From Alphaproteobacteria bacterium (GTDB lineage: Bacteria > Pseudomonadota > Alphaproteobacteria > Rs-D84), in the NCBI GenBank assembly GCA_017472065.1, contig JAFURB010000003.1:80524-143042 (forward strand): 62,519 nucleotides of DNA, given 5' to 3'. The position numbers and the translations under genes were made by a program. Under the pieces are notes generated by a model. That model had not been told where the DNA came from and ran no database searches. It saw nothing but the letters and a program-made list of their open reading frames with translations. Below, in pieces: positions 1 through 62,519 of the stretch; positions within the stretch are counted from its first letter, which is position 1, and each line of letters opens with the position of its first letter.

Positions 1-780
1 TGAATTATCTTCAGCATTATCATACCAATCCGTTATATCTGCATCATCAACAAAATATCCATTGCTTGAAATTATCTGCACGGCAGTACTGTCGTCGCCC
101 TCTGTGTAATACCCATAATATCCACCAAACGTATAACCTGTCTTGGTTGGAACCGTAATAGGATTAGAAGACGATGACATTGTTTTGTTTGCTGTCGAAT
201 CTAAATACATATTGCCCAACGAAGGTATCATATAAACCGTCGTAGAACCCGCGGTTGTTGCACCCTGGTTATCTAATGTAACTGTACGGATATAACGCAT
301 CGCCGGATAGTATGTAACCGAACTGGCCGTGCTAGTAATTTTAAAATCAGTCGTAGTAGAAGAAGATGATGATGTTGTTGTTGACCAACCGCCATACATT
401 TTATACCCCGCACGTGTCAATTCCGATGCAGATGGGAACGTACATGTCGTATTATAATAACACCTAATCGTCGCATTGGTCGTGCCGGTAAATGTACCGT
501 TATTTGTTGTCAAAGTGCCACTCGCATTATATTTACTCAACGTAATATCACGATAACATGACGTATTGCTGGCTGATGTGTTGCCGTCTACAGATGTCCA
601 GTTTGCCGGACAAGCCACGCACGAATTTCCCGCGGTCGTCCCAGACAAGTAATACCCCGCCGCACAGGCCGTATATTGCTTGGTCGTATCACACGTATAC
701 CCTGCTGCGAATGAATTCGTAGCAAAAACAACACTGAACAAAAATACAAAAATGCCCAGGAAACTGCGTATTTTTCCCAT
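1..780 (-). CDS. Giant secreted Cys-rich surface protein, N-terminal fragment
   Basis: The gene starts at the ATG ending at 780, behind an AGAGGAAG ribosome site, and runs off the left edge; 260 residues are visible. Residues 1-25 form a clear signal peptide (MGKIRSFLGIFVFLFSVVFA, then TNSFA), so the product is exported. A short Cys-rich stretch follows (GYTC, CVACPAN, a Tyr-Tyr-Leu motif), then a Ser/Thr-rich region. Near residues 170-230 is a module (LDNQGATTAG, YLDS, NPITVPTKTGYTFGGYY) resembling the InlB B-repeat (Listeria-Bacteroides repeat). The same module occurs in the giant protein at the right end of the window, so the two are paralogues. An adhesin or surface-layer role is inference only. 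Confidence 0.8.
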   Translation of the reverse strand, partial: MGKIRSFLGIFVFLFSVVFATNSFAAGYTCDTTKQYTACAAGYYLSGTTAGNSCVACPANWTSVDGNTSASNTSCYRDITLSKYNASGTLTTNNGTFTGTTNATIRCYYNTTCTFPSASELTRAGYKMYGGWSTTTSSSSSTTTDFKITSTASSVTYYPAMRYIRTVTLDNQGATTAGSTTVYMIPSLGNMYLDSTANKTMSSSSNPITVPTKTGYTFGGYYGYYTEGDDSTAVQIISSNGYFVDDADITDWYDNAEDNS

Positions 781-911
781 ATCTTCCTCTCTTTTGTTTT
801 TTATGGTAGTAAAAATGCTATATCTCGCGCAAGGGAAAATATTAAAAATCAATTAAAAAAATATATTTGACATGTTTTTGTGACTTGACTTTTTTGAAAA
901 GTGCATTTTTT

Positions 912-944
912 TGATAAAACAAAAGCCCCAACCAAACGGTTGGG
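912..944 (-). terminator. Rho-independent terminator after the tRNA
   Basis: Read on the minus strand, a stem CCCAACC / GGTTGGG with a 4-nt loop is followed by a T-rich run (CTTTTGTTTT). It lies just downstream of the tRNA at 953-1028. Confidence 0.7.
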
Positions 945-952
945 ACCAATCT

Positions 953-1028
953 TGGTGGGTTAGGTAGGACTTGAACCCACGACCAAAGCGTTATGAGCGC
1001 TCCGCTCTAACCACTGAGCTACTAACCC
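953..1028 (-). tRNA. tRNA-Ile2 (anticodon CAU, lysidine type)
   Basis: The cloverleaf is complete: acceptor GGGTTAG / CTAACCC, D-stem GCTC/GAGC, anticodon loop CTCATAA, T-arm GTGGG-TTCAAGT-CCTAC, and an encoded CCA. The anticodon CAU could be Met or the TilS-modified Ile2. The D-arm (GTGGTTAGAGC) and the stretch TTGGTCG...GGTTCAAGTCC match the Ile2 pattern better than elongator Met. The amino-acid call is therefore inferred from sequence resemblance. Confidence 0.8.
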
Positions 1029-1037
1029 ACGGCGCCC

Positions 1038-1065
1038 ATTATATATGATTTATAAATTCGTGCAA
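1038..1065 (-). promoter_or_regulatory. Promoter of the tRNA gene
   Basis: On the minus strand: -35 TTGCAC (1060-1065), 16-nt spacer, -10 TATAAT (1038-1043), then the GC-rich discriminator GGGCGCC before the tRNA. A GC-rich discriminator is typical of stringently controlled stable RNA promoters. Confidence 0.65.
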
Positions 1066-1112
1066 GATAATTTTTTATACTAAATGATAAAATTTTATGT
1101 AATGATAGGTTT

Positions 1113-2387
1113 ATGGCACTGATTACACCGATTTTGAACGATGTCCAGATATCTGCGTTTGATGCAATTGAACGCACAAATTCTAATTTACTGATTCTGG
1201 GCCAGGCCGGCACTGGAAAATCGACATTTGTAAATTTTTTGAAGTCCGCATCTAAAAAGCGTATTGTTTGTGCGTGTCCAACGGCGGTTTCGGCCCTGAA
1301 TATCGGGGGACAAACGATACACTCGCTGTTCCAGATTCAACCGCGCGACTTTATCATGCCAGAATTATTAAAACTAAAGGCAAAGCCGCGCAACATATTA
1401 AACGCGACAGATGTTCTGATTATTGATGAAATTTCAATGGTGTCGCCCGATTTGTTGGATGCAATTGACATCTTGGCGCGCATGGCGCGTCACAATAATG
1501 CGCCGTTTGGCGGGATTCAGGTCGTTGCCATTGGGGATTTGTTTCAGTTGCCCCCGGTTATAACGCGTGATGCGATGGGCTATTACCAGGCTGCATACGA
1601 ACATCCAAACGCATATTTCTTTGACAGCAATGTTTACAAGCGCGCTAATTTTACCCGATTTAACTTTGACATGGTTTATCGTCAGAGTGATGGCGCGTTG
1701 CTGGAAAATCTGACCCGTTTGCGTAACCACGATGTTGGTGCGTTGGAATTTTTCAATAAATGTCAGATTATCGATGCAGTTCGTCGATCCAACGCGGTTT
1801 TAATTACACCGTTTCGTGACACCGCCGAACGAATAAACGCAACGCGCCTGGCCCAGATTGATGCACCCGAAGTAATGTATACTGGAACATTGTCTGGCAC
1901 ATTCTCGGAACGCGATGTGCCAGCCCCGCTGAACTTAACGCTAAAGGTTGGCGCGTTGGTTGTTTTTGTAAAGAACGGCGACAAATGGCATAATGGTTCA
2001 ATGGGCATTGTGCGTACATTGGGGGCGCGTGATATAACGGTGCAATTGCTGTCTGATAATCGCGAATTAGTAACTGTAAAGCCTGAAAAGTGGGAAAAGA
2101 TAGAATATTCCCGTGATGAAAACGACCGAATTGTTGAAAACGAAGTAGGGGGTTATAAACAGTTCCCGTTAAATCTGGGCTATGCCATGACCATACACAA
2201 GGCCCAGGGAAAAACACTGGATGCGGTTGTTGTTGATATGTCGCGTGGCGCGTTTGCACATGGGCAAACATATGTTGCATTATCGCGCACGCGTGATGCG
2301 TCTGATATACATGTTGCATCACCCCTGCGACCGCGTGATGTTATTTTTGATAATCGTGTGTTGGAATTTGTTTCGGTTGATTCTTGA
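1113..2387 (+). CDS. PIF1/RecD2-like superfamily 1B DNA helicase
   Basis: A 424-residue ATP-dependent helicase. Walker A is GQAGTGKST (residues 30-38) and Walker B is VLIIDEIS (about 105-112), followed by GDLFQLPPV (motif III). The C-terminal half has YAMTIHKAQGKTLD and YVALSRTRD, the UvrD_C_2 signature shared by PIF1 and RecD. These helicases unwind 5'-3' at forks, flaps or G-quadruplexes. The start at 1113 gives the usual short N-terminus; the only ribosome-site-like sequence is AGG close to the ATG. The last 47 bp overlap the convergent gene ending at 2341. Confidence 0.88.
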   Translation: MALITPILNDVQISAFDAIERTNSNLLILGQAGTGKSTFVNFLKSASKKRIVCACPTAVSALNIGGQTIHSLFQIQPRDFIMPELLKLKAKPRNILNATDVLIIDEISMVSPDLLDAIDILARMARHNNAPFGGIQVVAIGDLFQLPPVITRDAMGYYQAAYEHPNAYFFDSNVYKRANFTRFNFDMVYRQSDGALLENLTRLRNHDVGALEFFNKCQIIDAVRRSNAVLITPFRDTAERINATRLAQIDAPEVMYTGTLSGTFSERDVPAPLNLTLKVGALVVFVKNGDKWHNGSMGIVRTLGARDITVQLLSDNRELVTVKPEKWEKIEYSRDENDRIVENEVGGYKQFPLNLGYAMTIHKAQGKTLDAVVVDMSRGAFAHGQTYVALSRTRDASDIHVASPLRPRDVIFDNRVLEFVSVDS

Positions 2388-3402
2388 TGTCAACTAACAT
2401 GTTTTTATAAAACCAATCCCCGTTCGCGGCCAGCATATCAAAATTTACCCCCGGACCAGAAACTAAATCGCGTATCGCCGGCACAGGTTTTCCAGCGCCG
2501 CGCACAGCATTCACAATGGCATTTCGTTCTGCTGACAAAATTATTTGCCCATCTTCGGTCAGTGTTTCTGGTTTAGTCAGGCCCTCGTTATCATGTTCTT
2601 TTGTTATAAAAGTGCTGATTTCGCCGGCGGCAAACAGGTGTGCGCCACCCTGGGGAAAATAAGACGGGAATAAATCAAATGAATTATCGGCCGCATATTC
2701 GGAAAACCGGTTGTGTAAATTCATCTTGGTGTCTGATGCCGATGCAAAAGACAATGTTGTAAACCGTGGGTGTTCCAGTGTTGTTATTGGTCCGTGCTGT
2801 ATCACGATAATATTTTTTTGAACATTGCGAATTTCGTTGGCACTGTATCCCATTGATTTCATTTGTTTTGCCATATATTCGCCCAGCATTGTTGCCACCG
2901 CGGCCCCGTGCGAGTGTGCATAAAAACGAATATTTGATGCGCGTTGTGCCACTGTGCTGGCCGGCACGCGGGTGCCGTTGGCACCCGATACTAGTATCGG
3001 GTTTAATAAAATATTGTAAAGTTGTTTGATGTATTGTGGGGTTGGTTCTGTTGCTGACATATGGTCTATGTTCGCATTGATTTCCTGAATAGATTTTGTT
3101 GTATTTCTAATTCTGTGACCAGCCTTGCGGAAAATGTTTACCCGTTCAGAATCAGTATCGCGTGAACCGAAATTATAATATATTGAATAAATGTCGGTAA
3201 TGTTACTATATTCGCCAAGGACCTGTTTAATTTGCTTGATATAGTGATTTGCAAAACGTGGATTGTCGGTCAATTCACCGCCCAGCACAACAATACATGG
3301 TCTGTGGATGTCAATTGCATCAACATCAATCACACCGTATTCGTTTTCCGATGTTTTTTGCACAGATTTAATAACATGCGCGTTGCTTGGTTTGTATTCC
3401 AT
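2341..3402 (-). CDS. Hypothetical protein with a lipase-like GHSHG-type elbow
   Basis: This 353-residue protein has no signal peptide and I do not recognise a named family. The segment RFYAHSHGAAVATMLGEY (about residues 165-182) has the look of a nucleophile elbow (H-S-H-G followed by a small-residue helix) of an alpha/beta hydrolase. Preceding it is a beta-strand-like IVVLGGEL near residue 40. A lipase or esterase fold is therefore possible but unproven. The gene starts 3 bp after the rimI stop, so it is probably the last gene of the lon-tsaB-rimI operon. Its 3' end overlaps the convergent helicase gene by 47 bp. Confidence 0.6.
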   Translation of the reverse strand: MEYKPSNAHVIKSVQKTSENEYGVIDVDAIDIHRPCIVVLGGELTDNPRFANHYIKQIKQVLGEYSNITDIYSIYYNFGSRDTDSERVNIFRKAGHRIRNTTKSIQEINANIDHMSATEPTPQYIKQLYNILLNPILVSGANGTRVPASTVAQRASNIRFYAHSHGAAVATMLGEYMAKQMKSMGYSANEIRNVQKNIIVIQHGPITTLEHPRFTTLSFASASDTKMNLHNRFSEYAADNSFDLFPSYFPQGGAHLFAAGEISTFITKEHDNEGLTKPETLTEDGQIILSAERNAIVNAVRGAGKPVPAIRDLVSGPGVNFDMLAANGDWFYKNMLVDIKNQPKQIPTHDYQK

Positions 3403-3405
3403 CGT

Positions 3406-3792
3406 TTATATATCCTTTTTCATCATTATGGCATCAACCCCGTCATAGTATTTCGGGCGTGTGCCAATTTCCGTGTACCCGTTGCCTTGATACAGGGAAC
3501 GCGCCGGCGCGTTATCCGCCGCCACCTCTAAGAATATATGTTTTACACCGCGTTTTTTCAAGTCGCCTTCGATAATCCCCAGCATTGCTGCCGCGATGCC
3601 GGTCCGTCGCGCATCTGGCGCAACACCAATTGTAATTATTTCTGCTTCATCGGCAACAGCCCTATATACGATAAATCCGTTTTGACTGGCAATGATTTCA
3701 CATCCAGATTTTTGCAAATCTGCAAAACCCGCCGCCCCCCACGGTTTGTGCGGAAAACATTTGGCATGTAAACTGGCTAATTCATCTAGCAT
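3406..3792 (-). CDS. rimI: RimI-like ribosomal protein S18 alanine N-acetyltransferase
   Basis: This 128-residue GNAT-fold enzyme is predicted to transfer acetyl from acetyl-CoA to the N-terminal Ala of S18. The acetyl-CoA loop is visible as VAPDARRTGIAAAML (about residues 76-90), followed by LEVAADNAPARSLYQGNGY, the usual GNAT motif B region. The size is slightly below the 145-160 residues typical of RimI. It lies two genes after tsaB; tsaB and rimI are neighbours in many bacteria, which supports the call over a generic GNAT. Confidence 0.8.
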   Translation of the reverse strand: MLDELASLHAKCFPHKPWGAAGFADLQKSGCEIIASQNGFIVYRAVADEAEIITIGVAPDARRTGIAAAMLGIIEGDLKKRGVKHIFLEVAADNAPARSLYQGNGYTEIGTRPKYYDGVDAIMMKKDI

Positions 3793-3813
3793 TTTGACTG
3801 TTTTGTATAAATG

Positions 3814-4161
3814 TTAACGTTTGCGAACAAATGCACGGTTGTGAAAGTTTTTCTTTAACTGTGTTTTTGCGATTTGTAATTCGTGTTTGGCACACAATGC
3901 GTTATAGATTGATTGTGCGGCATCCCCGGTGTATTCGGTCTGTGTCCCGTCAATATTTAATTTTAGTACATATCTAGATACGGCATGTGTCTTTTTGTTT
4001 TTTACCGCATATACAGACAGTCCGACCTTTTTCGATTCGATATAGTAGCAATGCACAATAATTTTATTGCTTTCGCCACCACTTGTTGTGTATGTAACAG
4101 ATTTATTTGCAATTACTTCATTAATTATATCGCGATGTTTTTCTAGCATATTTTGTGTCAT
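3814..4161 (-). CDS. Hypothetical 115-residue protein between tsaB and rimI
   Basis: No family is recognised. The start chosen is the ATG at 4161 (MTQNMLEKHRD), one base after the tsaB stop and about 9 nt after AAAGG. A longer reading from 4188 would overlap tsaB. The protein is basic, with mixed alpha/beta character and a Lys/Arg-rich C-terminus (KKNFHNRAFVRKR) that could bind nucleic acid. It is translationally coupled to tsaB, so it belongs to the operon. No function is proposed. Confidence 0.65.
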   Translation of the reverse strand: MTQNMLEKHRDIINEVIANKSVTYTTSGGESNKIIVHCYYIESKKVGLSVYAVKNKKTHAVSRYVLKLNIDGTQTEYTGDAAQSIYNALCAKHELQIAKTQLKKNFHNRAFVRKR

Positions 4162-4162
4162 A

Positions 4163-4705
4163 TTATTTACCTTTGTTTTGTTCTGCATAACTGGGGCGCA
4201 GGTACATTGGTACCACAGGTTCCAAAACCTCAGATTTTAATTTTTCTTTTACGACATTTACCCCCAAACGCAAATCAAATGGTTTGTGTCCAACGGTGCG
4301 TGGCCATGCCATTTGTTTTGTCTCTAATTCTTCTATTTCCATGGTGCATGGTGCCAATCCCGGTGCCGCGACAAAGAAATCACCACGCCCCGAATCAATG
4401 GCAACAAACGCATCTGGTGTCGCCGCCATGTACAGGTCGAACAAACTAATCCCAACCACTGGGATATTCAGTCCGATTGCCAAACCCTTGGCATACGCGA
4501 TACCCAGGCGGATACCTGTAAAACTGCCTGGGCCAACAACGATACCGATGGCGGATATATCCGACCATTTTGCGCCGCATTCAGTAATAAACTTTTCGCA
4601 TTCTGTCGCCAGGGCAACCGATTGCTTTTCAACTGCAATCGATTTGTATTTGTCGTCCAATACAAATTCCAGATTTCCACCCGATGTGTTAATAACCAGA
4701 ATCAT
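4163..4705 (-). CDS. tsaB: TsaB, tRNA threonylcarbamoyladenosine biosynthesis factor
   Basis: TsaB is the scaffold partner of TsaD in making t6A37 on ANN-decoding tRNAs. The protein starts MILVINTSGG and contains the diagnostic GIVVGPGSFTGIRLG (about residues 54-68), with the ASKHA-fold N-terminus and the short C-terminus typical of TsaB (180 residues). The ATG at 4705 was chosen because it follows AAAGGAC at good spacing and overlaps the upstream stop as ATGA. An in-frame start further upstream would add a non-homologous tail. It is co-transcribed with the Lon-like gene and rimI. Confidence 0.92.
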   Translation of the reverse strand: MILVINTSGGNLEFVLDDKYKSIAVEKQSVALATECEKFITECGAKWSDISAIGIVVGPGSFTGIRLGIAYAKGLAIGLNIPVVGISLFDLYMAATPDAFVAIDSGRGDFFVAAPGLAPCTMEIEELETKQMAWPRTVGHKPFDLRLGVNVVKEKLKSEVLEPVVPMYLRPSYAEQNKGK

Positions 4706-5070
4706 TTTTGTTTGTCCTTTATCTCTTGTAACAAATCCCAAAAATAGTGTGAAATCGTGCCATAACGCGTGATTTCTTGACCTGTGGTTTTATCTTGTAC
4801 ATATGATTGATAACACGGATAGTGAAATGGTGGCTTTACCCCGGGAACCTGACTTTCTATGGCGATAATACGATATTTTTCACTGTCGCCCATGATGATA
4901 TTGTCTGTCATGTGGTGAAATTTAGATGGCTGGGTGTCTGTATAAAACTTCCATGTATGCGAACGGGCATATTCTGCGATTGTGTTAAAGTGTGTTATCT
5001 GTTCCATGCCATCACCTATAATAACAGCCTTGGTTGGTTTGCCGTCCAAGATTATAGTTTCTGTTTTCAC
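4702..5070 (-). CDS. Hypothetical 122-residue protein after the Lon-like gene
   Basis: Translation begins at a GTG that overlaps the upstream stop as GTGA, and ends overlapping tsaB as ATGA, so it is tightly coupled on both sides. The protein is hydrophilic with several aromatic residues (SHTWKFYTDTQ, FHYPCYQSYV, YFWDLLQEI) and no transmembrane segment. It is not a displaced Lon protease domain: none of the Ser-Lys dyad motifs is present. Family unknown. Confidence 0.65.
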   Translation of the reverse strand: MKTETIILDGKPTKAVIIGDGMEQITHFNTIAEYARSHTWKFYTDTQPSKFHHMTDNIIMGDSEKYRIIAIESQVPGVKPPFHYPCYQSYVQDKTTGQEITRYGTISHYFWDLLQEIKDKQK

Positions 5071-6824
5071 GCACGTACCCCAAAACCAATTTTCTTGGAA
5101 AATCCAGCCGTCTGGCGTACAGACAATAATTCATCAATTTTAGATGCGGTAAATTCAGTACGAACATCTTCGGCATTGTTTTCCAATAATGCGCGACGCA
5201 GTATTGCGGTTAATTCGCGTTGTAATTGGCGTACACCTTGTTCGGATGTATAGTTTTTGATAATATGACGGATTGCATCGTCTGATATAACGATGTTGTC
5301 CATATTCCAACCGGTGTCGTGCGCGGCGCGTTTGATTAAGTGTTCACGTGCAATCTGAACCTTTTCTTCGATTGAATATCCCGGGATTTCAATAATTTCC
5401 ATGCGGTCTTTCAGCGCGTTTGATAAATTCAAACTGTTTGCTGTCGCAATGAACAACACATTTGATAAATCAAAATCCACTTCCATATAATGGTCACGGA
5501 AAGATTTGTTTTGTTCCGGGTCCAGAATTTCCAACAGTGCAGATTCTGGATCGCCACGCCAATCACGGCCCATTTTATCAATTTCGTCTAATACAATGAC
5601 CGGATTGTTTGATTTGCATCGTTTCAGTGCATCCATAATGCGCCCCGTTTGCGCGCCGATGTATGTCTTGCGATGACCGCGAAAATGTGCCTCGTCTGAT
5701 ACGCCCCCCAGGGAAATGCGCTGATATTTGCGCCCCAGTGCCGTTGCAATCGATTTGCCCAGTGATGTTTTACCAACACCCGGTGCACCAACGAAACACA
5801 GAATTGAGCCCTGGTTAGATTTTGTCTTTTTCATAACCGCAATATGTTCCAGGATGCGTTCTTTGACCCCATGCATGCCTGAATGTTCTGAATCCAGAAC
5901 ATTGCGCGCCACTGATAAATCAATCGGCGATTTATCAGATTTTCCCCATGGCATCGCCAACAGTTCATCCAGATATGTTTTTAACAATCCGCCCTCATTA
6001 GACATCGGGGATAATGATTTCATGCGCTTCCACTCGCTCATCGCTTTTTCTTTTGCTTCGCGTGGCATGTGTGACTTTTCAATGCGTTTGCGGATGTTTT
6101 CTGTATCCATTTCTAAATCATCGTCGCCCATTTCGCGCTGAATTGCACGCATTTTTTCTTGTAAAATAGCCTCGCGTCGGCCTTTTTCCATTTGTTGGTG
6201 GATGCGTTTGTTAATGGATTCTTCGATTTTTGCTGTTTCGGCCATCAAATTAACCTGTTCCAGCAGGATAATCAGTTTTTCGCGCCACGATGTCGCCGCC
6301 AGGATTTTTAGCGCAGGTTCCGTATCAATCTCTATCGTTTGAACAACAAAATCAATAAATGCCGGCAATGGATAGTTTAATGTTACATTGCGTAACTTTT
6401 CCATTTTGAATTTCTTTATTCCGGCCAAGAATTGCATGTTTTCTGCAATTTTATCGCGCAGTGCCAATGTTTGTTCATGATTTGTGTCGTCTTGGACTGC
6501 GATTGGTTCTGTGTCGCCGACGAAAATTCCATCTTCGATAACAACATTGCTGATTTTTACCGCATCTGTGGTGCGAACAATTGCGTGCAGCGCGCCATCT
6601 GGCATACGCAGTATTTGGACAATGTCACCAATTGTTCCAACATCATATATGTCATGCGGACCAACCGGATAATTCCATGTACGTTGTGCCACCAGAACCA
6701 GTTTTTGCCCGGTTTTTCCGGCTGATTCAATGCATGCGATTGATGTTTTATTATCAATGTACACCGGCACCGTCAGGCCCGGATGCACCACAAAATCCCT
6801 AAATGGTAAAATATATTGTTTCAT
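5067..6824 (-). CDS. Lon-like AAA+ protein lacking the C-terminal protease domain
   Basis: At 585 residues this is Lon without its last third. The N-domain is present (ILPFRDFVVHPGLTVPVY), then the coiled-coil linker (about 190-290) and a complete AAA+ module: Walker A GAPGVGKTS (about 347-355), RGHRKTYIGAQTGRI, Walker B VIVLDEIDKMG, a sensor-1 segment FIATANSLN and a sensor-2 segment EQGVRQLQREL. It then stops at KKIGFGVRA, where full-length Lon (about 780-810 residues) continues into the Ser-Lys protease domain. The reading downstream in all frames shows no protease motifs. The ATPase parts look intact, so it may unfold or bind proteins without cutting them. It heads an operon with tsaB and rimI. 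Confidence 0.88.
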   Translation of the reverse strand: MKQYILPFRDFVVHPGLTVPVYIDNKTSIACIESAGKTGQKLVLVAQRTWNYPVGPHDIYDVGTIGDIVQILRMPDGALHAIVRTTDAVKISNVVIEDGIFVGDTEPIAVQDDTNHEQTLALRDKIAENMQFLAGIKKFKMEKLRNVTLNYPLPAFIDFVVQTIEIDTEPALKILAATSWREKLIILLEQVNLMAETAKIEESINKRIHQQMEKGRREAILQEKMRAIQREMGDDDLEMDTENIRKRIEKSHMPREAKEKAMSEWKRMKSLSPMSNEGGLLKTYLDELLAMPWGKSDKSPIDLSVARNVLDSEHSGMHGVKERILEHIAVMKKTKSNQGSILCFVGAPGVGKTSLGKSIATALGRKYQRISLGGVSDEAHFRGHRKTYIGAQTGRIMDALKRCKSNNPVIVLDEIDKMGRDWRGDPESALLEILDPEQNKSFRDHYMEVDFDLSNVLFIATANSLNLSNALKDRMEIIEIPGYSIEEKVQIAREHLIKRAAHDTGWNMDNIVISDDAIRHIIKNYTSEQGVRQLQRELTAILRRALLENNAEDVRTEFTASKIDELLSVRQTAGFSKKIGFGVRA

Positions 6825-6833
6825 AGCCCACTA

Positions 6834-6861
6834 AATATAATACATTTTATGCATAATTCAA
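6834..6861 (-). promoter_or_regulatory. Promoter of the Lon-like/tsaB/rimI operon
   Basis: On the minus strand: -35 TTGAAT (6856-6861), 16-nt spacer, -10 TATATT (6834-6839). Only 9 nt separate the -10 from the ATG, so the 5' leader would be at most about 3 nt. Confidence 0.5.
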
Positions 6862-6881
6862 GGATTATGAAAACCTATAAT

Positions 6882-8099
6882 TTATTGTTTATAAAAAACA
6901 TGTTCCATTTGTTGCAACAGATAGCGTCTGAACTTAGTTGTGATTCCAATCATGGAAATTATTCGCAATATTGGTAATGTTGCCTTTTTGTAAAATCGTG
7001 CAATCTTGTATTTTCTTAATTCAGATTTGTACGCGTTTGTTTCTTGTGCATTTGGTCGCAGGTCGGATTTATCGTATTGAAAATGATTATCATCTAAAAA
7101 TTTTACAATATATTCCGTTGTCCCAACGATTTGTGGACATGGTGTAAAATGGCTAGTGGGTTTTTCTTCTGTACTACCATCCACCAGGACCAGATTAACA
7201 TCTTGAATTTTATTGATTAAATACTGCACGGCAATATTATCTGGAATCATGCGATTTCGCTTTATTTGAATCAGGGTGGAACCTGGCTTCATAAAAGCCG
7301 CTAAATGTAACGCAGTTCCGGCCAGGCCCGCCACCACCGATGCATTTTTCATAATTTGAATCTGGGTATCCAGACTAAGTTTTTCGGGCGATATGACGGT
7401 AAAGCCGTTCTTGGCAAAAATGTTTTGAATTTGTTCTTCGCCAAATGTGCGCCGTTTGCCCATTGCTGTACGGGTCAAATATACTTTGTTAATGTTGACA
7501 AAATTCGTGGGGGGGGGTAAACAATTGGATGAAATTTTATTGTAAATTCGTCCCATTTTGTGCGATGAATATCGCGCAATATCAACGGATTGGTCAGGGA
7601 CAACTATGTTGCGGAATCGTGTGGTTTTGTTGACTAAAATAATATTCTCATCGGGTATTCCCAACATGTTCATAAATCTGTACACATATTTTGGTAATTT
7701 TACACCTGGTTTTTCCGCAAATACATATTTGAATTTATCATATTTCTTGTCTAGTGCCGTCCATATGCGCGACATGCCTTCGATTAAAAAGTGACCAAAA
7801 TGAAATGTCAGACCAAATCCCGCAAAAATAACATCTTGGTCAATAAATGGAATATCAGATGATTTTCGTGGTGCGTTGGGTATGGATGATGTTCGTCCGT
7901 ATCGTTGGCGTGCGCTGCGGACGCAGAACTGATTGTTTTTATCAAATACCCCACATTTTGATGCAATGCGATCAATATGAATAATGCCGTTTGGTATATT
8001 GACGGCATTAATTTGGTTGTCGTCTAAAATTTTTGTGTTTTCTATGGTGATGCGATGTTGTGATTCAACTGTGTCGCGGGTATAAAATTTTATATCCAT
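6882..8099 (-). CDS. Glycosyltransferase family 61 (DUF563) protein
   Basis: A 405-residue cytoplasmic transferase. GT61 marks are the GHFLIEGMSRIW segment (about residues 106-117), the strand VYLTRTAMGKRRTFGEEQI (about 220-238), and SVVAGLAGTALHLAAFMKPG followed by LIQI near residue 275-300, which is the nucleotide-sugar binding region. Family members add sugars to capsule, LPS or other surface glycans; the acceptor here is unknown. The gene lies 25 bp after the membrane coiled-coil gene and is probably co-transcribed with it. Confidence 0.82.
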   Translation of the reverse strand: MDIKFYTRDTVESQHRITIENTKILDDNQINAVNIPNGIIHIDRIASKCGVFDKNNQFCVRSARQRYGRTSSIPNAPRKSSDIPFIDQDVIFAGFGLTFHFGHFLIEGMSRIWTALDKKYDKFKYVFAEKPGVKLPKYVYRFMNMLGIPDENIILVNKTTRFRNIVVPDQSVDIARYSSHKMGRIYNKISSNCLPPPTNFVNINKVYLTRTAMGKRRTFGEEQIQNIFAKNGFTVISPEKLSLDTQIQIMKNASVVAGLAGTALHLAAFMKPGSTLIQIKRNRMIPDNIAVQYLINKIQDVNLVLVDGSTEEKPTSHFTPCPQIVGTTEYIVKFLDDNHFQYDKSDLRPNAQETNAYKSELRKYKIARFYKKATLPILRIISMIGITTKFRRYLLQQMEHVFYKQ

Positions 8100-8124
8100 T
8101 TGTAATCTCCAATCGGATTATGTG

Positions 8125-10050
8125 CTACATATTGTTCTTAATTGCCACATAGATTTGTCCCAATTCTGTTTTTAGCAGTGTTGCGGCTAATTTATCTGCA
8201 TTGTCTGCTTCGCGTGCGCCGTTCATGATTTTATCGAAACTGCGTACGAACTGGGTTGCCTGGGAACGAAATACCGCATCAGATTTTAACATGTTGCGAA
8301 TTTGTTTTTTGTCTGCGGCGTTCATCATCTTAGCCAGCCATTTCGAAAATATAGTCTTGTCGCCAGCATGGTATTTTTTCCATACGACATCCGGGATGTC
8401 TGCACCAATGGCGCGCGTTAAATCTTGGGACTGTTCGTGCAATTTATCGAACATTTTTTCGCTTTGTGCCAAGAAATCAGACGAACTGACCCGGCCAAAT
8501 GATTGTGCTGGCGCAGTCTTGATTGCGTCCATCGGTGCCGATGCGCGCGCGACCATCATTTGTTTGTTAAGTGTTTGCATCGTATTCACGGCCTTGGCAT
8601 AGTCTGACATTAAATCAATCATCTGTTGGCGTGATGTTCCGGCCAGATCTTCTAACTTAATCGCGGATTCTGACACCGCATCTGTTGATTCATGGACGGT
8701 GTTTTTCATTTGGTTCACCTTGTCGGTCAGACCTGCGACAATTTTTTCCAACCGTTCACTGGTTTCAACAGAATCGCGTGCCAAATCGGGCAGGGCGGCA
8801 TAATATTTTTCAATCAGTTCAGATAACGGTTGCAATTGTGCCGTTGTTTCATTTGACATCTTAATCAAGTTTTCGGATTGCCCCGATAATTGAGTGTGTG
8901 CCGTATTCATTTCAATCAATGTTTCGCGAACGCCGGTTGCCATTGCTTTGACAGATTCAGAAAATGCATTTGCGGCACCCTTGGTGTTTTCCAGTGTGAT
9001 ATTCGCAACACCAGACACTGTTTTCAGTTCTGATACAACGCCCGTTGCAAATTCTTTGATTTCACCGTCAAAATGCTTGGTCAGTGTTGCGATTTCGTTT
9101 GATATGCCACGTACAGAATTTTCTGTGGTGCTGGCCGATGACATTAATGTTTCAACCGCATCAGTTAATTTGTGAATTTGCTTGTCAATGGATGATTCAG
9201 CCAAGCGCACCTGGCCACCGACAACATTTGCTGTACTTGTCAGGGTGTTCATCTGGCTGGTTAATTGTTTTTTTGATTGTTTGCTAAATGTATCCATTTT
9301 ATTCAAGTATCCATCCAACAATCTGTCATTGCGTATCATGACATCTTCATAATTCGCCGCGGCACTTTTTACATCGCCAAATCCATCGGCGGTTGATTTT
9401 GCCAGCGTTGCAATTTTGTCGGTCATCGTTTCTGATTCAGATGCCAATTCCTTCATCTGTTGGGTGTTTTTGTTAAACTCTTCTTTTAGTTTTTCAGCCA
9501 GGCTATCGCTGGTTTCAACCCATGTATCAATTTGTGCCTGGATTTGCGATGTGCGGTCGATTGTGTGTTGTGTCGTGTTGTTAATCTCGTGCAATAATGC
9601 ATTGACCGTATTGCTAAATTTATCGGTTGCATTTTCTACATCAACCCATGAATTCGATTCTACCACATCATGTAATCCGGACACAGTATTGTCTAATCGG
9701 CCCGACATGTTTGCGATTTTTTTAGTAGCCTCGTCGGCCATTGCGACCAATTTATCGTTTTGTTCGGTTAATATGTTTTTTAATTCATTTGCAGATGCAA
9801 TTTGTGCGTTCAGGGTGTCGCGCATGGTCTGGAAACTGGATTCGATTTTGTTTATTTCGTCATTTAATATGATATTCAATACGCGGACTGCATCTGCGAC
9901 CTTTGCGCGTTCTGGTCGGGTCATTATTGTCAGTAATGATTGCATTACTTTCTGGGATTTTCTGGAAACAAAAAACAAAACGACCAGTGTTATAAACAAC
10001 AAACCGCCCAATATAGCGCCACCAAATAAAAATAATTGATTGTATTCCAT
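8125..10050 (-). CDS. Membrane-anchored long coiled-coil protein
   Basis: A 641-residue protein with one N-terminal transmembrane helix (about residues 6-30, rich in Leu/Phe/Val) followed by a very long cytoplasmic helical rod of heptad-type repeats from about 60 to 500. It resembles the signalling or HAMP-linked rods of chemotaxis receptors but lacks their conserved hairpin tip. The last 130 residues form a more globular region (VVWKKYHAGDKTIFSKWLAK). The ATG at 10050 is preferred because AAAGGA lies just upstream. Function unknown; a scaffold or cell-envelope role is inference. Confidence 0.7.
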   Translation of the reverse strand: MEYNQLFLFGGAILGGLLFITLVVLFFVSRKSQKVMQSLLTIMTRPERAKVADAVRVLNIILNDEINKIESSFQTMRDTLNAQIASANELKNILTEQNDKLVAMADEATKKIANMSGRLDNTVSGLHDVVESNSWVDVENATDKFSNTVNALLHEINNTTQHTIDRTSQIQAQIDTWVETSDSLAEKLKEEFNKNTQQMKELASESETMTDKIATLAKSTADGFGDVKSAAANYEDVMIRNDRLLDGYLNKMDTFSKQSKKQLTSQMNTLTSTANVVGGQVRLAESSIDKQIHKLTDAVETLMSSASTTENSVRGISNEIATLTKHFDGEIKEFATGVVSELKTVSGVANITLENTKGAANAFSESVKAMATGVRETLIEMNTAHTQLSGQSENLIKMSNETTAQLQPLSELIEKYYAALPDLARDSVETSERLEKIVAGLTDKVNQMKNTVHESTDAVSESAIKLEDLAGTSRQQMIDLMSDYAKAVNTMQTLNKQMMVARASAPMDAIKTAPAQSFGRVSSSDFLAQSEKMFDKLHEQSQDLTRAIGADIPDVVWKKYHAGDKTIFSKWLAKMMNAADKKQIRNMLKSDAVFRSQATQFVRSFDKIMNGAREADNADKLAATLLKTELGQIYVAIKNNM

Positions 10051-10089
10051 TTCCTTTCCCCCTAATTGCATGTGCAAATGTTATATATC

Positions 10090-10118
10090 TTGCAGTCTGT
10101 TTGAATTTATACTAGAAT
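10090..10118 (+). promoter_or_regulatory. Promoter of addA
   Basis: -35 TTGCAG (10090-10095), 17-nt spacer, -10 TAGAAT (10113-10118); predicted start about 10125, giving a short leader with AAGGG before the ATG at 10143. Confidence 0.5.
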
Positions 10119-10142
10119 CCAAACAATAAAGCAAGGGCATAA

Positions 10143-12773
10143 ATGACACAAAAACGCACTTTATCACCAGAACAAGATTTGGCAGCCGACCCACATGAAA
10201 ATGTCTGGGTCCAGGCAAATGCCGGCACCGGAAAAACCAGTGTTTTGGTCCAACGTTTGTTGCGAATTTTATTCCGCAGTCCGCGTGACAACGGGGCTGG
10301 TATTTTGTGTTTAACATACACAAATGCGGGGGCTGGCGAAATGCGGAATCGTATTTTGTCGGCAATGCGAAAATGGGCATGTGCAACGGATGATGAATTG
10401 GTTGAATTGCTGGATGGTGTTGCGATAAGTCGTCCGGCAAATGCCGACGATATTGCGTATGCGCGTGAAATGTTTTTTTACTTTATCGATAATCCTGAAA
10501 TATTAAAGATAAAAACAATACACGGTTTTTGCGAAGAGATTTTACATCGTTTCCCGACCGAGGCTGGCCTGTCGCCTGCGTGGTCGTTGGTGTCTGATGA
10601 TGCACAGCGCATATTGCTACAAGATGCATTTAACAAATTGATTAATTCAGATGCGGTTGACGATCGGGTTGGGGCGGCATTTGCCCATATTGTTAATCGA
10701 ATATCTGAATATTCAATGCCGGATTTACTGGCGACATTAAGTGGCCAGTATAAATACTTTTTTGGTATTGAAAATATTGTTAAGTATCGCAAATACTTTA
10801 TTGAAACGGCTTATAAATTTCTTGAATTGGATATCGTGCCAGAAATAGATGTGTCTGTCAAAAAACTGCAAAATATCCTAGAAATGGTCAAAGATGACCA
10901 AAAAAGCCGAAAAAAGCCGGTTGGATACTTGGACAAGATTGTTAACTTAACAGAACAGTATATTGATAAAACAATAGATTTTGAAAAATATAAAACTGCG
11001 TATTTGACGGGCGATGAAACGCCGATTGCCAATGTGGCCAAGATTGATTATTTGAAACCAGAATTGGAACGTGTGTATGCGGTAAATCAATACAATGCCA
11101 ATCGGGTTGTTTATGAAGATACGGTTGCGATGTTTGATTTGTCGGCGGCATTTGCGACAATGTATCGTGAAATGAAATTGGCGCGTAATGTTTTGGATTT
11201 CGAAGATATGATTTTATACACGCGCCGACTGTTTTCTAATCCGGAAACAATGGGGTGGGTGTTGTCGCAATTAGATTTGTCTTTGTCACACATCCTTGTG
11301 GACGAGGCGCAAGATACATCACCGGCCCAGTGGGATATTTTACGCATGCTGTCGGGTGAATTTTTTGTTGATGGTGATGCAACGCAGAACCCCCGGTCTA
11401 TATTCGTTGTTGGTGACAGCAAGCAGTCTATTTATGGTTTTCAGGGTGCTGATCCGCGTGCATTTGCGTTCAGTCGTGATGCAATCGCGGCCCAGATAAA
11501 GAATAATCTGCGTGTAATACGCGAAGTGCCACTGACGCAAAGTTTTCGTTCCACATCGGCGGTTTTGCGTTCGGTTGATATGTTTTTTGCAGATGATGGT
11601 GTGCGTGAATTAACCGGGTTTGCAAATAATCCACATAAATGTTTTCGTGAATCCGTCCCTGGCCTTGTCGAATTGCATAAATTAATATCAAAAAAGCAAG
11701 ATGATATTTCTGTTGATGATTATATAAAACATGTCGCATCAAATATACATGGGTTGATTGCGTCTAAGAAATTCCGTCCGTCCGACATAATGGTGTTGGT
11801 CCAGAATCGTCATCCATTGGCGCCAAAATTGGTCAAGGAATTAAAGCGACTGTCGGTTGATGTTGCAGGCAGTGACAGAATTGTTTTACCAAACTTTCCG
11901 GCAATTCGCGATCTGATTAACTTGGTTCGGTTTTGTTTGAGTCCGGCGGATGATTATAGTTTGTGTTGTGTATTAGGTTGTCCGTTTTATCGTTTGAATA
12001 CACAAGATATTTTTAATTTATGCAAAATCAAAAATGATACGAACAAGGCGCGCAAAAACGATTGTGCGGACTTTGTGCCGATGACTGTTTATGATGTTTT
12101 GAATGATGCGTTTCCGGATATTTATGATGACTTGTCATGGGTTCTTGAAAACTCAAAAACAATGTCGCCATATTCATTTTTTGATGCATTTTTGAACCAT
12201 AATGAAATGCGTAAAAAAATGATTGCGGCATTGGGTGACCAGGTTATTGATCCGCTGGAAGAATTTATGACGATTTGTTTGGCGTATGAACGAACGATGC
12301 CCGGAACATTAAAAGAGTTTTTGAAATACTTTATCACCGGCAACAGCCAGATTAAACGCGACATGGATGCCGCCAATGGTGTGCGAATTGTTACCGTCCA
12401 TGGCAGCAAAGGTTTAGAAGCCCCGGCTGTATTCTTGATTGATACTGTTTCGACACCAAACAGCGAAAAAATTATACCAATTCCTATTTGTGATGACATG
12501 TCAATGCCGGTGTGGTTATGGTCGCCCCGTGGCGATTGTTCTGCGCGTCGGCGTGTGGCACTGGATGCGTTGATGAACACGCGCATCGCAGAATATTACC
12601 GTCTGCTGTATGTTGCGATGACGCGTGCGCGTGACAATCTTTACATATACGGATTTACAAACAATAATTCTGCACCGGACATTTCGTGGCACGCGCAATT
12701 GTGGCGCGTATTCAACGATAATATCGATACAGAAAAACAAGAAGATGTAATCAGGATATCCGATGCCAAATGA
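10143..12773 (+). CDS. addA: AddA-type double-strand-break repair helicase, helicase part
   Basis: An 876-residue UvrD-type helicase of the alphaproteobacterial AddA group. Walker A is ANAGTGKTS (residues 25-33), then LTYTNAGAGEM, HGFCEEIL, HILVDEAQDTSPAQW (motif II), VVGDSKQSIYGFQGA (motif III), VTVHGSKGLEAP (motif V) and LLYVAMTRARDNLYIYG (motif VI). It would process DNA ends for RecA loading together with AddB, which is not in this window. Full-length AddA is about 1150 residues and carries a RecB-type nuclease at its C-terminus; here the frame stops before it and the nuclease is a separate overlapping ORF. Confidence 0.88.
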   Translation: MTQKRTLSPEQDLAADPHENVWVQANAGTGKTSVLVQRLLRILFRSPRDNGAGILCLTYTNAGAGEMRNRILSAMRKWACATDDELVELLDGVAISRPANADDIAYAREMFFYFIDNPEILKIKTIHGFCEEILHRFPTEAGLSPAWSLVSDDAQRILLQDAFNKLINSDAVDDRVGAAFAHIVNRISEYSMPDLLATLSGQYKYFFGIENIVKYRKYFIETAYKFLELDIVPEIDVSVKKLQNILEMVKDDQKSRKKPVGYLDKIVNLTEQYIDKTIDFEKYKTAYLTGDETPIANVAKIDYLKPELERVYAVNQYNANRVVYEDTVAMFDLSAAFATMYREMKLARNVLDFEDMILYTRRLFSNPETMGWVLSQLDLSLSHILVDEAQDTSPAQWDILRMLSGEFFVDGDATQNPRSIFVVGDSKQSIYGFQGADPRAFAFSRDAIAAQIKNNLRVIREVPLTQSFRSTSAVLRSVDMFFADDGVRELTGFANNPHKCFRESVPGLVELHKLISKKQDDISVDDYIKHVASNIHGLIASKKFRPSDIMVLVQNRHPLAPKLVKELKRLSVDVAGSDRIVLPNFPAIRDLINLVRFCLSPADDYSLCCVLGCPFYRLNTQDIFNLCKIKNDTNKARKNDCADFVPMTVYDVLNDAFPDIYDDLSWVLENSKTMSPYSFFDAFLNHNEMRKKMIAALGDQVIDPLEEFMTICLAYERTMPGTLKEFLKYFITGNSQIKRDMDAANGVRIVTVHGSKGLEAPAVFLIDTVSTPNSEKIIPIPICDDMSMPVWLWSPRGDCSARRRVALDALMNTRIAEYYRLLYVAMTRARDNLYIYGFTNNNSAPDISWHAQLWRVFNDNIDTEKQEDVIRISDAK

Positions 12774-13206
12774 TATAAAATCTATATTAACCGCCAACGA
12801 TAATGTAAAATTCGCAACCGATGTTGGTACGCGCATGCACGCGCGACTGGGGCGGATTGTTATTGATGCGGACAAAACATCCGGCGATGCAGATTTGATT
12901 GAAAAAATCAATTCTGTGCCAGGATTATCGCGTATGTTTTCCGCCCAATCCCAGGTCGAGGTTCCAATTGCCGGCACCATTGCCCATCGATTTGTGTCGC
13001 GTCGCATTGACAGGTTGCTGGTTGATACAGAACAACGCGTTGTTTATGTTTTGGATTACAAGACCGACACAAATCACGACCTGTTTCACGATGCGTATGT
13101 TGCACAACTGCGCGAATATGGCACATTACTGGCCCAGATGTATGTGGGATATAAAATATTTCGATATATTTTGTGGACACATGATTGGGTTCTTGAAAGT
13201 GTATAA
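12763..13206 (+). CDS. AddA nuclease domain as a separate ORF (PD-(D/E)XK)
   Basis: This 147-residue ORF overlaps the end of the helicase ORF by 11 nt in another frame and has its own ATG behind AGGATA. It carries the RecB-family nuclease core: RRIDRLLVDTEQRVVYVLDYKTD (split as RRIDRLL, then YVLDYKTD around residues 90-113), with the Asp and Asp-Tyr-Lys of the catalytic site, and a downstream QLREYG helix. It is therefore the missing nuclease of AddA, expressed by coupled re-initiation or by a frameshift. Whether this is a real gene fission or a recent or sequencing frameshift cannot be told from one sequence. Confidence 0.8.
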   Translation: MPNDIKSILTANDNVKFATDVGTRMHARLGRIVIDADKTSGDADLIEKINSVPGLSRMFSAQSQVEVPIAGTIAHRFVSRRIDRLLVDTEQRVVYVLDYKTDTNHDLFHDAYVAQLREYGTLLAQMYVGYKIFRYILWTHDWVLESV

Positions 13207-13212
13207 AAAGTC

Positions 13213-13242
13213 TTGAAATGCCACCAAAATGCCGACTATAAT
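13213..13242 (+). promoter_or_regulatory. Promoter of recN, apparently leaderless
   Basis: -35 TTGAAA (13213-13218), 18-nt spacer, consensus -10 TATAAT (13237-13242). The recN ATG begins 7 nt after the -10, where transcription should start. I found no LexA-like GTTC-N7-GTTC box here. Confidence 0.65.
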
Positions 13243-13248
13243 TCATGC

Positions 13249-14904
13249 ATGTTAGTTGGATTAAATATTTCAAATATTGTATTAATAGAACGTCTAAATC
13301 TGGAATTTGGACATGGTCTTAATGTTTTAACCGGTGAAACCGGCGCGGGTAAAAGTATCCTGATGGATGCACTGTCATTGGCATTGGGGGCGCGTTCTGA
13401 TGTTGGATTAATTAGACATGGGTGCGACGCGGCGTCTGTGACGGCGGAATTTGATTCTGTACCCACAGATGTGTGTGATTTATTGCGCGAATTTGACATT
13501 GATTGTACAGATGGTGTTATTTTGCGCCGTACATTATCGTCTGATGGCAAAAGCAGGGCGTGGATTAATGATGTCCCAGTGTCGATTAAAACATTACACA
13601 GTGTTGGGGATTTGTTGGTTGAAATTCATGGTCAATTTGCCAATCATACATTGCTGAATCAAGCAACGCATCGTCCAACATTGGATGCATATGGGTTAAA
13701 GCATATTGTTGGGTATGCAGAATTATTATCTACAACGCGTGATGCGTATATGGAATATCATGCGGCGGATAAAAGATTGGATGAATTAACAGAATTATTA
13801 TCTCGTGCAGAAACCGAACGTGAATTTTTAGCACACAATGTTGCAGAATTGCAAAAATTAAACCCTGTTCCCGGCGAAGAAGAAGAATTGTCAACCCGTC
13901 GTGCCGCCATGATGAATGCAGAAAAAAATGCGGCGATTTTGACCGATGCGATGGATGTGTTGGGTGGCCATGGTAATTCACTGGATGCCCAGATATTTAA
14001 TGCGGCGCACATTTTACAACGCATCAAGTCTGATCCAAATCCGTACACAGACCAGATTGATAAACTGTATTCTGCGGCGGAAATCATATCAAATGTTATG
14101 GGTTCTTTGGAACCAGAATCTATGGATATGGATGACATGGATTCAATCGAAGAGCGTCTGTTTGCAATACGCGCCGCCGCGCGTAAACATCGGGTTGGGG
14201 CGGACGAATTGCCAGACAAGTTGGCTGAAATGACCGCGCAATTGTCGGCGATTGATAATTCAGATGCGGAATTAAAACGCGTTCGCGCATTGCGTGATAA
14301 TATGTTTGAAAAATTCCAGTCGTTGTCACAAAAACTGTCGTCGGCGCGCATGTCTGCGGCGGACAAGATGCGTGAATCAATCCTGGCCGAATTGCCGGAT
14401 TTGAAATTGGGATCTGCAGATTTTCGTGTTAAATGTTCGGCATGTTCGCCATCGACCACGGGATGTGATGATGTGACATTTATGATTAAAACAAATCCAG
14501 GATCGCCGTTTGCACCATTGCATCGTGCGGCATCTGGGGGTGAATTGGCGCGTTTAATGTTGGCATTGCGTGTTGTGTTTGCCGGCGATAAAGATGCACA
14601 TACATTTGTCTTTGACGAAGTGGATACGGGCATCTCTGGGGCGACCGCGTCGGCGGTTGGTTCCCGTCTTAACCGTTTGGCATCTGCATCCCAGGCATTG
14701 GTCATTACGCACTCGGCCCAGGTGGCGGGATTTGCCGACAAGCATTTCAAGATTTCCAAGACTGTATCAAACGACAAAACCACAACATCTGTTATAGAAA
14801 TAGGGGGTGCAGACAGGGTAAATGAAATCGCCCGCATTATCAGTGGCGCGGAAATAACCACCGAATCCATAACAATGGCAAAAACATTGATAAAAAAAGA
14901 TTAG
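13249..14904 (+). CDS. recN: RecN, SMC-like DNA repair ATPase
   Basis: A 551-residue cohesin-like ATPase that holds broken ends during recombinational repair. The N-terminus MLVGLNISNIVLIERLNLEF and Walker A GETGAGKSI (about residues 31-39) are typical, followed by coiled-coil arms and the C-terminal ABC signature SGGELARLMLAL with Walker B FVFDEVDTGISG. The ATG at 13249 matches the family start; an upstream in-frame TTG would lie on the -35 box of the promoter. No Shine-Dalgarno sequence precedes the ATG, in line with a leaderless mRNA. It lies directly after the split addA. Confidence 0.93.
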   Translation: MLVGLNISNIVLIERLNLEFGHGLNVLTGETGAGKSILMDALSLALGARSDVGLIRHGCDAASVTAEFDSVPTDVCDLLREFDIDCTDGVILRRTLSSDGKSRAWINDVPVSIKTLHSVGDLLVEIHGQFANHTLLNQATHRPTLDAYGLKHIVGYAELLSTTRDAYMEYHAADKRLDELTELLSRAETEREFLAHNVAELQKLNPVPGEEEELSTRRAAMMNAEKNAAILTDAMDVLGGHGNSLDAQIFNAAHILQRIKSDPNPYTDQIDKLYSAAEIISNVMGSLEPESMDMDDMDSIEERLFAIRAAARKHRVGADELPDKLAEMTAQLSAIDNSDAELKRVRALRDNMFEKFQSLSQKLSSARMSAADKMRESILAELPDLKLGSADFRVKCSACSPSTTGCDDVTFMIKTNPGSPFAPLHRAASGGELARLMLALRVVFAGDKDAHTFVFDEVDTGISGATASAVGSRLNRLASASQALVITHSAQVAGFADKHFKISKTVSNDKTTTSVIEIGGADRVNEIARIISGAEITTESITMAKTLIKKD

Positions 14905-14915
14905 GTTATAAAAAC

Positions 14916-14937
14916 AAATCCCCCAAATGGGGGATTT
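14916..14937. terminator. Bidirectional terminator between recN and rplS
   Basis: Perfect stem AAATCCCCC / GGGGGATTT with a 4-nt loop, T-rich on both strands; it serves convergent recN and rplS. Confidence 0.8.
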
Positions 14938-14938
14938 A

Positions 14939-15328
14939 TTATTTTGCGTTCTTTTCTGCAGATGTCGCTGCCAAGTCTTCGACGATACGCGCCTTTTTAC
15001 CTGACAACCCACGCAGGAAGAATAATTTAGCACGACGTACTTTACCGATACGAACCTTTTCAATCTTTTCGATTGCAGGGCTGTACAGTGGGAACTTGCG
15101 TTCTACACCGACACCGTATGATTCACGACGCACTGTAAAGGATGCATTATTTCCCATGCCGCCATCGCGTGCGATAACAACGCCTTCAAAAACCTGGATA
15201 CGGAATTTGTCGCCGTCTTTAATTTTGACGTGAACTTTTAATGTATCCCCAGCTTTGAAGTTTGGGATTTTTTTGTCGCCTTTCAGTTTTTCAACCTGGG
15301 TTGCTTCGATTTTTTTAATAATGCTCAT
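14939..15328 (-). CDS. rplS: 50S ribosomal protein L19
   Basis: 129 residues, the usual length. The core [27 protein letters not shown] and [21 protein letters not shown] are the L19 signature at the 30S-50S interface. It ends the rpsP-rimM-trmD-rplS ribosomal operon, 2 bp after trmD, and is followed by the terminator at 14916. Confidence 0.97.
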
Positions 15329-15330
15329 TT

Positions 15331-16011
15331 TTAGTTTTCCTTTATTAAGTCCGGTCGACGTTCTTTGGTTATGTCAACCGATTGTTGTTTCCGCCACCGT
15401 TCGATATTGCCGTGGTGACCGGACAGCAGGACTTCTGGGACACTTTGTCCACGCCATACTGACGGGCGGGTGTATAACGGCCATTCAAGCCCCCCGATTT
15501 CGAAACTTTCATTTTGGGTGGTGTCTGCACCACCGTGAACCACATTATCCATCACGCGAACGCAACTGTCAACAAAAACTTGGGCTGCGATTTCGCCCCC
15601 CGACAGGATGTAATCACCAATAGATAATTCCATAATGTTATATTGTTCAATAACGCGTTCGTCGATTCCTTCGTATCGACCACACAGCAGGGTGTATGTC
15701 GCATCTTGGTCTGCGATAAATTCGCGTACGATTTTCTGGTTCAGTGTTTTGCCACGTGGCGAAAAATAAATAATTTTTCCCGGATTTTTGATTGAATCCA
15801 ACGCATCGCCCAAAACATCAGGGCGCATAACCATGCCTGCGCCACCGCCAAATTGTGTGTCATCAACACTGCCATAATTATTGATGGCAAAATCGCGGAT
15901 ATTAATGACATCATACGACCATATGCCGCGTTCCAGTGCGCGCCCAACCACCCCGCCGGCTAAGGTGCCTGGGAACATTTCTGGAAAAATAGTCAGTATG
16001 TTAAAGTGCAT
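15331..16011 (-). CDS. trmD: tRNA (guanine-N1)-methyltransferase TrmD
   Basis: This 226-residue SPOUT enzyme methylates G37 of tRNAs reading CNN codons, using SAM. It starts [15 protein letters not shown] and carries the knot motifs [16 protein letters not shown] and [11 protein letters not shown] around residues 108-140, plus the C-terminal [12 protein letters not shown]. Position between rimM and rplS is canonical, though an extra small ORF (16013-16267) lies before it. Confidence 0.97.
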
Positions 16012-16012
16012 T

Positions 16013-16267
16013 TTATTTTACTTTGGCCTTATCTGCGTTATATTTGCAACAATTACACATTGATTGCCCAATAGAATACATTGTTTCGGCGGTTTCTGGG
16101 GTAAATGGTTTTGGAAACTTAACAAAAACATTGTCTGAACGAATTGTTACCTGTGTATCAATGCCGGCACGATAAAACTGAACAATTGGACAGTGTTGAT
16201 TCGGTGCATCGCAATTTGTTTCTAAAGATTTTTTGTTAACATTAAACTTAAATGTCTTTTTTGACAT
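16013..16267 (-). CDS. Small Cys-containing protein inserted in the rpsP-rplS operon
   Basis: 84 residues, 1 bp before trmD. It has Cys pairs CDAPNQHC (about residues 19-26) and CNCC (about 71-74) that could bind a metal, and no signal peptide. I do not recognise a family. Most bacteria have no gene between rimM and trmD, so this is a lineage-specific insertion; a role in translation or RNA binding is only suggested by context. Confidence 0.7.
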   Translation of the reverse strand: MSKKTFKFNVNKKSLETNCDAPNQHCPIVQFYRAGIDTQVTIRSDNVFVKFPKPFTPETAETMYSIGQSMCNCCKYNADKAKVK

Positions 16268-16277
16268 GTTGTTTTCC

Positions 16278-16728
16278 TTATTTTACATAAATAACATTTG
16301 ATTCTGTATCAACTGTTGCGCCGACAAAGGATACCATGTCACCATTTTCCATTTCCAATATGTCGCCTGCGCCATAGTTTTGGATGCATGACACACGACC
16401 AATAATATTGCCACGCTGATTGACGGTCATGCCGATTAAATCAGTCTGGTAATATTCGTTGTCATTTAATTGTGGCAGGTCACTGCGACCAATAAACAAT
16501 TCTGTTCCACGCAGTGTTTCTGCGGCATTACGGTCATCGTATCCATTGATTTTTGCGATAACGACGGTTGAATTTGGTATCGCGCGCACAAACTTGAAAT
16601 CTTCTGATTTGAACTTTGAACTTTTGAAAATCCATTGGATTTTCAGAATATGTCTGAACGCGAACTTCGCCCCGAATTCCCTGGGGGGCGACAATTTTTC
16701 CAACCAAGATTTTATTTTTGTCGTTCAT
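16278..16728 (-). pseudogene. rimM: rimM with a +1 frameshift caused by a 7-bp tandem duplication
   Basis: RimM binds S19 and helps 30S maturation. The N-terminal part (MNDKNKILVGKIVAPQGIRG, EVRVQTYSENPMDF) reads in one frame from 16728. The rest (KFVRAIPNSTVVIAKINGYD, NAAETLRGTELFIGRSDLPQ and the PRC-barrel end) reads in another frame to 16278. The switch lies at the tandem heptamer TTTGAACTTTGAAC (16608-16621). Removing one copy restores a continuous 147-residue RimM through FQKFKSEDFKFVRA. It could be a broken gene, phase-variable slippage or an assembly error. Confidence 0.85.
16608..16629. repeat. Tandem TTTGAAC heptad inside rimM
   Basis: Two exact copies of TTTGAAC (16608-16614 and 16615-16621) followed by a degenerate TTTTGAAA. 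This is the same heptad that makes up the arrays around the two four-helix-bundle genes at 46314-46747 and 49063-49483. Confidence 0.85.
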
Positions 16729-16966
16729 TTGTGTTTGGTATTTTTAATAATTCCTGCTTTATCTGCATAAAATAATCATATAATTTCATGTCGTTTTCCA
16801 TGGCAAAGGACATCATATCTTCGATATTATCTAGATAGCAATCATGTATCAGTGTTTTTAATTTTTTGTCTTGGAACCAGACTTCACTAAACGCCTTATG
16901 AATAAAGGCCTTACACATATTCAAACGACTGATTGCCTTTGGTGCCTTTGCCATGGTTAAACGCAT
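16712..16966 (-). CDS. Small helical protein between rpsP and rimM
   Basis: 84 residues from the ATG at 16966, or 80 from the ATG at 16954; neither has a clear ribosome site and an in-frame TTG lies further upstream. The protein is helical and basic at the N-terminus (MAKAPKAISRLNMCKAF), then acidic and aromatic (DNIEDMMSFAMENDMKLYDY). It overlaps rimM by 17 bp. Family unknown; the position inside the canonical rpsP-rimM pair is unusual. Confidence 0.6.
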   Translation of the reverse strand: MRLTMAKAPKAISRLNMCKAFIHKAFSEVWFQDKKLKTLIHDCYLDNIEDMMSFAMENDMKLYDYFMQIKQELLKIPNTNERQK

Positions 16967-16976
16967 TGGAATAAAA

Positions 16977-17426
16977 TTATTCTGCAACCGCTTCGGTTGT
17001 TTCTTCGGCGGCTGGTGCTGCGGCTTCTGCTTCTGCAGCGGCCTTAGCGGCAGCTTCTGCGGCGGCTTTTTCTTCGGCGATTTTTGCCAACTTTTCAGCC
17101 TTGTCTTTAATCTTCATCTGTGTTTTTTCAGATTGCAGATGTTTTTTTGTCTGAACTGGAATCGCCTTTGGTTTTACCAAGCCGGCCTTGGCCAAGAATT
17201 TATGTACACGATCAGATGGCTGTGCGCCTTTGGCCAACCATGCTTTGACTTCGTCCAATTTCAAGATAACGCGTTTATCGCTGTCTTTGGCCTGCATTGG
17301 GTCATATTTACCAACAACTTCCAAAACATTACCAGAATTGCGTGCGTTGCGCGAATCTGTCACAACGATGTGATAGTACGGACGTTTTTTTGCACCGAAA
17401 CGTGCCAAACGAATAACAGTTGCCAT
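16977..17426 (-). CDS. rpsP: 30S ribosomal protein S16 with an Ala/Glu-rich tail
   Basis: The first 80 residues are standard S16 ([38 protein letters not shown]). The protein continues to 149 residues with a Lys-rich helix and a low-complexity Ala/Glu tail; E. coli S16 is 82 residues. C-terminal extensions of this kind are known in alphaproteobacteria. AAGGAG precedes the start. First gene of the rpsP-rplS operon. Confidence 0.96.
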
Positions 17427-17564
17427 AATTTTACTCCTTTTTTATTTATAACTGTTTTAACCACAAAGAAAACCGCCATCAAGGACGAAACTCGTCGGAT
17501 GATGTACCACACGCGTACTGCGAACTGGTGTTATAAAAATGGCAATCTTTGGGATTTGCGTGCC

Positions 17565-17594
17565 TATTATGGACCAAAAAATCAAAAAAGTCAA
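17565..17594 (-). promoter_or_regulatory. Promoter of the rpsP operon
   Basis: On the minus strand: -35 TTGACT (17589-17594), 18-nt spacer, -10 CATAAT (17565-17570), then AGGCACGC. The rplM promoter has the near-identical CATAATAGCCACGC. The leader to rpsP is about 130 nt; the intervening sequence holds no gene and no structure I could assign. Confidence 0.65.
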
Positions 17595-17619
17595 ATATTT
17601 ATTGAAAAAACGCCACAAT

Positions 17620-17649
17620 CCAAAAACAAATCCGACCACAAGGGTCGGT
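17620..17649 (-). terminator. Terminator after tRNA-Gly
   Basis: Minus-strand stem CCGACC / GGTCGG with a 5-nt loop followed by ATTTGTTTTT, 9 nt past the tRNA 3' end. Confidence 0.75.
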
Positions 17650-17657
17650 TATATTCT

Positions 17658-17731
17658 TGGTGCGGGCGAAGGGAATCGAACCCTCGCCTAAAGCTTGGGA
17701 AGCTTTCGTTCTACCATTATACTACGCCCGC
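17658..17731 (-). tRNA. tRNA-Gly (anticodon CCC)
   Basis: Complete cloverleaf: acceptor GCGGGCG / CGCCCGC, anticodon stem AAAGC/GCTTT with loop TTCCCAA, T-arm GAGGG-TTCGATT-CCCTT, CCA encoded. The anticodon CCC reads GGG. Confidence 0.9.
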
Positions 17732-17744
17732 AATGTATGGCGAA

Positions 17745-17773
17745 ATATTATCTTATTTTGTCATCGATGTCCA
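17745..17773 (-). promoter_or_regulatory. Promoter of tRNA-Gly
   Basis: Minus strand: -35 TGGACA (17768-17773), 17-nt spacer, -10 TAATAT (17745-17750), placed between the upstream peptidase stop and the tRNA. Confidence 0.45.
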
Positions 17774-17777
17774 GACT

Positions 17778-19508
17778 TTATTTCTGGCGTCCGCGTAACA
17801 TATCCGCCAATGGTTCTACGATATAAGAATTGCGCTGTTTATCAACGTTGGCTAATTTCGTCCCCAGTATTCCCAGTTGTGGCGACCATACTGCATATTT
17901 TTCAATATACTGACGCGCCATTTCTGGATTTTTTGACAACTGAATATCAATCACATCGCGCAACATTTTTTTGCCGCGTGCGACAACCGCATCAAAATCT
18001 ATGACCAAACGGTTTGATGAATCCAGACGAATTGCGCCACACTCAAATAACATATTATGTTGCATAATATTGCGCTTTGCATGGGCGCGACTGAAATTTG
18101 CACCCGGATATAAATACGCAATCAGCCACGATGTAATCAGCTCTTGTTTTTGATTTGGTGTAAAAAATCCAGCACGCACCAATTCGTCCAGCATTGCAAT
18201 CGAGCCTGCGTCTGCCTTGTGTTCTTCGATAATATTTTTATATTCGCCCAGTGCTTCTAAATCATCCTTTGGACCCAAAGTGTGCATATTTTCGTGCAAA
18301 ATTGTAAAGTCGTGCAGGGCACGCACCGAAAAATATTTATGAAATTCCGGTGCCAGCAATGCATTAATCTTTTCATCCATCCCATTGCCATATTTGCACT
18401 GGCGCATTTGCTTTAAATAGACCGTACGATGACCGCCGCCGGTTTGAACCGCTAATTTATCTGCATTAGGCAGGTTAAACGCCAATGTTATCTGGCTACG
18501 ATATGCCGCATTGTGTCCGCTAACCGATACAACATCAACGTCGACCATTGTTTGCTTTGTATCCGTCCCCAAGACCTGCTTATACTCATCTGCACGTGGC
18601 ATTTTGGATGCCATCATTGGTAAATGCTGTTTTATTTTTAACAAATAATCCGTGCCGGCCGTATCTACAATACCAACTGTCGCCCCCAAGTTGTCTTTTG
18701 CATATGGTGTAATTCCGCGCGCATCCAACATAGATTTTAATTTTGGATTTTGTAATACTGTCGGTGTCATCGCATCGTCATAGCATTCGCGCCCCAGTGT
18801 AAATTCCAACGGCCCTGTTTGCAGTGTTGCCCATTTTTTGTCGGCTTCACAATCAGCCCATGGCCAGTAATTCATCAATGCTGCGGATTGCAGTGTCAGA
18901 TATTCTTTGAAATCGAAATTTTCCGTGCTTATAGCGGCGGCCTGTAATGCATATGCCGCCGAACGAAAATCAAATTTGAACGCATTTGTATAATCAACAG
19001 CTTTCAATTCATCGCCAAAACGCTTTACAATGGTGCGTTGATTTAATATTTCACGTACCTCTTCATCTTTATATCCGCTTTCCAGCATTCGAATTAAAAT
19101 GTCGTGAAATTCATCAACGGATAAATTATACGGATATAAACCGCGTCCCAAGCGAGGCTCAACATCATTGGTTAACGCAACCGGTGCGCCGGATTTTTCA
19201 TGTGCAAATATTCCGCGTTGCCCACGAAATAATTTCTGCGTTAATTTTATATCTTTAAAAGATTGGCGCGATTCTAGAAACAGTTCAAAATCTAAATTAT
19301 AAGGATGGTCCAGTTGTAATGCCACACGATCAATAATATCAGACGCGCGCACCAACCATTTTAATGCGGTCTTTTCCCGTTCGGGCAGGGCGTTGTATTG
19401 TTCCGCATCAATTCCCAACATAGTATATGGTGTAAAAGCACCTGGTGCTGTGCGTTCAAGCAACTCTTCATACGTGTATGCAAGTTTATAATTATGTTTT
19501 GGCTTCAT
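17778..19508 (-). CDS. DPP III-like (M49-type) zinc metallopeptidase family protein
   Basis: A 576-residue protein without signal peptide. Near residues 418-445 it has LHENMHTLGP and, about 20 residues on, IIEEHKADAGS. That is the zincin arrangement of HExxH plus downstream Glu-Glu-x-x-Ala-Asp, as in dipeptidyl peptidase III (M49, HExxGH...EECRAE). Here the motif is the shorter HExxH. The upstream region (GTDYLLKIKQHLPM, VDVVSVSGHNAAYRSQITLA) fits the M49-like family sometimes annotated as NUDIX-associated hydrolases. It is the last gene of the LysM/radical SAM operon, 21 bp after the previous stop. Substrate unknown. Confidence 0.72.
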   Translation of the reverse strand: MKPKHNYKLAYTYEELLERTAPGAFTPYTMLGIDAEQYNALPEREKTALKWLVRASDIIDRVALQLDHPYNLDFELFLESRQSFKDIKLTQKLFRGQRGIFAHEKSGAPVALTNDVEPRLGRGLYPYNLSVDEFHDILIRMLESGYKDEEVREILNQRTIVKRFGDELKAVDYTNAFKFDFRSAAYALQAAAISTENFDFKEYLTLQSAALMNYWPWADCEADKKWATLQTGPLEFTLGRECYDDAMTPTVLQNPKLKSMLDARGITPYAKDNLGATVGIVDTAGTDYLLKIKQHLPMMASKMPRADEYKQVLGTDTKQTMVDVDVVSVSGHNAAYRSQITLAFNLPNADKLAVQTGGGHRTVYLKQMRQCKYGNGMDEKINALLAPEFHKYFSVRALHDFTILHENMHTLGPKDDLEALGEYKNIIEEHKADAGSIAMLDELVRAGFFTPNQKQELITSWLIAYLYPGANFSRAHAKRNIMQHNMLFECGAIRLDSSNRLVIDFDAVVARGKKMLRDVIDIQLSKNPEMARQYIEKYAVWSPQLGILGTKLANVDKQRNSYIVEPLADMLRGRQK

Positions 19509-19529
19509 TGGCGGATTCTCTTTTTTATA

Positions 19530-20156
19530 TTATTTTTGATTCGCCATTACAATATCGGCGGCATGTTCGCGTATTGTGGCAACCGCATTTTCAAATTCAA
19601 AAACATGTGGCATTGGACATGCTTTTTTCATTTGACTTTCAGTCATTGAACAGTCGCAACAAATTGGACACAAACTGTAATCACCACTAACAATTGCGGC
19701 GCACTTTTTTGCGGCTTTATGCGCCAGGTTGGTGTGTATGCGATACTTGGTCGTATATAATTCTGGGGCCTTTAATCTAATTCTGTCTACAAACTTAAAT
19801 GCAGGGCACATGATGCGTGCATTTCGCAACTCAGTTTTGGCCTGGGCGCGTTGTGCCAATATTTCTTCGCGGTGTTCTGTGTGATATTGACGAACCTGTT
19901 CGTTTAATTTTTCTTTGTGTTCTTGATAGTATGCACGATGTCTGGCATATCGTTTTTCTTTGTTTTTCAGGCAGTATTCCTGAATCTTTTCTTTATACTT
20001 TTCATAATTTTCATGTGCGCGTCTGCGATTTTTTTCGCGCAGGGTATCCGCGTTGCGTGCATAGTATTCACGTGCGGCTTGTTTGCGCGCTTCGCGATTT
20101 TTTGCATATCTTTCGCGCCCGCGCTGACGACGAAGTTCTAAGTTTTTATATGCCAT
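19530..20156 (-). CDS. Very basic Tyr/Arg/Lys/Glu repeat protein with a C-terminal Cys cluster
   Basis: 208 residues. Residues 1-125 are a charged helical repeat built on units like YARNREARKQAAREYYARN and YKEKIQEYCLKNKEKRY, one Tyr every 8-12 residues. Residues 125-170 resemble a folded helix pair. Near 170-190 is a cluster CPICCDC followed by a Cys about 12 residues later, a possible zinc or iron-sulfur site. No family is recognised. It starts 5 bp after the second radical SAM gene, so it may be a partner or substrate of those enzymes; that is inference. Confidence 0.65.
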   Translation of the reverse strand: MAYKNLELRRQRGRERYAKNREARKQAAREYYARNADTLREKNRRRAHENYEKYKEKIQEYCLKNKEKRYARHRAYYQEHKEKLNEQVRQYHTEHREEILAQRAQAKTELRNARIMCPAFKFVDRIRLKAPELYTTKYRIHTNLAHKAAKKCAAIVSGDYSLCPICCDCSMTESQMKKACPMPHVFEFENAVATIREHAADIVMANQK

Positions 20157-20161
20157 ATTTT

Positions 20162-20977
20162 TTATCTTTTATGCTGTAACAGTTCGCTATAAACCTGCTC
20201 GATAGTTTTATTATCCATTGTTGTTTGATACTTATGGTTCAATATCGCTTGGTTGTCATTTGTAATTGTCAGCACGTCTTGACTGTCGGGATTGTCAATG
20301 GTCTCAGATACACTTTGCCAAGTTAAATTATTATCCTTGGCGCGTCCTTTGTACTTTAGTATGTATTTTTTTAATGGTATAAGTACCTTTAATTCCCTGT
20401 GCTCATATATTGAGACATGGTCTTCATGTCCACCAAATGCATAATATGGCTCTACTAAACAATTGCTTATTTTAGAACCTATCCACCAGCAATCTTGTCC
20501 GGAAAACGTCACACGAATGTTATTGTTATTCCGTAAGTGTTGATGACGTGCAATCAATTTACATATATTAGCGGCTCCTTGTGGAGTGGGATGATATTTA
20601 TCAACGGCAATATCCAAGAAAATATCTTTACGATGGTTTTGTGCAATCTCAGACAGTTTGCTCATCATAATGCCACCAACATACATATTCTCTGCCCATG
20701 TTCCATTTGTTTCAAAGATAGGAGTTATTCTGTTTTGGACACAACTAGTCGCAATTTCTGGAATATATTCATCACGTTCCTGAATATATGATGCAAACGG
20801 TTCGCCCCCGGTAAACGTAATATGGTGACCTAGTTTTTTATACTCGTTAATATATTTTTTAACTTGTTCAACAGGCATCATTTGATATGGTTGGTCCAGT
20901 CCACTGCGCTCCATACAATGTCTACAGTTCAGATTGCACCAATTTGTTAATTTTATTACCAAATTAAATTCTGACAT
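20162..20977 (-). CDS. Radical SAM enzyme, second of a tandem pair
   Basis: 271 residues. The 4Fe-4S motif CNLNCRHC (residues 14-21) and the SAM-binding FTGGEPFA (about 55-62) define a radical SAM enzyme. The C-terminal part has only scattered Cys and no SPASM-type cluster, so a single 4Fe-4S centre is expected. It shares the N-terminal KLTNWCNLNC context and the exact ending ELLQHKR with the gene upstream, showing an old tandem duplication. It starts 2 bp after that gene with AAGAGG inside its end. Substrate unknown; peptide or protein modification is possible. Confidence 0.85.
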   Translation of the reverse strand: MSEFNLVIKLTNWCNLNCRHCMERSGLDQPYQMMPVEQVKKYINEYKKLGHHITFTGGEPFASYIQERDEYIPEIATSCVQNRITPIFETNGTWAENMYVGGIMMSKLSEIAQNHRKDIFLDIAVDKYHPTPQGAANICKLIARHQHLRNNNNIRVTFSGQDCWWIGSKISNCLVEPYYAFGGHEDHVSIYEHRELKVLIPLKKYILKYKGRAKDNNLTWQSVSETIDNPDSQDVLTITNDNQAILNHKYQTTMDNKTIEQVYSELLQHKR

Positions 20978-20979
20978 AT

Positions 20980-21828
20980 TTACCTCTTATGCTGTAACAA
21001 TTCGTTATAAATCTGTCCGACGGTTTTGTCTTTTGCGTCGGTTGTAAATTTGTAGTTCAAGATAGCTTTGTTCGTATTTGTAATTTCAAGACAGTCGCCA
21101 TTTGTCAAATCGGTGTGGCCACTTGGAATACGTTGGGTTAAATTATTGTCTGCTGCACGCCCCAGTCGCAACAATGTACCATTTTCATAGAACATAACAT
21201 TTAGATTGTCGCCTTTGGACATAATAATACTGCCATCTGTATCCATCTGACCGACATGTATTCCGCGCTGTCTAAGAATGTTTGCAAACTCTTGGTACTT
21301 ATATTGTGATGCGGGTGTATTTAATCCAACAAAAGACACCGGTATCGCCGCAGATAAATATTGACTGTTCATAATTTGATTAACAACATTGGTGGCCGCG
21401 TTCATATTGCCATGATATTCGTCAATAGATATATCAAGTGATATTTGGCGATCGTGTTTGTGTGCAATATCCGCCAGCGATTTCAAAATGCTGGCAGACA
21501 GTATTACGTTATTGCCCCACAACGCATTAGTCTTAAAAGATGCAGACATGTTGTTTTTTGCACAAATGTCTGCCACTGTTGGAATGTATTTATGTTGCCC
21601 AATATAGTATGGTGCCATTGTTTCGCCACCTGTAAACGTAACATAATCCCAAACAGGTATTCCCATGTCTTTGAATTCGCAAATATAGCGTTCTATTTTA
21701 TCAATAGGCATCAAATTAAATGGTTCGTTGGCGTGACTGCGTTCACAACAATGCGCGCAATTTAGGTTGCACCAATTTGTAATTTTTAACGCCAGATTTG
21801 CGCGTGGCATCGCCATTTCCCAAACCAT
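20980..21828 (-). CDS. Radical SAM enzyme, first of a tandem pair
   Basis: 282 residues; 4Fe-4S motif CNLNCAHC (about residues 19-26) followed by an extra Cys (HCCERSH), and FTGGETMAPYY near 64-74. Like its neighbour it lacks a SPASM Cys set. Its ATG overlaps the LysM gene stop as TAATG, so translation is coupled; internal Met codons at residues 5 and 7 are alternative starts. The conserved ending is YNELLQHKR. The operon context is LysM membrane protein, two radical SAMs, basic repeat protein, M49-like peptidase. Confidence 0.85.
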   Translation of the reverse strand: MVWEMAMPRANLALKITNWCNLNCAHCCERSHANEPFNLMPIDKIERYICEFKDMGIPVWDYVTFTGGETMAPYYIGQHKYIPTVADICAKNNMSASFKTNALWGNNVILSASILKSLADIAHKHDRQISLDISIDEYHGNMNAATNVVNQIMNSQYLSAAIPVSFVGLNTPASQYKYQEFANILRQRGIHVGQMDTDGSIIMSKGDNLNVMFYENGTLLRLGRAADNNLTQRIPSGHTDLTNGDCLEITNTNKAILNYKFTTDAKDKTVGQIYNELLQHKR

Positions 21829-22958
21829 TATTTTTCAACCGGAATTTGTAACAATTGTTTTGGATAAATCAGATCCGGGTTTTCGATATTGTTGCGTTCT
21901 GCAATAATGCTGAACAAGATTCCGCGACGCATAAAATTGCGTGCAATAATCCACAGGCAATCACCACGACGAACAGTATAAAATGTGTCATCATCGCCGG
22001 TCATTTCTGGCATTACAAAATCGTGTGTGACATTTGCAATGGTGCGACCGTCACCATCGTGCATACGCACGGTTAATGAATATTCTTTGCCACTTTCTAA
22101 TTCGCCGACATCTGCGCCCAGTCCAAAATGATGATGGTCTGATACGCGTGCAAAGCCCATATATTTATCGTTCAATGACAATGATACACGCAAACGTGGC
22201 AGCGCATCACCGGTTACAACAATGCGCCCATTGTCCAGATAGTCAATTTTTGACACGGACAAATCCCCGTCGCGCAACATTGATGGTGCCTGTAACAGGG
22301 TACTGCCGTCGCGCGTCATTAACAAAGATACAGAATTTTCTGCGCCGGCTTCGGACACATAAACAAAGACTTTGTCTTCGGATTTGATTGTTGGTTCTGC
22401 GCCCATTAATGAAATGGTATAGTTGCCGGCGGCAAATGCCTTGGTTGGTGCATAAACAAATTCGCCGGCAGAATCTGTGCGTTCGGTTGCAACAATCTTG
22501 CCATTGATAACGATTGAAATATTTTGATGTGGCGCCCAACGACCTGCGATAACGACATTGCCATTTTTTTCAATGCGAACAATATCAAAAGATGGGGCGG
22601 TTGTGGTGTCAATTGCCTTGACCACTGGTTCTGGAATGTTTGGTACAATTAATACACGATGTGGGGCCGGTGTGCGAATAAATGCAACCCAGATTGCGAT
22701 GAATATCACAACCAACGCGCACAGAATAGGGAACCAATATGCGCCAATTGTGCCACGGCGTTCACGGGCGCGTTCAATGGCATCTTTGTCCACAGATTGA
22801 TTTTCAGGCTTTTTACATGCAAATTTATCAATCTTTTTCAAGAATCCGCGTGTGAACGCACGGCGATTTTTTAACCACGCATTTTGCTTTGCAATTGCAT
22901 CGTCAATCATAGAATCTGTTGATTGTTTTTTCTTAGAATTTGTGTCGTTTTTAGCCAT
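21828..22958 (-). CDS. Membrane-anchored LysM protein
   Basis: 376 residues. A basic cytoplasmic N-terminus is followed by one transmembrane helix (about 77-97, YWFPILCALVVIFIAIWVAF). The periplasmic part has two or three Ig/FN3-like beta domains, and the C-terminus is a LysM domain (TVRRGDCLWIIARNFM, then ERNNIENPDLIYPKQLLQIP) that should bind peptidoglycan. The architecture resembles other alphaproteobacterial LysM proteins anchored in the inner membrane. It is the first gene of the operon with the radical SAM pair. AGGGGC precedes the ATG. Confidence 0.82.
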   Translation of the reverse strand: MAKNDTNSKKKQSTDSMIDDAIAKQNAWLKNRRAFTRGFLKKIDKFACKKPENQSVDKDAIERARERRGTIGAYWFPILCALVVIFIAIWVAFIRTPAPHRVLIVPNIPEPVVKAIDTTTAPSFDIVRIEKNGNVVIAGRWAPHQNISIVINGKIVATERTDSAGEFVYAPTKAFAAGNYTISLMGAEPTIKSEDKVFVYVSEAGAENSVSLLMTRDGSTLLQAPSMLRDGDLSVSKIDYLDNGRIVVTGDALPRLRVSLSLNDKYMGFARVSDHHHFGLGADVGELESGKEYSLTVRMHDGDGRTIANVTHDFVMPEMTGDDDTFYTVRRGDCLWIIARNFMRRGILFSIIAERNNIENPDLIYPKQLLQIPVEK

Positions 22959-22989
22959 AAGAATGCCCCTATAATTTTAGTCTAGACAA

Positions 22990-23017
22990 AATGTATCAAA
23001 TTATATTTCTTTGTCAA
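22990..23017 (-). promoter_or_regulatory. Promoter of the LysM/radical SAM operon
   Basis: Minus strand: -35 TTGACA (23012-23017), 16-nt spacer, -10 TACATT (22990-22995); predicted start about 25 nt before the ATG at 22958. Confidence 0.55.
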
Positions 23018-23028
23018 CTTATTTGTGA

Positions 23029-23034
23029 TATAAT
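23029..23034 (+). promoter_or_regulatory. -10 box of the phosphofructokinase gene
   Basis: Consensus TATAAT with a weak -35. A first in-frame ATG (23041) begins exactly 7 nt downstream, the same spacing as in recN and dnaE. A second ATG (23065) has a good ribosome site, so two starts are possible. Confidence 0.5.
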
Positions 23035-23064
23035 TTATCAATGAAATACACGGGGGATTCAGAT

Positions 23065-24150
23065 ATGAAAAAGAAAAAAATTGGCATTATGACCACCGGC
23101 GGTGATTGCAGTGGCCTGAACACGGTTATTCATCGTGTTGTGCGCGGGGCGGCACTGCGCGGATGGACGGTTGTGGGCATATTGGATGGCACAGACGGAT
23201 TGTGTGGCGACAAACCGCGTACAATCGTATTAAACGAAGATGTTTTGCCAATTGAAAATGCCAAATTATCGGGCAGTTTTCTGCACAACGGTCATGCGGG
23301 CGCGCTAAATTTTGAAACCGCGATTGAACGCGGCCGGGTTAAGCAGTTTAATGCCCAACTACGCAAATCACTGGCGGCATTGAAACTGGATGCGTTGATT
23401 TTAATTGGTGGCAATGGCAGCACTTCGCTTGCCTGGGCTAATCGCGAAATATACAGTGATTTGCAGTTAATATGTATTCCAAAAACAATCGATATGGATA
23501 TGCCCGTTACCGAACGCACGATTGGTTTTGATACCGCGGTTCAACAATTAACAACATTTTGTGACCAATTAATGTTGACCGCGCGCAGTCATCATCGTTG
23601 GTTTGTGGTCCAGGCCATGGGACGTGATTGTGGTAATTTGGCCCTGAATGCGGGTGTTGCGGTTGGTGCAACCGCGATATTAATCCCAGAAATAAAGTTT
23701 AACACAGATGATTTATTGGCGCATATTGCAAATGCCCCAACAGATTATGGCATTATCATGGTATCCGAAGGAATCACACTGCGTGGTCATTCGGGGCGCC
23801 CGGCTGACATGATTGCACGCAAACTGACCACGGCGGGTATATTGAATCGTACTGCATTTCCAGAACATATTCAGCGCGCCGGCGACACGACGGCATGTGA
23901 CCGAATATTGGCGACTAAATTTGCAGACTGTGCATTAAATGCAATCGAAAATGGCGAAACATATGTTATGACGGCACTGAAATGTGGTGATGTTCATACT
24001 GTGTCATTGTCAGAATTTGTTGCATCTGGTGAAATGGTAAACGATCCGAATATCCCGGGATTATGTACATCAAACGCATATGTTGAACCCGACAATCCAT
24101 TATTATCCATCGCCCAAGATATGGGAATATATATTGGAAATTATAAATAG
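23065..24150 (+). CDS. 6-phosphofructokinase family enzyme
   Basis: 361 residues from the ATG at 23065, which has GGGGGA 7 nt upstream; an earlier in-frame ATG at 23041 would add eight residues. It phosphorylates fructose 6-phosphate in glycolysis. Visible motifs: GIMTTGGDCSGLN at the N-terminus, ILIGGNGSTSLAW (about residue 110-122), PKTIDMDMPVTERTIGFDTA with the catalytic TIDxD, and QAMGRDCGNLAL. The Gly in GGNG points to ATP as donor, while the Lys in PKTID is the residue found in PPi enzymes. This Gly/Lys mix is the so-called group III pattern, so the donor is not certain. Confidence 0.88.
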   Translation: MKKKKIGIMTTGGDCSGLNTVIHRVVRGAALRGWTVVGILDGTDGLCGDKPRTIVLNEDVLPIENAKLSGSFLHNGHAGALNFETAIERGRVKQFNAQLRKSLAALKLDALILIGGNGSTSLAWANREIYSDLQLICIPKTIDMDMPVTERTIGFDTAVQQLTTFCDQLMLTARSHHRWFVVQAMGRDCGNLALNAGVAVGATAILIPEIKFNTDDLLAHIANAPTDYGIIMVSEGITLRGHSGRPADMIARKLTTAGILNRTAFPEHIQRAGDTTACDRILATKFADCALNAIENGETYVMTALKCGDVHTVSLSEFVASGEMVNDPNIPGLCTSNAYVEPDNPLLSIAQDMGIYIGNYK

Positions 24151-24193
24151 TTGCAACAGTACACAAACGAAGCACAAAAATAAAAATCAAATT

Positions 24194-24219
24194 AAAAATC
24201 CCCCGTTTGGGGGATTTTT
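24194..24219. terminator. Bidirectional terminator between pfk and dnaK
   Basis: Perfect stem AAAAATCCCCC / GGGGGATTTTT with a 4-nt loop; works for both convergent genes. Confidence 0.85.
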
Positions 24220-24225
24220 AATGGT

Positions 24226-26121
24226 TTATTTCTTTTCAGAAAAATCTGCATCGACTGTGCCGTCATCGTTTTTCTTGTCGTCGGCACTGGACGCGGCGGC
24301 TTGTTCTGCCTGGGCGGCTTTATAGACCGCTTCGCCCAATTTCATTGCTTTTTCAGACAATGCATCGGTTTTCGCCTTCAAAGATTCTGCGGTTGCATCC
24401 GCCTTGGCCAATTCATCTGCCAGTTCTTGTTTTGCAGATTCGATGGCTTTCTTTTCATCTTCGCTGATTTTATCGCCATGTTCTTTTAATGATTTTTCAA
24501 TACTGAATATGGCTGTTTCCGCGGTGTTTTTCGCTTCGGCTAATTCGCGTTTCAGTTTGTCTGCCTCTGCATTGGCGGCGGCTTCATCAACCATGCGTTT
24601 GATTTCATCTTCACTCAGGCCGCCGTCTGATTTAATTGAAATCGCCTGTTCTTTGCCGGTGCCTTTATCTTTGGCAGACACATGAACGATACCATTTGCG
24701 TCAATATCAAACGAAACTTCGATTTGTGGCATGCCGCGTGGGGCAGGGGCGATACCTTCTAAATTAAACTGACCCAGTAATTTGTTATCTGCCGCCATGT
24801 CGCGTTCGCCCTGGAATACGCGGATAGTCACAGCCGATTGGTTATCTTCAGCGGTACTGAATACCTGGGATTTCTTTGTTGGAATTGTTGTGTTGCGATC
24901 GATTAAGCGTGTAAATACACCGCCCAATGTTTCAATCCCCAGTGACAATGGTGTTACATCCAACAACAAGACATCTTTGACATCGCCTTTCAAAACACCA
25001 CCCTGAATTGCAGCACCCATACCGACAACTTCGTCTGGGTTAACACCTTTGTGTGGTTCACGGCCAAAGAATTCTTTTACTGTTTCTGCGACCTTTGGCA
25101 TACGGGTCTGACCGCCAACCAAGATAACTTCGTTAATTTGTGATTTTTCCAAACCGGCGTCTTTTAATGCCTTTTTGCAGGGTTCGATTGTGCGTTCAAT
25201 CAAGTCTGCAACCAACGATTCCAATTTTGCGCGTGTCAGTGTTGTGTTGAAATGTTTTGGGCCCGACGCATCCGCCGTCAAGAACGGCAGGTTGATGTCC
25301 GTAGATGTCTTAGACGACAATTCAATTTTTGCCTTTTCTGCGGCTTCTTTTAAGCGCTGCAGGGCCAATTTATCGCCCGACAAATCAATGCCAGTCTGTG
25401 ATTTGAATTCTGCAATCAAGTGTTCCAAGATGCGTGCATCAAAATCCGACCCACCCAACGCAGTATCGCCGTTGGTCGATTTTACTTCGAACACACCGTC
25501 GATAATTTCCAGGATAGACACGTCAAATGTACCACCGCCCAAGTCATAAACTGCGATGATGCCATCTTTGCCTTTGTCCAGACCATATGCCAATGCGGCG
25601 GCGGTTGGTTCGTTAACGATACGCAGAACATTTAATCCTGCGATACGGCCGGCATCCTTGGTTGCCTGGCGTTGTGAATCATTAAAGTATGCAGGAACCG
25701 TAATAACTGCATCTGTAACAGTTTCGCCCAAATAGGCTTCTGCATCTTTTTTCAGTTTAGCCAAAATCATTGCAGAAATCTGGGATGGGGCATATTTTTT
25801 GCCGTCCATTTCGACCCATGCGTCGCCATTATCACCGGCAACGATTTTGTATGGAACGCGCGCCGCGATTTCTTTGACGGCCGGGCTGTCAAAACGCAAT
25901 CCCATTAAACGCTTGATTTCATAAATTGTGTTTTCTGGATTTGTAACCGCCTGGTTTTTTGCGGTAATACCAACCAACTGTTCACCATTTGATGTCAATG
26001 CAACAACCGATGGTGTTGTGCGCTGACCTTCTGAATTTTCGATAATTTTTGGGTCTGTCCCATCCATGAAAGCCATGGCGGAATTAGTTGTTCCCAAGTC
26101 AATACCAATTACTTTTCCCAT
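24226..26121 (-). CDS. dnaK: Chaperone DnaK (Hsp70)
   Basis: 631 residues from the ATG at 26121, which lies 8 nt after AAGGAG. Nucleotide-binding domain: [68 protein letters not shown]. The substrate domain ([30 protein letters not shown]) and the helical lid follow, ending in an acidic tail. dnaJ and grpE are not adjacent. An RpoH-type promoter lies upstream. Confidence 0.97.
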
Positions 26122-26155
26122 TTTGTTCACTCCTTAAAATTTTCGCTTAACCACC

Positions 26156-26183
26156 ATATAGTTATGCAAAAAATGTTTTCAAG
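26156..26183 (-). promoter_or_regulatory. RpoH (sigma-32)-like promoter of dnaK
   Basis: Minus strand: CTTGAAA (26177-26183), 15-nt spacer, CTATAT (26156-26161). This fits the alphaproteobacterial heat-shock form (CTTGAAA then C-rich/TAT). No CIRCE inverted repeat is present. Confidence 0.6.
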
Positions 26184-26217
26184 GGGCAATAGACACATTT
26201 TCTTAAAAAAATACCAA

Positions 26218-26242
26218 CAAAAAACCGCCCAAAAAGGGCGGT
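26218..26242 (-). terminator. Terminator after rplY
   Basis: Minus-strand stem ACCGCCC / GGGCGGT with a 5-nt loop and a run of T; located just past the L25 stop. Confidence 0.8.
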
Positions 26243-26261
26243 AAATAAATTTGAAAATTTA

Positions 26262-26873
26262 TTATTTTTTGGCTGCTGCGGTTGCGGCGGCTTTTTTATC
26301 GTCTTCTTCGGCCGGCATTTTACCACCGATTGTTGCGAATGCCAATTCAGCCTGATGCAGGCCCAGTTCAACACCATTTGGTAATACCAGGTCAGAACCG
26401 TGAACCACATCACCGATTGTCAAATCAGCCAAATCAATTGTGATTTTTTCTGGGATAACATCAACCAAACCACGCAGTGCAACCTTACGCACCGCAAAGT
26501 TCAATGTACCACCCAGTTTCAAACCCTTTGATGTTTCAACATTGACAACTTCAACCGGAACAACAACATTAACTGGTTTTTTAACATCGATGCGTTTGAA
26601 GTCTGCGTGAATAACTGCATCAGACACTGGATGATATTGAATATCCATCAACATTGCATCTTCGGTACCGTTTGATGTTGCGATTTGGAACAGTTTTGTC
26701 CGCAAACCTGGCACTTTGACCAGCATTTCGAATTCACGACCGTTCAGTTCGATTGCAACTGGGGCTTTCTTTTCACCATAGATAACAGCCGGAATATTTT
26801 TGTTATTGCGGATGCTACGTGCGGCCCCCTTGCCAGCAACATTGCGAATTTCTGCATTAATATTAATTGCCAT
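26262..26873 (-). CDS. rplY: 50S ribosomal protein L25, long CTC form
   Basis: 203 residues: an N-terminal 5S rRNA-binding domain (MAININAEIRNVAGKGAARS, NNKNIPAVIYG) and the C-terminal CTC-type domain (PVEVVNVETSKGLKLGGTLN), with an Ala/Lys-rich tail. The ATG at 26873 follows AAAAGGA at good spacing; a longer in-frame reading has no homology. pth, the usual partner gene, is not next to it. Confidence 0.95.
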   Translation of the reverse strand: MAININAEIRNVAGKGAARSIRNNKNIPAVIYGEKKAPVAIELNGREFEMLVKVPGLRTKLFQIATSNGTEDAMLMDIQYHPVSDAVIHADFKRIDVKKPVNVVVPVEVVNVETSKGLKLGGTLNFAVRKVALRGLVDVIPEKITIDLADLTIGDVVHGSDLVLPNGVELGLHQAELAFATIGGKMPAEEDDKKAAATAAAKK

Positions 26874-26938
26874 TTTTATATCCTTTTTATAGCATTTGTT
26901 TAACATTGCCCAGCCTCCAAGGGTGCTGTGCGACGCGT

Positions 26939-26967
26939 ATTATTACTTAAAAACTTTGAAAAATCAA
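26939..26967 (-). promoter_or_regulatory. Promoter of rplY
   Basis: Minus strand: -35 TTGATT (26962-26967), 17-nt spacer, -10 AATAAT (26939-26944), then the GC-rich ACGCGTCGC. Confidence 0.55.
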
Positions 26968-26974
26968 GTGTTTT

Positions 26975-28027
26975 TTATTTCCAAGTATCTGGTATCGCAC
27001 TATAATCAGATAACCCTGTGTCGTTCATATACATTCCGCCAACTTGTTCTGTTGTTGCGTTGGGCCAACGATTGTACAAATATTCGCCATTTATCTTGGC
27101 AGAATCTCCACCCAACCCATAGCAATCTGAAAACATATACTTAAATACCCCGGTTTTAAGTTCGCCTGTCAACCCATCGAACAGCCCATTTGGAATTTCT
27201 GATAGACGTTCTGCGCCCTCGAACATGCTATAAAACATATATTCATCAACATTGCCTGTAATTCCATCAAACAAGGTTTCTGGAATTGTTGTTAACGCAT
27301 CACAGTACATAAAAGCCCCCGCAAAACTCGGCTGTGTTCCATCCTCTAGCGTTGCGAACACTCGTCCCAGGCGTCCATATAATTTTGCCAAACTCCAATA
27401 ATCCGTTACCCAAATTGCCGAAATGGCGGGCACCCATGCCGACGGAAAAACGTTTTTATCATATTGTGTGGCGCGCCCACCAATCTTTACCACATACGCA
27501 CCTGGCGCATCGTAACGATGTATAATTTCCTTCTCGGAAACATCAGATTTAGAAATAGTTTCTGTATAACCATCCCCCCAATCAATAACAAACTGGCCTG
27601 CTGCGGTTAGCAAAAAAGTAAATTCTGTCGTTCCATCCACCAACCCCATTGCAAAAGGATATTCTGGACTGGTTATACCATCATCATAAACATCTTCGCT
27701 GGGAATATCTGGCGGGGGTGTATTTTGTCGAATTAGATTCTTAACCACGGTATCCACAGCCACTGTATCAGCAACTTGATTTGTTGCATATTCGCCACTG
27801 GCATAATTACTTTCCCCGCCCAGCATTTTATTTGCAACATCTACCGCGGTTAACACATATTTCATATTGGCCGCCACATTTGGACTGACCAGTGCGGGAT
27901 TATATGGAATTGTAATGTCCCACTTGTTTTTGATTGCATTATGAACATATTCGACATTTACAACTTGGGCTGCTTGTGCTGGAATCATCAGAATCATAAA
28001 CAAGAAAGTCAGCAATTTTTTTATCAT
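26975..28027 (-). CDS. Secreted protein with PKD-like and DUF285-like repeats
   Basis: 350 residues with a signal peptide (MIKKLLTFLFMILMIPAQAA). Residues about 135-185 form a PKD-like beta domain (FVIDWGDGYTETI, then HRYDAPGAYVVKIGG). From about 205 there are repeats of the type MFxxCxxLxxIPxxLFDGLTG (FMYCDALTTIPETLFDGITG; then SMFEGAERLSEIPNGLFDGL; then YMFSDCYGLGG). These match the DUF285 surface-protein repeat of Mycoplasma and gut bacteria. Probably cell-surface or periplasmic. It follows a small secreted protein by 9 bp. Confidence 0.75.
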   Translation of the reverse strand: MIKKLLTFLFMILMIPAQAAQVVNVEYVHNAIKNKWDITIPYNPALVSPNVAANMKYVLTAVDVANKMLGGESNYASGEYATNQVADTVAVDTVVKNLIRQNTPPPDIPSEDVYDDGITSPEYPFAMGLVDGTTEFTFLLTAAGQFVIDWGDGYTETISKSDVSEKEIIHRYDAPGAYVVKIGGRATQYDKNVFPSAWVPAISAIWVTDYWSLAKLYGRLGRVFATLEDGTQPSFAGAFMYCDALTTIPETLFDGITGNVDEYMFYSMFEGAERLSEIPNGLFDGLTGELKTGVFKYMFSDCYGLGGDSAKINGEYLYNRWPNATTEQVGGMYMNDTGLSDYSAIPDTWK

Positions 28028-28036
28028 TCTGTGTCC

Positions 28037-28237
28037 TTAATCTGCACTTGGTAACGGCGGGGTAGGCACCATCAATGTTCCAGACACGGTATAAGACCCC
28101 GCCATTGTTTGATTTGCATTTGCAGATGTATCAACCTTGGTTGCAACAGATTCTTGAACATATTGGGCAGATGCAACATTGGCCAATGACGCACACGGCA
28201 TCATCAATACGACCATCAAAACGAGCATTCGTCTCAT
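28037..28237 (-). CDS. Small secreted protein
   Basis: 66 residues from the ATG at 28237, 6 nt after GAGGGA. A signal peptide (MRRMLVLMVVLMMPCASLAN) is followed by a short mature part (ASAQYVQESVATKVDT) that resembles the first mature segment of its downstream neighbour (QVVNVEYVHNAIKNK). It ends with a Pro-rich tail. Co-transcribed with the PKD/DUF285-like gene. The Cys at the end of the signal could make it a lipoprotein, but a lipobox is not clear. Confidence 0.6.
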   Translation of the reverse strand: MRRMLVLMVVLMMPCASLANVASAQYVQESVATKVDTSANANQTMAGSYTVSGTLMVPTPPLPSAD

Positions 28238-28249
28238 CTTATCCCTCAA

Positions 28250-28280
28250 CAAGAAAAACCGCTGTAAAAGCAAGCGGTTG
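28250..28280 (-). terminator. Terminator-like hairpin upstream of the small secreted gene
   Basis: Minus-strand stem AACCGCT / AGCGGTT with a 9-nt loop, followed by TTTTCTT, ending 13 nt before the ATG at 28237. It may end a short RNA or act as an attenuator. Confidence 0.6.
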
Positions 28281-28286
28281 AAGGTT

Positions 28287-28393
28287 AGAAACTATCATAA
28301 GACACAGCCCCCAACCACCAGTTGGAGTTTTTTTCATCGCTAACGATGCCTTATGAAGGGTTTCTATGCCCCAATATTGGAAACTTCCAATAT
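28287..28393 (-). ncRNA. Candidate structured leader RNA or small RNA
   Basis: Between rsmD and the small secreted gene. An outer stem AGAAAC...CATAAG (28287-28301) pairs with CTTATG...GTTTCT (28350-28365). It encloses two hairpins, CCAAC/GTTGG (28311-28325) and CATCG/CGATG (28335-28348), making a three-way junction. A separate 9-bp hairpin ATATTGGAA/TTCCAATAT (28374-28393) precedes it on the minus strand, and a terminator-like hairpin follows. I could not match it to a known riboswitch class. Confidence 0.45.
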
Positions 28394-28421
28394 CAAGACG
28401 ATGATACAACAATTATAAATG

Positions 28422-28991
28422 TTACACAACTTCTTTTTTCTGCAAAATCAAGAATCTTGCGCGGCCATATGTTTTGTCGCGCAGAATTTCCCATACTGTT
28501 TCATCTGGGGTAATGGCGTTTTTCGTTTCTTGTTCCCAAACTAGAATTGTACCTGGTCGCGCCACACGTCCAATGCGGGCCACCAATGCGCCCCCCAGTT
28601 CATATTCATCATACGGGGCATCTATAAATATCAAATCGGCATTTTCTGTAAATTTTTGTGCATTACCAACCGCATCCGCCTGAAATATCGATGCGCGCGC
28701 ACCTACACCCAACATCGCCAAATTATCACGCACCGTCCGCACAGATGTCGGTGCAACATCGGTAAATATAACACGGGCATTGGAATATCTGGACAAACAC
28801 TCTAACCCAAAGGCCCCAGAACCCGCAAACGCATCCCAGACTGTGAATTCTGCAGATTTATCGATAATTCCAGATTCCAGCATATTAAACAGCGCAATTC
28901 GCGCACGATTCTGGGTCGGACGCGCATCCGGTGGCAGGCGCAACTTGCGCCCCTTGTATTGTCCTGAAATAATTTGCAATTTTGAATCCAT
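28422..28991 (-). CDS. rsmD: 16S rRNA (guanine966-N2)-methyltransferase RsmD
   Basis: 189 residues. It starts MDSKLQIISGQYKGRKLRLP and has the SAM-binding VWDAFAGSGAFGLECLSR (about 50-67) and the catalytic loop LIFIDAPYDEYEL (about 122-134). The usual DPPY/NPPY is DAPY here. It modifies G966 of 16S rRNA during 30S assembly. Divergent from tadA, with 17 bp between the start codons. Confidence 0.9.
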   Translation of the reverse strand: MDSKLQIISGQYKGRKLRLPPDARPTQNRARIALFNMLESGIIDKSAEFTVWDAFAGSGAFGLECLSRYSNARVIFTDVAPTSVRTVRDNLAMLGVGARASIFQADAVGNAQKFTENADLIFIDAPYDEYELGGALVARIGRVARPGTILVWEQETKNAITPDETVWEILRDKTYGRARFLILQKKEVV

Positions 28992-29001
28992 GCGTTAAAG
29001 T
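28974..29001 (+). promoter_or_regulatory. Possible leaderless promoter of tadA
   Basis: -35 TTGCAA (28974-28979), 16-nt spacer, -10 TAAAGT (28996-29001); the tadA ATG starts 8 nt after it and has no ribosome site. It lies inside the rsmD coding region. Confidence 0.4.
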
Positions 29002-29008
29002 ATATCGT

Positions 29009-29458
29009 ATGAAGTTTATGAAGCAAGCATTACTTTGCGCCCAGCGCGCATACAATCACGACGATGTCCCAATCGGTGCCGTGATTGTTCGTGACGGCAA
29101 AATCATTGCCCGCGGCGAAAACCAGGTTCAACTAAAACAAAACCCAACCCTGCACGCAGAAATTGTCGCAATAAACCGCGCGTGCAAAAAACTGGGGCAA
29201 AAGTTTCTGGATGATTGCGATATTTATGTATCACTGGAACCGTGTGCAATGTGCGCGACTGCCATATCTCTTTCGCGTATAAAAAACATATATTTTGCCG
29301 CAACCGATGAAAAGGGTGGGGGCATCACATCAAATGCACGAGTTTTTGACACGGACAAACATTTATGGAAACCGTCTGTACACCATGTGTCCGAATTTGC
29401 CGACGAATCTGCACAATTGTTGCGTGAATTCTTTCGCACCCGCCGTAACAAGGCCTAG
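29009..29458 (+). CDS. tadA: tRNA-specific adenosine deaminase TadA
   Basis: 149 residues. TadA converts A34 to inosine in tRNA-Arg(ACG). The zinc site is complete: LHAEIVAI (His and catalytic Glu, about residues 50-57) and EPCAMC (about 80-85). The start at 29009 (MKFMKQALLCAQRA) matches the family. An upstream in-frame TTG lies within rsmD. No Shine-Dalgarno sequence is visible. It converges with gpmI, 2 bp between stops. Confidence 0.93.
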   Translation: MKFMKQALLCAQRAYNHDDVPIGAVIVRDGKIIARGENQVQLKQNPTLHAEIVAINRACKKLGQKFLDDCDIYVSLEPCAMCATAISLSRIKNIYFAATDEKGGGITSNARVFDTDKHLWKPSVHHVSEFADESAQLLREFFRTRRNKA

Positions 29459-29460
29459 TT

Positions 29461-30936
29461 TTATATCAACGATTTACCCGTCATATCGTCTGGCTGTTTA
29501 ATCCCCAGAATTTTCAGCATCGTTGGCGCAATATCCGCCAAACCGCCATCACGAACGGATTTTGGTGGATTATTAGACACAACAATTAAATTTACCGGAT
29601 TTGTTGTGTGTGCCGTCCATGGGCCATTGTTTTTATTGTCCCACATTTGTTCTGCATTGCCGTGGTCTGCTGTAATCAGCATTGTACCATCCAATTTTAA
29701 CACCGCCGATACCAATCGTGCCAACTGCGTGTCCAGCACTTCCATCGCACGCACCGCCGCATCAATATTGCCCGTATGTCCGACCATATCCCCATTGGCC
29801 CAGTTTAATATTACAACATCATAATCCCCCAATACCGGCAACAGCGCATCTGTGATTTCAACCGCCGACATCTCAGGTTTCAAATCAAATGTCGCGACAT
29901 CCGGTGACGGTATCAAAATCTTTTTTCCACCCGCATAGTCAATATTGCGTTCTGCATCCATAAAGTATGTTACATGATTATACTTTTCTGTTTCTGCAAT
30001 TCGCAATTGCGACAAACCGTTGGCGGCCAAAATATCCCCCAGTGTATTTTCAACCACAATATCGTTAATCAGTGCAGGGCAGATCTCGTTCAGCCCTTCG
30101 CCATATTGTGAAAAGCACAACACACGGACGCCTGTTTTAACTATCTCGCGCATAATCTGGCGGGCGCGATCACTGCGATAATTACCGAATATAAAACCGT
30201 CCTTATTAGTAATCGGCACATCGCCATTTATGACGGTTGGCTTAATAAATTCATCCGTTTCGCCACGCGCATACGCATCATGCAGCGCGACATCAATTGT
30301 CGGCGCAGAATATTCAGCCCGCCCACACGCAATCGCATCAATCGCCAATGCTGTGCGATCAACATTATTATTTCTGTCCATGGCATAGTACCGCCCCGAC
30401 AGTGTCCCCCAAATCGCACGACCGTCCATGAAATAGGGCGCCAAAGTATCTTTAATCAAATCAACATACTGCTTGGCGGACTGTGGCGGTGTGTCGCGCC
30501 CGTCGGCGATAAAGTGAATACACACGCGCAATCCTGCATCAATTACATGTTTTGCAATAACTAAAATATCATTTACATCGGAATGAACACGACCGTCACT
30601 CATTAACCCGGCGATATGAACGATACCACCCGTGGCCCGCACATCGGCGACAAACGCGTTCAAGGCTATATTTTTATCCCAATTTTCAATCTGGAATCGG
30701 CGCAGGAACTGATTAACCACACGCCCGGCACCAATTGTTATATGGCCAACTTCTGAATTGCCCATTGTTCCGGCGGGCAACCCAACGGCAACACCACTGG
30801 CATCCAGTCTGCTGTGTGGATAATTTGCTAATAACTTATCAAAACATGGCATGTTTGCCATTGCAACTGCATTGTTTTTGTCGTCTGAATTAATGCCGAC
30901 ACCGTCCATAATACATAAAATCAGCGGTTTTTTCAT
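29461..30936 (-). CDS. gpmI: 2,3-bisphosphoglycerate-independent phosphoglycerate mutase
   Basis: 491 residues from the ATG at 30936 (MKKPLILCIMDGVG), 6 nt after GGAGA. It interconverts 3- and 2-phosphoglycerate in glycolysis with two Mn ions. Catalytic Ser is in MGNSEVGHITIGAGR (about residue 60). Metal ligands are visible in CIMDGVG, NWANGDMVGHTG and ITADHGNAEQM. A longer in-frame reading would cross the divergent XRE gene start and has no homology. Confidence 0.95.
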   Translation of the reverse strand: MKKPLILCIMDGVGINSDDKNNAVAMANMPCFDKLLANYPHSRLDASGVAVGLPAGTMGNSEVGHITIGAGRVVNQFLRRFQIENWDKNIALNAFVADVRATGGIVHIAGLMSDGRVHSDVNDILVIAKHVIDAGLRVCIHFIADGRDTPPQSAKQYVDLIKDTLAPYFMDGRAIWGTLSGRYYAMDRNNNVDRTALAIDAIACGRAEYSAPTIDVALHDAYARGETDEFIKPTVINGDVPITNKDGFIFGNYRSDRARQIMREIVKTGVRVLCFSQYGEGLNEICPALINDIVVENTLGDILAANGLSQLRIAETEKYNHVTYFMDAERNIDYAGGKKILIPSPDVATFDLKPEMSAVEITDALLPVLGDYDVVILNWANGDMVGHTGNIDAAVRAMEVLDTQLARLVSAVLKLDGTMLITADHGNAEQMWDNKNNGPWTAHTTNPVNLIVVSNNPPKSVRDGGLADIAPTMLKILGIKQPDDMTGKSLI

Positions 30937-30976
30937 ATTTTCTCCATAATTTATAAACATTATACATGTTTTTTGA

Positions 30977-31004
30977 TTGCAAAATAACATATTTTTTATA
31001 CAAT
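30977..31004 (+). promoter_or_regulatory. Promoter of the XRE regulator gene
   Basis: -35 TTGCAA (30977-30982), 16-nt spacer, -10 TACAAT (30999-31004), about 48 nt before the ATG. Confidence 0.5.
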
Positions 31005-31051
31005 TATAGGTTGAACAAGGATAACAATCATAATTAATACGGAGGTTCTCC

Positions 31052-31474
31052 ATGGCTGGCAAAATATATACCCCCACTTTTATTGATGAACATATCGGTC
31101 GTCGTATTCAATTGCGCCGTAATATGTTGGGCTTGTCCCAGAAAGATTTGGCCGATGCGTGCGGTGTCACATTTCAACAGATTCAGAAATACGAAACCGC
31201 CGGCAATCGTGTTGCGGCATCGCGTCTGTTTGAAATCGGCATGGCGATGGATACACCTGTATCATTTTTCTTTATGGGATTGCCTGGCAATTTACCAGAC
31301 GAAACAAAAACCACCCGTTCCCAGCCTGTAATGCGCGTATGTTCCCAGGCTGCAGATGACCCAATGGGTAAAAACGAAACACTGGAATTGATAAAACTGT
31401 ATTGGAAACTGTCCGATGACGGCAAACGCGAAGCCGTATTAAACCTATTAAAAACAATGAACAGTATGGAATAA
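31052..31474 (+). CDS. XRE-family transcriptional regulator
   Basis: 140 residues. A Cro/C1-type helix-turn-helix fills residues 12-70 (RRIQLRRNMLGLSQKDLADA, GVTFQQIQKYETAGNRV). The C-terminal half is a short helical region (ELIKLYWKLSDDGKREAVLN). This layout matches the alphaproteobacterial family of small XRE regulators such as PraR-like proteins. GGAGG is placed 8 nt before the ATG. Target genes unknown. Confidence 0.85.
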   Translation: MAGKIYTPTFIDEHIGRRIQLRRNMLGLSQKDLADACGVTFQQIQKYETAGNRVAASRLFEIGMAMDTPVSFFFMGLPGNLPDETKTTRSQPVMRVCSQAADDPMGKNETLELIKLYWKLSDDGKREAVLNLLKTMNSME

Positions 31475-31502
31475 AAAAAATCCCCAAAAACGGGGATTTT
31501 TT
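31474..31502. terminator. Bidirectional terminator after the XRE gene
   Basis: Stem AAATCCCC / GGGGATTT with A-rich and T-rich flanks; it overlaps the stop of the convergent secreted-protein gene. Confidence 0.8.
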
Positions 31503-32682
31503 ATGGTTGTATTTCTTCGACTAACGGCAATCCCAGCAAACATTTTTTATAGTCTGTCGGTGTTTCCAATTGCCAGCACGGCTTGTTGTCACCAGTTGAT
31601 CTTTTTTCAATCATTTCTGACATTGTTGTTTTTTTGCGCTCTTCTATCTCAACCTCGCCATTTTCTGAAACCGTTGCGGTCTTTGATTTGTCTGTGAATA
31701 CGCACTGTCCATTAGATTCTTGTAATGTGGCATTCATATTATCTTTGTCCTCACATTTAATACAAGAAATATTTTTTGCCGGATTATCTGAAAAGCCATA
31801 GCCTTCTGTGGCACATCTGTATTGTAAACATGATTTATCGCCGGTGGTAACAACGACTGTTTTATATGTCGCCGCCGCAAAACGAGAACCCGTCCAACCA
31901 GAGCAACCAGAAATGCCAGAACATGCATATTCATTAATTGGCACACAGTCATTTTTTGCACTGTTTACTTTATACCCAATTCGGCACAATAATACCTTGT
32001 TACCTTTTGGTGCAATTAATGCCTTGCACTCGTCATCGTTTTTATTGCGTCCACAAAACGCACGAACAACCAATGGTTGTACATACGCACCGCGTCCCGA
32101 TGGCGCATCACCAACAATGCCTAAAATTACATCCTGTTCATGGTCCCTATCTGACGAACGTTGACCATTTTGCTTATCGTTACAATCCCATTTTCCTGTC
32201 TGAAAAAAAGCAACCATACCATCGGCATTTTTTGTCTTGGTCAATGAAATTGCACTTGCCAAAGTCGAAGTGTTTTCACACGTTTTTGCCGCCGCCGCAC
32301 TGGTTGAACTTTGTGCGCATCCTGCGCCGGTATATCCTTCTTTGCATAACCAAAAGCATGTTGGTGATGCACTGGCGGTAAAATAACTTGTCCACGATTT
32401 CTGTGAATTGTTATCGCGCCACGACTGAACAGTTGTCGCACAGAACTTTGCACCATTTTCATTTATTTCATGTGCAAACCAACCTGCGACTCTGTTTTCC
32501 CATCCGCCACAGCCCGCTTCACATCCGGAACCAGAACCAAAACTAGCGCCGAAACACTTATTCGATTTAGATAATGTTGGCGCCCCCCAATTGCTTTTAT
32601 ACGCACTGGCATCAACCGCCCATGCCGCCCCAGACGATGCCATTAAAATTCCACCAAACATTAAAAATGAAACTATTTTCAT
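31501..32682 (-). CDS. Secreted Cys-rich protein
   Basis: 393 residues with a signal peptide (MKIVSFLMFGGILMASSGAA, then WA). The mature part has about 25 Cys in short motifs (SGCEAGCGGW, CFWLCKEGYTGAGC, CSGISGCSGW, CIKCED) like small disulfide-bonded knots, and a charged C-terminus. The Cys-Gly-Tyr motifs echo those of the giant proteins at both window ends. The ATG at 32682 gives the better signal peptide; one at 32691 is also possible. It follows another secreted Cys-rich gene by 21 bp. Confidence 0.75.
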   Translation of the reverse strand: MKIVSFLMFGGILMASSGAAWAVDASAYKSNWGAPTLSKSNKCFGASFGSGSGCEAGCGGWENRVAGWFAHEINENGAKFCATTVQSWRDNNSQKSWTSYFTASASPTCFWLCKEGYTGAGCAQSSTSAAAAKTCENTSTLASAISLTKTKNADGMVAFFQTGKWDCNDKQNGQRSSDRDHEQDVILGIVGDAPSGRGAYVQPLVVRAFCGRNKNDDECKALIAPKGNKVLLCRIGYKVNSAKNDCVPINEYACSGISGCSGWTGSRFAAATYKTVVVTTGDKSCLQYRCATEGYGFSDNPAKNISCIKCEDKDNMNATLQESNGQCVFTDKSKTATVSENGEVEIEERKKTTMSEMIEKRSTGDNKPCWQLETPTDYKKCLLGLPLVEEIQP

Positions 32683-32703
32683 GTTCTCCATCCAATATGT
32701 TTA

Positions 32704-35118
32704 TTAAATACCATCCCAATAACATGTATCCTGATCCCAGTCACCATGCAATACTTCCTTGCACTGATATTCATACCACTCGGTACTGAACACGCATGTG
32801 TCACGGGTCGCATCATATTTCGCATATCCCTTGGTGCCAGTTTTTTCATCTTGGAACTCGCATGCCAGCTTAACGGAATTTTCTGCACATGTTCCATATG
32901 TATTTAAATCACGTGCATCAATGTTTTCCTTTTGATTTGTTCCAAACACATCACTATAGAAAGACAACAAGTAATTTGCCCATTTTGGCGCTGAACCTGC
33001 CTCGAACCAAATACCTTCCGCAGATTCACACTTGTCCATCAATTGACGCGATACATCTGATGTAATGCCATCAACCAATCGAAGAATTGTCTGTGCAACC
33101 GTATCAGACAAATCATTTTTGCCTGTTTCATATTTTTCCTGGGTATATTTATTCCCATTAATATCAACACAATACAGTGAAGCGCGTGCAACGATTTGAT
33201 TTTCTAGATTTGTACGCGACAGATTACGGCAATTCCACGGATATCCTTCGTCGCCAGATGTCGGTGTACATAATTCTTGGGCAAATGTTTCCAGTGCCGC
33301 ATCACAACCTTCGGCAACACGAACCGTATCAACTGTATCAACATAATCTAACAGCGCCTTTAACCCGCAACGTTTCGTAGAATCAACCTGGCCATTTTTC
33401 CCCAACAATTTTCCATTGCCATCAAATGTGCACCCGTTTGTATCACCATACAACGATGCACATGCCACAACCTTTTCCTGGCACATTGAACGCGCGGCAT
33501 ACGCACTGATTGCCCCCGCAGCCTGGGCGGTTGTATCATCAAAACTTTTTAATGCATTTGATTGCGTATCATAACATTCACGCATTGTATCCACGCATGT
33601 GTTTTTGACTTCTTCGATTTTTTCATCCTGGGCCTGGGCAATTTCAATTAATGCGGCTCGCTTAAATTCCGTCCACACCAGGTCAGAAATATCACGACAC
33701 GAATCCAACGCAGTTGTTGCAAACATTTTTCGTGAATCTAAGAAAGTATTAAATCCATTATTCTGACTTAAAATATCGGTGTCCGCATCCGCCATTGAAC
33801 TGGATGGTGCGCCATCCAAACTAATCAAATTTTGCAATTCAAACAACCGCTGACTATAAATTGGTTTTCCTGTTGATTGATTAATGTATGCCCCGGTATA
33901 GTCCAAGCAACGCTGATAATTAGCCCCACATGCCGTATCCGCCAACATCGCAGTGCGAACCTTATCTAAACATTCGTTAACATCTTGCGAATTATGTGCG
34001 CGGTATTCTTCCAAACGCGCTTCGCGCAGGATTTTTTCTGCCTGGCGAACCGTATTTTGTACCTGCTGACGCTTTGCATCGATGCTTTTTTCGTATGCAT
34101 TACAATCCTGGGTAATCATGATGCCATATGCACTTTTTGCCATGTTGGCAACCGCATTAGACTGGCACGAATTAGAAACCATTTCGGCACACTGTTTATG
34201 AACCTGATTAAATAAATCAACCCCTTCCAGTTTACCTAAATCAACACCGCCACCACCGCTGAATATTGATGCCGCAGACGAAGAACCGCCCCAAACATCA
34301 CCAATGTCAGACGAAAAATCCAACGACATTACACCCAACGATGTCGAACTGGATGACGAACTAGATGTTTTCTTTTTGCCAGATATCAAATCGCCGATTT
34401 CGGCCAAAATTTTTGCCGCACCACTGGTGTCTTTTTTTATTGCCGCTTCGCCCACTGTGGCGGAATACATTGCATTAACCTCAGCTGCGGTCTTATCAAC
34501 CGCGTTCAGGTTATTGTCTTCAAATTGTTGCAACAGTATTTTTGCCTGATCCAGTGCATCTTCTGTGTCACGAAAACCTGTAAATCTTTCACTGCAGAAA
34601 CAGCGACGATATGTATCATTTGCCTTGGCACAGAATTGGTCCATACATGTGGCATATGCTTCGCGACATTGGGCATATCCACCACCAATCTTGGACACAT
34701 CGTCAAATACCGCCGTCGCGCGGGCCATACCCGCACGTGAAACGCCCGAACGGGCAACATTTGTTGCACTGCGTGCCGGCAGGGTTGCCGAACGTGCACT
34801 GCGTACTGTCCCCGGTGTTGCACTGCGTGCAACGGTATTCCCACCACGTTCTGAAACAGAATTCGATGCGCGTCCTGATGTCTGAACCACCCCCGAACGC
34901 ATCACGGTTGCATTTGGCCGTGCCACCGCAGAACGGGACACAATATCCGAATTGTTATCCATCGCCCCGGCACTTCGTTTTACATCGCGCCCCATCGCAC
35001 GCGCCGGTGCAACATTACCAGCCACCGCAGAACGTGAATTTTGTGGGCCAATTGCATATGCTGAATTGGTTGCCAAAAAAGCCGCCAACAGCGCAGAAAA
35101 CTTGAACAAATTATTCAT
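32704..35118 (-). CDS. Large secreted protein with an Arg-Ser-Ala repeat region
   Basis: 804 residues with a signal peptide (MNNLFKFSALLAAFLATNSA, then YA). Residues 25-145 are a low-complexity region of repeated RSA/RSG/RSAT words. A Cys-containing helical body follows (YAQCREAYATCMDQFC, RRCFCSERFTG). There is a Ser run near 255 and many spaced Cys to the C-terminus (CEFQDEKTGTKGYAKYD). No family recognised. An upstream in-frame GTG at 35136 is a possible alternative start. Probably exported together with the next gene; function unknown. Confidence 0.72.
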   Translation of the reverse strand: MNNLFKFSALLAAFLATNSAYAIGPQNSRSAVAGNVAPARAMGRDVKRSAGAMDNNSDIVSRSAVARPNATVMRSGVVQTSGRASNSVSERGGNTVARSATPGTVRSARSATLPARSATNVARSGVSRAGMARATAVFDDVSKIGGGYAQCREAYATCMDQFCAKANDTYRRCFCSERFTGFRDTEDALDQAKILLQQFEDNNLNAVDKTAAEVNAMYSATVGEAAIKKDTSGAAKILAEIGDLISGKKKTSSSSSSSTSLGVMSLDFSSDIGDVWGGSSSAASIFSGGGGVDLGKLEGVDLFNQVHKQCAEMVSNSCQSNAVANMAKSAYGIMITQDCNAYEKSIDAKRQQVQNTVRQAEKILREARLEEYRAHNSQDVNECLDKVRTAMLADTACGANYQRCLDYTGAYINQSTGKPIYSQRLFELQNLISLDGAPSSSMADADTDILSQNNGFNTFLDSRKMFATTALDSCRDISDLVWTEFKRAALIEIAQAQDEKIEEVKNTCVDTMRECYDTQSNALKSFDDTTAQAAGAISAYAARSMCQEKVVACASLYGDTNGCTFDGNGKLLGKNGQVDSTKRCGLKALLDYVDTVDTVRVAEGCDAALETFAQELCTPTSGDEGYPWNCRNLSRTNLENQIVARASLYCVDINGNKYTQEKYETGKNDLSDTVAQTILRLVDGITSDVSRQLMDKCESAEGIWFEAGSAPKWANYLLSFYSDVFGTNQKENIDARDLNTYGTCAENSVKLACEFQDEKTGTKGYAKYDATRDTCVFSTEWYEYQCKEVLHGDWDQDTCYWDGI

Positions 35119-35186
35119 CTGATTCTTCACTTTCACTTCTCTCTTGTGACTATTTTATCATTTTTTAGGTATTTGAATCAACACCT

Positions 35187-35588
35187 TTATTTAATGAAAT
35201 GTCGTTCGGGCTTATCAATTCCATATTTACCCCCCCAGAACAAGACATAAAACTCGTACGATTTATCAAACAGTTCATATGCCTGTTTGGTGTTTCCATT
35301 TTTCAATGCATTTATCCCGCCTGTCATCAGTTGCATTGATTTTGCCAATAATTCGTGTGATATCAGCATAAAACGATTGTTTCTAACCACATGTTGCATC
35401 ATTTTAGCACGCAAATCCGCCACCATATTGCCAATGTTAGTATCTGGACATAATTCTTCGACGGCAATCATATTCATCAATGCGATTGTTAAATCTTGGT
35501 CACTGGACAGGTCGCGCGGATTAACCTTTTTATTTGCATCCAGTTTGGCGACCGTATCACGCAATAATCTTTTATCCTGATTTGCCAT
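35187..35588 (-). CDS. Hypothetical 133-residue helical protein
   Basis: Cytoplasmic, all-helical by appearance (LLRDTVAKLDANKKV, QHVVRNNRFMLISHELLAKS, AYELFDKSYEFYVLFWGGKYG). AAGGAAGG stands just before the ATG. It follows rsmH by about 48 bp and precedes the secreted proteins. I do not recognise the family. Confidence 0.7.
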   Translation of the reverse strand: MANQDKRLLRDTVAKLDANKKVNPRDLSSDQDLTIALMNMIAVEELCPDTNIGNMVADLRAKMMQHVVRNNRFMLISHELLAKSMQLMTGGINALKNGNTKQAYELFDKSYEFYVLFWGGKYGIDKPERHFIK

Positions 35589-35636
35589 ATTCCTTCCTTA
35601 CCTTATTGCAATCGTACAAAAATCATTACATGTGGT

Positions 35637-36485
35637 TCAACATGATTTTATAACCCCACGCATGTGTGCCGAACGCGCCCGTGAATTGTTGTCCAGTTCC
35701 ATCTTTGACGGTAAAACCGTCTTTATTTCCGTAAATGGCGCGTTTTCCACCACTGGCATACGCGGATCGCCCGGTGTTGTTGTCCATTTGCGGAATTGAT
35801 TTTTTACAATCCTGTCCTCGATTGAGTGAAATGTCACACAAACACACTTCCCGCCACACACCAAGTGTTCTGGCACAGCCACCAACGCGCGTTCAATTTC
35901 ACCCATTTCATCATTAACCGCGATACGCAATGCCTGGAACACAGGCGCAATATCACGTGGATTGTGTATTAAATCACGCAATTCAAATGTAGTCTGGGGG
36001 GCGGCGTTTTTTATAGCCCGTGCCAGATTTGTTGCGTTTTTTACATCCCCATAATTGCGTAAAATCTCTGCTAATTCAGCAACGGATGCGTTGTCTATTA
36101 ACTGGCGCGCAGGTATTAAATTTTTTGTATCCATGCGCATATCCAGGGGCGCATCCATACGAAACGAAAACCCGCGTTCGCCATTATCAATCTGCATTGA
36201 TGAAATCCCTAAATCAAATACAATTGCATCGAATTTAGCATCTAAATCTGCAATTGCAGAAAACGCACTGGGGATAAAATTAAACTGGTCACCATACTGC
36301 GCGCGCACATCATCAACATCAACCAAGACATTTGAATCACGATCAAACGCTGTTACCATTGCGCCACGCGCCAGAAATGCGCGCGTATATCCGCCCGCAC
36401 CAAATGTGCAATCGACAATATGTTTATCCTTTATATCCCCCAAGGCATTTAACACCGCATCCAATAACACAGGAATATGTTTCAT
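35637..36485 (-). CDS. rsmH: 16S rRNA (cytosine1402-N4)-methyltransferase RsmH
   Basis: 282 residues. The start MKHIPVLLDAVLNAL, the SAM motif VDCTFGAGGYTRAFL (about 24-38), FDLGISSMQID, GFSFRMDAPLDMRMD and the C-terminal SRARSAHMRGV are all RsmH (MraW) signatures. It methylates C1402 at the P site. In most bacteria it leads the mra/fts cell-division cluster; here it follows dnaE by 2 bp and mraZ and ftsL are absent. Confidence 0.95.
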   Translation of the reverse strand: MKHIPVLLDAVLNALGDIKDKHIVDCTFGAGGYTRAFLARGAMVTAFDRDSNVLVDVDDVRAQYGDQFNFIPSAFSAIADLDAKFDAIVFDLGISSMQIDNGERGFSFRMDAPLDMRMDTKNLIPARQLIDNASVAELAEILRNYGDVKNATNLARAIKNAAPQTTFELRDLIHNPRDIAPVFQALRIAVNDEMGEIERALVAVPEHLVCGGKCVCVTFHSIEDRIVKNQFRKWTTTPGDPRMPVVENAPFTEIKTVLPSKMELDNNSRARSAHMRGVIKSC

Positions 36486-36487
36486 TG

Positions 36488-39400
36488 TTATTCTACCTCT
36501 ACCTTAACACCCAGGGCTGCAATATCCGTCGCCGTTGTTGCGCCCAATTCAACCCCACCTGGCAACATCATGGTTGCAACCTTGTCTGCACCATGCAGAT
36601 TTAATTCCACCCGTGTATGTCCCGGGGCCAGTGCCATCAAAGCCTTTTTAACATCTGCCAATGCCGACGCATCCCAGACATCCAGGCTTATTTTTCTGGC
36701 GATTTTTGCAACCCATTGCGACAACGGAATAATAGAATCTACAAATATAGACACACGGTCATCACGATTAGATGTTTTTCCGGCCAATATCACAACCGTT
36801 TCCGTCCCCAAGATTTGTGCAAATTCAATCGCCGAATCCCCGAATGCCACAGCATCAATGTTACCATAACTATCTGATGCATTAATGGTAATCATTTCTT
36901 TGCCGGTTTTAGTGCGCCGACGACCATAAGAGTTGACCGTTGCCGCAATTTGAACTGCTTTTCTATCACCCAATGATTCCAGTGTCGCACTGGTTGCCAA
37001 TCCTGCACGCGCGATTAAATTCTTGTACTGGTCCAACGGATGTGCCGAAATATAGAACCCCAGTGCCGATAATTCGTTTTCCAGTTTTTGATTAAATGTC
37101 CATGGTGTTGTCTTAGGCAGGTTTTTATGCAATCTGTCTTCGGCGACATCGTCTTCGACCGTATTGGCAAACAAAGACAATGAATTCGCGCTTTCCTTGG
37201 ACTTAGATGCATACAACAATATCGCATCTGCGTTCATATATATCGCCGCACGATTTGGTTCCAGTGAATCCAGCACACCAACCTTGGCAAACGCTTCCAG
37301 AATGCGTTTGTTCATAATATGCGCGCAACGCTTTGCGAAATCGGTCAGGTTTTTGAACTTTCCATTTGCATTTCGTTCAGCGACAATTAAATCTGTTGCC
37401 GCTGTTCCAACACCTTTCAGTGCGGCCAACCCATAAATAATTTTACCGTCACGCACCGTGAATAAAGATTCACTTTGATTAATATCTGGTGGCACGATTT
37501 GGATATTAAAGTTTGTTTTTGCGTCATCAACAAATATTGCCAATTGATCTGTATCGTTCAGGTTACTGGACATCGATGCAGCCAGGAATTCAGGTGTATA
37601 ATTCGCCTTCAAATACGCACACTGATTGGCGACAATCGAATATGCAATCGCATGCGATTTGTTAAATGCGTATTTTGCAAATTCCTTGAACTTTTCCCAC
37701 AGGTCTTTTGCCGTTGCGCGATCCAAGGTTCCTTCTTTTTCGCATCCCTCATAGAACTTGCCTTCTAATTCGTTCAGCATCTCTATTAACTTTTTACCCA
37801 TTGCCTTACGCACGTTATCAGATTGTCCGCGGGTAAATCCAGCCAATGCGCGTGTCAATTGCATAACCTGTTCTTGGTAAACAATAATACCATATGTTTC
37901 CTTCAAGATTGGTTCAGCCTTTGGATGAACATATTCTATTTTTTCTTCGCCGTGCATACGGGCGATAAATTGCGGAATAAACGCAATCGGTCCTGGTCTG
38001 TTTAACGCATTTAACGCCGATATTTCCAAGAAACTTGTTGGATGCATTTTACGCAATGTCTGTTGAACAAACGGGGCATCGAATTGGAATATTCCTTCGG
38101 TTAAACCCTGTTGCCACAATTTCATAGTCTTTGGGTCATCTGTTGGAATTTTATCCAAATCAATATTAATACCACGCGTTTGTTGAATCAGTCGGGTCGC
38201 ATACTTTAACACAACCAGTGTTTCCAACCCCAGAAAGTCAAATTTAATCAGTCCTGATTTTTCCAAATATTTTCCATCATATTGACACGATGGCAACGGG
38301 TTGGCCGGGTCACGATAAACCGGTGCAATTTTTGTTGTCGGTCTGTCACCAATAACAACCCCACACGCATGTTGTCCCAGATTACGCAAAGACCCTTCTA
38401 ATTCTTCGGCAACGGTGACAACCTTGTTCATATCTTCATCTTGGTTCAATATATCTTGAATTTCTGTTGATACACTGATCGCATCTTTTAATGTCTTGGC
38501 ATCCTGGGGGATAAGTTTGGATAATCTGTCTGATTTAGAATAGGGTAATCCATACACGCGTCCAATATCACGAATCGCACCACGCGCCTGTAACGAACCA
38601 AATGTAATAATACGGCACACAGAATCATGTCCATATTTATCACACACATATGCCAATACGCGTTCAATACCCGTCGGCTCAAAGTCAACATCAAAATCGG
38701 GCATTGAAATACGATCAGGGTTCAAGAAACGTTCAAACAGCAATCCATACTTCAATGGGTCAACATTTGTAATTCCCAATGCCCACGCCACAATAGAACC
38801 AGCACCCGAACCACGCCCAGGCCCCGTTAAAACATCATTATGCCGACACCAATCAATATAGTCCGCAACGATTAAGAAATACCCTGGGAACCCCATCCCA
38901 ATAATAACACCTAATTCAAATTCCGCCTGTTCATAATATGGCGCAGTATCAGTGATATTATGCTGTTCCAAACGGCGTTTCAAACCGTTCATGGTGTTAT
39001 CACGCAACATCTGGCATTCCGTTTCCAGGTCATCACCAAATCGCGGCAACAATGGCTTTTCATGAACGTTCACCATAAAACCACATCGCTGTGCAATTTT
39101 GTATGTGTTTTCACATGCCTCGGGCAGGTCGGAAAATATTTCCCACATCTGTTCGGTTGACTTAAAAAACTGTTCGGATGATTTGCGTGGACGTTCGGGG
39201 TCGATAACCTTGGTCTGGCCCAAAACACATCCCAACGCATCCGCCGGTTCATAATCAGAATCAGATGCGAAACAAACATCATTAGTTGCAACAATTGGAA
39301 TATTTAATTCACGTGCGATTTCTAAAAACATTGGTTCTGTTTTTATTTCGTCTTCTAATCCATGGCGCTGAATTTCGATATAAAACCGATTGCCAAAAAT

Positions 39401-39898
39401 ATCCAATAATTGTTTTGCATAAATCTTGGCCTGGGCATCTTGGTTGCCTAAAATTGCCATACCAATTGGCCCCAGGTGTGCGCCCGACAAACAAATCAAA
39501 CCATCGCTGTGTGATTGTAATTCGTCGAACGAAATATACGGCCCCAGATGATGATTTTCACCACGCATATACATAATACGATTCAGCTCACACAGATTCA
39601 AATATCCCACATGATTCTGGGCCAACAAAACAATCCGCGACAAAGATGTTGACCGCAGTATTTTTGGATCTGCATTATGATGATTTAATGAAATTTCAAC
39701 CCCGATAATTGGCTGAACTTTGTTCTTGGGCATAACATCAGAAAATTCCGCACAGCCCGACATCAAGTTAGTATCGGTTAACGCGCACGCAGACATCCCA
39801 GTCCCAATACAAAGTTTTGGAATATCCTTAACTTTCAGGGTGCTTGCCCCAACTGAAAAACGCGAATGAGTTCTAAGATGAATAAATTGATTTTCCAT
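36488..39898 (-). CDS. dnaE: DNA polymerase III alpha subunit DnaE
   Basis: 1136 residues, the replicative polymerase. The PHP domain starts FIHLRTHSRFSVGAS. The polymerase core has PGRGSGAGSIVAWALGIT, PDFDVDFEPTG and ACGVVIGDRP. The helix-hairpin-helix region (ALKGVGTAA) and the OB domain (VQIAATVNSYGRRRTKTGKE) are present. The ATG at 39898 matches the family start and lies 7 nt after a -10 box, with no ribosome site. Last gene before rsmH on the same strand. Confidence 0.96.
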   Translation of the reverse strand: MENQFIHLRTHSRFSVGASTLKVKDIPKLCIGTGMSACALTDTNLMSGCAEFSDVMPKNKVQPIIGVEISLNHHNADPKILRSTSLSRIVLLAQNHVGYLNLCELNRIMYMRGENHHLGPYISFDELQSHSDGLICLSGAHLGPIGMAILGNQDAQAKIYAKQLLDIFGNRFYIEIQRHGLEDEIKTEPMFLEIARELNIPIVATNDVCFASDSDYEPADALGCVLGQTKVIDPERPRKSSEQFFKSTEQMWEIFSDLPEACENTYKIAQRCGFMVNVHEKPLLPRFGDDLETECQMLRDNTMNGLKRRLEQHNITDTAPYYEQAEFELGVIIGMGFPGYFLIVADYIDWCRHNDVLTGPGRGSGAGSIVAWALGITNVDPLKYGLLFERFLNPDRISMPDFDVDFEPTGIERVLAYVCDKYGHDSVCRIITFGSLQARGAIRDIGRVYGLPYSKSDRLSKLIPQDAKTLKDAISVSTEIQDILNQDEDMNKVVTVAEELEGSLRNLGQHACGVVIGDRPTTKIAPVYRDPANPLPSCQYDGKYLEKSGLIKFDFLGLETLVVLKYATRLIQQTRGINIDLDKIPTDDPKTMKLWQQGLTEGIFQFDAPFVQQTLRKMHPTSFLEISALNALNRPGPIAFIPQFIARMHGEEKIEYVHPKAEPILKETYGIIVYQEQVMQLTRALAGFTRGQSDNVRKAMGKKLIEMLNELEGKFYEGCEKEGTLDRATAKDLWEKFKEFAKYAFNKSHAIAYSIVANQCAYLKANYTPEFLAASMSSNLNDTDQLAIFVDDAKTNFNIQIVPPDINQSESLFTVRDGKIIYGLAALKGVGTAATDLIVAERNANGKFKNLTDFAKRCAHIMNKRILEAFAKVGVLDSLEPNRAAIYMNADAILLYASKSKESANSLSLFANTVEDDVAEDRLHKNLPKTTPWTFNQKLENELSALGFYISAHPLDQYKNLIARAGLATSATLESLGDRKAVQIAATVNSYGRRRTKTGKEMITINASDSYGNIDAVAFGDSAIEFAQILGTETVVILAGKTSNRDDRVSIFVDSIIPLSQWVAKIARKISLDVWDASALADVKKALMALAPGHTRVELNLHGADKVATMMLPGGVELGATTATDIAALGVKVEVE

Positions 39899-39904
39899 GC
39901 CCAA

Positions 39905-39934
39905 ACAATAGCAAAAAATAAGCGGGTGGGGCAA
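39905..39934 (-). promoter_or_regulatory. Promoter of dnaE, apparently leaderless
   Basis: Minus strand: -35 TTGCCC (39929-39934), 18-nt spacer, -10 TATTGT (39905-39910), then 6 nt and the ATG. Spacer and -10 to ATG distance equal those of recN. Confidence 0.5.
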
Positions 39935-39955
39935 CCATATATTTCCTAAAAAACA

Positions 39956-39984
39956 CAAAAAAATAATCCCCCGTCTGGGGGATT
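39956..39984 (-). terminator. Terminator of secA
   Basis: Minus-strand stem AATCCCCC / GGGGGATT with a 4-nt loop, followed by ATTTTTTT. Confidence 0.8.
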
Positions 39985-39988
39985 GATT

Positions 39989-42601
39989 TTAGTGCAATTT
40001 ACCACAACAATGCTTATATTTTAACCCAGAACCACACGGACATGGCGCATTGCGACGACTGTCACCGGTGGCCTGATTAAGTGCTGCATCATGTGCGGCG
40101 CGTTGTTTTTCTGTTTCGTTCACATCGTCGCGTGTCAATTCCATACGACATATATACGACACAGACATAATTTTGAAATTATTAACTGTATTTTTGAACA
40201 AATCCAACGCTTCGCGTTTATATTCATACAACGGATTTTTCTGGGCATATCCACGCAAACCGATCGCGCTTTGCAGATAGTCCATTTGTTGCAGGTGCTT
40301 TTTCCAAACCGCATCCAACGCCCCCAACATCATTTGTCGTGATGCCATTTGCATTAATTCTGGTCCGTATTTAGCCGCCTGTTGTTCATAACGACGCGTT
40401 GCCAAATTTACCAATGTTTCATATGCCTTGCGTTCTGTGATATTTTCATCGGTCTTCCATTTTTCAATATCTGTAATATCCAATGCGAACGCGCGCAACA
40501 TTGCATCATGAATACCTTGGACATTCCAATCCATTTGATGTGCCTTTTCAGGGATATTGTTTTCACAAATCATTTCAACAACATCACCAATCATTTCGCG
40601 TGCCAGTGGCGACAAATCATCCGACACCATCAAATCATCGCGTTGTTTATAAATCACTGTACGCTGTTCATTTGCCACATCGTCATATTTCAGCAATTCT
40701 TTGCGTGCTTCGAAATAACGGGACTCGACACGCTTCTGTGCCTTTTCCAATGCCTTTGTAATCCATGGATGTGTGATTGCTTCGCCTGTTTTTAGACCCA
40801 ATGTCGTCAACATACCTTGCAAACGGGCGGCGCCAAATATACGCATCAAATCGTCATCCAATGCCAAAAAGAATTTAGAATCACCCGGATCACCCTGGCG
40901 ACCAGAACGACCACGCAATTGGTTGTCAATACGGCGCGATTCATGACGTTCGGTGCCGATAACATACAAACCACCGGCATCTAATACCTGTTTTTTGTTT
41001 GCTTCGATTGTGGCATATATTTCTTTTTTCTTTTCTTCATAATCATCGGCAGATGCATCCAAATTCGCAATCAGTTCTTCGGCATTTCCCCCCAGTTTAA
41101 TATCTGTACCACGCCCCGCCATATTGGTTGCGATTGTAACCGCACCTGGCGCACCGGCCTGGGCAACGATTTTTGCTTCTGATTCATGATGTTTTGCGTT
41201 CAAAACTGCTGGTTCAATACCTAATTTTTTGCGAACGATTTGCGCTAATTCTTCGGATTTTTCAATTGATACCGTACCAACCAAAACAGGCTGTTTGCGT
41301 TTCATGCAATCTTCGATTTGTTTGATAATTGCATCATATTTTTCATCTTTGTTGCGGTAAATTTCATCATGGTGATCAACACGTGCAACTGGACGATTTG
41401 TTGGAATTGACACCACGCGCAGTTTATAAATTTCTTCGAATTCTGCTGCTTCGGTCATTGCGGTACCTGTCATACCGGACAATGTTGGGTACAGTCGGAA
41501 TAAATTCTGGTATGAAATACTGGATACAGTCTGGTTTTCAGGCTGGACCGCGACATGTTCTTTGGCTTCGATTGCCTGGTGCAAACCTTTGCCGAAACGG
41601 CGACCGGTCATAACGCGGCCTGTAAATTCATCAACAATTAGTATTTCGCCATTGCGAACAACATAGTTAACATTTTTCTGATACAAATGATGTGCCAACA
41701 ACGATTGTTGAATATGCATAACCAGTGCCGCATTTTCAGACGCATACAAATTATCCCCCACCAACAATCCGTGTTCTTTTAACAGACGGGTTGCGTTATC
41801 GGCGCCGGCTTCGGTCAATGTAACATGTCTGTCTTTTTCATCTTTAACAAAATCCCCCGGCCCCAGTTTCACCACGACATCATCAACGCGTGCGTACAAT
41901 TCACTGGTATCTTCGGCCGGTCCTGAAATAATCAGTGGGGTGCGTGCTTCGTCAATTAAAATACTATCTACTTCGTCAACAATCGCATAAAAGAACGGGC
42001 GCAAAACCTGCTGTGCCTTGGAAAATTTCATATTATCACGCAGATAATCAAACCCCAGTTCGGAATTAGTAACATATGTGATGTCGCATGCGTACGCCGC
42101 GCGTCTTTCTTCGTCGGTCATATCGTGCTGGATAATTCCCACAGTCAGCCCCAAGAAACGATAAATTTGTCCCATCCATTCCGCATCACGCGATGCCAGA
42201 TAATCATTAACTGTAATCAAATGTGCGCCCTTGCCATGCAATGCCTTCAAAAACATTGCCAATGTTGCAACCAGTGTTTTACCTTCACCAGTTTTCATTT
42301 CTGCAATCTGGCCATTGGTCAAGACCATACCACCAATCATTTGAACATTAAAGTGGCGCAACCCAATTGTGCGAATTGATGCCTCGCGTACCAGTGCAAA
42401 TGCATCTGGTAATATATCCTTTTCAGATTCCCCATTTGCCAAACGTTCACGCAATGCGACCGTTGTTGCGCGCAACTCATCATCACTCATATTGTGATAT
42501 TTCGGTTCTAAATCATTGATTAAAGATACTGTTTTATCATAATTTTTTATAATTCTGTCATTTGCAGAACCCAATAATTTACCAATTACATTTTTTAACA
42601 T
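39989..42601 (-). CDS. secA: Protein translocase ATPase SecA
   Basis: 870 residues; drives Sec-dependent export through SecYEG. Visible: QMIGGMVLTNGQIAEMKTGE and GKTLVATLA (Walker A), VDEVDSILIDEARTPLIISG (Walker B), TNMAGRGTDIKLGG, GLYVIGTERHESRRIDNQLR and GRSGRQGDPG. It ends in the zinc-binding SecB-interaction tail CPCGSGLKYKHCC. AAGGAA is at good spacing before the ATG. Exported Cys-rich proteins in this window likely use this route. Confidence 0.97.
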   Translation of the reverse strand: MLKNVIGKLLGSANDRIIKNYDKTVSLINDLEPKYHNMSDDELRATTVALRERLANGESEKDILPDAFALVREASIRTIGLRHFNVQMIGGMVLTNGQIAEMKTGEGKTLVATLAMFLKALHGKGAHLITVNDYLASRDAEWMGQIYRFLGLTVGIIQHDMTDEERRAAYACDITYVTNSELGFDYLRDNMKFSKAQQVLRPFFYAIVDEVDSILIDEARTPLIISGPAEDTSELYARVDDVVVKLGPGDFVKDEKDRHVTLTEAGADNATRLLKEHGLLVGDNLYASENAALVMHIQQSLLAHHLYQKNVNYVVRNGEILIVDEFTGRVMTGRRFGKGLHQAIEAKEHVAVQPENQTVSSISYQNLFRLYPTLSGMTGTAMTEAAEFEEIYKLRVVSIPTNRPVARVDHHDEIYRNKDEKYDAIIKQIEDCMKRKQPVLVGTVSIEKSEELAQIVRKKLGIEPAVLNAKHHESEAKIVAQAGAPGAVTIATNMAGRGTDIKLGGNAEELIANLDASADDYEEKKKEIYATIEANKKQVLDAGGLYVIGTERHESRRIDNQLRGRSGRQGDPGDSKFFLALDDDLMRIFGAARLQGMLTTLGLKTGEAITHPWITKALEKAQKRVESRYFEARKELLKYDDVANEQRTVIYKQRDDLMVSDDLSPLAREMIGDVVEMICENNIPEKAHQMDWNVQGIHDAMLRAFALDITDIEKWKTDENITERKAYETLVNLATRRYEQQAAKYGPELMQMASRQMMLGALDAVWKKHLQQMDYLQSAIGLRGYAQKNPLYEYKREALDLFKNTVNNFKIMSVSYICRMELTRDDVNETEKQRAAHDAALNQATGDSRRNAPCPCGSGLKYKHCCGKLH

Positions 42602-42627
42602 ACTTCTTTCCTTATTTTATCACGAAA

Positions 42628-42656
42628 TATATAGCAATTTCGCACCTTTCAGTCAA
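42628..42656 (-). promoter_or_regulatory. Promoter of secA
   Basis: Minus strand: -35 TTGACT (42651-42656), 17-nt spacer, -10 TATATA (42628-42633), leader about 20 nt. Confidence 0.6.
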
Positions 42657-42727
42657 GTTACTTTATGATATAGTGACCCTTTTTCAAATAAGCAAGGACT
42701 AAATTTAACTTTTTTTCAAAAAAAAGC

Positions 42728-42756
42728 CTGAAACCCATCCTAAAATATGGTAAATT
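42728..42756 (+). promoter_or_regulatory. Promoter of the 71-residue ORF
   Basis: CTGAAA (42728-42733), 17-nt spacer, TAAATT (42751-42756); weak match to the consensus. Confidence 0.35.
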
Positions 42757-42779
42757 ATGTGTGAAATAGGGGGAAAGGT

Positions 42780-42995
42780 ATGCGCGAACCAGTACAAGAT
42801 TTAAGTATTAATGATATAACCAGTGAAATTTATACAATTGCACCAACACAATTGGATTATATTGCAAAATTATTTGGCGACACGGTTGCCGACACAATGA
42901 ACATGCGTACATTTGCCCCAAAGATTCGTCAAATTGCCCGTGCGGCATTAAATCACGCATTAAAATCAGCCCGCACCCAAGGGGCCAAGAAATAA
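42780..42995 (+). CDS. Small helical protein upstream of rnpB
   Basis: 71 residues behind a strong GGGGGAAAGG site. The sequence is amphipathic and helical (PTQLDYIAKLFGDTVADTMN) with a basic end (LKSARTQGAKK). It is the only plus-strand gene between secA and rnpB. No family recognised. Confidence 0.6.
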   Translation: MREPVQDLSINDITSEIYTIAPTQLDYIAKLFGDTVADTMNMRTFAPKIRQIARAALNHALKSARTQGAKK

Positions 42996-42996
42996 A

Positions 42997-43024
42997 TTGC
43001 CATTTTATAAAATTGTGATATTAT
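42997..43024 (+). promoter_or_regulatory. Promoter of rnpB
   Basis: -35 TTGCCA (42997-43002), 16-nt spacer, -10 TATTAT (43019-43024); transcription start predicted about 43031-43036, agreeing with the P1 helix of RNase P RNA. Confidence 0.6.
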
Positions 43025-43035
43025 GACCATCCGTA

Positions 43036-43361
43036 CGACACACAGGGTATGGCGCCTGGCGACTTAGTCAGGTAGAGGAAAGTCCGGACTGCTTGGGACA
43101 ACACACCGGCTAATATACCGGGCGGGGCGACCCGACGATTAGAGCAACAGTGACGTAAACGATTAAATTCGAGTGAAACGGGCAATCTCTGTGTGCAGCA
43201 ACTTCAAATAGGCCCCCTATATGTGTCCCACATTGGGGGCGGGTAGAAGGCTTGACAATTGTGGTAACACAAATTGCAGATTAATCATACCCACTACCAT
43301 TACTTGGTTTCCGAAAGAAACTGGGTTTTCGGCAGGACAGAATCCGGCTTATCGTGTGTCT
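43036..43361 (+). ncRNA. rnpB: RNase P RNA, class A
   Basis: The catalytic RNA of tRNA 5' processing. Universally conserved stretches are present: GAGGAAAGTCCGGACT near the 5' end, GTAGAAGGCTTGACAA-type helix in the middle, and GGCAGGACAGAATCCGGCTTA near the 3' end. The P1 helix is formed by GACACAC (43037-43043) and GTGTGTC (43354-43360). Ends are estimated from P1. Confidence 0.93.
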
Positions 43362-43365
43362 GCAC

Positions 43366-43393
43366 CACGCCCCCACGGGGGCGTGATTTTTTT
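43366..43393 (+). terminator. Terminator of rnpB
   Basis: Stem CACGCCCCC / GGGGGCGTG with a 2-nt loop and seven T. It touches the stop codon of the convergent gene at 43392. Confidence 0.9.
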
Positions 43394-44327
43394 ACAAAAT
43401 ATAATCCGGATTTTTATCGGCAACGGCACCATAGACCCCGACATATCCACGCACATACATTAATTCAAACATATCGCCAGAATCAAATTTCATCATTGTT
43501 AAAAACACTGCTTGCTCTGTTGATACCAACCCATGACGTTTCATAAATATACGCGTATGTTCATAACGTTCATAAAAACGATGCGTGGTATCTGCATCCA
43601 TAATCATTGCACATGCCGGCACATCATAATCTGCATTTATCATTGCAATATCCCGCATATTTTGCCGAACCAGTGTTTCACGCGTTGCGTCCGAAATTGG
43701 ACCCGAAATTTTACGATAAATATCATATACAAACCGTGGAACACCACGCGGACGCGCGCGTCCCATTGTCGGCTGAATTGATATGCGTACACGCGATTTC
43801 GGTCGGGCATATACACCCCCACGCCAACGCCCCCCCCCATGCCAAACGCCATTATAATTCGAATTTAATGCCCCTGCATCAATCCACATAAAATAATCTG
43901 TTTTGAATTTATTTGTCGTTGCCGCCCAATCAAGTATTGCGGGTTTTGCATTAATCATCATTAAATAGTCAATCCACTGTTCAGGTGTTTTGCGACGCAA
44001 TAAATTGCCACGATATTTTTTCATCTGATGCAAAATTTTTAACCACTCGCCGCGTTCTGACCAGTGTGGCAAATCAGACATATTCATAACATGCATCGAA
44101 ACATTTTTAGCCAATCCCACTTGTTTTATATAGTCTGCGGTTTCCTGATCGCACCACAATGCAACCCGACCAAATGTTTCAATCAATCGTTTCAATGATG
44201 GCAAATAGAAATTTTCAAACCCACGGTCCATCCGCTTTAATGTATTAAAAGACCCCTGGGCCGGCATTTTGAACAGCATTGTGCAAAATGTTATATCTTT
44301 GCGTTTTTTATCATATGTAATTTTCAT
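43392..44327 (-). CDS. HtrL/YibB (WlaTC)-family glycosyltransferase-like protein
   Basis: 311 residues. The start KDITFCTMLFKMP, the segment FENFYLPSLKRLIETFGRVA and the DxD-like FMWIDAGALNS (about residues 147-157) match the HtrL/YibB family, which includes the Campylobacter WlaTC transferases acting on LPS/LOS. Acceptor unknown. A candidate promoter lies upstream (TTGATT, 18 nt, TAGAAT). Confidence 0.72.
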   Translation of the reverse strand: MKITYDKKRKDITFCTMLFKMPAQGSFNTLKRMDRGFENFYLPSLKRLIETFGRVALWCDQETADYIKQVGLAKNVSMHVMNMSDLPHWSERGEWLKILHQMKKYRGNLLRRKTPEQWIDYLMMINAKPAILDWAATTNKFKTDYFMWIDAGALNSNYNGVWHGGGRWRGGVYARPKSRVRISIQPTMGRARPRGVPRFVYDIYRKISGPISDATRETLVRQNMRDIAMINADYDVPACAMIMDADTTHRFYERYEHTRIFMKRHGLVSTEQAVFLTMMKFDSGDMFELMYVRGYVGVYGAVADKNPDYIL

Positions 44328-44357
44328 GCAAAAACCACCTTAGTCATACACAAGTGT

Positions 44358-44387
44358 ATTCTAGTCATTTATAACAATCCAAATCAA
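44358..44387 (-). promoter_or_regulatory. Candidate promoter of the HtrL-like gene
   Basis: Minus strand: TTGATT (44382-44387), 18-nt spacer, TAGAAT (44358-44363). Confidence 0.35.
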
Positions 44388-44399
44388 TACAAATATGAT

Positions 44400-45503
44400 T
44401 TATTTCATACGCTGATAAAAACCAACAATGGATTCAAACAACCGGTTTGCATGTTGTATTGCCGCCGCGCGCCACCGCGCATCTGATGGATACCAACTTT
44501 CGGTTAGGTTCTTTATGGTCTGTGGGCTTATACAACCATGATGTATCAAATCATATCGCGCATCCCCCATATCCATACGCTTGTAAATCGGCGACATTAT
44601 TGGAAATTCGCCCGTACCGATTTCAAAATCTGCGGTATATACCGGGGTGTCTATTGAACCATATCGTGCCTCTAAACAATCGACCAAATCCCCCAGTAAC
44701 ACAGGTCCATCAATCGCACGTTCATCTGATATAACATTTGGATACATCTGGGTAAAATATTGTGTGTTTTTGTGATTTTCTGGATGCGACACCAACAATT
44801 GCCCCGTTACGGTTCCCTGGCGACGATTAAAACGCCCCAGGCCCGTATGCAACCCAATTGATGTTAGTGATTGTGCATCACGCATAATTTCATCATAGAT
44901 ATGCATAGTCATTTTATTTTCAACCATGGGTGCCGCACCACCATAAAATAAACCGTATGGGTGTGTATATTGTCCATGACTGATTGCATCCCACGCGCCA
45001 TCGTGTAAATGGTCACGGCGAAATTGTTTTATTTTTTCTTTTTTCGTTTTTGCATCTGGTCGTGACAACAACAAATCGTGCGCCAATTCATATTTTGGAT
45101 TCTGGGGCAGGGTATCTGGCCGACTAAAATCCACACCAAAGTTTCTATTCAAATCCACCAGTCCACCATTTTGCACATCCAACACTTCGCGCATACGGTT
45201 CTGCATCCCCCAACCATTAATCGCATGGATTAAAACAAAAGTATATCTGGCCAGCATTTCTGGCGAAAGATTGCACGCAATTTTATCCAGGAACATATTT
45301 TGTGCAGCACTGCCAAAATACCCTTCCAGTCCATGTACACCCGAATTAACAACAATCTTGTGTGGGCCACGACCGATTGTTACATATGGGATATCAAAAA
45401 CATGATTATCTGCCACACACCATCGCAAATCACCATGCTGGGATGCATTTTTACAGAATTTATCTGTTGCCTGGTACCAATTTTCGGAATAATACTTTTG
45501 CAT
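44400..45503 (-). CDS. DUF2817 family, M14-like carboxypeptidase
   Basis: 367 residues, no signal peptide. Zinc-site-like NSGVHGLEGYFGSAAQ (about 50-65), then DLNRNFGVDF (the Asn-Arg motif of M14 peptidases), SIGLHTGLGRF with the third ligand and a distal TADFEIGTGEF containing the catalytic-type Glu. The DUF2817 family belongs to the M14 fold; the substrate is not known. It lies 45 bp after tolA with AAAGGC before the ATG and is probably read from the tol operon. Confidence 0.8.
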   Translation of the reverse strand: MQKYYSENWYQATDKFCKNASQHGDLRWCVADNHVFDIPYVTIGRGPHKIVVNSGVHGLEGYFGSAAQNMFLDKIACNLSPEMLARYTFVLIHAINGWGMQNRMREVLDVQNGGLVDLNRNFGVDFSRPDTLPQNPKYELAHDLLLSRPDAKTKKEKIKQFRRDHLHDGAWDAISHGQYTHPYGLFYGGAAPMVENKMTMHIYDEIMRDAQSLTSIGLHTGLGRFNRRQGTVTGQLLVSHPENHKNTQYFTQMYPNVISDERAIDGPVLLGDLVDCLEARYGSIDTPVYTADFEIGTGEFPIMSPIYKRMDMGDARYDLIHHGCISPQTIKNLTESWYPSDARWRAAAIQHANRLFESIVGFYQRMK

Positions 45504-45548
45504 TTTTTTGCCTTTGGTTTGTTCTCTCTCCCCGCGGGCAGTAATCCC

Positions 45549-46310
45549 TTACATTACCTTGCCTGATGTCGGATAAAATGTTAATTGGATTTTTTCCCAC
45601 TTGCTAAATTCATTTGCGGGCAACATATCCAGTGGCTGACACACATTTATCGCATCACGAATAGTTTCCAAAACATACGCAAATGCAGGATCGGTTTCTG
45701 CGCGCGCCTCTGATTCAAACCATATGTCGCGCACCGTGCCATTGCGTCGCATCGTTAAATGTGCCACTGCACGAATATCGCTAATGTCAGTGCGTGTTGT
45801 ATCAACAACCCAACAACGTGTCATCGCAACGCGCAACGCATCGACAACAGACACCGTCATTGTTCTGTCCAAACTCATCACTTCGCGATTAACACGAATT
45901 ACCCGTTTTTTCTTGGGCGCAGGTGCCGGTTCAACTTTTTTTTCTTCGACCGGTTCTGGCTTTTTATCTTCTTTTTCCGGCTCTGGTTCCGGTTCTTCGA
46001 CCAATGACGGTTCTTCGATTGGTTTTGGTTCTTCTTTTTCTGGTTCTGGCTCTGGTTGCGGCTTTGGCTTTGGTTTTTCTTCTTTGACCTTTTCCGGTGC
46101 CACATCCGCATTTACATTTTGCAGTTTTGTTTCGTCCCCAGAAATCTTGACATTATTCAAGTCAATTTCCATTATTTCAATTCTGTCTGGCGCCACCAGT
46201 CGTGCGCGATCCATAATAATCACCACCGATGTTACCAACATCGCCACAACCAACAGGTGCCCCCCAACAGACATCAATATGTTTTCAAGATTAAAATACC
46301 TATTTTTCAT
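45549..46310 (-). CDS. tolA: TolA-like envelope protein
   Basis: 253 residues. An inner-membrane helix (about 8-30) is followed by a Pro/Glu/Lys-rich periplasmic spacer (KPKPKPQPEPEPEKEEPKP) and a C-terminal TolA/TonB-like domain (AVAHLTMRRNGTVRDIWFES). It would link TolQ-TolR to the outer membrane. The true start is the ATG at 46310; a TTG nine bases upstream lies in the repeat. The heptad array of the inserted element ends only 3 nt before this ATG, leaving no ribosome-binding site. tolB and pal are not in the window. Confidence 0.85.
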   Translation of the reverse strand: MKNRYFNLENILMSVGGHLLVVAMLVTSVVIIMDRARLVAPDRIEIMEIDLNNVKISGDETKLQNVNADVAPEKVKEEKPKPKPQPEPEPEKEEPKPIEEPSLVEEPEPEPEKEDKKPEPVEEKKVEPAPAPKKKRVIRVNREVMSLDRTMTVSVVDALRVAMTRCWVVDTTRTDISDIRAVAHLTMRRNGTVRDIWFESEARAETDPAFAYVLETIRDAINVCQPLDMLPANEFSKWEKIQLTFYPTSGKVM

Positions 46311-46313
46311 AAT

Positions 46314-46341
46314 GTTCAAAGTTCATAGTTCAAAGTTCAAT
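46314..46341. repeat. Heptad array, 3' end of four-helix-bundle unit 1
   Basis: Four 7-bp units on the plus strand: GTTCAAA, GTTCATA, GTTCAAA, GTTCAAT. They are inverted relative to the array at 46714-46747. The stop codon of the enclosed gene (TGA) is supplied by the first unit. Confidence 0.9.
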
Positions 46342-46699
46342 TATTGTTGGAACGATTTTTCATTGTTTTTGTAGTTGCTGTTAATATTCTGGTTAACTCA
46401 TTGCAATCCGCATAAATACTTTTATACTCCTTTTCTGTTATTATTACAGATTCATACAGTAAATCTAACCAGTACTGAGTTTCGGCGCATTCTTTCAGTG
46501 CAATATAAACTTTTAGAATAAAATCTTTTCTTGTCATTGCACATTCTGCTTCTGCCAAATTTGCACCAATACTTGTTCCACTACGCAACAGCTGATTAGA
46601 AAGAACAAACTCTTTTTTCGTATCAACTAGATATCTATACAAGTGTATTATTCGCAATGCAAATTTTTTACTCTTAATTAATCCTATATTATCTTTCAT
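46337..46699 (-). CDS. Four-helix-bundle protein (S23/23S rRNA IVP/Avd-like), copy 1
   Basis: 120 residues from the ATG at 46699, about 10 nt after AAGG. Hallmark [18 protein letters not shown] (about residues 37-54) and YIALKECAETQYWLDLLYES define the four-helix-bundle family known from ORFs in 23S rRNA intervening sequences and as Avd in diversity-generating retroelements. A longer in-frame reading to 46741 translates the repeat array itself. No reverse transcriptase or rRNA is nearby. The biochemical role of such stand-alone copies is unknown. About half its residues match copy 2. Confidence 0.85.
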   Translation of the reverse strand: MKDNIGLIKSKKFALRIIHLYRYLVDTKKEFVLSNQLLRSGTSIGANLAEAECAMTRKDFILKVYIALKECAETQYWLDLLYESVIITEKEYKSIYADCNELTRILTATTKTMKNRSNNN

Positions 46700-46713
46700 T
46701 TTTGTATGCCTTA

Positions 46714-46747
46714 TTTGCACTTTGCACTTTGAACTTTGCACTTTATG
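46714..46747. repeat. Heptad array, 5' end of four-helix-bundle unit 1
   Basis: Plus-strand units TTTGCAC, TTTGCAC, TTTGAAC, TTTGCAC and a partial TTTATG, the reverse complement of the other end. It fills the gap between the tolR stop and the enclosed gene. Confidence 0.9.
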
Positions 46748-46749
46748 TT

Positions 46750-47148
46750 TTATTCTGGCTGTGTACGCAATCCAACTTTCTGGAAACCTGCATCTTTTAA
46801 TTTTCCCATCATAGACATAACCGCACCATAATCGGCGGATGTGTCACCACTTATTGTTATGGTTAATTGCGGATTTTCGCCACGCATTGCAATTGCGCGT
46901 TTTACAATTTCATCGCGTGTTAATTGCGTTTCAGACAAATAATAATTGCCATTTTTATCAACACTGATTTGAATTGCATGGTCGTGACCGGTCATTGCCG
47001 ACGCACCAGCGCGTGGTAAATTCAAATCAATCCCCGTTGTCATCATTGGTGTTGTCACCATAAACACCGCCAATAACACCGTCATCACATCAATCATAGG
47101 TGTCAATTGAATCGATGTGTCATTATTTCTGCGTCTTAATCTGGACAT
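46750..47148 (-). CDS. tolR: TolR, Tol-Pal membrane protein
   Basis: 132 residues, ExbD/TolR family. One N-terminal membrane helix with the functional Asp (QLTPMIDVMTVLLAVFM, about 17-33) and a periplasmic domain (LTITISGDTSADYGAVM, GLRTQPE). It forms the proton-driven motor with TolQ, 12 bp upstream. The element unit 1 begins right after its stop. Confidence 0.92.
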   Translation of the reverse strand: MSRLRRRNNDTSIQLTPMIDVMTVLLAVFMVTTPMMTTGIDLNLPRAGASAMTGHDHAIQISVDKNGNYYLSETQLTRDEIVKRAIAMRGENPQLTITISGDTSADYGAVMSMMGKLKDAGFQKVGLRTQPE

Positions 47149-47160
47149 ATTGAGCCACCA

Positions 47161-47640
47161 TTATTTTTTTGATTTAACTTCTTTGCAGGCACAATCCAGA
47201 CGTTCATATAAATCATCGGCCTTTTTAGAATAAATCTGGTGCGCGATTGCCGCCGGAATCGCCGCAATCAACCCCAATGCCGTTGTACCCAATGCCACCG
47301 CCAATCCAGGGGCAATAACACCAATGCTGACCGATTGGTTGACACCAATGGATGCGAACGAATCCATAACACCCCAAACCGTACCAAACAAACCAATAAA
47401 TGGTGAAATATAAGCCACCATGGACAAGAACCACAAATTCTTGTCGAACGGACGAATAAACACATCCAGATTTTCATTTGGTTTCATTTTTAACTGATTG
47501 CGTTTATGTGCATGCCACAGACGAATTTTTTCAACAATAACTGCCCATGATAAAACACTGAATACAACCAAAACGATTGACACAAATACGGTCATCAAAT
47601 CGCCTGTAAACAAACTTAATAACGAGAAATTATTTTGCAT
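47161..47640 (-). CDS. tolQ: TolQ, unusually short
   Basis: 159 residues against about 230 in E. coli. TM1 is near 14-36, TM2 near 70-93 (SMVAYISPFIGLFGTVWGVM) and TM3 near 103-128 (VIAPGLAVALGTTALGLIAA, with the conserved Thr and Pro pattern). The loop between TM1 and TM2 is only about 35 residues instead of about 90. AGGAAAGG precedes the ATG. Works with TolR and TolA in outer-membrane constriction. Confidence 0.9.
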   Translation of the reverse strand: MQNNFSLLSLFTGDLMTVFVSIVLVVFSVLSWAVIVEKIRLWHAHKRNQLKMKPNENLDVFIRPFDKNLWFLSMVAYISPFIGLFGTVWGVMDSFASIGVNQSVSIGVIAPGLAVALGTTALGLIAAIPAAIAHQIYSKKADDLYERLDCACKEVKSKK

Positions 47641-47667
47641 TTTCCTTTCCTTTTCTTTTTTTATTTT

Positions 47668-48042
47668 TTATACCAATCCACTGATAAAATTATCTGGTAT
47701 CTTCTTAGGCCGCATATTACCGCCCAGATACGCAACTTTGATGTTTATTATAGCAGAAATTATTCCGTCTTTCACGAACTTTTGTTCAACCTTGACCGAT
47801 GCAGCCCCCACATCTGTCATTTGTGTTTCAACAACAAATTCGTCACCAACTTTTAAGGGCTGTAAATACTTGATATTTAATTCGCGCACAACAAAACCGA
47901 TGTCGCCATCGACCGCCACCCGACCACGCAACCAATTCATGCGTGCGCGTTCTGCAATTTCCAGATAACGCGCATGATAAACAATGCCTTCGGCATCGGT
48001 ATCGGCATATGCGATTGTAAAGGGGAATATATGCGTTGTCAT
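47668..48042 (-). CDS. ybgC: YbgC-type acyl-CoA thioesterase
   Basis: 124 residues, single hot-dog domain. The 4HBT signature YADTDAEGIVYHARYLEIAE (about 10-29) includes the catalytic Asp. The ATG at 48042 lies 4 nt after the ruvB stop with GGAG inside the ruvB end. It stands before tolQ, as in most proteobacteria. Confidence 0.9.
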   Translation of the reverse strand: MTTHIFPFTIAYADTDAEGIVYHARYLEIAERARMNWLRGRVAVDGDIGFVVRELNIKYLQPLKVGDEFVVETQMTDVGAASVKVEQKFVKDGIISAIINIKVAYLGGNMRPKKIPDNFISGLV

Positions 48043-48046
48043 ATTA

Positions 48047-49036
48047 CTATTTCTCCAGCCCCAGGTGTTTATAACCTGCATCTGTTACAATACGACCACG
48101 CGGTGTACGCTGAATAAACCCTAACTGCATTAAATATGGTTCAATAACATCTTCGATTGTATCTGCCGGCTCTGACAATGCTGCAGACAGGTTTTCAATA
48201 CCAACCGGCCCGCCGGCATAATGTTTAATAATCGTATTCATATATTCACGATCAATTTCATCCAACCCACATGCATCAATATGCAATTGGAACAGGGTGG
48301 TTTTAATAATATCGGCTGTAATTTGATTCTTAGACAATGCGCCGGCAAAGTCACGCGCGCGTTTCAACAATCTATTTGCAATACGCGGTGTTCCGCGCGC
48401 CGACCGCGCCAACATCAACGCGCCATCGGTATCAATTGGTGTCCCCAAAATATTTGCGCTGCGCTGAATAATTTTTGCCAAATCATCTGGGCTGTAAAAT
48501 GTCAATCGCAAATCGATTCCAAATCGGTCACGCAATGGATTTGACAGCAATCCTGTACGCGTTGTTGCACCCACCAATGTAAACGGGGGCAGGTCAATTC
48601 TAACACTTTTCGCACTTGGCCCTTCGCCCAACATGATATCCAACTTGAAATCTTCCATTGCAGAATACAAGACTTCTTCGATTGCTGTCGGCAAACGATG
48701 GATTTCATCAATAAACAGAACATCCATTGGTTCCAGCGATGTTAAAATCGCCGCCAAATCCCCTTGCTTGGTCAACATTGGTGCCGCCGTTGCACGGAAA
48801 TTAGTACCTAATTCATTTGCAACAATGTGCGCCAGTGTCGTTTTACCCAACCCCGGGGGACCATACAGCAATACATGGTCCATTGCCTCGCCCCGGTTTC
48901 GCGCACCCGACACAAACACCGACAGGTTTTGTTTCAAACTTTCATGCCCAATAAAATCAGACAACGATCGTGGACGAATTGTCGCCGCCATATCGTCTGG
49001 AATATTTGCATCTAAAAAACGTTCCTTCGTACTCAT
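48047..49036 (-). CDS. ruvB: Holliday junction branch-migration ATPase RuvB
   Basis: 329 residues. [20 protein letters not shown] at the N-terminus, Walker [15 protein letters not shown] (about 59-72), Walker [11 protein letters not shown], sensor [20 protein letters not shown] and the winged-helix C-terminus ([20 protein letters not shown]). ruvA and ruvC are not adjacent. The ribosome site AGGGAC lies in the loop of a small hairpin directly before the ATG. Confidence 0.96.
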
Positions 49037-49062
49037 AAAAATAGTCCCTATTTTTATTCGGT

Positions 49063-49090
49063 GTTCAGAGTTCAGAGTGCAGAGTACAGT
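49063..49090. repeat. Heptad array, 3' end of four-helix-bundle unit 2
   Basis: Plus-strand units GTTCAGA, GTTCAGA, GTGCAGA, GTACAGT. They code for the last residues of the enclosed protein (CTLHSEL) and supply its stop codon. Confidence 0.9.
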
Positions 49091-49442
49091 TATTCAACTT
49101 CTCTTGCATTGTTTGCGTCGTTTTATTCAACATTCGTGCAATATCATTACAATCCTTGAATAAACTTTTGTGCATCTGACCATTTATAAAATCTGCATCC
49201 CTTAACAAATCCAACCAATACATAGTTTCTTCAGCTTCCTTCAAGGCAATATATATTTTTGCCAGAAAGTCTTTTTTTGATATACCACACACAGATTCCG
49301 CAATATTCGCACCTATGCTTGTTCCACTACGCAAAATCTGCTTAGACATAACAAACTCCTTCTGCGTGGTTGTTAAAAACCTATACAGATTCACTATTCT
49401 AAGTGCAAACTTCTTGCTTTTTTGCTTAGCTGTTTCTTTCAT
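49065..49442 (-). CDS. Four-helix-bundle protein (S23/23S rRNA IVP/Avd-like), copy 2
   Basis: 125 residues. Shares [36 protein letters not shown] and [19 protein letters not shown] with copy 1. AAGGGTGG lies before the ATG at 49442. The C-terminus runs into the repeat array, adding CTLHSEL. Function of stand-alone members is unknown; nucleic-acid binding is suspected from the Avd homologues. Confidence 0.86.
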
Positions 49443-49453
49443 TGTCCACCCTT

Positions 49454-49483
49454 ACTGCACTCTGAACTCTGCACTCTGCAAAC
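49454..49483. repeat. Heptad array, 5' end of four-helix-bundle unit 2
   Basis: Plus-strand units ACTGCAC, TCTGAAC, TCTGCAC, TCTGCAA, reverse complement of the 49063 array; it directly abuts the stop codon of the upstream hydrolase gene. Confidence 0.9.
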
Positions 49484-50143
49484 TTATAACAACTTATCTT
49501 CTGCACTTTCACGGCCCACATATGCCTTCAGGTCATTATACATCTGGCGCAGGTCGGCCGGCTGGCTGTACGCGGCATCAGAATTCTTTACCCGAATAGT
49601 TTCCAAATCAATCTGGGCCTGTTTTTTAAGAACCTGGGTCAGATGCGTTGCAAACGCGCGTGCATCATCAGACTCGTTCGCCCCCTGTAACAACAACCCA
49701 CGATTTGGTCGTGGTGACAGAAAAGCAAAATCAGACACCGATGAATCCGGCGACACCAATGCAAACCCAGAAATTTCTGGACGGCGCATCATGGCCTGTA
49801 AAACATACCACGCCCCCAATTGGTGTCCCGCCAGCCAAATTTTATCACTGTCTTCGTTATGATTTTGAATCCAGTCAATCACCGTCGCAATATCTAACAT
49901 ATTTTCAGATGTGGTACCGATTGCCCCTTCGGAATCATTAACGCCACGATAGTTAAATCGAACCACAGAAAAACCAATATCCATGAACGCACGGAACATT
50001 GCATATGAAACACGATCGTTCATGTGGTATTTCTGGCGCGGATTTCCCGACAGCACCACCGCCAATGGTGCGCCCGGCAAAGCAGACTTGTGATAAACTG
50101 CGTGTAATTTTCCTGATTCTCCGCCGATAATAATATCAACCAT
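49484..50143 (-). CDS. Alpha/beta hydrolase-fold protein with Gln at the nucleophile position
   Basis: 219 residues, a family of short cytoplasmic alpha/beta proteins (APLAVVLSGNPRQKYHMNDR, VVRFNYRGVNDSEG). The nucleophile elbow, normally GxSxG, reads LAGHQLGAW (about residue 104-112), so the Ser is replaced by Gln. An Asp and a His equivalent are also not obvious. It may be a non-catalytic binding protein. First gene before the ruvB-tol run. Confidence 0.75.
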   Translation of the reverse strand: MVDIIIGGESGKLHAVYHKSALPGAPLAVVLSGNPRQKYHMNDRVSYAMFRAFMDIGFSVVRFNYRGVNDSEGAIGTTSENMLDIATVIDWIQNHNEDSDKIWLAGHQLGAWYVLQAMMRRPEISGFALVSPDSSVSDFAFLSPRPNRGLLLQGANESDDARAFATHLTQVLKKQAQIDLETIRVKNSDAAYSQPADLRQMYNDLKAYVGRESAEDKLL

Positions 50144-50228
50144 ATTGATTCACCTTTCGTAAATTTAATCTAATTCGTAATAAACTTAGAACAAACGGTT
50201 ATCAATTTTCAATAAAAATATTTTTGTT

Positions 50229-50258
50229 TTGACACAATTATATAAAATGTTCTAAAAT
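50229..50258 (+). promoter_or_regulatory. Promoter of the secreted-protein gene at 50286
   Basis: -35 TTGACA (50229-50234), 18-nt spacer, -10 TAAAAT (50253-50258), start about 20 nt before the ATG. Confidence 0.6.
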
Positions 50259-50285
50259 TCGACATAAGAGAAAAAGGCAGCATAA

Positions 50286-51209
50286 ATGAAAAGATTCTTT
50301 TTAACCGGTATTTTATTGGCATTGACGACATCATACGCATACGCGAACCCAGAAATGGTCATGGAAGATTTCCAGACAATCTACACTGAAACACCGGTTC
50401 AGTCATACTATGCATACCCAGACGATCCGAACTTTATTCCAGAAACAGAATTCATGGAACGCGCGGACAGTGTTGATTATGATAAAAACATAATGGATGC
50501 GCGCGCCGCCGAAGAAATGGCGCACCCAGGCGTTATGTTTGCTAATCGTCCAATGGTGATTTGTCGTAATTTTGGTTGCACGCGTTTGAACGACCGTATT
50601 ACACGTGCCTTTTTATTCAACAGTTTGTCTAATATGTTTATGATGAACGCCCACTCGCGCGTGTACATTTGCGAAGCGGATCCGTTCTCGCGCGATTGTT
50701 TACAATCTGGCATATCGTTCCCTGTTCGCAGTGGCATTGCCAACGCAATGGTAAAAATCCCCAAGGCCACAATTTCCCAGGTCAGTGTTTCAACCGGCCT
50801 GTCCAAGGCGACCGTTGGCATGACATACGATTTCTTGGTAAATGGGATTGATCGCGTATGCGAACCAACCGTTATGGATTTGATGGTCCCCGTTAATTCC
50901 GAAGCGGTCCTGTCAAACCGTGAATTCGCATGCAATATGACCAGTGACGGCATCAGCAGTGTTTCTTTAATCGTAAGTCTTGACTATATTGACCTGGATT
51001 ATGGAATCCTGGGTGGTTATTATTCCCTGGGGATGCAGGGACCAACAACTGGCGGTGGCACTGGATACGCGTTGTTCAAAACTGAATTTACCACCGGCGG
51101 AATGCAGTTCCGCGCATCACTTCTGGGCGAAGATGGCAACAACGGTGCCAACAGTGCATACATGATGATTCAGCCTGGCGAATACGCGGTCGAACCATTG
51201 GATAAATAA
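50286..51209 (+). CDS. Secreted protein of unknown function
   Basis: 307 residues with a signal peptide (MKRFFLTGILLALTTSYAYA). The mature protein is acidic with a Tyr-rich start, a middle segment with paired Cys (VICRNFGCTRLNDRI, YICEADPFSRDC), and a C-terminal Gly-rich beta region (LGGYYSLGMQGPTTGGG). No family recognised; periplasmic or surface location is inferred. It stands directly before the two-component genes. Confidence 0.72.
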   Translation: MKRFFLTGILLALTTSYAYANPEMVMEDFQTIYTETPVQSYYAYPDDPNFIPETEFMERADSVDYDKNIMDARAAEEMAHPGVMFANRPMVICRNFGCTRLNDRITRAFLFNSLSNMFMMNAHSRVYICEADPFSRDCLQSGISFPVRSGIANAMVKIPKATISQVSVSTGLSKATVGMTYDFLVNGIDRVCEPTVMDLMVPVNSEAVLSNREFACNMTSDGISSVSLIVSLDYIDLDYGILGGYYSLGMQGPTTGGGTGYALFKTEFTTGGMQFRASLLGEDGNNGANSAYMMIQPGEYAVEPLDK

Positions 51210-51272
51210 TCGTGGTATGTGTAGGGGGGGATTTTTACGCGTACCACATAACACTTACACGAACCACATACA

Positions 51273-51917
51273 ATGAATAAAACAGTTCTTATTATTGATG
51301 ATGACGATATCCTTCGCAGTGCGTTGGCGCGCGGTCTGCGTAACGAAGGTTTTTGTGCAATAACAGCCCAATCTGCCGAACATGCCGACGATGTTTTGAA
51401 ACGCATATCCGTGGATGCAATTGTCCTGGATCGTATGATGACCGGCATGGACGGGTTAAGTTTTTTACAGAAAATACGAAAATCTGGCAATTTAACACCT
51501 GTTATTATGCTGACTGCGATGACGGGGGCAGAAAACACGATTGATGGTTTGTCGTCTGGGGCAAATGATTATCTGGCAAAACCGTTCCAGATGCGTGAAT
51601 TAATACTGCGCCTGAACAATATAATCAAGAACCAGCCCGACACACAAAATAAATTACCGACCGGACTAACATTTGCCAATGATGAATTTTTTGTATCCGC
51701 CAACGGGACATCTAATTTATTGGCATTATCCGGCGAAGAAAAGAAATTATTATCAGCCCTGACCACGCCTGTGGGCAACATTGCACCGGCGGCCCCGATG
51801 GTTGCAAAACGCTTGCGCGCAAAATTAAATATAGTATTATCAGATTTGGATATAATAACAATCCGCGGTCGTGGATATAAATTAATAGACACAACCGACA
51901 ACAATAGGAATGAATAA
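51273..51917 (+). CDS. OmpR-type response regulator with a shortened DNA-binding domain
   Basis: 214 residues. The receiver domain is complete: acidic pair VLIIDDDD, phospho-Asp in AIVLDRMMTGMDG (about residue 53), VIMLTAM and the Lys in YLAKPF. The winged helix-turn-helix is reduced (LSGEEKKLLSALTT, KRLRAKLN, TIRGRGYKL): the loop and positioning helix normally between them are mostly missing. Its stop abuts the kinase ATG, so the two form an operon. Confidence 0.88.
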   Translation: MNKTVLIIDDDDILRSALARGLRNEGFCAITAQSAEHADDVLKRISVDAIVLDRMMTGMDGLSFLQKIRKSGNLTPVIMLTAMTGAENTIDGLSSGANDYLAKPFQMRELILRLNNIIKNQPDTQNKLPTGLTFANDEFFVSANGTSNLLALSGEEKKLLSALTTPVGNIAPAAPMVAKRLRAKLNIVLSDLDIITIRGRGYKLIDTTDNNRNE

Positions 51918-53198
51918 ATGAGATTAATGCCACGCAGTTTCTTGGCCCGAACAATATTGATGATTTTAGTTCCCCTGGTTATCGCCCAGGTAATTGTTGC
52001 CAATGCTTTCTTTGGAAATCACTGGTCACGTGTTCATGACACATTGGCACGCACCCTGGCAGGCGAGGTAACAACAATGATGAACTTTATGGACGATGGC
52101 AACGCCGCATCTGCCCAACAGATGGCGCGTGACATTGGTATAAATGTATCTGTGCATCAATCGCTGAACCGTCCAAAACATAACGATAATGATGCCGCAG
52201 AAACAGGCCGTCTGGCATCTGAATTATCAAAACGGCTAAAACGCCCCGCAAACATATACATGGACAAGGGCAAACGCCTGGTATTTATTGATGTTCCAAC
52301 GCGCGACAACCAGATTGCAACATTTGGCACATCACTATATCGCATATATTCAACCAGTACCGAAGTGTTTATCATCTGGTTAATCGGTTCAATTTTAATC
52401 GTTTCTATATTGGTAACACCGTTTATCATCATGCACACGCGCAGCATCCGCCGTATCGCACGCGCGGCCGGCCGATTTGGCCGTGGTCTGGATGCGCCGG
52501 GATTTGAACCAACTGGTTCCAAAGAAATCCGCGAAGCCGCCACCGCCATGATAACGATGAAGGAACGTCTTAATCGATACAATCGCACACGCACAGACAT
52601 GTTAAACGCGGTCAGTCACGACCTGAAAGCACCATTGACACGCATGCGCCTGAACATTGAAACGGGTGGGGCGACGGATGCTGATTTAATCCGCGACATT
52701 GACCGTATGACAGAAATGGTGAACGGATACCTGGCGTTTGCCCGTGGCGAAATGCCAGAAATAGAGCAGGCGACCGAATTACCCCCAATTCTAACCCGCA
52801 CTGTTCGTGATGCCGCCGGAGACAAGAAAATCATCACTGATTTTCCGGAAAGTCCAATTCAGTTCTATGCCCGTCCAATGGCACTGGCACGCGCATTTGC
52901 AAACATCATTGAAAACGCGGCGCGTTATGCCAAAACGACTGTTAAAATCAGTGAAATTGATTCCACCGACCATGTCGAAATTATTATCGAAGATGACGGT
53001 CCCGGCATCCCAGACGATAAAAAGAAAGATGCCATGCGCCCATTTGTCCGTCTGGATGATGCGCGTGGCACCGACACGGGCGGAACAGGCCTGGGGCTGT
53101 CTATTGCACAGACTGCGATTGAAAACCACGGCGGTCAAATATTCCTGGAAAACAGCGACCTTGGTGGTCTGCGTGTTCGGATTGTATTGCCGATATAA
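51918..53198 (+). CDS. EnvZ-type sensor histidine kinase
   Basis: 426 residues. Two membrane helices (about 13-33 and 152-175) bracket a periplasmic sensor of about 115 residues. A HAMP segment follows, then the DHp helix with the phospho-His in AVSHDLKAPLTRMRLN, and the ATPase domain with NIIENAARYA, DDGPGIPDDKK and GGTGLGLSIAQT. Partner of the preceding regulator. Signal unknown. Confidence 0.92.
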   Translation: MRLMPRSFLARTILMILVPLVIAQVIVANAFFGNHWSRVHDTLARTLAGEVTTMMNFMDDGNAASAQQMARDIGINVSVHQSLNRPKHNDNDAAETGRLASELSKRLKRPANIYMDKGKRLVFIDVPTRDNQIATFGTSLYRIYSTSTEVFIIWLIGSILIVSILVTPFIIMHTRSIRRIARAAGRFGRGLDAPGFEPTGSKEIREAATAMITMKERLNRYNRTRTDMLNAVSHDLKAPLTRMRLNIETGGATDADLIRDIDRMTEMVNGYLAFARGEMPEIEQATELPPILTRTVRDAAGDKKIITDFPESPIQFYARPMALARAFANIIENAARYAKTTVKISEIDSTDHVEIIIEDDGPGIPDDKKKDAMRPFVRLDDARGTDTGGTGLGLSIAQTAIENHGGQIFLENSDLGGLRVRIVLPI

Positions 53199-53202
53199 CA
53201 AT

Positions 53203-53230
53203 AAAATCCCCAATTTTGGGGATTTTTATT
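53203..53230 (+). terminator. Terminator of the two-component operon
   Basis: Stem AAATCCCC / GGGGATTT with a 6-nt loop and a T-rich tail. Confidence 0.85.
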
Positions 53231-53270
53231 TTGCTCCATATACGGTACAATAATACCATATTGATTTTTC

Positions 53271-53299
53271 TTGACTTTTCTGGTGCGTTGGGGCATAAT
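53271..53299 (+). promoter_or_regulatory. Promoter of rplM-rpsI
   Basis: -35 TTGACT (53271-53276), 17-nt spacer, -10 CATAAT (53294-53299), then AGCCACGC. Nearly the same core and discriminator as the rpsP promoter. Confidence 0.7.
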
Positions 53300-53337
53300 A
53301 GCCACGCTTTAATTTATAAACACAAGGGAAAACAAAA

Positions 53338-53811
53338 ATGGCAGCGACAAAATCGTTAAAAAAGTGCGAATTAGATGCCAAATGGTATTTAATTGACGCA
53401 ACTGATTGCACGTTGGGTCGTTTGGCGGCATATACTGCAAACATCCTGCGCGGCAAGAATAAGCCAACATGGACACCAAACATGGATTGTGGTGACCACG
53501 TTATCATCATCAACGCGGACAAGGTTGCTTTGTCTGGTCGCAAGGCTGACAAAGATCGCTTCTTCTGGCACTCATTGTGGACAGGTTCATTGAAATCACG
53601 CACATTGGGCCAAATGCGTTCTGAAAAACCAGAAACATTGGTTACAAACGCGGTTAAACGCATGATGGGCCGTCGTACGACTGTTGCATTGGCGAACAAG
53701 CGTTTAAACAAATTGCATGTTTATGCTGGTTCTGAACACAAACATGCGGCACAGAACCCAGTCGTTATTGATTTCGCATCATTAAATCGTAAAAACAAAA
53801 GGGGCGAATAA
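53338..53811 (+). CDS. rplM: 50S ribosomal protein L13
   Basis: 157 residues. [36 protein letters not shown] and [11 protein letters not shown] are L13 marks. AAGGGA before the ATG. Its stop overlaps the rpsI start by one base. Confidence 0.97.
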
Positions 53812-54296
53812 TGGCAGAAGCAAAAAAGACAGCCACAAAAACAACAACTAAAAAGGCTGCAACAACCAAATCAACTGCCAAAAAGGCACCGGTTGTTACA
53901 CCAAAATTAAACGACGCAACATATGCAACTGGCAAACGCAAAGATTCCGTTGCACGTGTGTACATGATGCCGGGCAAGGGCAACATCACTGTAAACGGCA
54001 AACCTTCTTCTGAATATTTCCGTCGTGCAGTATTGCAAATGATTATTGCCCAGCCATTTGGCGTTGCAAAACGTGAAACATCATACGACATCGTTGCTTT
54101 TGTCGAAGGTGGTGGTTTATCTGGCCAGGCCGGCGCCGTTAAACACGGCATTTCCAAGGCCCTGGAAAAGCAGGAACCAGAATTACGCGCTGCATTAAAG
54201 GCCGCCGGATTCTTGACCCGCGACAGCCGTGTTGTTGAACGTAAACACTACGGTTTCCGCAAGGCCCGTCGTTCTACACAGTTCAGCAAACGTTAA
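53811..54296 (+). CDS. rpsI: 30S ribosomal protein S9 with a Lys/Ala/Thr-rich N-terminal extension
   Basis: 161 residues. After about 35 residues of low-complexity basic sequence comes the S9 core: [40 protein letters not shown] and the C-terminal [20 protein letters not shown] with the terminal KR that touches P-site tRNA. Coupled to rplM. Confidence 0.97.
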
Positions 54297-54313
54297 TATT
54301 GTTTGTGGAATTC

Positions 54314-54339
54314 AAAACCGTCCATCTGGACGGTTTTTT
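54314..54339 (+). terminator. Terminator of rplM-rpsI
   Basis: Stem AAAACCGTCC / GGACGGTTTT with a short loop and six T. Confidence 0.88.
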
Positions 54340-54401
54340 ATTTTCCCCACCCACCTTGGTGGGTTACCACGACAAACAAAAGTTTATCGCAGAAAGTACA
54401 A

Positions 54402-54427
54402 ACAGAATTTTTTGCAAAAAATTCTGT
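54402..54427. repeat. Perfect 26-bp palindrome
   Basis: ACAGAATTTTTTG followed by its exact reverse complement CAAAAAATTCTGT; it leads into the first palindromic repeat. It could act as a hairpin on either strand. Confidence 0.9.
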
Positions 54428-54557
54428 CATCCCGTGGCGTATCGGGCCCCGAAAAATTCTTTTGAATTTTTTGGGTGATGGTGACCACGGGACCCAGGTC
54501 ATGTTTGCCTTGTTATTTGTATACACCTGGTTTCTGGGGTCAGGCCCCGGAATGACA
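54425..54557. repeat. Palindromic intergenic repeat 1 (MITE-like)
   Basis: Ends are imperfect inverted repeats (TGTCATCCCG and CCGGAATGACA). Inside are CCCGTGG/CCACGGG, a nested hairpin AAAAATTC/GAATTTTT, ACCCAGGT/ACCTGG and GGGGTCAGGCCCC. The words resemble the GTCATCCCGTGG...CCACGGGATC repeats of Rickettsia intergenic regions. No ORF of note. Confidence 0.7.
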
Positions 54558-54564
54558 ACGGGGG

Positions 54565-54674
54565 TTGTCATTGCGAGCCAAGCAAAGCGCAGGCGTGGCA
54601 ATCCAGTTTTATGTATTCCTATTTGTTTCTATTTACTGGATCGCCACGGGTGTTTCACACCCTCGCGATGACAA
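54565..54674. repeat. Palindromic intergenic repeat 2 (MITE-like)
   Basis: Long inverted repeat: TTGTCATTGCGAG pairs with CTCGCGATGACAA, and GGCGTGGCAATCCAGT with ACTGGATCGCCACG. The word GTCATTGCGAG...GTGGCAATCCAG belongs to a palindromic repeat type seen in many bacterial genomes. It starts 7 bp after repeat 1. Confidence 0.75.
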
Positions 54675-54729
54675 AAGGGTGCCCCCACTAAACTTTTATT
54701 TATCTAAGTATTAATTAATAGAATCCACA

Positions 54730-54764
54730 ATTGCACTTTGAACTTTGCACTCTGAACTTTGAAA
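54730..54764. repeat. Solo heptad array without a gene
   Basis: Five units: ATTGCAC, TTTGAAC, TTTGCAC, TCTGAAC, TTTGAAA, the same heptad family as around the four-helix-bundle genes but with no such gene nearby. It abuts the terminator at 54762. Confidence 0.85.
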
Positions 54765-54790
54765 AAATCCCGCCAACGGCGGGATTTTTT
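54762..54790 (-). terminator. Terminator of the giant Cys-rich gene
   Basis: Stem AAAAATCCCGCC / GGCGGGATTTTT with a 3-nt loop; the stop codon of the giant gene follows directly at 54791. Confidence 0.85.
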
Positions 54791-57700
54791 TTACTGGTTA
54801 TCATTTACGACCGAGTATGTCGTTGTTCCGTTCTTGACCTTGGCCTTGCTGGACAACGATGTACTCAACACACCATAGAACGTCTTGTCACCAATTTTGA
54901 CATTCAATGCCGGTGTACCGCGTTTTGCACCACGCAGATAAATTGTATTTGCGCCCATATGCAACTTGCGTCCACAGTCATCTGCTTCGTTCGCACACGC
55001 ACCCGAACCACATGTCACCAGTCCTGTTCCACATGCCGTGCGTGTCAATGCATCATTCGCTGAATAATATCCTGTACCCACCGCCTGACATACATTGGCA
55101 TACAAATCGGTTAATGTTTTATTTGATGTGTATTGGGTCGCTGTACTACTGTTGTTAAATGTACTGTTATAATACCCACCATTGCACGTCAAAGCATTTC
55201 TATTAACCCAACATGTCTTTGATGTTCCATCAATCCCGTAAGTATCTGCCCCTGTATCAACATAGCAACTATACGCTGTCATTACACCATCATCCAAAGT
55301 CTTAGACTTAAATGTAACATTACATCCCGAACGAACTGTATGATCTCCAGTTGAACCACCATTCCAATAACTATACGAAGATACATTTGCAGTATCATTA
55401 GTTGCCGCCGGACAACTTAAACAAGAAGCCTGACCTGTACTTGGCTGATACGTCGCACCGGTACATGCCGAACAACTGGACGTGCCACCATAGTTCACGG
55501 TATGTGCTGGCTTGTAATAACCTGCGGCGCACGTTCCGCTTGCACTGGATTCTTTTTCCGTGGCGACATACTTACCACCCGCAACACTCATCAAACATTG
55601 CGATTGCGCGCTGTACCCAGTTGTTCCACTTGTATAACCGCTTGGACAATCTGTATTACCGCCGGCACTGCCATAATAGACCTTGACCGAACCCGCACAC
55701 CAATCGCCCGCTGGACACGCCGCCTCTGACGTCGCCTTGGCGGTTACGTATTTCCCAGCCGATGTCGTGGCATAGCATTGGGTATTCTTACTTGCCCCCG
55801 CATCTGATGCCTTGTAAATCGCACCCAATCCAGTACAGGTACTGTTTCCACCGGTTGTTGTCCCCGTGCCATAGTAAATCGTTGTTCCACCTGGGCAGTA
55901 ATACGGACTGATACACGCCGTTTCTCCCGCGCCCTTGGTGGCAACGTATTTACCCTCCGTCGTTTTCAAATAACAACTGTTGACCGATGTTGTACCCGCC
56001 GCAGACAGCGTGTACTTGCTGTTGGTTCCACTACTACACGTGCTGCACGCATTACTATTCTTATAGTAATTCGCAGAACAACCCGCCGTGGCTGCAATCG
56101 TACACAGATTTGTCATTGTGTTTGTTGTTGCCCACGATGCTGTTTCCCAATCGCTTACCCCGGTTGCATTTGAACACGTTGCGTTACAACTGGTTGCGCC
56201 CTTGGCGGATGTCGTCTTACCGTCCTGACATGCTGTACATGCACTTGCCCCCGCCGCACTATATGACCCCAGTACACATTCGGTCCCCGCCGACACACCG
56301 GCAACACAGAACTTACCCGCCGGGCAAGGTGTTGAACCTCCAGTGCTGTTATAGTATACCTTTACACTACCTGGGCAATAGGATCCGGCTGGACACGATG
56401 TTTCGGTTGCATCCTTTGCCGTTTTGACATAAGACTTCGCCGTTGTCGTTGCATAGCAATCCGTGCTTGCATCACGTCCGGCATCTGATGCCTTGTATAT
56501 CGCCCCCAGGGCCGTACATGCATTGCGTGTACCGGTCTTGGTCTGGCTGACCGTTTCTGTACCAGAACGATAATACCCATTGCCAACATCTGTACATGCT
56601 GCACCATTGCTTGCCACATATGTACCCGCTGCACATGTTACCTTACAACTTGTAACACCTGCGTGGTTCGCCGCTGTTGTACCACTGTTGGCATAGTCAC
56701 TGTCACATGCTGTACAACTTGACGCACCTGCATTAGAGTAGGTATTTGCCGCACACACCGCAGGACACGAACTGGTCGCACTCGTTCCATAACATCCTGC
56801 ATCAATATTCGAACAACTTGTCGCTCCAGCTGAACTGTACTTACCACCACCACACGCAGTCTTTACACCACTGCTACAGTAATTACCAGCTTCACACTTA
56901 GTCTGACCTGTGCGTGTCGTTTCTGTACCACCAGTTGAGTAATACCCACTGGTTACAGTCGAACAACTTGCCGCACCAGATGACGAGTACTTATTATTAC
57001 TACCGCATGCTGTCTGGCTGCCGGCACCCGCTGGGCAATAATACCCGGCAGAGCAGGTCGAACAACTTGATGTACTACCATACGCTACTGTATGCGCCGC
57101 TTTATATGTTCCACCAGCACATGTATCCCAATTGCTACTGTTATCACCAGCTGTGCCAATGTATTTACCAGCACTAACCGAGATTATACAGCTTGCCGCA
57201 TTCGCGTGTGCCGCCGCAGTTGTACCGCTGTTCTTATAGTCTGTTGGACATGACGAACATGAAGATGCGCCTGCCGCAGAATACGTGTTGTCTGTCGTAC
57301 ATATCGCACATGATGATGTTGAGCCATACGCTACTGTATGCGCCGCTTTATATGTACCTGCCAAACATGTGGACAGTGTCGCACTATTCTTAGTTCCTAC
57401 ATATTTACCCCCAGTTACACTTATATCGCACTGTGTCGCTGCCGTCTTACCGTTGCTGGTGTCCGCCGTATAGCCACTTGGACAGTCGTACTTAACACCA
57501 CTTGTACAATAGGTTGCGCCTGTACACTGGCTCTGACCTGTGCGTGTCGTTTCTGTACCACCAGTTGAGTAATATCCACTGGTTACCGTCGAACATGAGG
57601 CCGCACCAGATGACGAGTACTTGTTATTGCTGCCACATTCCGACTGACTACATGCACCAGCCGCCGCATAATACCCTGCATCTGCCTTGGTCTGACTGCT

Positions 57701-60700
57701 TGCACCTGCTGCCGCATAGTAACCCGCATCTGTCTTCGCACAAGACGATGTAGAACCGTATGCTACTGTATGTGCCGCTTTATACGTACCACACGCACAC
57801 GTATCCCAGTTACTACTATTATCACCCGCAGTTCCAATATATTTACCTCCAGTTACACTTATATCACACTGTGTCGCAGCTGTCTTACCGTTGCTGGTGT
57901 CCGCCGTATAGCCACTTGGACAATCGTACTTAACACCACTTGTACAATAGGTTGCGCCTGTACACTGGCTCTGACCTGTGCGTGTCGTTTCTGTACCACC
58001 AGTTGAGTAATATCCACTGGTTACAGTCGAACATGAAGCCGCACCAGATGACGAGTACTTATTATTACTACCACACTCTGTCTGGCTGCCGGCACCCTCT
58101 GGGCAATAATATCCAGCAGAGCAGGTCGAACAACTTGATGTACTACCATATGCTACTGTATGCGCCGATTTATATGTTCCACCCGCACATGTGGACAACG
58201 TCGAACTGTTCTTAGTTCCTACATATTTACCATCGGCTACACTAATCTTACAGCCTGACTGTGTGGTTACACCTGTGCCACCGGCCGTATAACTGCCTGG
58301 ACAATCTGTATTACCACCAACGTTCTCCCAATACAGCGTTGTTGACAGACAGTAATCACCGCTTGGACATGTTGTTTGTGTTGTATCTGTTTTTGCTTTT
58401 ACATACTTACCTGCTGTCGTTTTGATATAGCAATCACTTGCCGCATCAGAACCCGCCGATGACGATGCATACAATCCACCACCCAATGTGTTACATGCTG
58501 TTGCCTCACTAGAAGATGCTGGACAATAGCTATTTGCTGGGCATGATGTTGAACCTCCCGTCGTGTTTCTGCCAGATACAGAACCACCCTTATAGATAGT
58601 AACGCCACCGGCACAATAGCTTCCCGCTGGGCAATACACTTCACCTGCGCCCGCTTCTTTAACATACTTCGTCGCAGTAGTGGTCAAATAACAATCGTTT
58701 GCATCATCTGAACTTGTCGCTGATTTTGTATATGGCGATACACACGCGCTACGCCCACCGGTTGAACCATAATATATATTAGTCGCCGGACAATAGTAGT
58801 TCGCTGTACATGCTGTCTGGGTCGATGTATTCGCCGTCGCGATATACTTACCGCCCGTCGTCGTACCATAGCAATCTGATGCTGCATCTGAACTTGCCGC
58901 AGATGTCGTATAGAACGAACCTAAACTTGTACATGCATTACGCCCACCGGTTGAACCATAATATATATTAGTCGCCGGGCAATAGTAGTTCGCTGTACAT
59001 GCTGTCTGGGTCGATGTATTCGCCGTCGCGATATACTTACCCGCCGTCGTCGCACCATAGCAATCGGATGCCTCATTTGAACCTGATGCCGACGTCGTAT
59101 AGAATGAACCTAAACTTGTACACGCTGTACGATTTGTTCCACCTGTGCAGTAATAGTTCGCTGTACACGTTGAACATGTCGTATTGCCCGTTGTCGTGTT
59201 ATATGTACCCGCCGCACAGGTCACACATGCACTGGATGCAGACGAACCTGTGTTCGCATTCGCTGTACCAGCAGGGCACAAGTTTTGTCCACCCGATGAT
59301 GTGCCATATTTACCATAATACACATTAGTTGCTGGGCAGTATGAACCCGCTGGACATGTTTCTTGGGTGCTACTGTACTGGGTCTTGATGTATTTACCCC
59401 CAGTCGTAGTACCATAACAACTGCCCGAACCTATCGCGCCACCCAAAGATGTTGTATAGAATGCCCCCAGGTTTGTACATACCGGACAACTTGTCCCACT
59501 GACATAGTAATTTTTGTTCGCTGACAACGCACTGCTGACCGATGCGGTACCATATGTAATTGTCGTTCCGCTAATACTGCTGGCGGTGCGTTTAATGGTA
59601 CCACTGGCACATCCCGACGGCGTCTGTGTCTGATAACACGCCGTATATGCAGATGCCGTTGTGCTGGTTGTCGCGGTCGACCAACCGGTTGCTGTTGTAC
59701 ATGCTGTACGTGCACCAGATTTGCAATAGTATGCATTTCCACAATTCTGCAATGTATAGTTATTAGACTTATACATACCATCCGTTACAGAATCACATGA
59801 TGTTTGACCTGTATCGGCCTGCCACTGATTTGTACCAGAACACGCGGCAATACCTTGATTACTGTTGGCATTAAAGTTATATGTACCATCGTTTGCACAA
59901 TAATTACCCTTGGTACAGGTTGAACATGTGCTGCCACCTGCCGCCAGGTAATTACCCGCCGTACATGTAATCTTACAATCTGTCTTGGCATCTGAACCTG
60001 CGGCTGATGTCATATCGCCCGGACATTCATTTGGACACGCGGTTGTAGAACCTGTGCTGGTTGTATAGCAACCCGCCGTCACCTTGCCACAAGCATAGCT
60101 GCTTAAGCATCCATTACCCGCCGCCGTTGGTGTTGCCGATGTACCGCCACCGGTTGAATAGTAACCGGCATTAACTGCACCAGACCCCTGGGCGGTTGTT
60201 GCGCCGGCCGCGCCATAACGCCCCGCCGCAATTGGACCGCATTCCTTGCTACTAATACAGCCTGTGCCAGCCTTGGTTGGTGTTGCCGATGTACCACCAC
60301 CGGTTGAATAGTAACCGGCATTAACTGCACCAGACCCCTGGGCGGTTGTTGCGCCGGCCGCGCCATAACGCCCCGCCGCAATTGTGCCACCACTATAACT
60401 GGTCGAACATACCGAACCCGTCGCATTTGTACCACAACCTGTGTTATAGTAACCCGCGTTTACCGCACCATCACCATTTGCAGTTGTCGCACCACCTGCT
60501 GTATAGCGTCCTGCACTAACCGCGGTCTGTGAACAAGAACCCTTTGCCGCATAATAACCTGCATCTGTTGTCTTACATGCACTGGATGCAGACGAACCCG
60601 TGGCACTATTATATTTACCTGCAACACAGTCTGTTTTGCCACCAGTTGAGCCATAGTAAACCGTTACCGAACCCGGGCAATACCCACCACATGTACATGT

Positions 60701-62519
60701 TTCTTGTGCGGCATTTGCAGTCTTCACAAAATTACCCGTGCCTGTCGTCAGATAACACGAATTAATAGATGTCGATTTTTCCGCACTGGATGCATAGTTT
60801 GTCGTTTCATCTGCACAACTATATTTGCCCAATCCATCGTCAGTATACGAAATTCCTGATGAACATAGTGGCATATTGGTTAAACCTGGACAATATGAAC
60901 CCGCTGGACAAACAACCGCTTTTTTATAAATCATCGATGACGAGCTATTATCACAACGTGTCGCACTATAACGTTCCTTTACATAATACCCCTGATTTAC
61001 CCGGCTATAATAAGTAGCACTGCCTGGAATATCATACTTACCCGTGCTGGCATTATATTTAACACTTTCATCATAAACGATACCCGCCTCATTCTGGAAA
61101 CCATATACTGCACGACAACTTGTTACAGCGGTCATACCCTTTGTCCAACTTTGTAAAACAGCTGAATAAATTGTAACACTTGTATTAAGAACCGTTGTTC
61201 CATCAGACGCATATACACGATAATTATCTGGAATAGTTGTCATCTGATGACCGCTTATTGCAGGACAATCGTTCCAACCACCATCATTCAGCACACTGAC
61301 ATTTGGATAATACAGTGTTTCCGCCGTACAATACTGTTTTGCAGGACACGTTGTCTGGGCGGTATCGGTTGCCGCAACCATATACTTACCGGCCGTTGTT
61401 GTGAAATAACAGTCTGTATTTGCATCCGATCCCGCCGCACTGTTTACATACAAACCTGGACATTTAGTCGCACTGCTGGACCCCTCTGGACAGAACGAGC
61501 CTGCCGGACATGTTGTCACACTGGAACCATTACATACCGAACCCGCTGGGCATGTTGACCACTGGGCATACCATGTACCATTTGCCTTTAATGCCTTACC
61601 GGCGGTCAAACCATCCGATGTAATATAACCATTGGCATTGATGTACTGCGTACCGCCAGATGTTGCGCTGTAATACCCCTTAAATGTAACACCTGATTTC
61701 TTTGGTATGGTAATTGGATTCGCCGAAGTTGTCATAGCCTTGCTGCGTGCGCTATCCAGATAAACATTAGTGTTATATTTCTGATAAATCGCTGTTGTAC
61801 CTGCGGTGCTCGCACTCTGGTTATTCAGGGTAATTGTACCCAAATCAACCGTAATTGTGTACTTTGCGGATGCAGAATTATAATTATCTGTCGCCGCACT
61901 GGTCACAGTGATATCCGCCGCCCCATATCCAGTTTTGCTGGTAATTGTAACGGTTGTTCCGCTGATTGTCGCCGTGGCAACATCAGAATTACTTGTTGCA
62001 ACCGACAATGCGCCGCCACTGGTATTGTTAGACACCGTAAATGTCTTGGTCGTAGAATATGCCATATTCCCACTGCTCGCACTTAAGGTCAGGGTATTCG
62101 TACCCTTGGCCGTCGTTACCGCAATCGTCTTGCTAGATGCATTATAGTTGGTCGTCGCAGGACAGTTAACCGTAATCGTCGCACTGCCAGCAGATTTCCA
62201 AGTAACTGTCGCAGTACCACTGCTAAATGCCGATACCGTCGCTACACCAGTCGCATTAGATGATGCACTGGGGGCGCCACTCTCGCTACAACTTGCCGTA
62301 AATGTACCAGTCGTCGTAGGATAGGTCAGGGTCATCGTTGTCTTATTCAACGTCGTCGTACCAGCTATCTTATTAACAGTCACAGTATAGGTCTTCGAAC
62401 CGCTGTAATAGTTCGCATTACCAGCCGCACTTACAGTAATAGTCGTAGAACCCGCCTTCTTACCTGTCATTGTTACAGTTGTGCCACTCAACGATACTGT
62501 CGCAATGCTTGTATCATTA
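54791..62519 (-). CDS. Giant Cys-rich repeat surface protein, C-terminal 2575 residues
   Basis: The gene enters from the right edge and is open to it; the true start is outside. From the N-terminal side of the visible part come Ig-like (Big) domains with Ser/Thr/Ala-rich strands, then an InlB-B-like module (NPITIPKKSGVTFKGYY). A stretch of about 2000 residues follows, built from Cys repeats of the type CPAGSYCPG...YYGSTGGxTxC and C..GYY, similar to GCC2/GCC3 or ephrin-receptor-like EGF modules. The last 90 residues form a separate non-Cys domain (KLHMGANTIYLRGAKRG). Many internal duplications. An extracellular adhesin or shield is likely but unproven. Confidence 0.85.
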   Translation of the reverse strand, partial: NDTSIATVSLSGTTVTMTGKKAGSTTITVSAAGNANYYSGSKTYTVTVNKIAGTTTLNKTTMTLTYPTTTGTFTASCSESGAPSASSNATGVATVSAFSSGTATVTWKSAGSATITVNCPATTNYNASSKTIAVTTAKGTNTLTLSASSGNMAYSTTKTFTVSNNTSGGALSVATSNSDVATATISGTTVTITSKTGYGAADITVTSAATDNYNSASAKYTITVDLGTITLNNQSASTAGTTAIYQKYNTNVYLDSARSKAMTTSANPITIPKKSGVTFKGYYSATSGGTQYINANGYITSDGLTAGKALKANGTWYAQWSTCPAGSVCNGSSVTTCPAGSFCPEGSSSATKCPGLYVNSAAGSDANTDCYFTTTAGKYMVAATDTAQTTCPAKQYCTAETLYYPNVSVLNDGGWNDCPAISGHQMTTIPDNYRVYASDGTTVLNTSVTIYSAVLQSWTKGMTAVTSCRAVYGFQNEAGIVYDESVKYNASTGKYDIPGSATYYSRVNQGYYVKERYSATRCDNSSSSMIYKKAVVCPAGSYCPGLTNMPLCSSGISYTDDGLGKYSCADETTNYASSAEKSTSINSCYLTTGTGNFVKTANAAQETCTCGGYCPGSVTVYYGSTGGKTDCVAGKYNSATGSSASSACKTTDAGYYAAKGSCSQTAVSAGRYTAGGATTANGDGAVNAGYYNTGCGTNATGSVCSTSYSGGTIAAGRYGAAGATTAQGSGAVNAGYYSTGGGTSATPTKAGTGCISSKECGPIAAGRYGAAGATTAQGSGAVNAGYYSTGGGTSATPTAAGNGCLSSYACGKVTAGCYTTSTGSTTACPNECPGDMTSAAGSDAKTDCKITCTAGNYLAAGGSTCSTCTKGNYCANDGTYNFNANSNQGIAACSGTNQWQADTGQTSCDSVTDGMYKSNNYTLQNCGNAYYCKSGARTACTTATGWSTATTSTTASAYTACYQTQTPSGCASGTIKRTASSISGTTITYGTASVSSALSANKNYYVSGTSCPVCTNLGAFYTTSLGGAIGSGSCYGTTTGGKYIKTQYSSTQETCPAGSYCPATNVYYGKYGTSSGGQNLCPAGTANANTGSSASSACVTCAAGTYNTTTGNTTCSTCTANYYCTGGTNRTACTSLGSFYTTSASGSNEASDCYGATTAGKYIATANTSTQTACTANYYCPATNIYYGSTGGRNACTSLGSFYTTSAASSDAASDCYGTTTGGKYIATANTSTQTACTANYYCPATNIYYGSTGGRSACVSPYTKSATSSDDANDCYLTTTATKYVKEAGAGEVYCPAGSYCAGGVTIYKGGSVSGRNTTGGSTSCPANSYCPASSSEATACNTLGGGLYASSSAGSDAASDCYIKTTAGKYVKAKTDTTQTTCPSGDYCLSTTLYWENVGGNTDCPGSYTAGGTGVTTQSGCKISVADGKYVGTKNSSTLSTCAGGTYKSAHTVAYGSTSSCSTCSAGYYCPEGAGSQTECGSNNKYSSSGAASCSTVTSGYYSTGGTETTRTGQSQCTGATYCTSGVKYDCPSGYTADTSNGKTAATQCDISVTGGKYIGTAGDNSSNWDTCACGTYKAAHTVAYGSTSSCAKTDAGYYAAAGASSQTKADAGYYAAAGACSQSECGSNNKYSSSGAASCSTVTSGYYSTGGTETTRTGQSQCTGATYCTSGVKYDCPSGYTADTSNGKTAATQCDISVTGGKYVGTKNSATLSTCLAGTYKAAHTVAYGSTSSCAICTTDNTYSAAGASSCSSCPTDYKNSGTTAAAHANAASCIISVSAGKYIGTAGDNSSNWDTCAGGTYKAAHTVAYGSTSSCSTCSAGYYCPAGAGSQTACGSNNKYSSSGAASCSTVTSGYYSTGGTETTRTGQTKCEAGNYCSSGVKTACGGGKYSSAGATSCSNIDAGCYGTSATSSCPAVCAANTYSNAGASSCTACDSDYANSGTTAANHAGVTSCKVTCAAGTYVASNGAACTDVGNGYYRSGTETVSQTKTGTRNACTALGAIYKASDAGRDASTDCYATTTAKSYVKTAKDATETSCPAGSYCPGSVKVYYNSTGGSTPCPAGKFCVAGVSAGTECVLGSYSAAGASACTACQDGKTTSAKGATSCNATCSNATGVSDWETASWATTNTMTNLCTIAATAGCSANYYKNSNACSTCSSGTNSKYTLSAAGTTSVNSCYLKTTEGKYVATKGAGETACISPYYCPGGTTIYYGTGTTTGGNSTCTGLGAIYKASDAGASKNTQCYATTSAGKYVTAKATSEAACPAGDWCAGSVKVYYGSAGGNTDCPSGYTSGTTGYSAQSQCLMSVAGGKYVATEKESSASGTCAAGYYKPAHTVNYGGTSSCSACTGATYQPSTGQASCLSCPAATNDTANVSSYSYWNGGSTGDHTVRSGCNVTFKSKTLDDGVMTAYSCYVDTGADTYGIDGTSKTCWVNRNALTCNGGYYNSTFNNSSTATQYTSNKTLTDLYANVCQAVGTGYYSANDALTRTACGTGLVTCGSGACANEADDCGRKLHMGANTIYLRGAKRGTPALNVKIGDKTFYGVLSTSLSSKAKVKNGTTTYSVVNDNQ
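57411..58083. repeat. Tandem duplication of about 230 bp, period 438 bp, in the giant gene
   Basis: The stretch from 57411 (CCAGTTACAC) to about 57650 recurs from 57849 to about 58083 with few differences. The 438-bp offset equals 146 codons, so the frame is kept. A partial third copy lies near 56900-57110. Confidence 0.85.
58752..59046. repeat. Direct repeat of about 105 bp, period 189 bp, in the giant gene
   Basis: CGCCCACCGGTTGAACCATA and the following bases at 58752 recur at 58941 almost unchanged; offset 189 bp is 63 codons. Confidence 0.85.
60126..60384. repeat. 109-bp direct repeat, period 150 bp, in the giant gene
   Basis: 60126-60234 and 60276-60384 differ at only one visible position. 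The 150-bp offset is 50 codons. Such near-identity points to recent duplication or gene conversion. Confidence 0.9.

What the first reader, a model, noticed from the sequence alone, without database searches (positions are those of the whole stretch)
46314..46747. Heptad variants match between the two ends of each unit
In unit 1 both arrays use the CAAA form (GTTCAAA/TTTGCAC). In unit 2 both use CAGA (GTTCAGA/TCTGCAC). The ends therefore changed together, as expected if they base-pair in RNA or DNA, or are copied from one another. Random divergence would not keep the ends of each copy matched.
Basis: seen in the sequence. Interest (0 to 1): 0.75.

Follow-up and report, generated by a model that had tools for sequence, protein, structure and literature searches.

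The report
Matched heptad ends of S23 cassettes
A small mobile bacterial gene cassette carries mirror-image arrays of a 7-letter DNA word at its two ends; the word differs between cassettes and changes quickly, yet the two ends of each cassette keep spelling the same word, across at least seven phyla.

Summary
Both units are ~430-bp cassettes: an S23 / "23S rRNA-intervening sequence protein" gene (PF05635) between inverted arrays of ~4-5 tandem heptads, inserted between operon genes (tolR|tolA and hydrolase|ruvB; empty in most relatives). In 55 non-redundant S23 loci (<60% protein identity) left and right arms match far beyond chance (mean score 19.8 vs 8.4±0.33, 10,000 permutations), although the heptad differs in almost every lineage (GTTCAAA, GAGAACA, AGTAGGC, AATTACG, GACAGAT in Coxiella...). 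Different S23 elements in one genome do not match each other. At one fixed site (before nuoD) the heptad drifted between genomes and both ends followed. Mismatches show no G·U preference (57 vs 61 A·C-type), so RNA compensatory pairing is not what preserves the match; DNA-level arm-to-arm copying fits better. Three loci lie inside 23S rRNA genes with heptad arms; Coxiella's IVS heptads are published as the RNase III cutting site. Genomes also carry S23-less hairpins of their own heptad, without RAYT transposases. The general pattern appears undescribed; only the Coxiella heptads were noted before.

The parts
46314..46340 (-). Unit 1, 3' arm: inverted heptad array, 4 heptads (GTTCAAA GTTCATA GTTCAAA GTTCAA on + strand); holds the S23 stop codon
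46337..46699 (-). Unit 1 S23/IVP four-helix-bundle ORF, 120 aa from the likely ATG at 46699 (the mechanical ORF call extends to a GTG at 46741 inside the arm)
   Evidence: PF05635 E 2e-27; TIGR02436 8e-31
46714..46744 (-). Unit 1, 5' arm: TTTGCAC TTTGCAC TTTGAAC TTTGCAC TTT (GTKCAAA x4 when read inward)
49063..49089 (-). Unit 2, 3' arm: GTTCAGA GTTCAGA GTGCAGA GTACAG on + strand; holds the S23 stop codon
49065..49442 (-). Unit 2 S23/IVP four-helix-bundle ORF, 125 aa
   Evidence: PF05635 E 3e-28; TIGR02436 4e-31; PDB 2rld 4e-31
49455..49480 (-). Unit 2, 5' arm: CTGCACTCTGAACTCTGCACTCTGCA (GTKCAGA read inward)
46750..47148 (-). upstream operon neighbour of unit 1, TolR (ExbD/TolR family)
   Evidence: PF02472 4e-27; junction empty in all 29 other relatives read
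48047..49036 (-). downstream operon neighbour of unit 2, RuvB
   Evidence: PF05496 3e-77; junction without a cassette in nearly all relatives read, decayed cassette in G006

Best explanation
The unit is an S23/IVS-type mobile cassette: a ~460-bp insertion made of one four-helix-bundle gene and two inward-pointing inverted arrays of about five tandem heptads. It lands between genes of an operon, mostly in the sense direction, or inside a 23S rRNA gene, so the host's transcript runs through it. In that RNA the arms can pair around the S23 gene; in 23S rRNA such a stem is what RNase III cuts to release the IVS (published for Coxiella), and I infer that the same stem lets the cassette sit in mRNAs with little harm. 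The heptad word is private to each element lineage and drifts fast, but the ends stay alike. The best-supported cause is DNA-level copying between the arms (template switching or conversion in the snap-back inverted repeat, plus slippage within each array), not step-by-step compensatory mutation of RNA pairs. Shown here: insertion, matched ends, period 7, element-private heptads, in-place co-change, sense orientation, presence in 23S genes, an S23-deleted relic. Inferred: the copying mechanism, RNA excision outside rRNA, what moves the cassette, and the role of the S23 protein.
For: Matched ends: 55 nr loci, 19.76 vs 8.42±0.33, max 10.23 of 10,000 permutations; own partner ranked first in 40/55; 43 loci. 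Period 7 best in 67 of 74; random segments of the same loci score 8.5. Element-private. In place: before nuoD, both flanks homologous, GCGAGTA / GTGAGTA / GCGAATG on both ends (NuoD); own L-R beats ortholog L-L/R-R in 7/7 pairs below 60% and 12/18 at 60-70% protein identity. DNA level: no G·U bias; order of heptad variants mirrored beyond shuffles (894 vs 749±15 and 663±33). Insertion. Sense orientation 36 vs 2, p=5e-9. Inside 23S: L011, L143, L144 with heptad arms. Coxiella heptads and RNase III: PMC4990558. Arms pair in predicted RNA folds of both units. Template switching is known to maintain hairpin arms: PMC8794818.
Against: In the focal unit 1, heptad position 3 differs between ends, so copying is not complete or not recent. 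Template switching over ~400 bp is, to my knowledge, longer than the usual quasipalindrome range. The mirrored-order test is partly inflated because the matched stretch was chosen for its match. RNase III cutting of S23 units in mRNAs was not tested. About 12 of 55 loci have weak or no detectable match, although several show visible heptads on both sides.
Confidence: 0.55

Rival explanations
1. The arms are transposition ends read by a protein: the pentameric S23 protein (or an unknown partner) binds ~5 tandem heptads, and protein and heptad coevolve, so both ends must carry the word the protein reads.
For: Arrays average 4.7-4.9 heptads and both solved S23 structures have five chains (2rld, 2gsc). 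Polarity is inward in the pairs read; the 5' arm is purine-rich in 38/43 loci. Genomes are littered with hairpins of their own heptad; in the focal genus heptad arrays are more frequent in genomes with S23 (6/10 vs 10/49, p=0.018). Degenerate position 3 with conserved position 6 in unit 1 looks like tolerance of a binding site.
Against: S23 has no known catalytic domain; heptad-rich genomes without a detected S23 exist (e.g. G013); mirrored order and non-heptad irregularities shared by both arms (L162) are not needed for binding.
Confidence: 0.3
2. Selection for RNA base-pairing alone keeps the ends matched by ordinary compensatory mutation (as in rRNA stems).
For: Sense orientation in operons, stems in predicted folds, IVS stems in 23S rRNA are cut by RNase III (PMC4990558).
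Against: G·U-type and A·C-type mismatches are equally common (29:29; 57:61), unlike what a stem held by pairing should show; unit 1 position 3 gives G-A/U-C mismatches.
Confidence: 0.12
3. Ordinary REP/REPIN elements moved by a RAYT (Y1) transposase that happen to flank S23 genes.
For: Dispersed inverted pairs, intergenic, lineage-specific sequence.
Against: No Y1 transposase (PF01797) in any of the 15 heptad-bearing genomes of the genus that were searched, nor in G308, G312, G421, G500; units are tandem heptads, not single ~20-nt REPs.
Confidence: 0.02
4. Low-complexity coincidence or assembly artefact: heptads match because the genome is full of one repeat.
For: The focal genome has ~25 sites of the same heptad family.
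Against: Different S23 elements in one genome carry different heptads and do not cross-match; reversed-pattern controls are zero or nearly so; the pattern recurs in six named phyla besides the window's own.
Confidence: 0.01

Closest known systems
23S rRNA intervening sequences (IVS) with S23p ORF, e.g. Coxiella burnetii (PMC4990558)
   Same: S23 ORF between terminal inverted repeats, ~430-444 nt; Coxiella's 5' region has tandem heptads (GACAGAT) with strain-variable copy number and RNase III cuts at the first repeat; three loci here sit in 23S rRNA with heptad arms
   Different: The window's units and nearly all others lie between protein-coding genes; the heptads as a general, two-ended, lineage-specific and co-changing feature were not described there
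REPIN / RAYT systems (PMC3116915, PMC2817692; titles and abstracts only)
   Same: inverted pairs of a private repeat dispersed in a genome, with one gene type flanked by the same repeat
   Different: gene is a four-helix bundle, not a Y1 transposase, which is absent here; ends are tandem heptad arrays
Heptanucleotide arrays in Geobacter metallireducens (class 3 sites, five tandem MTYCTGA drawn as paired loops, PMC2700814) and TAACTGA repeats in Beggiatoaceae (PMC4679880)
   Same: tandem heptads; the Geobacter ones are listed as five tandem units in looped sites
   Different: read there as regulator sites or translational elements; no link to S23 and no left-right covariation in the passages read
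Template-switch maintenance of hairpins (PMC8794818)
   Same: one arm is rewritten from the other, keeping stems matched without G·U intermediates
   Different: described for stems of RNA genes, not for ~400-bp mobile cassettes

Membership tests
S23 / 23S rRNA-intervening sequence protein (PF05635, TIGR02436) | profile match above curated cut-off | tested here: met
   95.9 and 98.5 bits vs 33.8; TIGR02436 106.5 and 107.6 vs 24
23S rRNA IVS (rRNA-embedded) | insertion inside a 23S rRNA gene | tested here: not met
   units 1 and 2 lie between protein genes, no LSU match; L011, L143, L144 do meet it
23S rRNA IVS (rRNA-embedded) | ORF bounded by complementary ends forming a stem | tested here: met
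23S rRNA IVS (rRNA-embedded) | excised from the transcript by RNase III | not testable with these tools
   published for Coxiella (PMC4990558); no RNA data here
REPIN/RAYT | Y1 (RAYT) transposase in the genome | tested here: not met
   0 of 15 heptad-bearing genomes of the genus
REPIN/RAYT | dispersed inverted pairs of one repeat | tested here: met
Mobile insertion | empty sites in close relatives | tested here: met
   tolR|tolA junction empty in the 29 other genomes read; ruvB upstream without a cassette in nearly all relatives read, decayed cassette in G006
Mobile insertion | target-site duplication | tested here: inconclusive
   AACAT on both sides of unit 1 overlaps the heptad sequence

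The most novel reading that the evidence does not exclude
S23 genes and their heptad arrays form a pan-bacterial class of mobile element without a known recombinase, in which the pentameric S23 protein reads five tandem heptads and each lineage rewrites its private end word on both ends; rRNA IVSs are just the members that landed in rRNA.
Probability: 0.3. Interest if true: 0.9.

Novelty: new variant of a known kind. Interest (0 to 1): 0.82.

Why it matters
S23/IVP genes are common and, as far as the papers read here say (PMC4990558), the function and origin of their elements have stayed unclear for over 25 years. A private, fast-changing terminal word kept alike on both ends gives a direct handle: it defines the element's boundaries, makes binding by S23 testable with swapped heptads, offers a natural system for watching inverted-repeat arms copy each other, and accounts for heptad hairpins scattered in these genomes.

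Tried and rejected
RAYT/REPIN membership (no Y1 transposase). RNA wobble signature (none). A universal heptad motif: only weak (N-A-R-R-N-R-T, information 3.43 vs 3.17±0.15 for letter-shuffled heptads), mainly purine richness and C depletion. Viral contigs and phages: one viral-contig hit and no phage hit, so not evidently a phage cargo. CPR rRNA insertion paper (PMC11270868) does not mention S23 or heptads.

Full report
Observation. Unit 1 (46314-46747) and a second unit (49063-49481) are each an S23 gene between inverted heptad arrays. In eight inverted heptad pairs of this genome position 6 correlates (p=0.036) and position 3 does not. Two units could not have proved covariation, so I tested it elsewhere.

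What it is. Both ORFs are S23 / 23S rRNA-intervening sequence proteins (PF05635; TIGR02436), with solved relatives 2rld and 2gsc, five chains each. Unit 1 lies between tolR and a tolA-like gene; unit 2 between an alpha/beta hydrolase and ruvB (the TolA match is weak and rests also on gene order). The tolR junction is only a few bases long in the 29 other genus members read, and the ruvB upstream region has no cassette in nearly all relatives read. G006 keeps both arms of unit 2 around an internally deleted S23 gene. The units are insertions, and decay can leave heptad hairpins behind.

The larger set. Every S23 gene first retrieved from relatives had inverted, roughly period-7 flanks whose sequence differed between loci but was related left to right. 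With 97 loci the observed best inverted match had median 17.5 against 8 for mismatched flanks and 8.5 for random segments of the same loci; period 7 was best in 67 of 74. In 55 loci with <60% protein identity, drawn from a set that includes Bacteroidota, Bacillota, Cyanobacteriota, Spirochaetota, Chloroflexota and Gemmatimonadota, the mean was 19.76 vs 8.42±0.33 permuted (max 10.23), and the own partner ranked first in 40. Within one genome, different S23 elements carry different heptads: cross-matches average 8.9, own matches 19.8. Heptads are shared by ~1-2% of element pairs below 50% protein identity, 8% at 50-60%, 25% at 60-70%, 70% at 70-80% and nearly all above 80%.

Co-change in place. 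Pairs of cassettes with homologous flanks on both sides show drift at a fixed site. In the site before nuoD (NuoD by NCBIfam) the heptad is GCGAGTA in G080, GTGAGTA-like in G300, G308 and G375, GCGAATA in G446 and GCGAATG in G287, on both ends each time. Below 70% protein identity the ends of one cassette usually resemble each other more than they resemble the same end of its ortholog (7/7 and 12/18 pairs); above that, orthologs are closer. Independent mutation of two arrays of about five heptads is not a plausible source of this pattern. Repeated independent insertion at one hotspot is an alternative to vertical descent that I did not exclude.

Which force. If RNA pairing were selected, G·U-type mismatches should exceed A·C-type ones. 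They do not: 29:29 at 60% and 57:61 at 80% redundancy. Order of heptad variants is mirrored beyond shuffles (partly inflated because the stretch was chosen for its match), and some arms share non-heptad irregularities (L162). This points to DNA-level copying, for which template switching is a known mechanism (PMC8794818). Protein recognition of the word by S23 is the main rival and could act together with copying.

RNA level. Cassettes lie in the sense direction in 36 of 38 co-oriented gene runs (p=5e-9), and the arms pair in the predicted RNA of both units (z = -2.5 each). L011, L143 and L144 lie in 23S rRNA genes and have heptad arms. The Coxiella IVS paper reports tandem GACAGAT heptads before S23p, varying in number between strains, and RNase III cleavage at the first of them (PMC4990558). 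That agrees with the pattern found here and ties the arms to RNase III in at least one case.

Dispersed relatives. The focal genome has ~25 heptad sites, including a ~270-bp repeat family and short hairpins. AGTAGGC arrays occur in seven of the 21 genomes tested, six of them in one genus and one (G139) that carries an AGTAGGC-flanked S23; AATTACG arrays occur only in G501 and G500. The pairs read point inward. S23 presence and heptad arrays are only loosely associated in the genus (p=0.018). No RAYT transposase is present in the heptad-bearing genus members searched.

Limits. The G·U test uses only arms that pass the match threshold. Mobility machinery, RNA processing outside rRNA and the S23 role are inferred. 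The literature held here is open-access only, so an earlier description in a subscription journal cannot be excluded.

Noticed in passing
window 54733-54764; L046, L047, L050, L053-L064: A ~270-bp repeat family without S23 in the focal genome has heptad ends, a core with a GTCATACCGGCGAAGGCCGGTATCC palindrome, and often abuts an intrinsic terminator.
   Followed up: partly
L185, L269, L272, L275: S23 cassettes sit sense-oriented inside defence operons: drmD-S23-pglX (Planktothrix), cas6-S23-cas4 (Anabaena 90), cas10-S23-cmr3 (Picosynechococcus), hsdS-S23-hsdR (Monoglobus).
   Followed up: no
G006:C7 upstream of ruvB (L221): Decayed copy of unit 2: both heptad arms kept, S23 reduced to its N-terminus.
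   Followed up: yes
window 46305-46316 and 46742-46756: AACAT on both sides of unit 1 may be a target-site duplication, but it overlaps the heptad word.
   Followed up: partly
all S23 loci with matched arms: The 5' arm is purine-rich (38 of 43 loci) and poor in C (median 12%), a polarity kept across phyla.
   Followed up: partly
L095/L161: A locus with the opposite polarity: pyrimidine-rich heptads (CTCTCCA) in the 5' arm.
   Followed up: no
L277, L278, L279, L280, L281, L287 (G501): Many heptad pairs and multi-array clusters of AATTACG in one genome, including tandem blocks of arrays separated by short GGAGGGAGG-like spacers in L287.
   Followed up: partly
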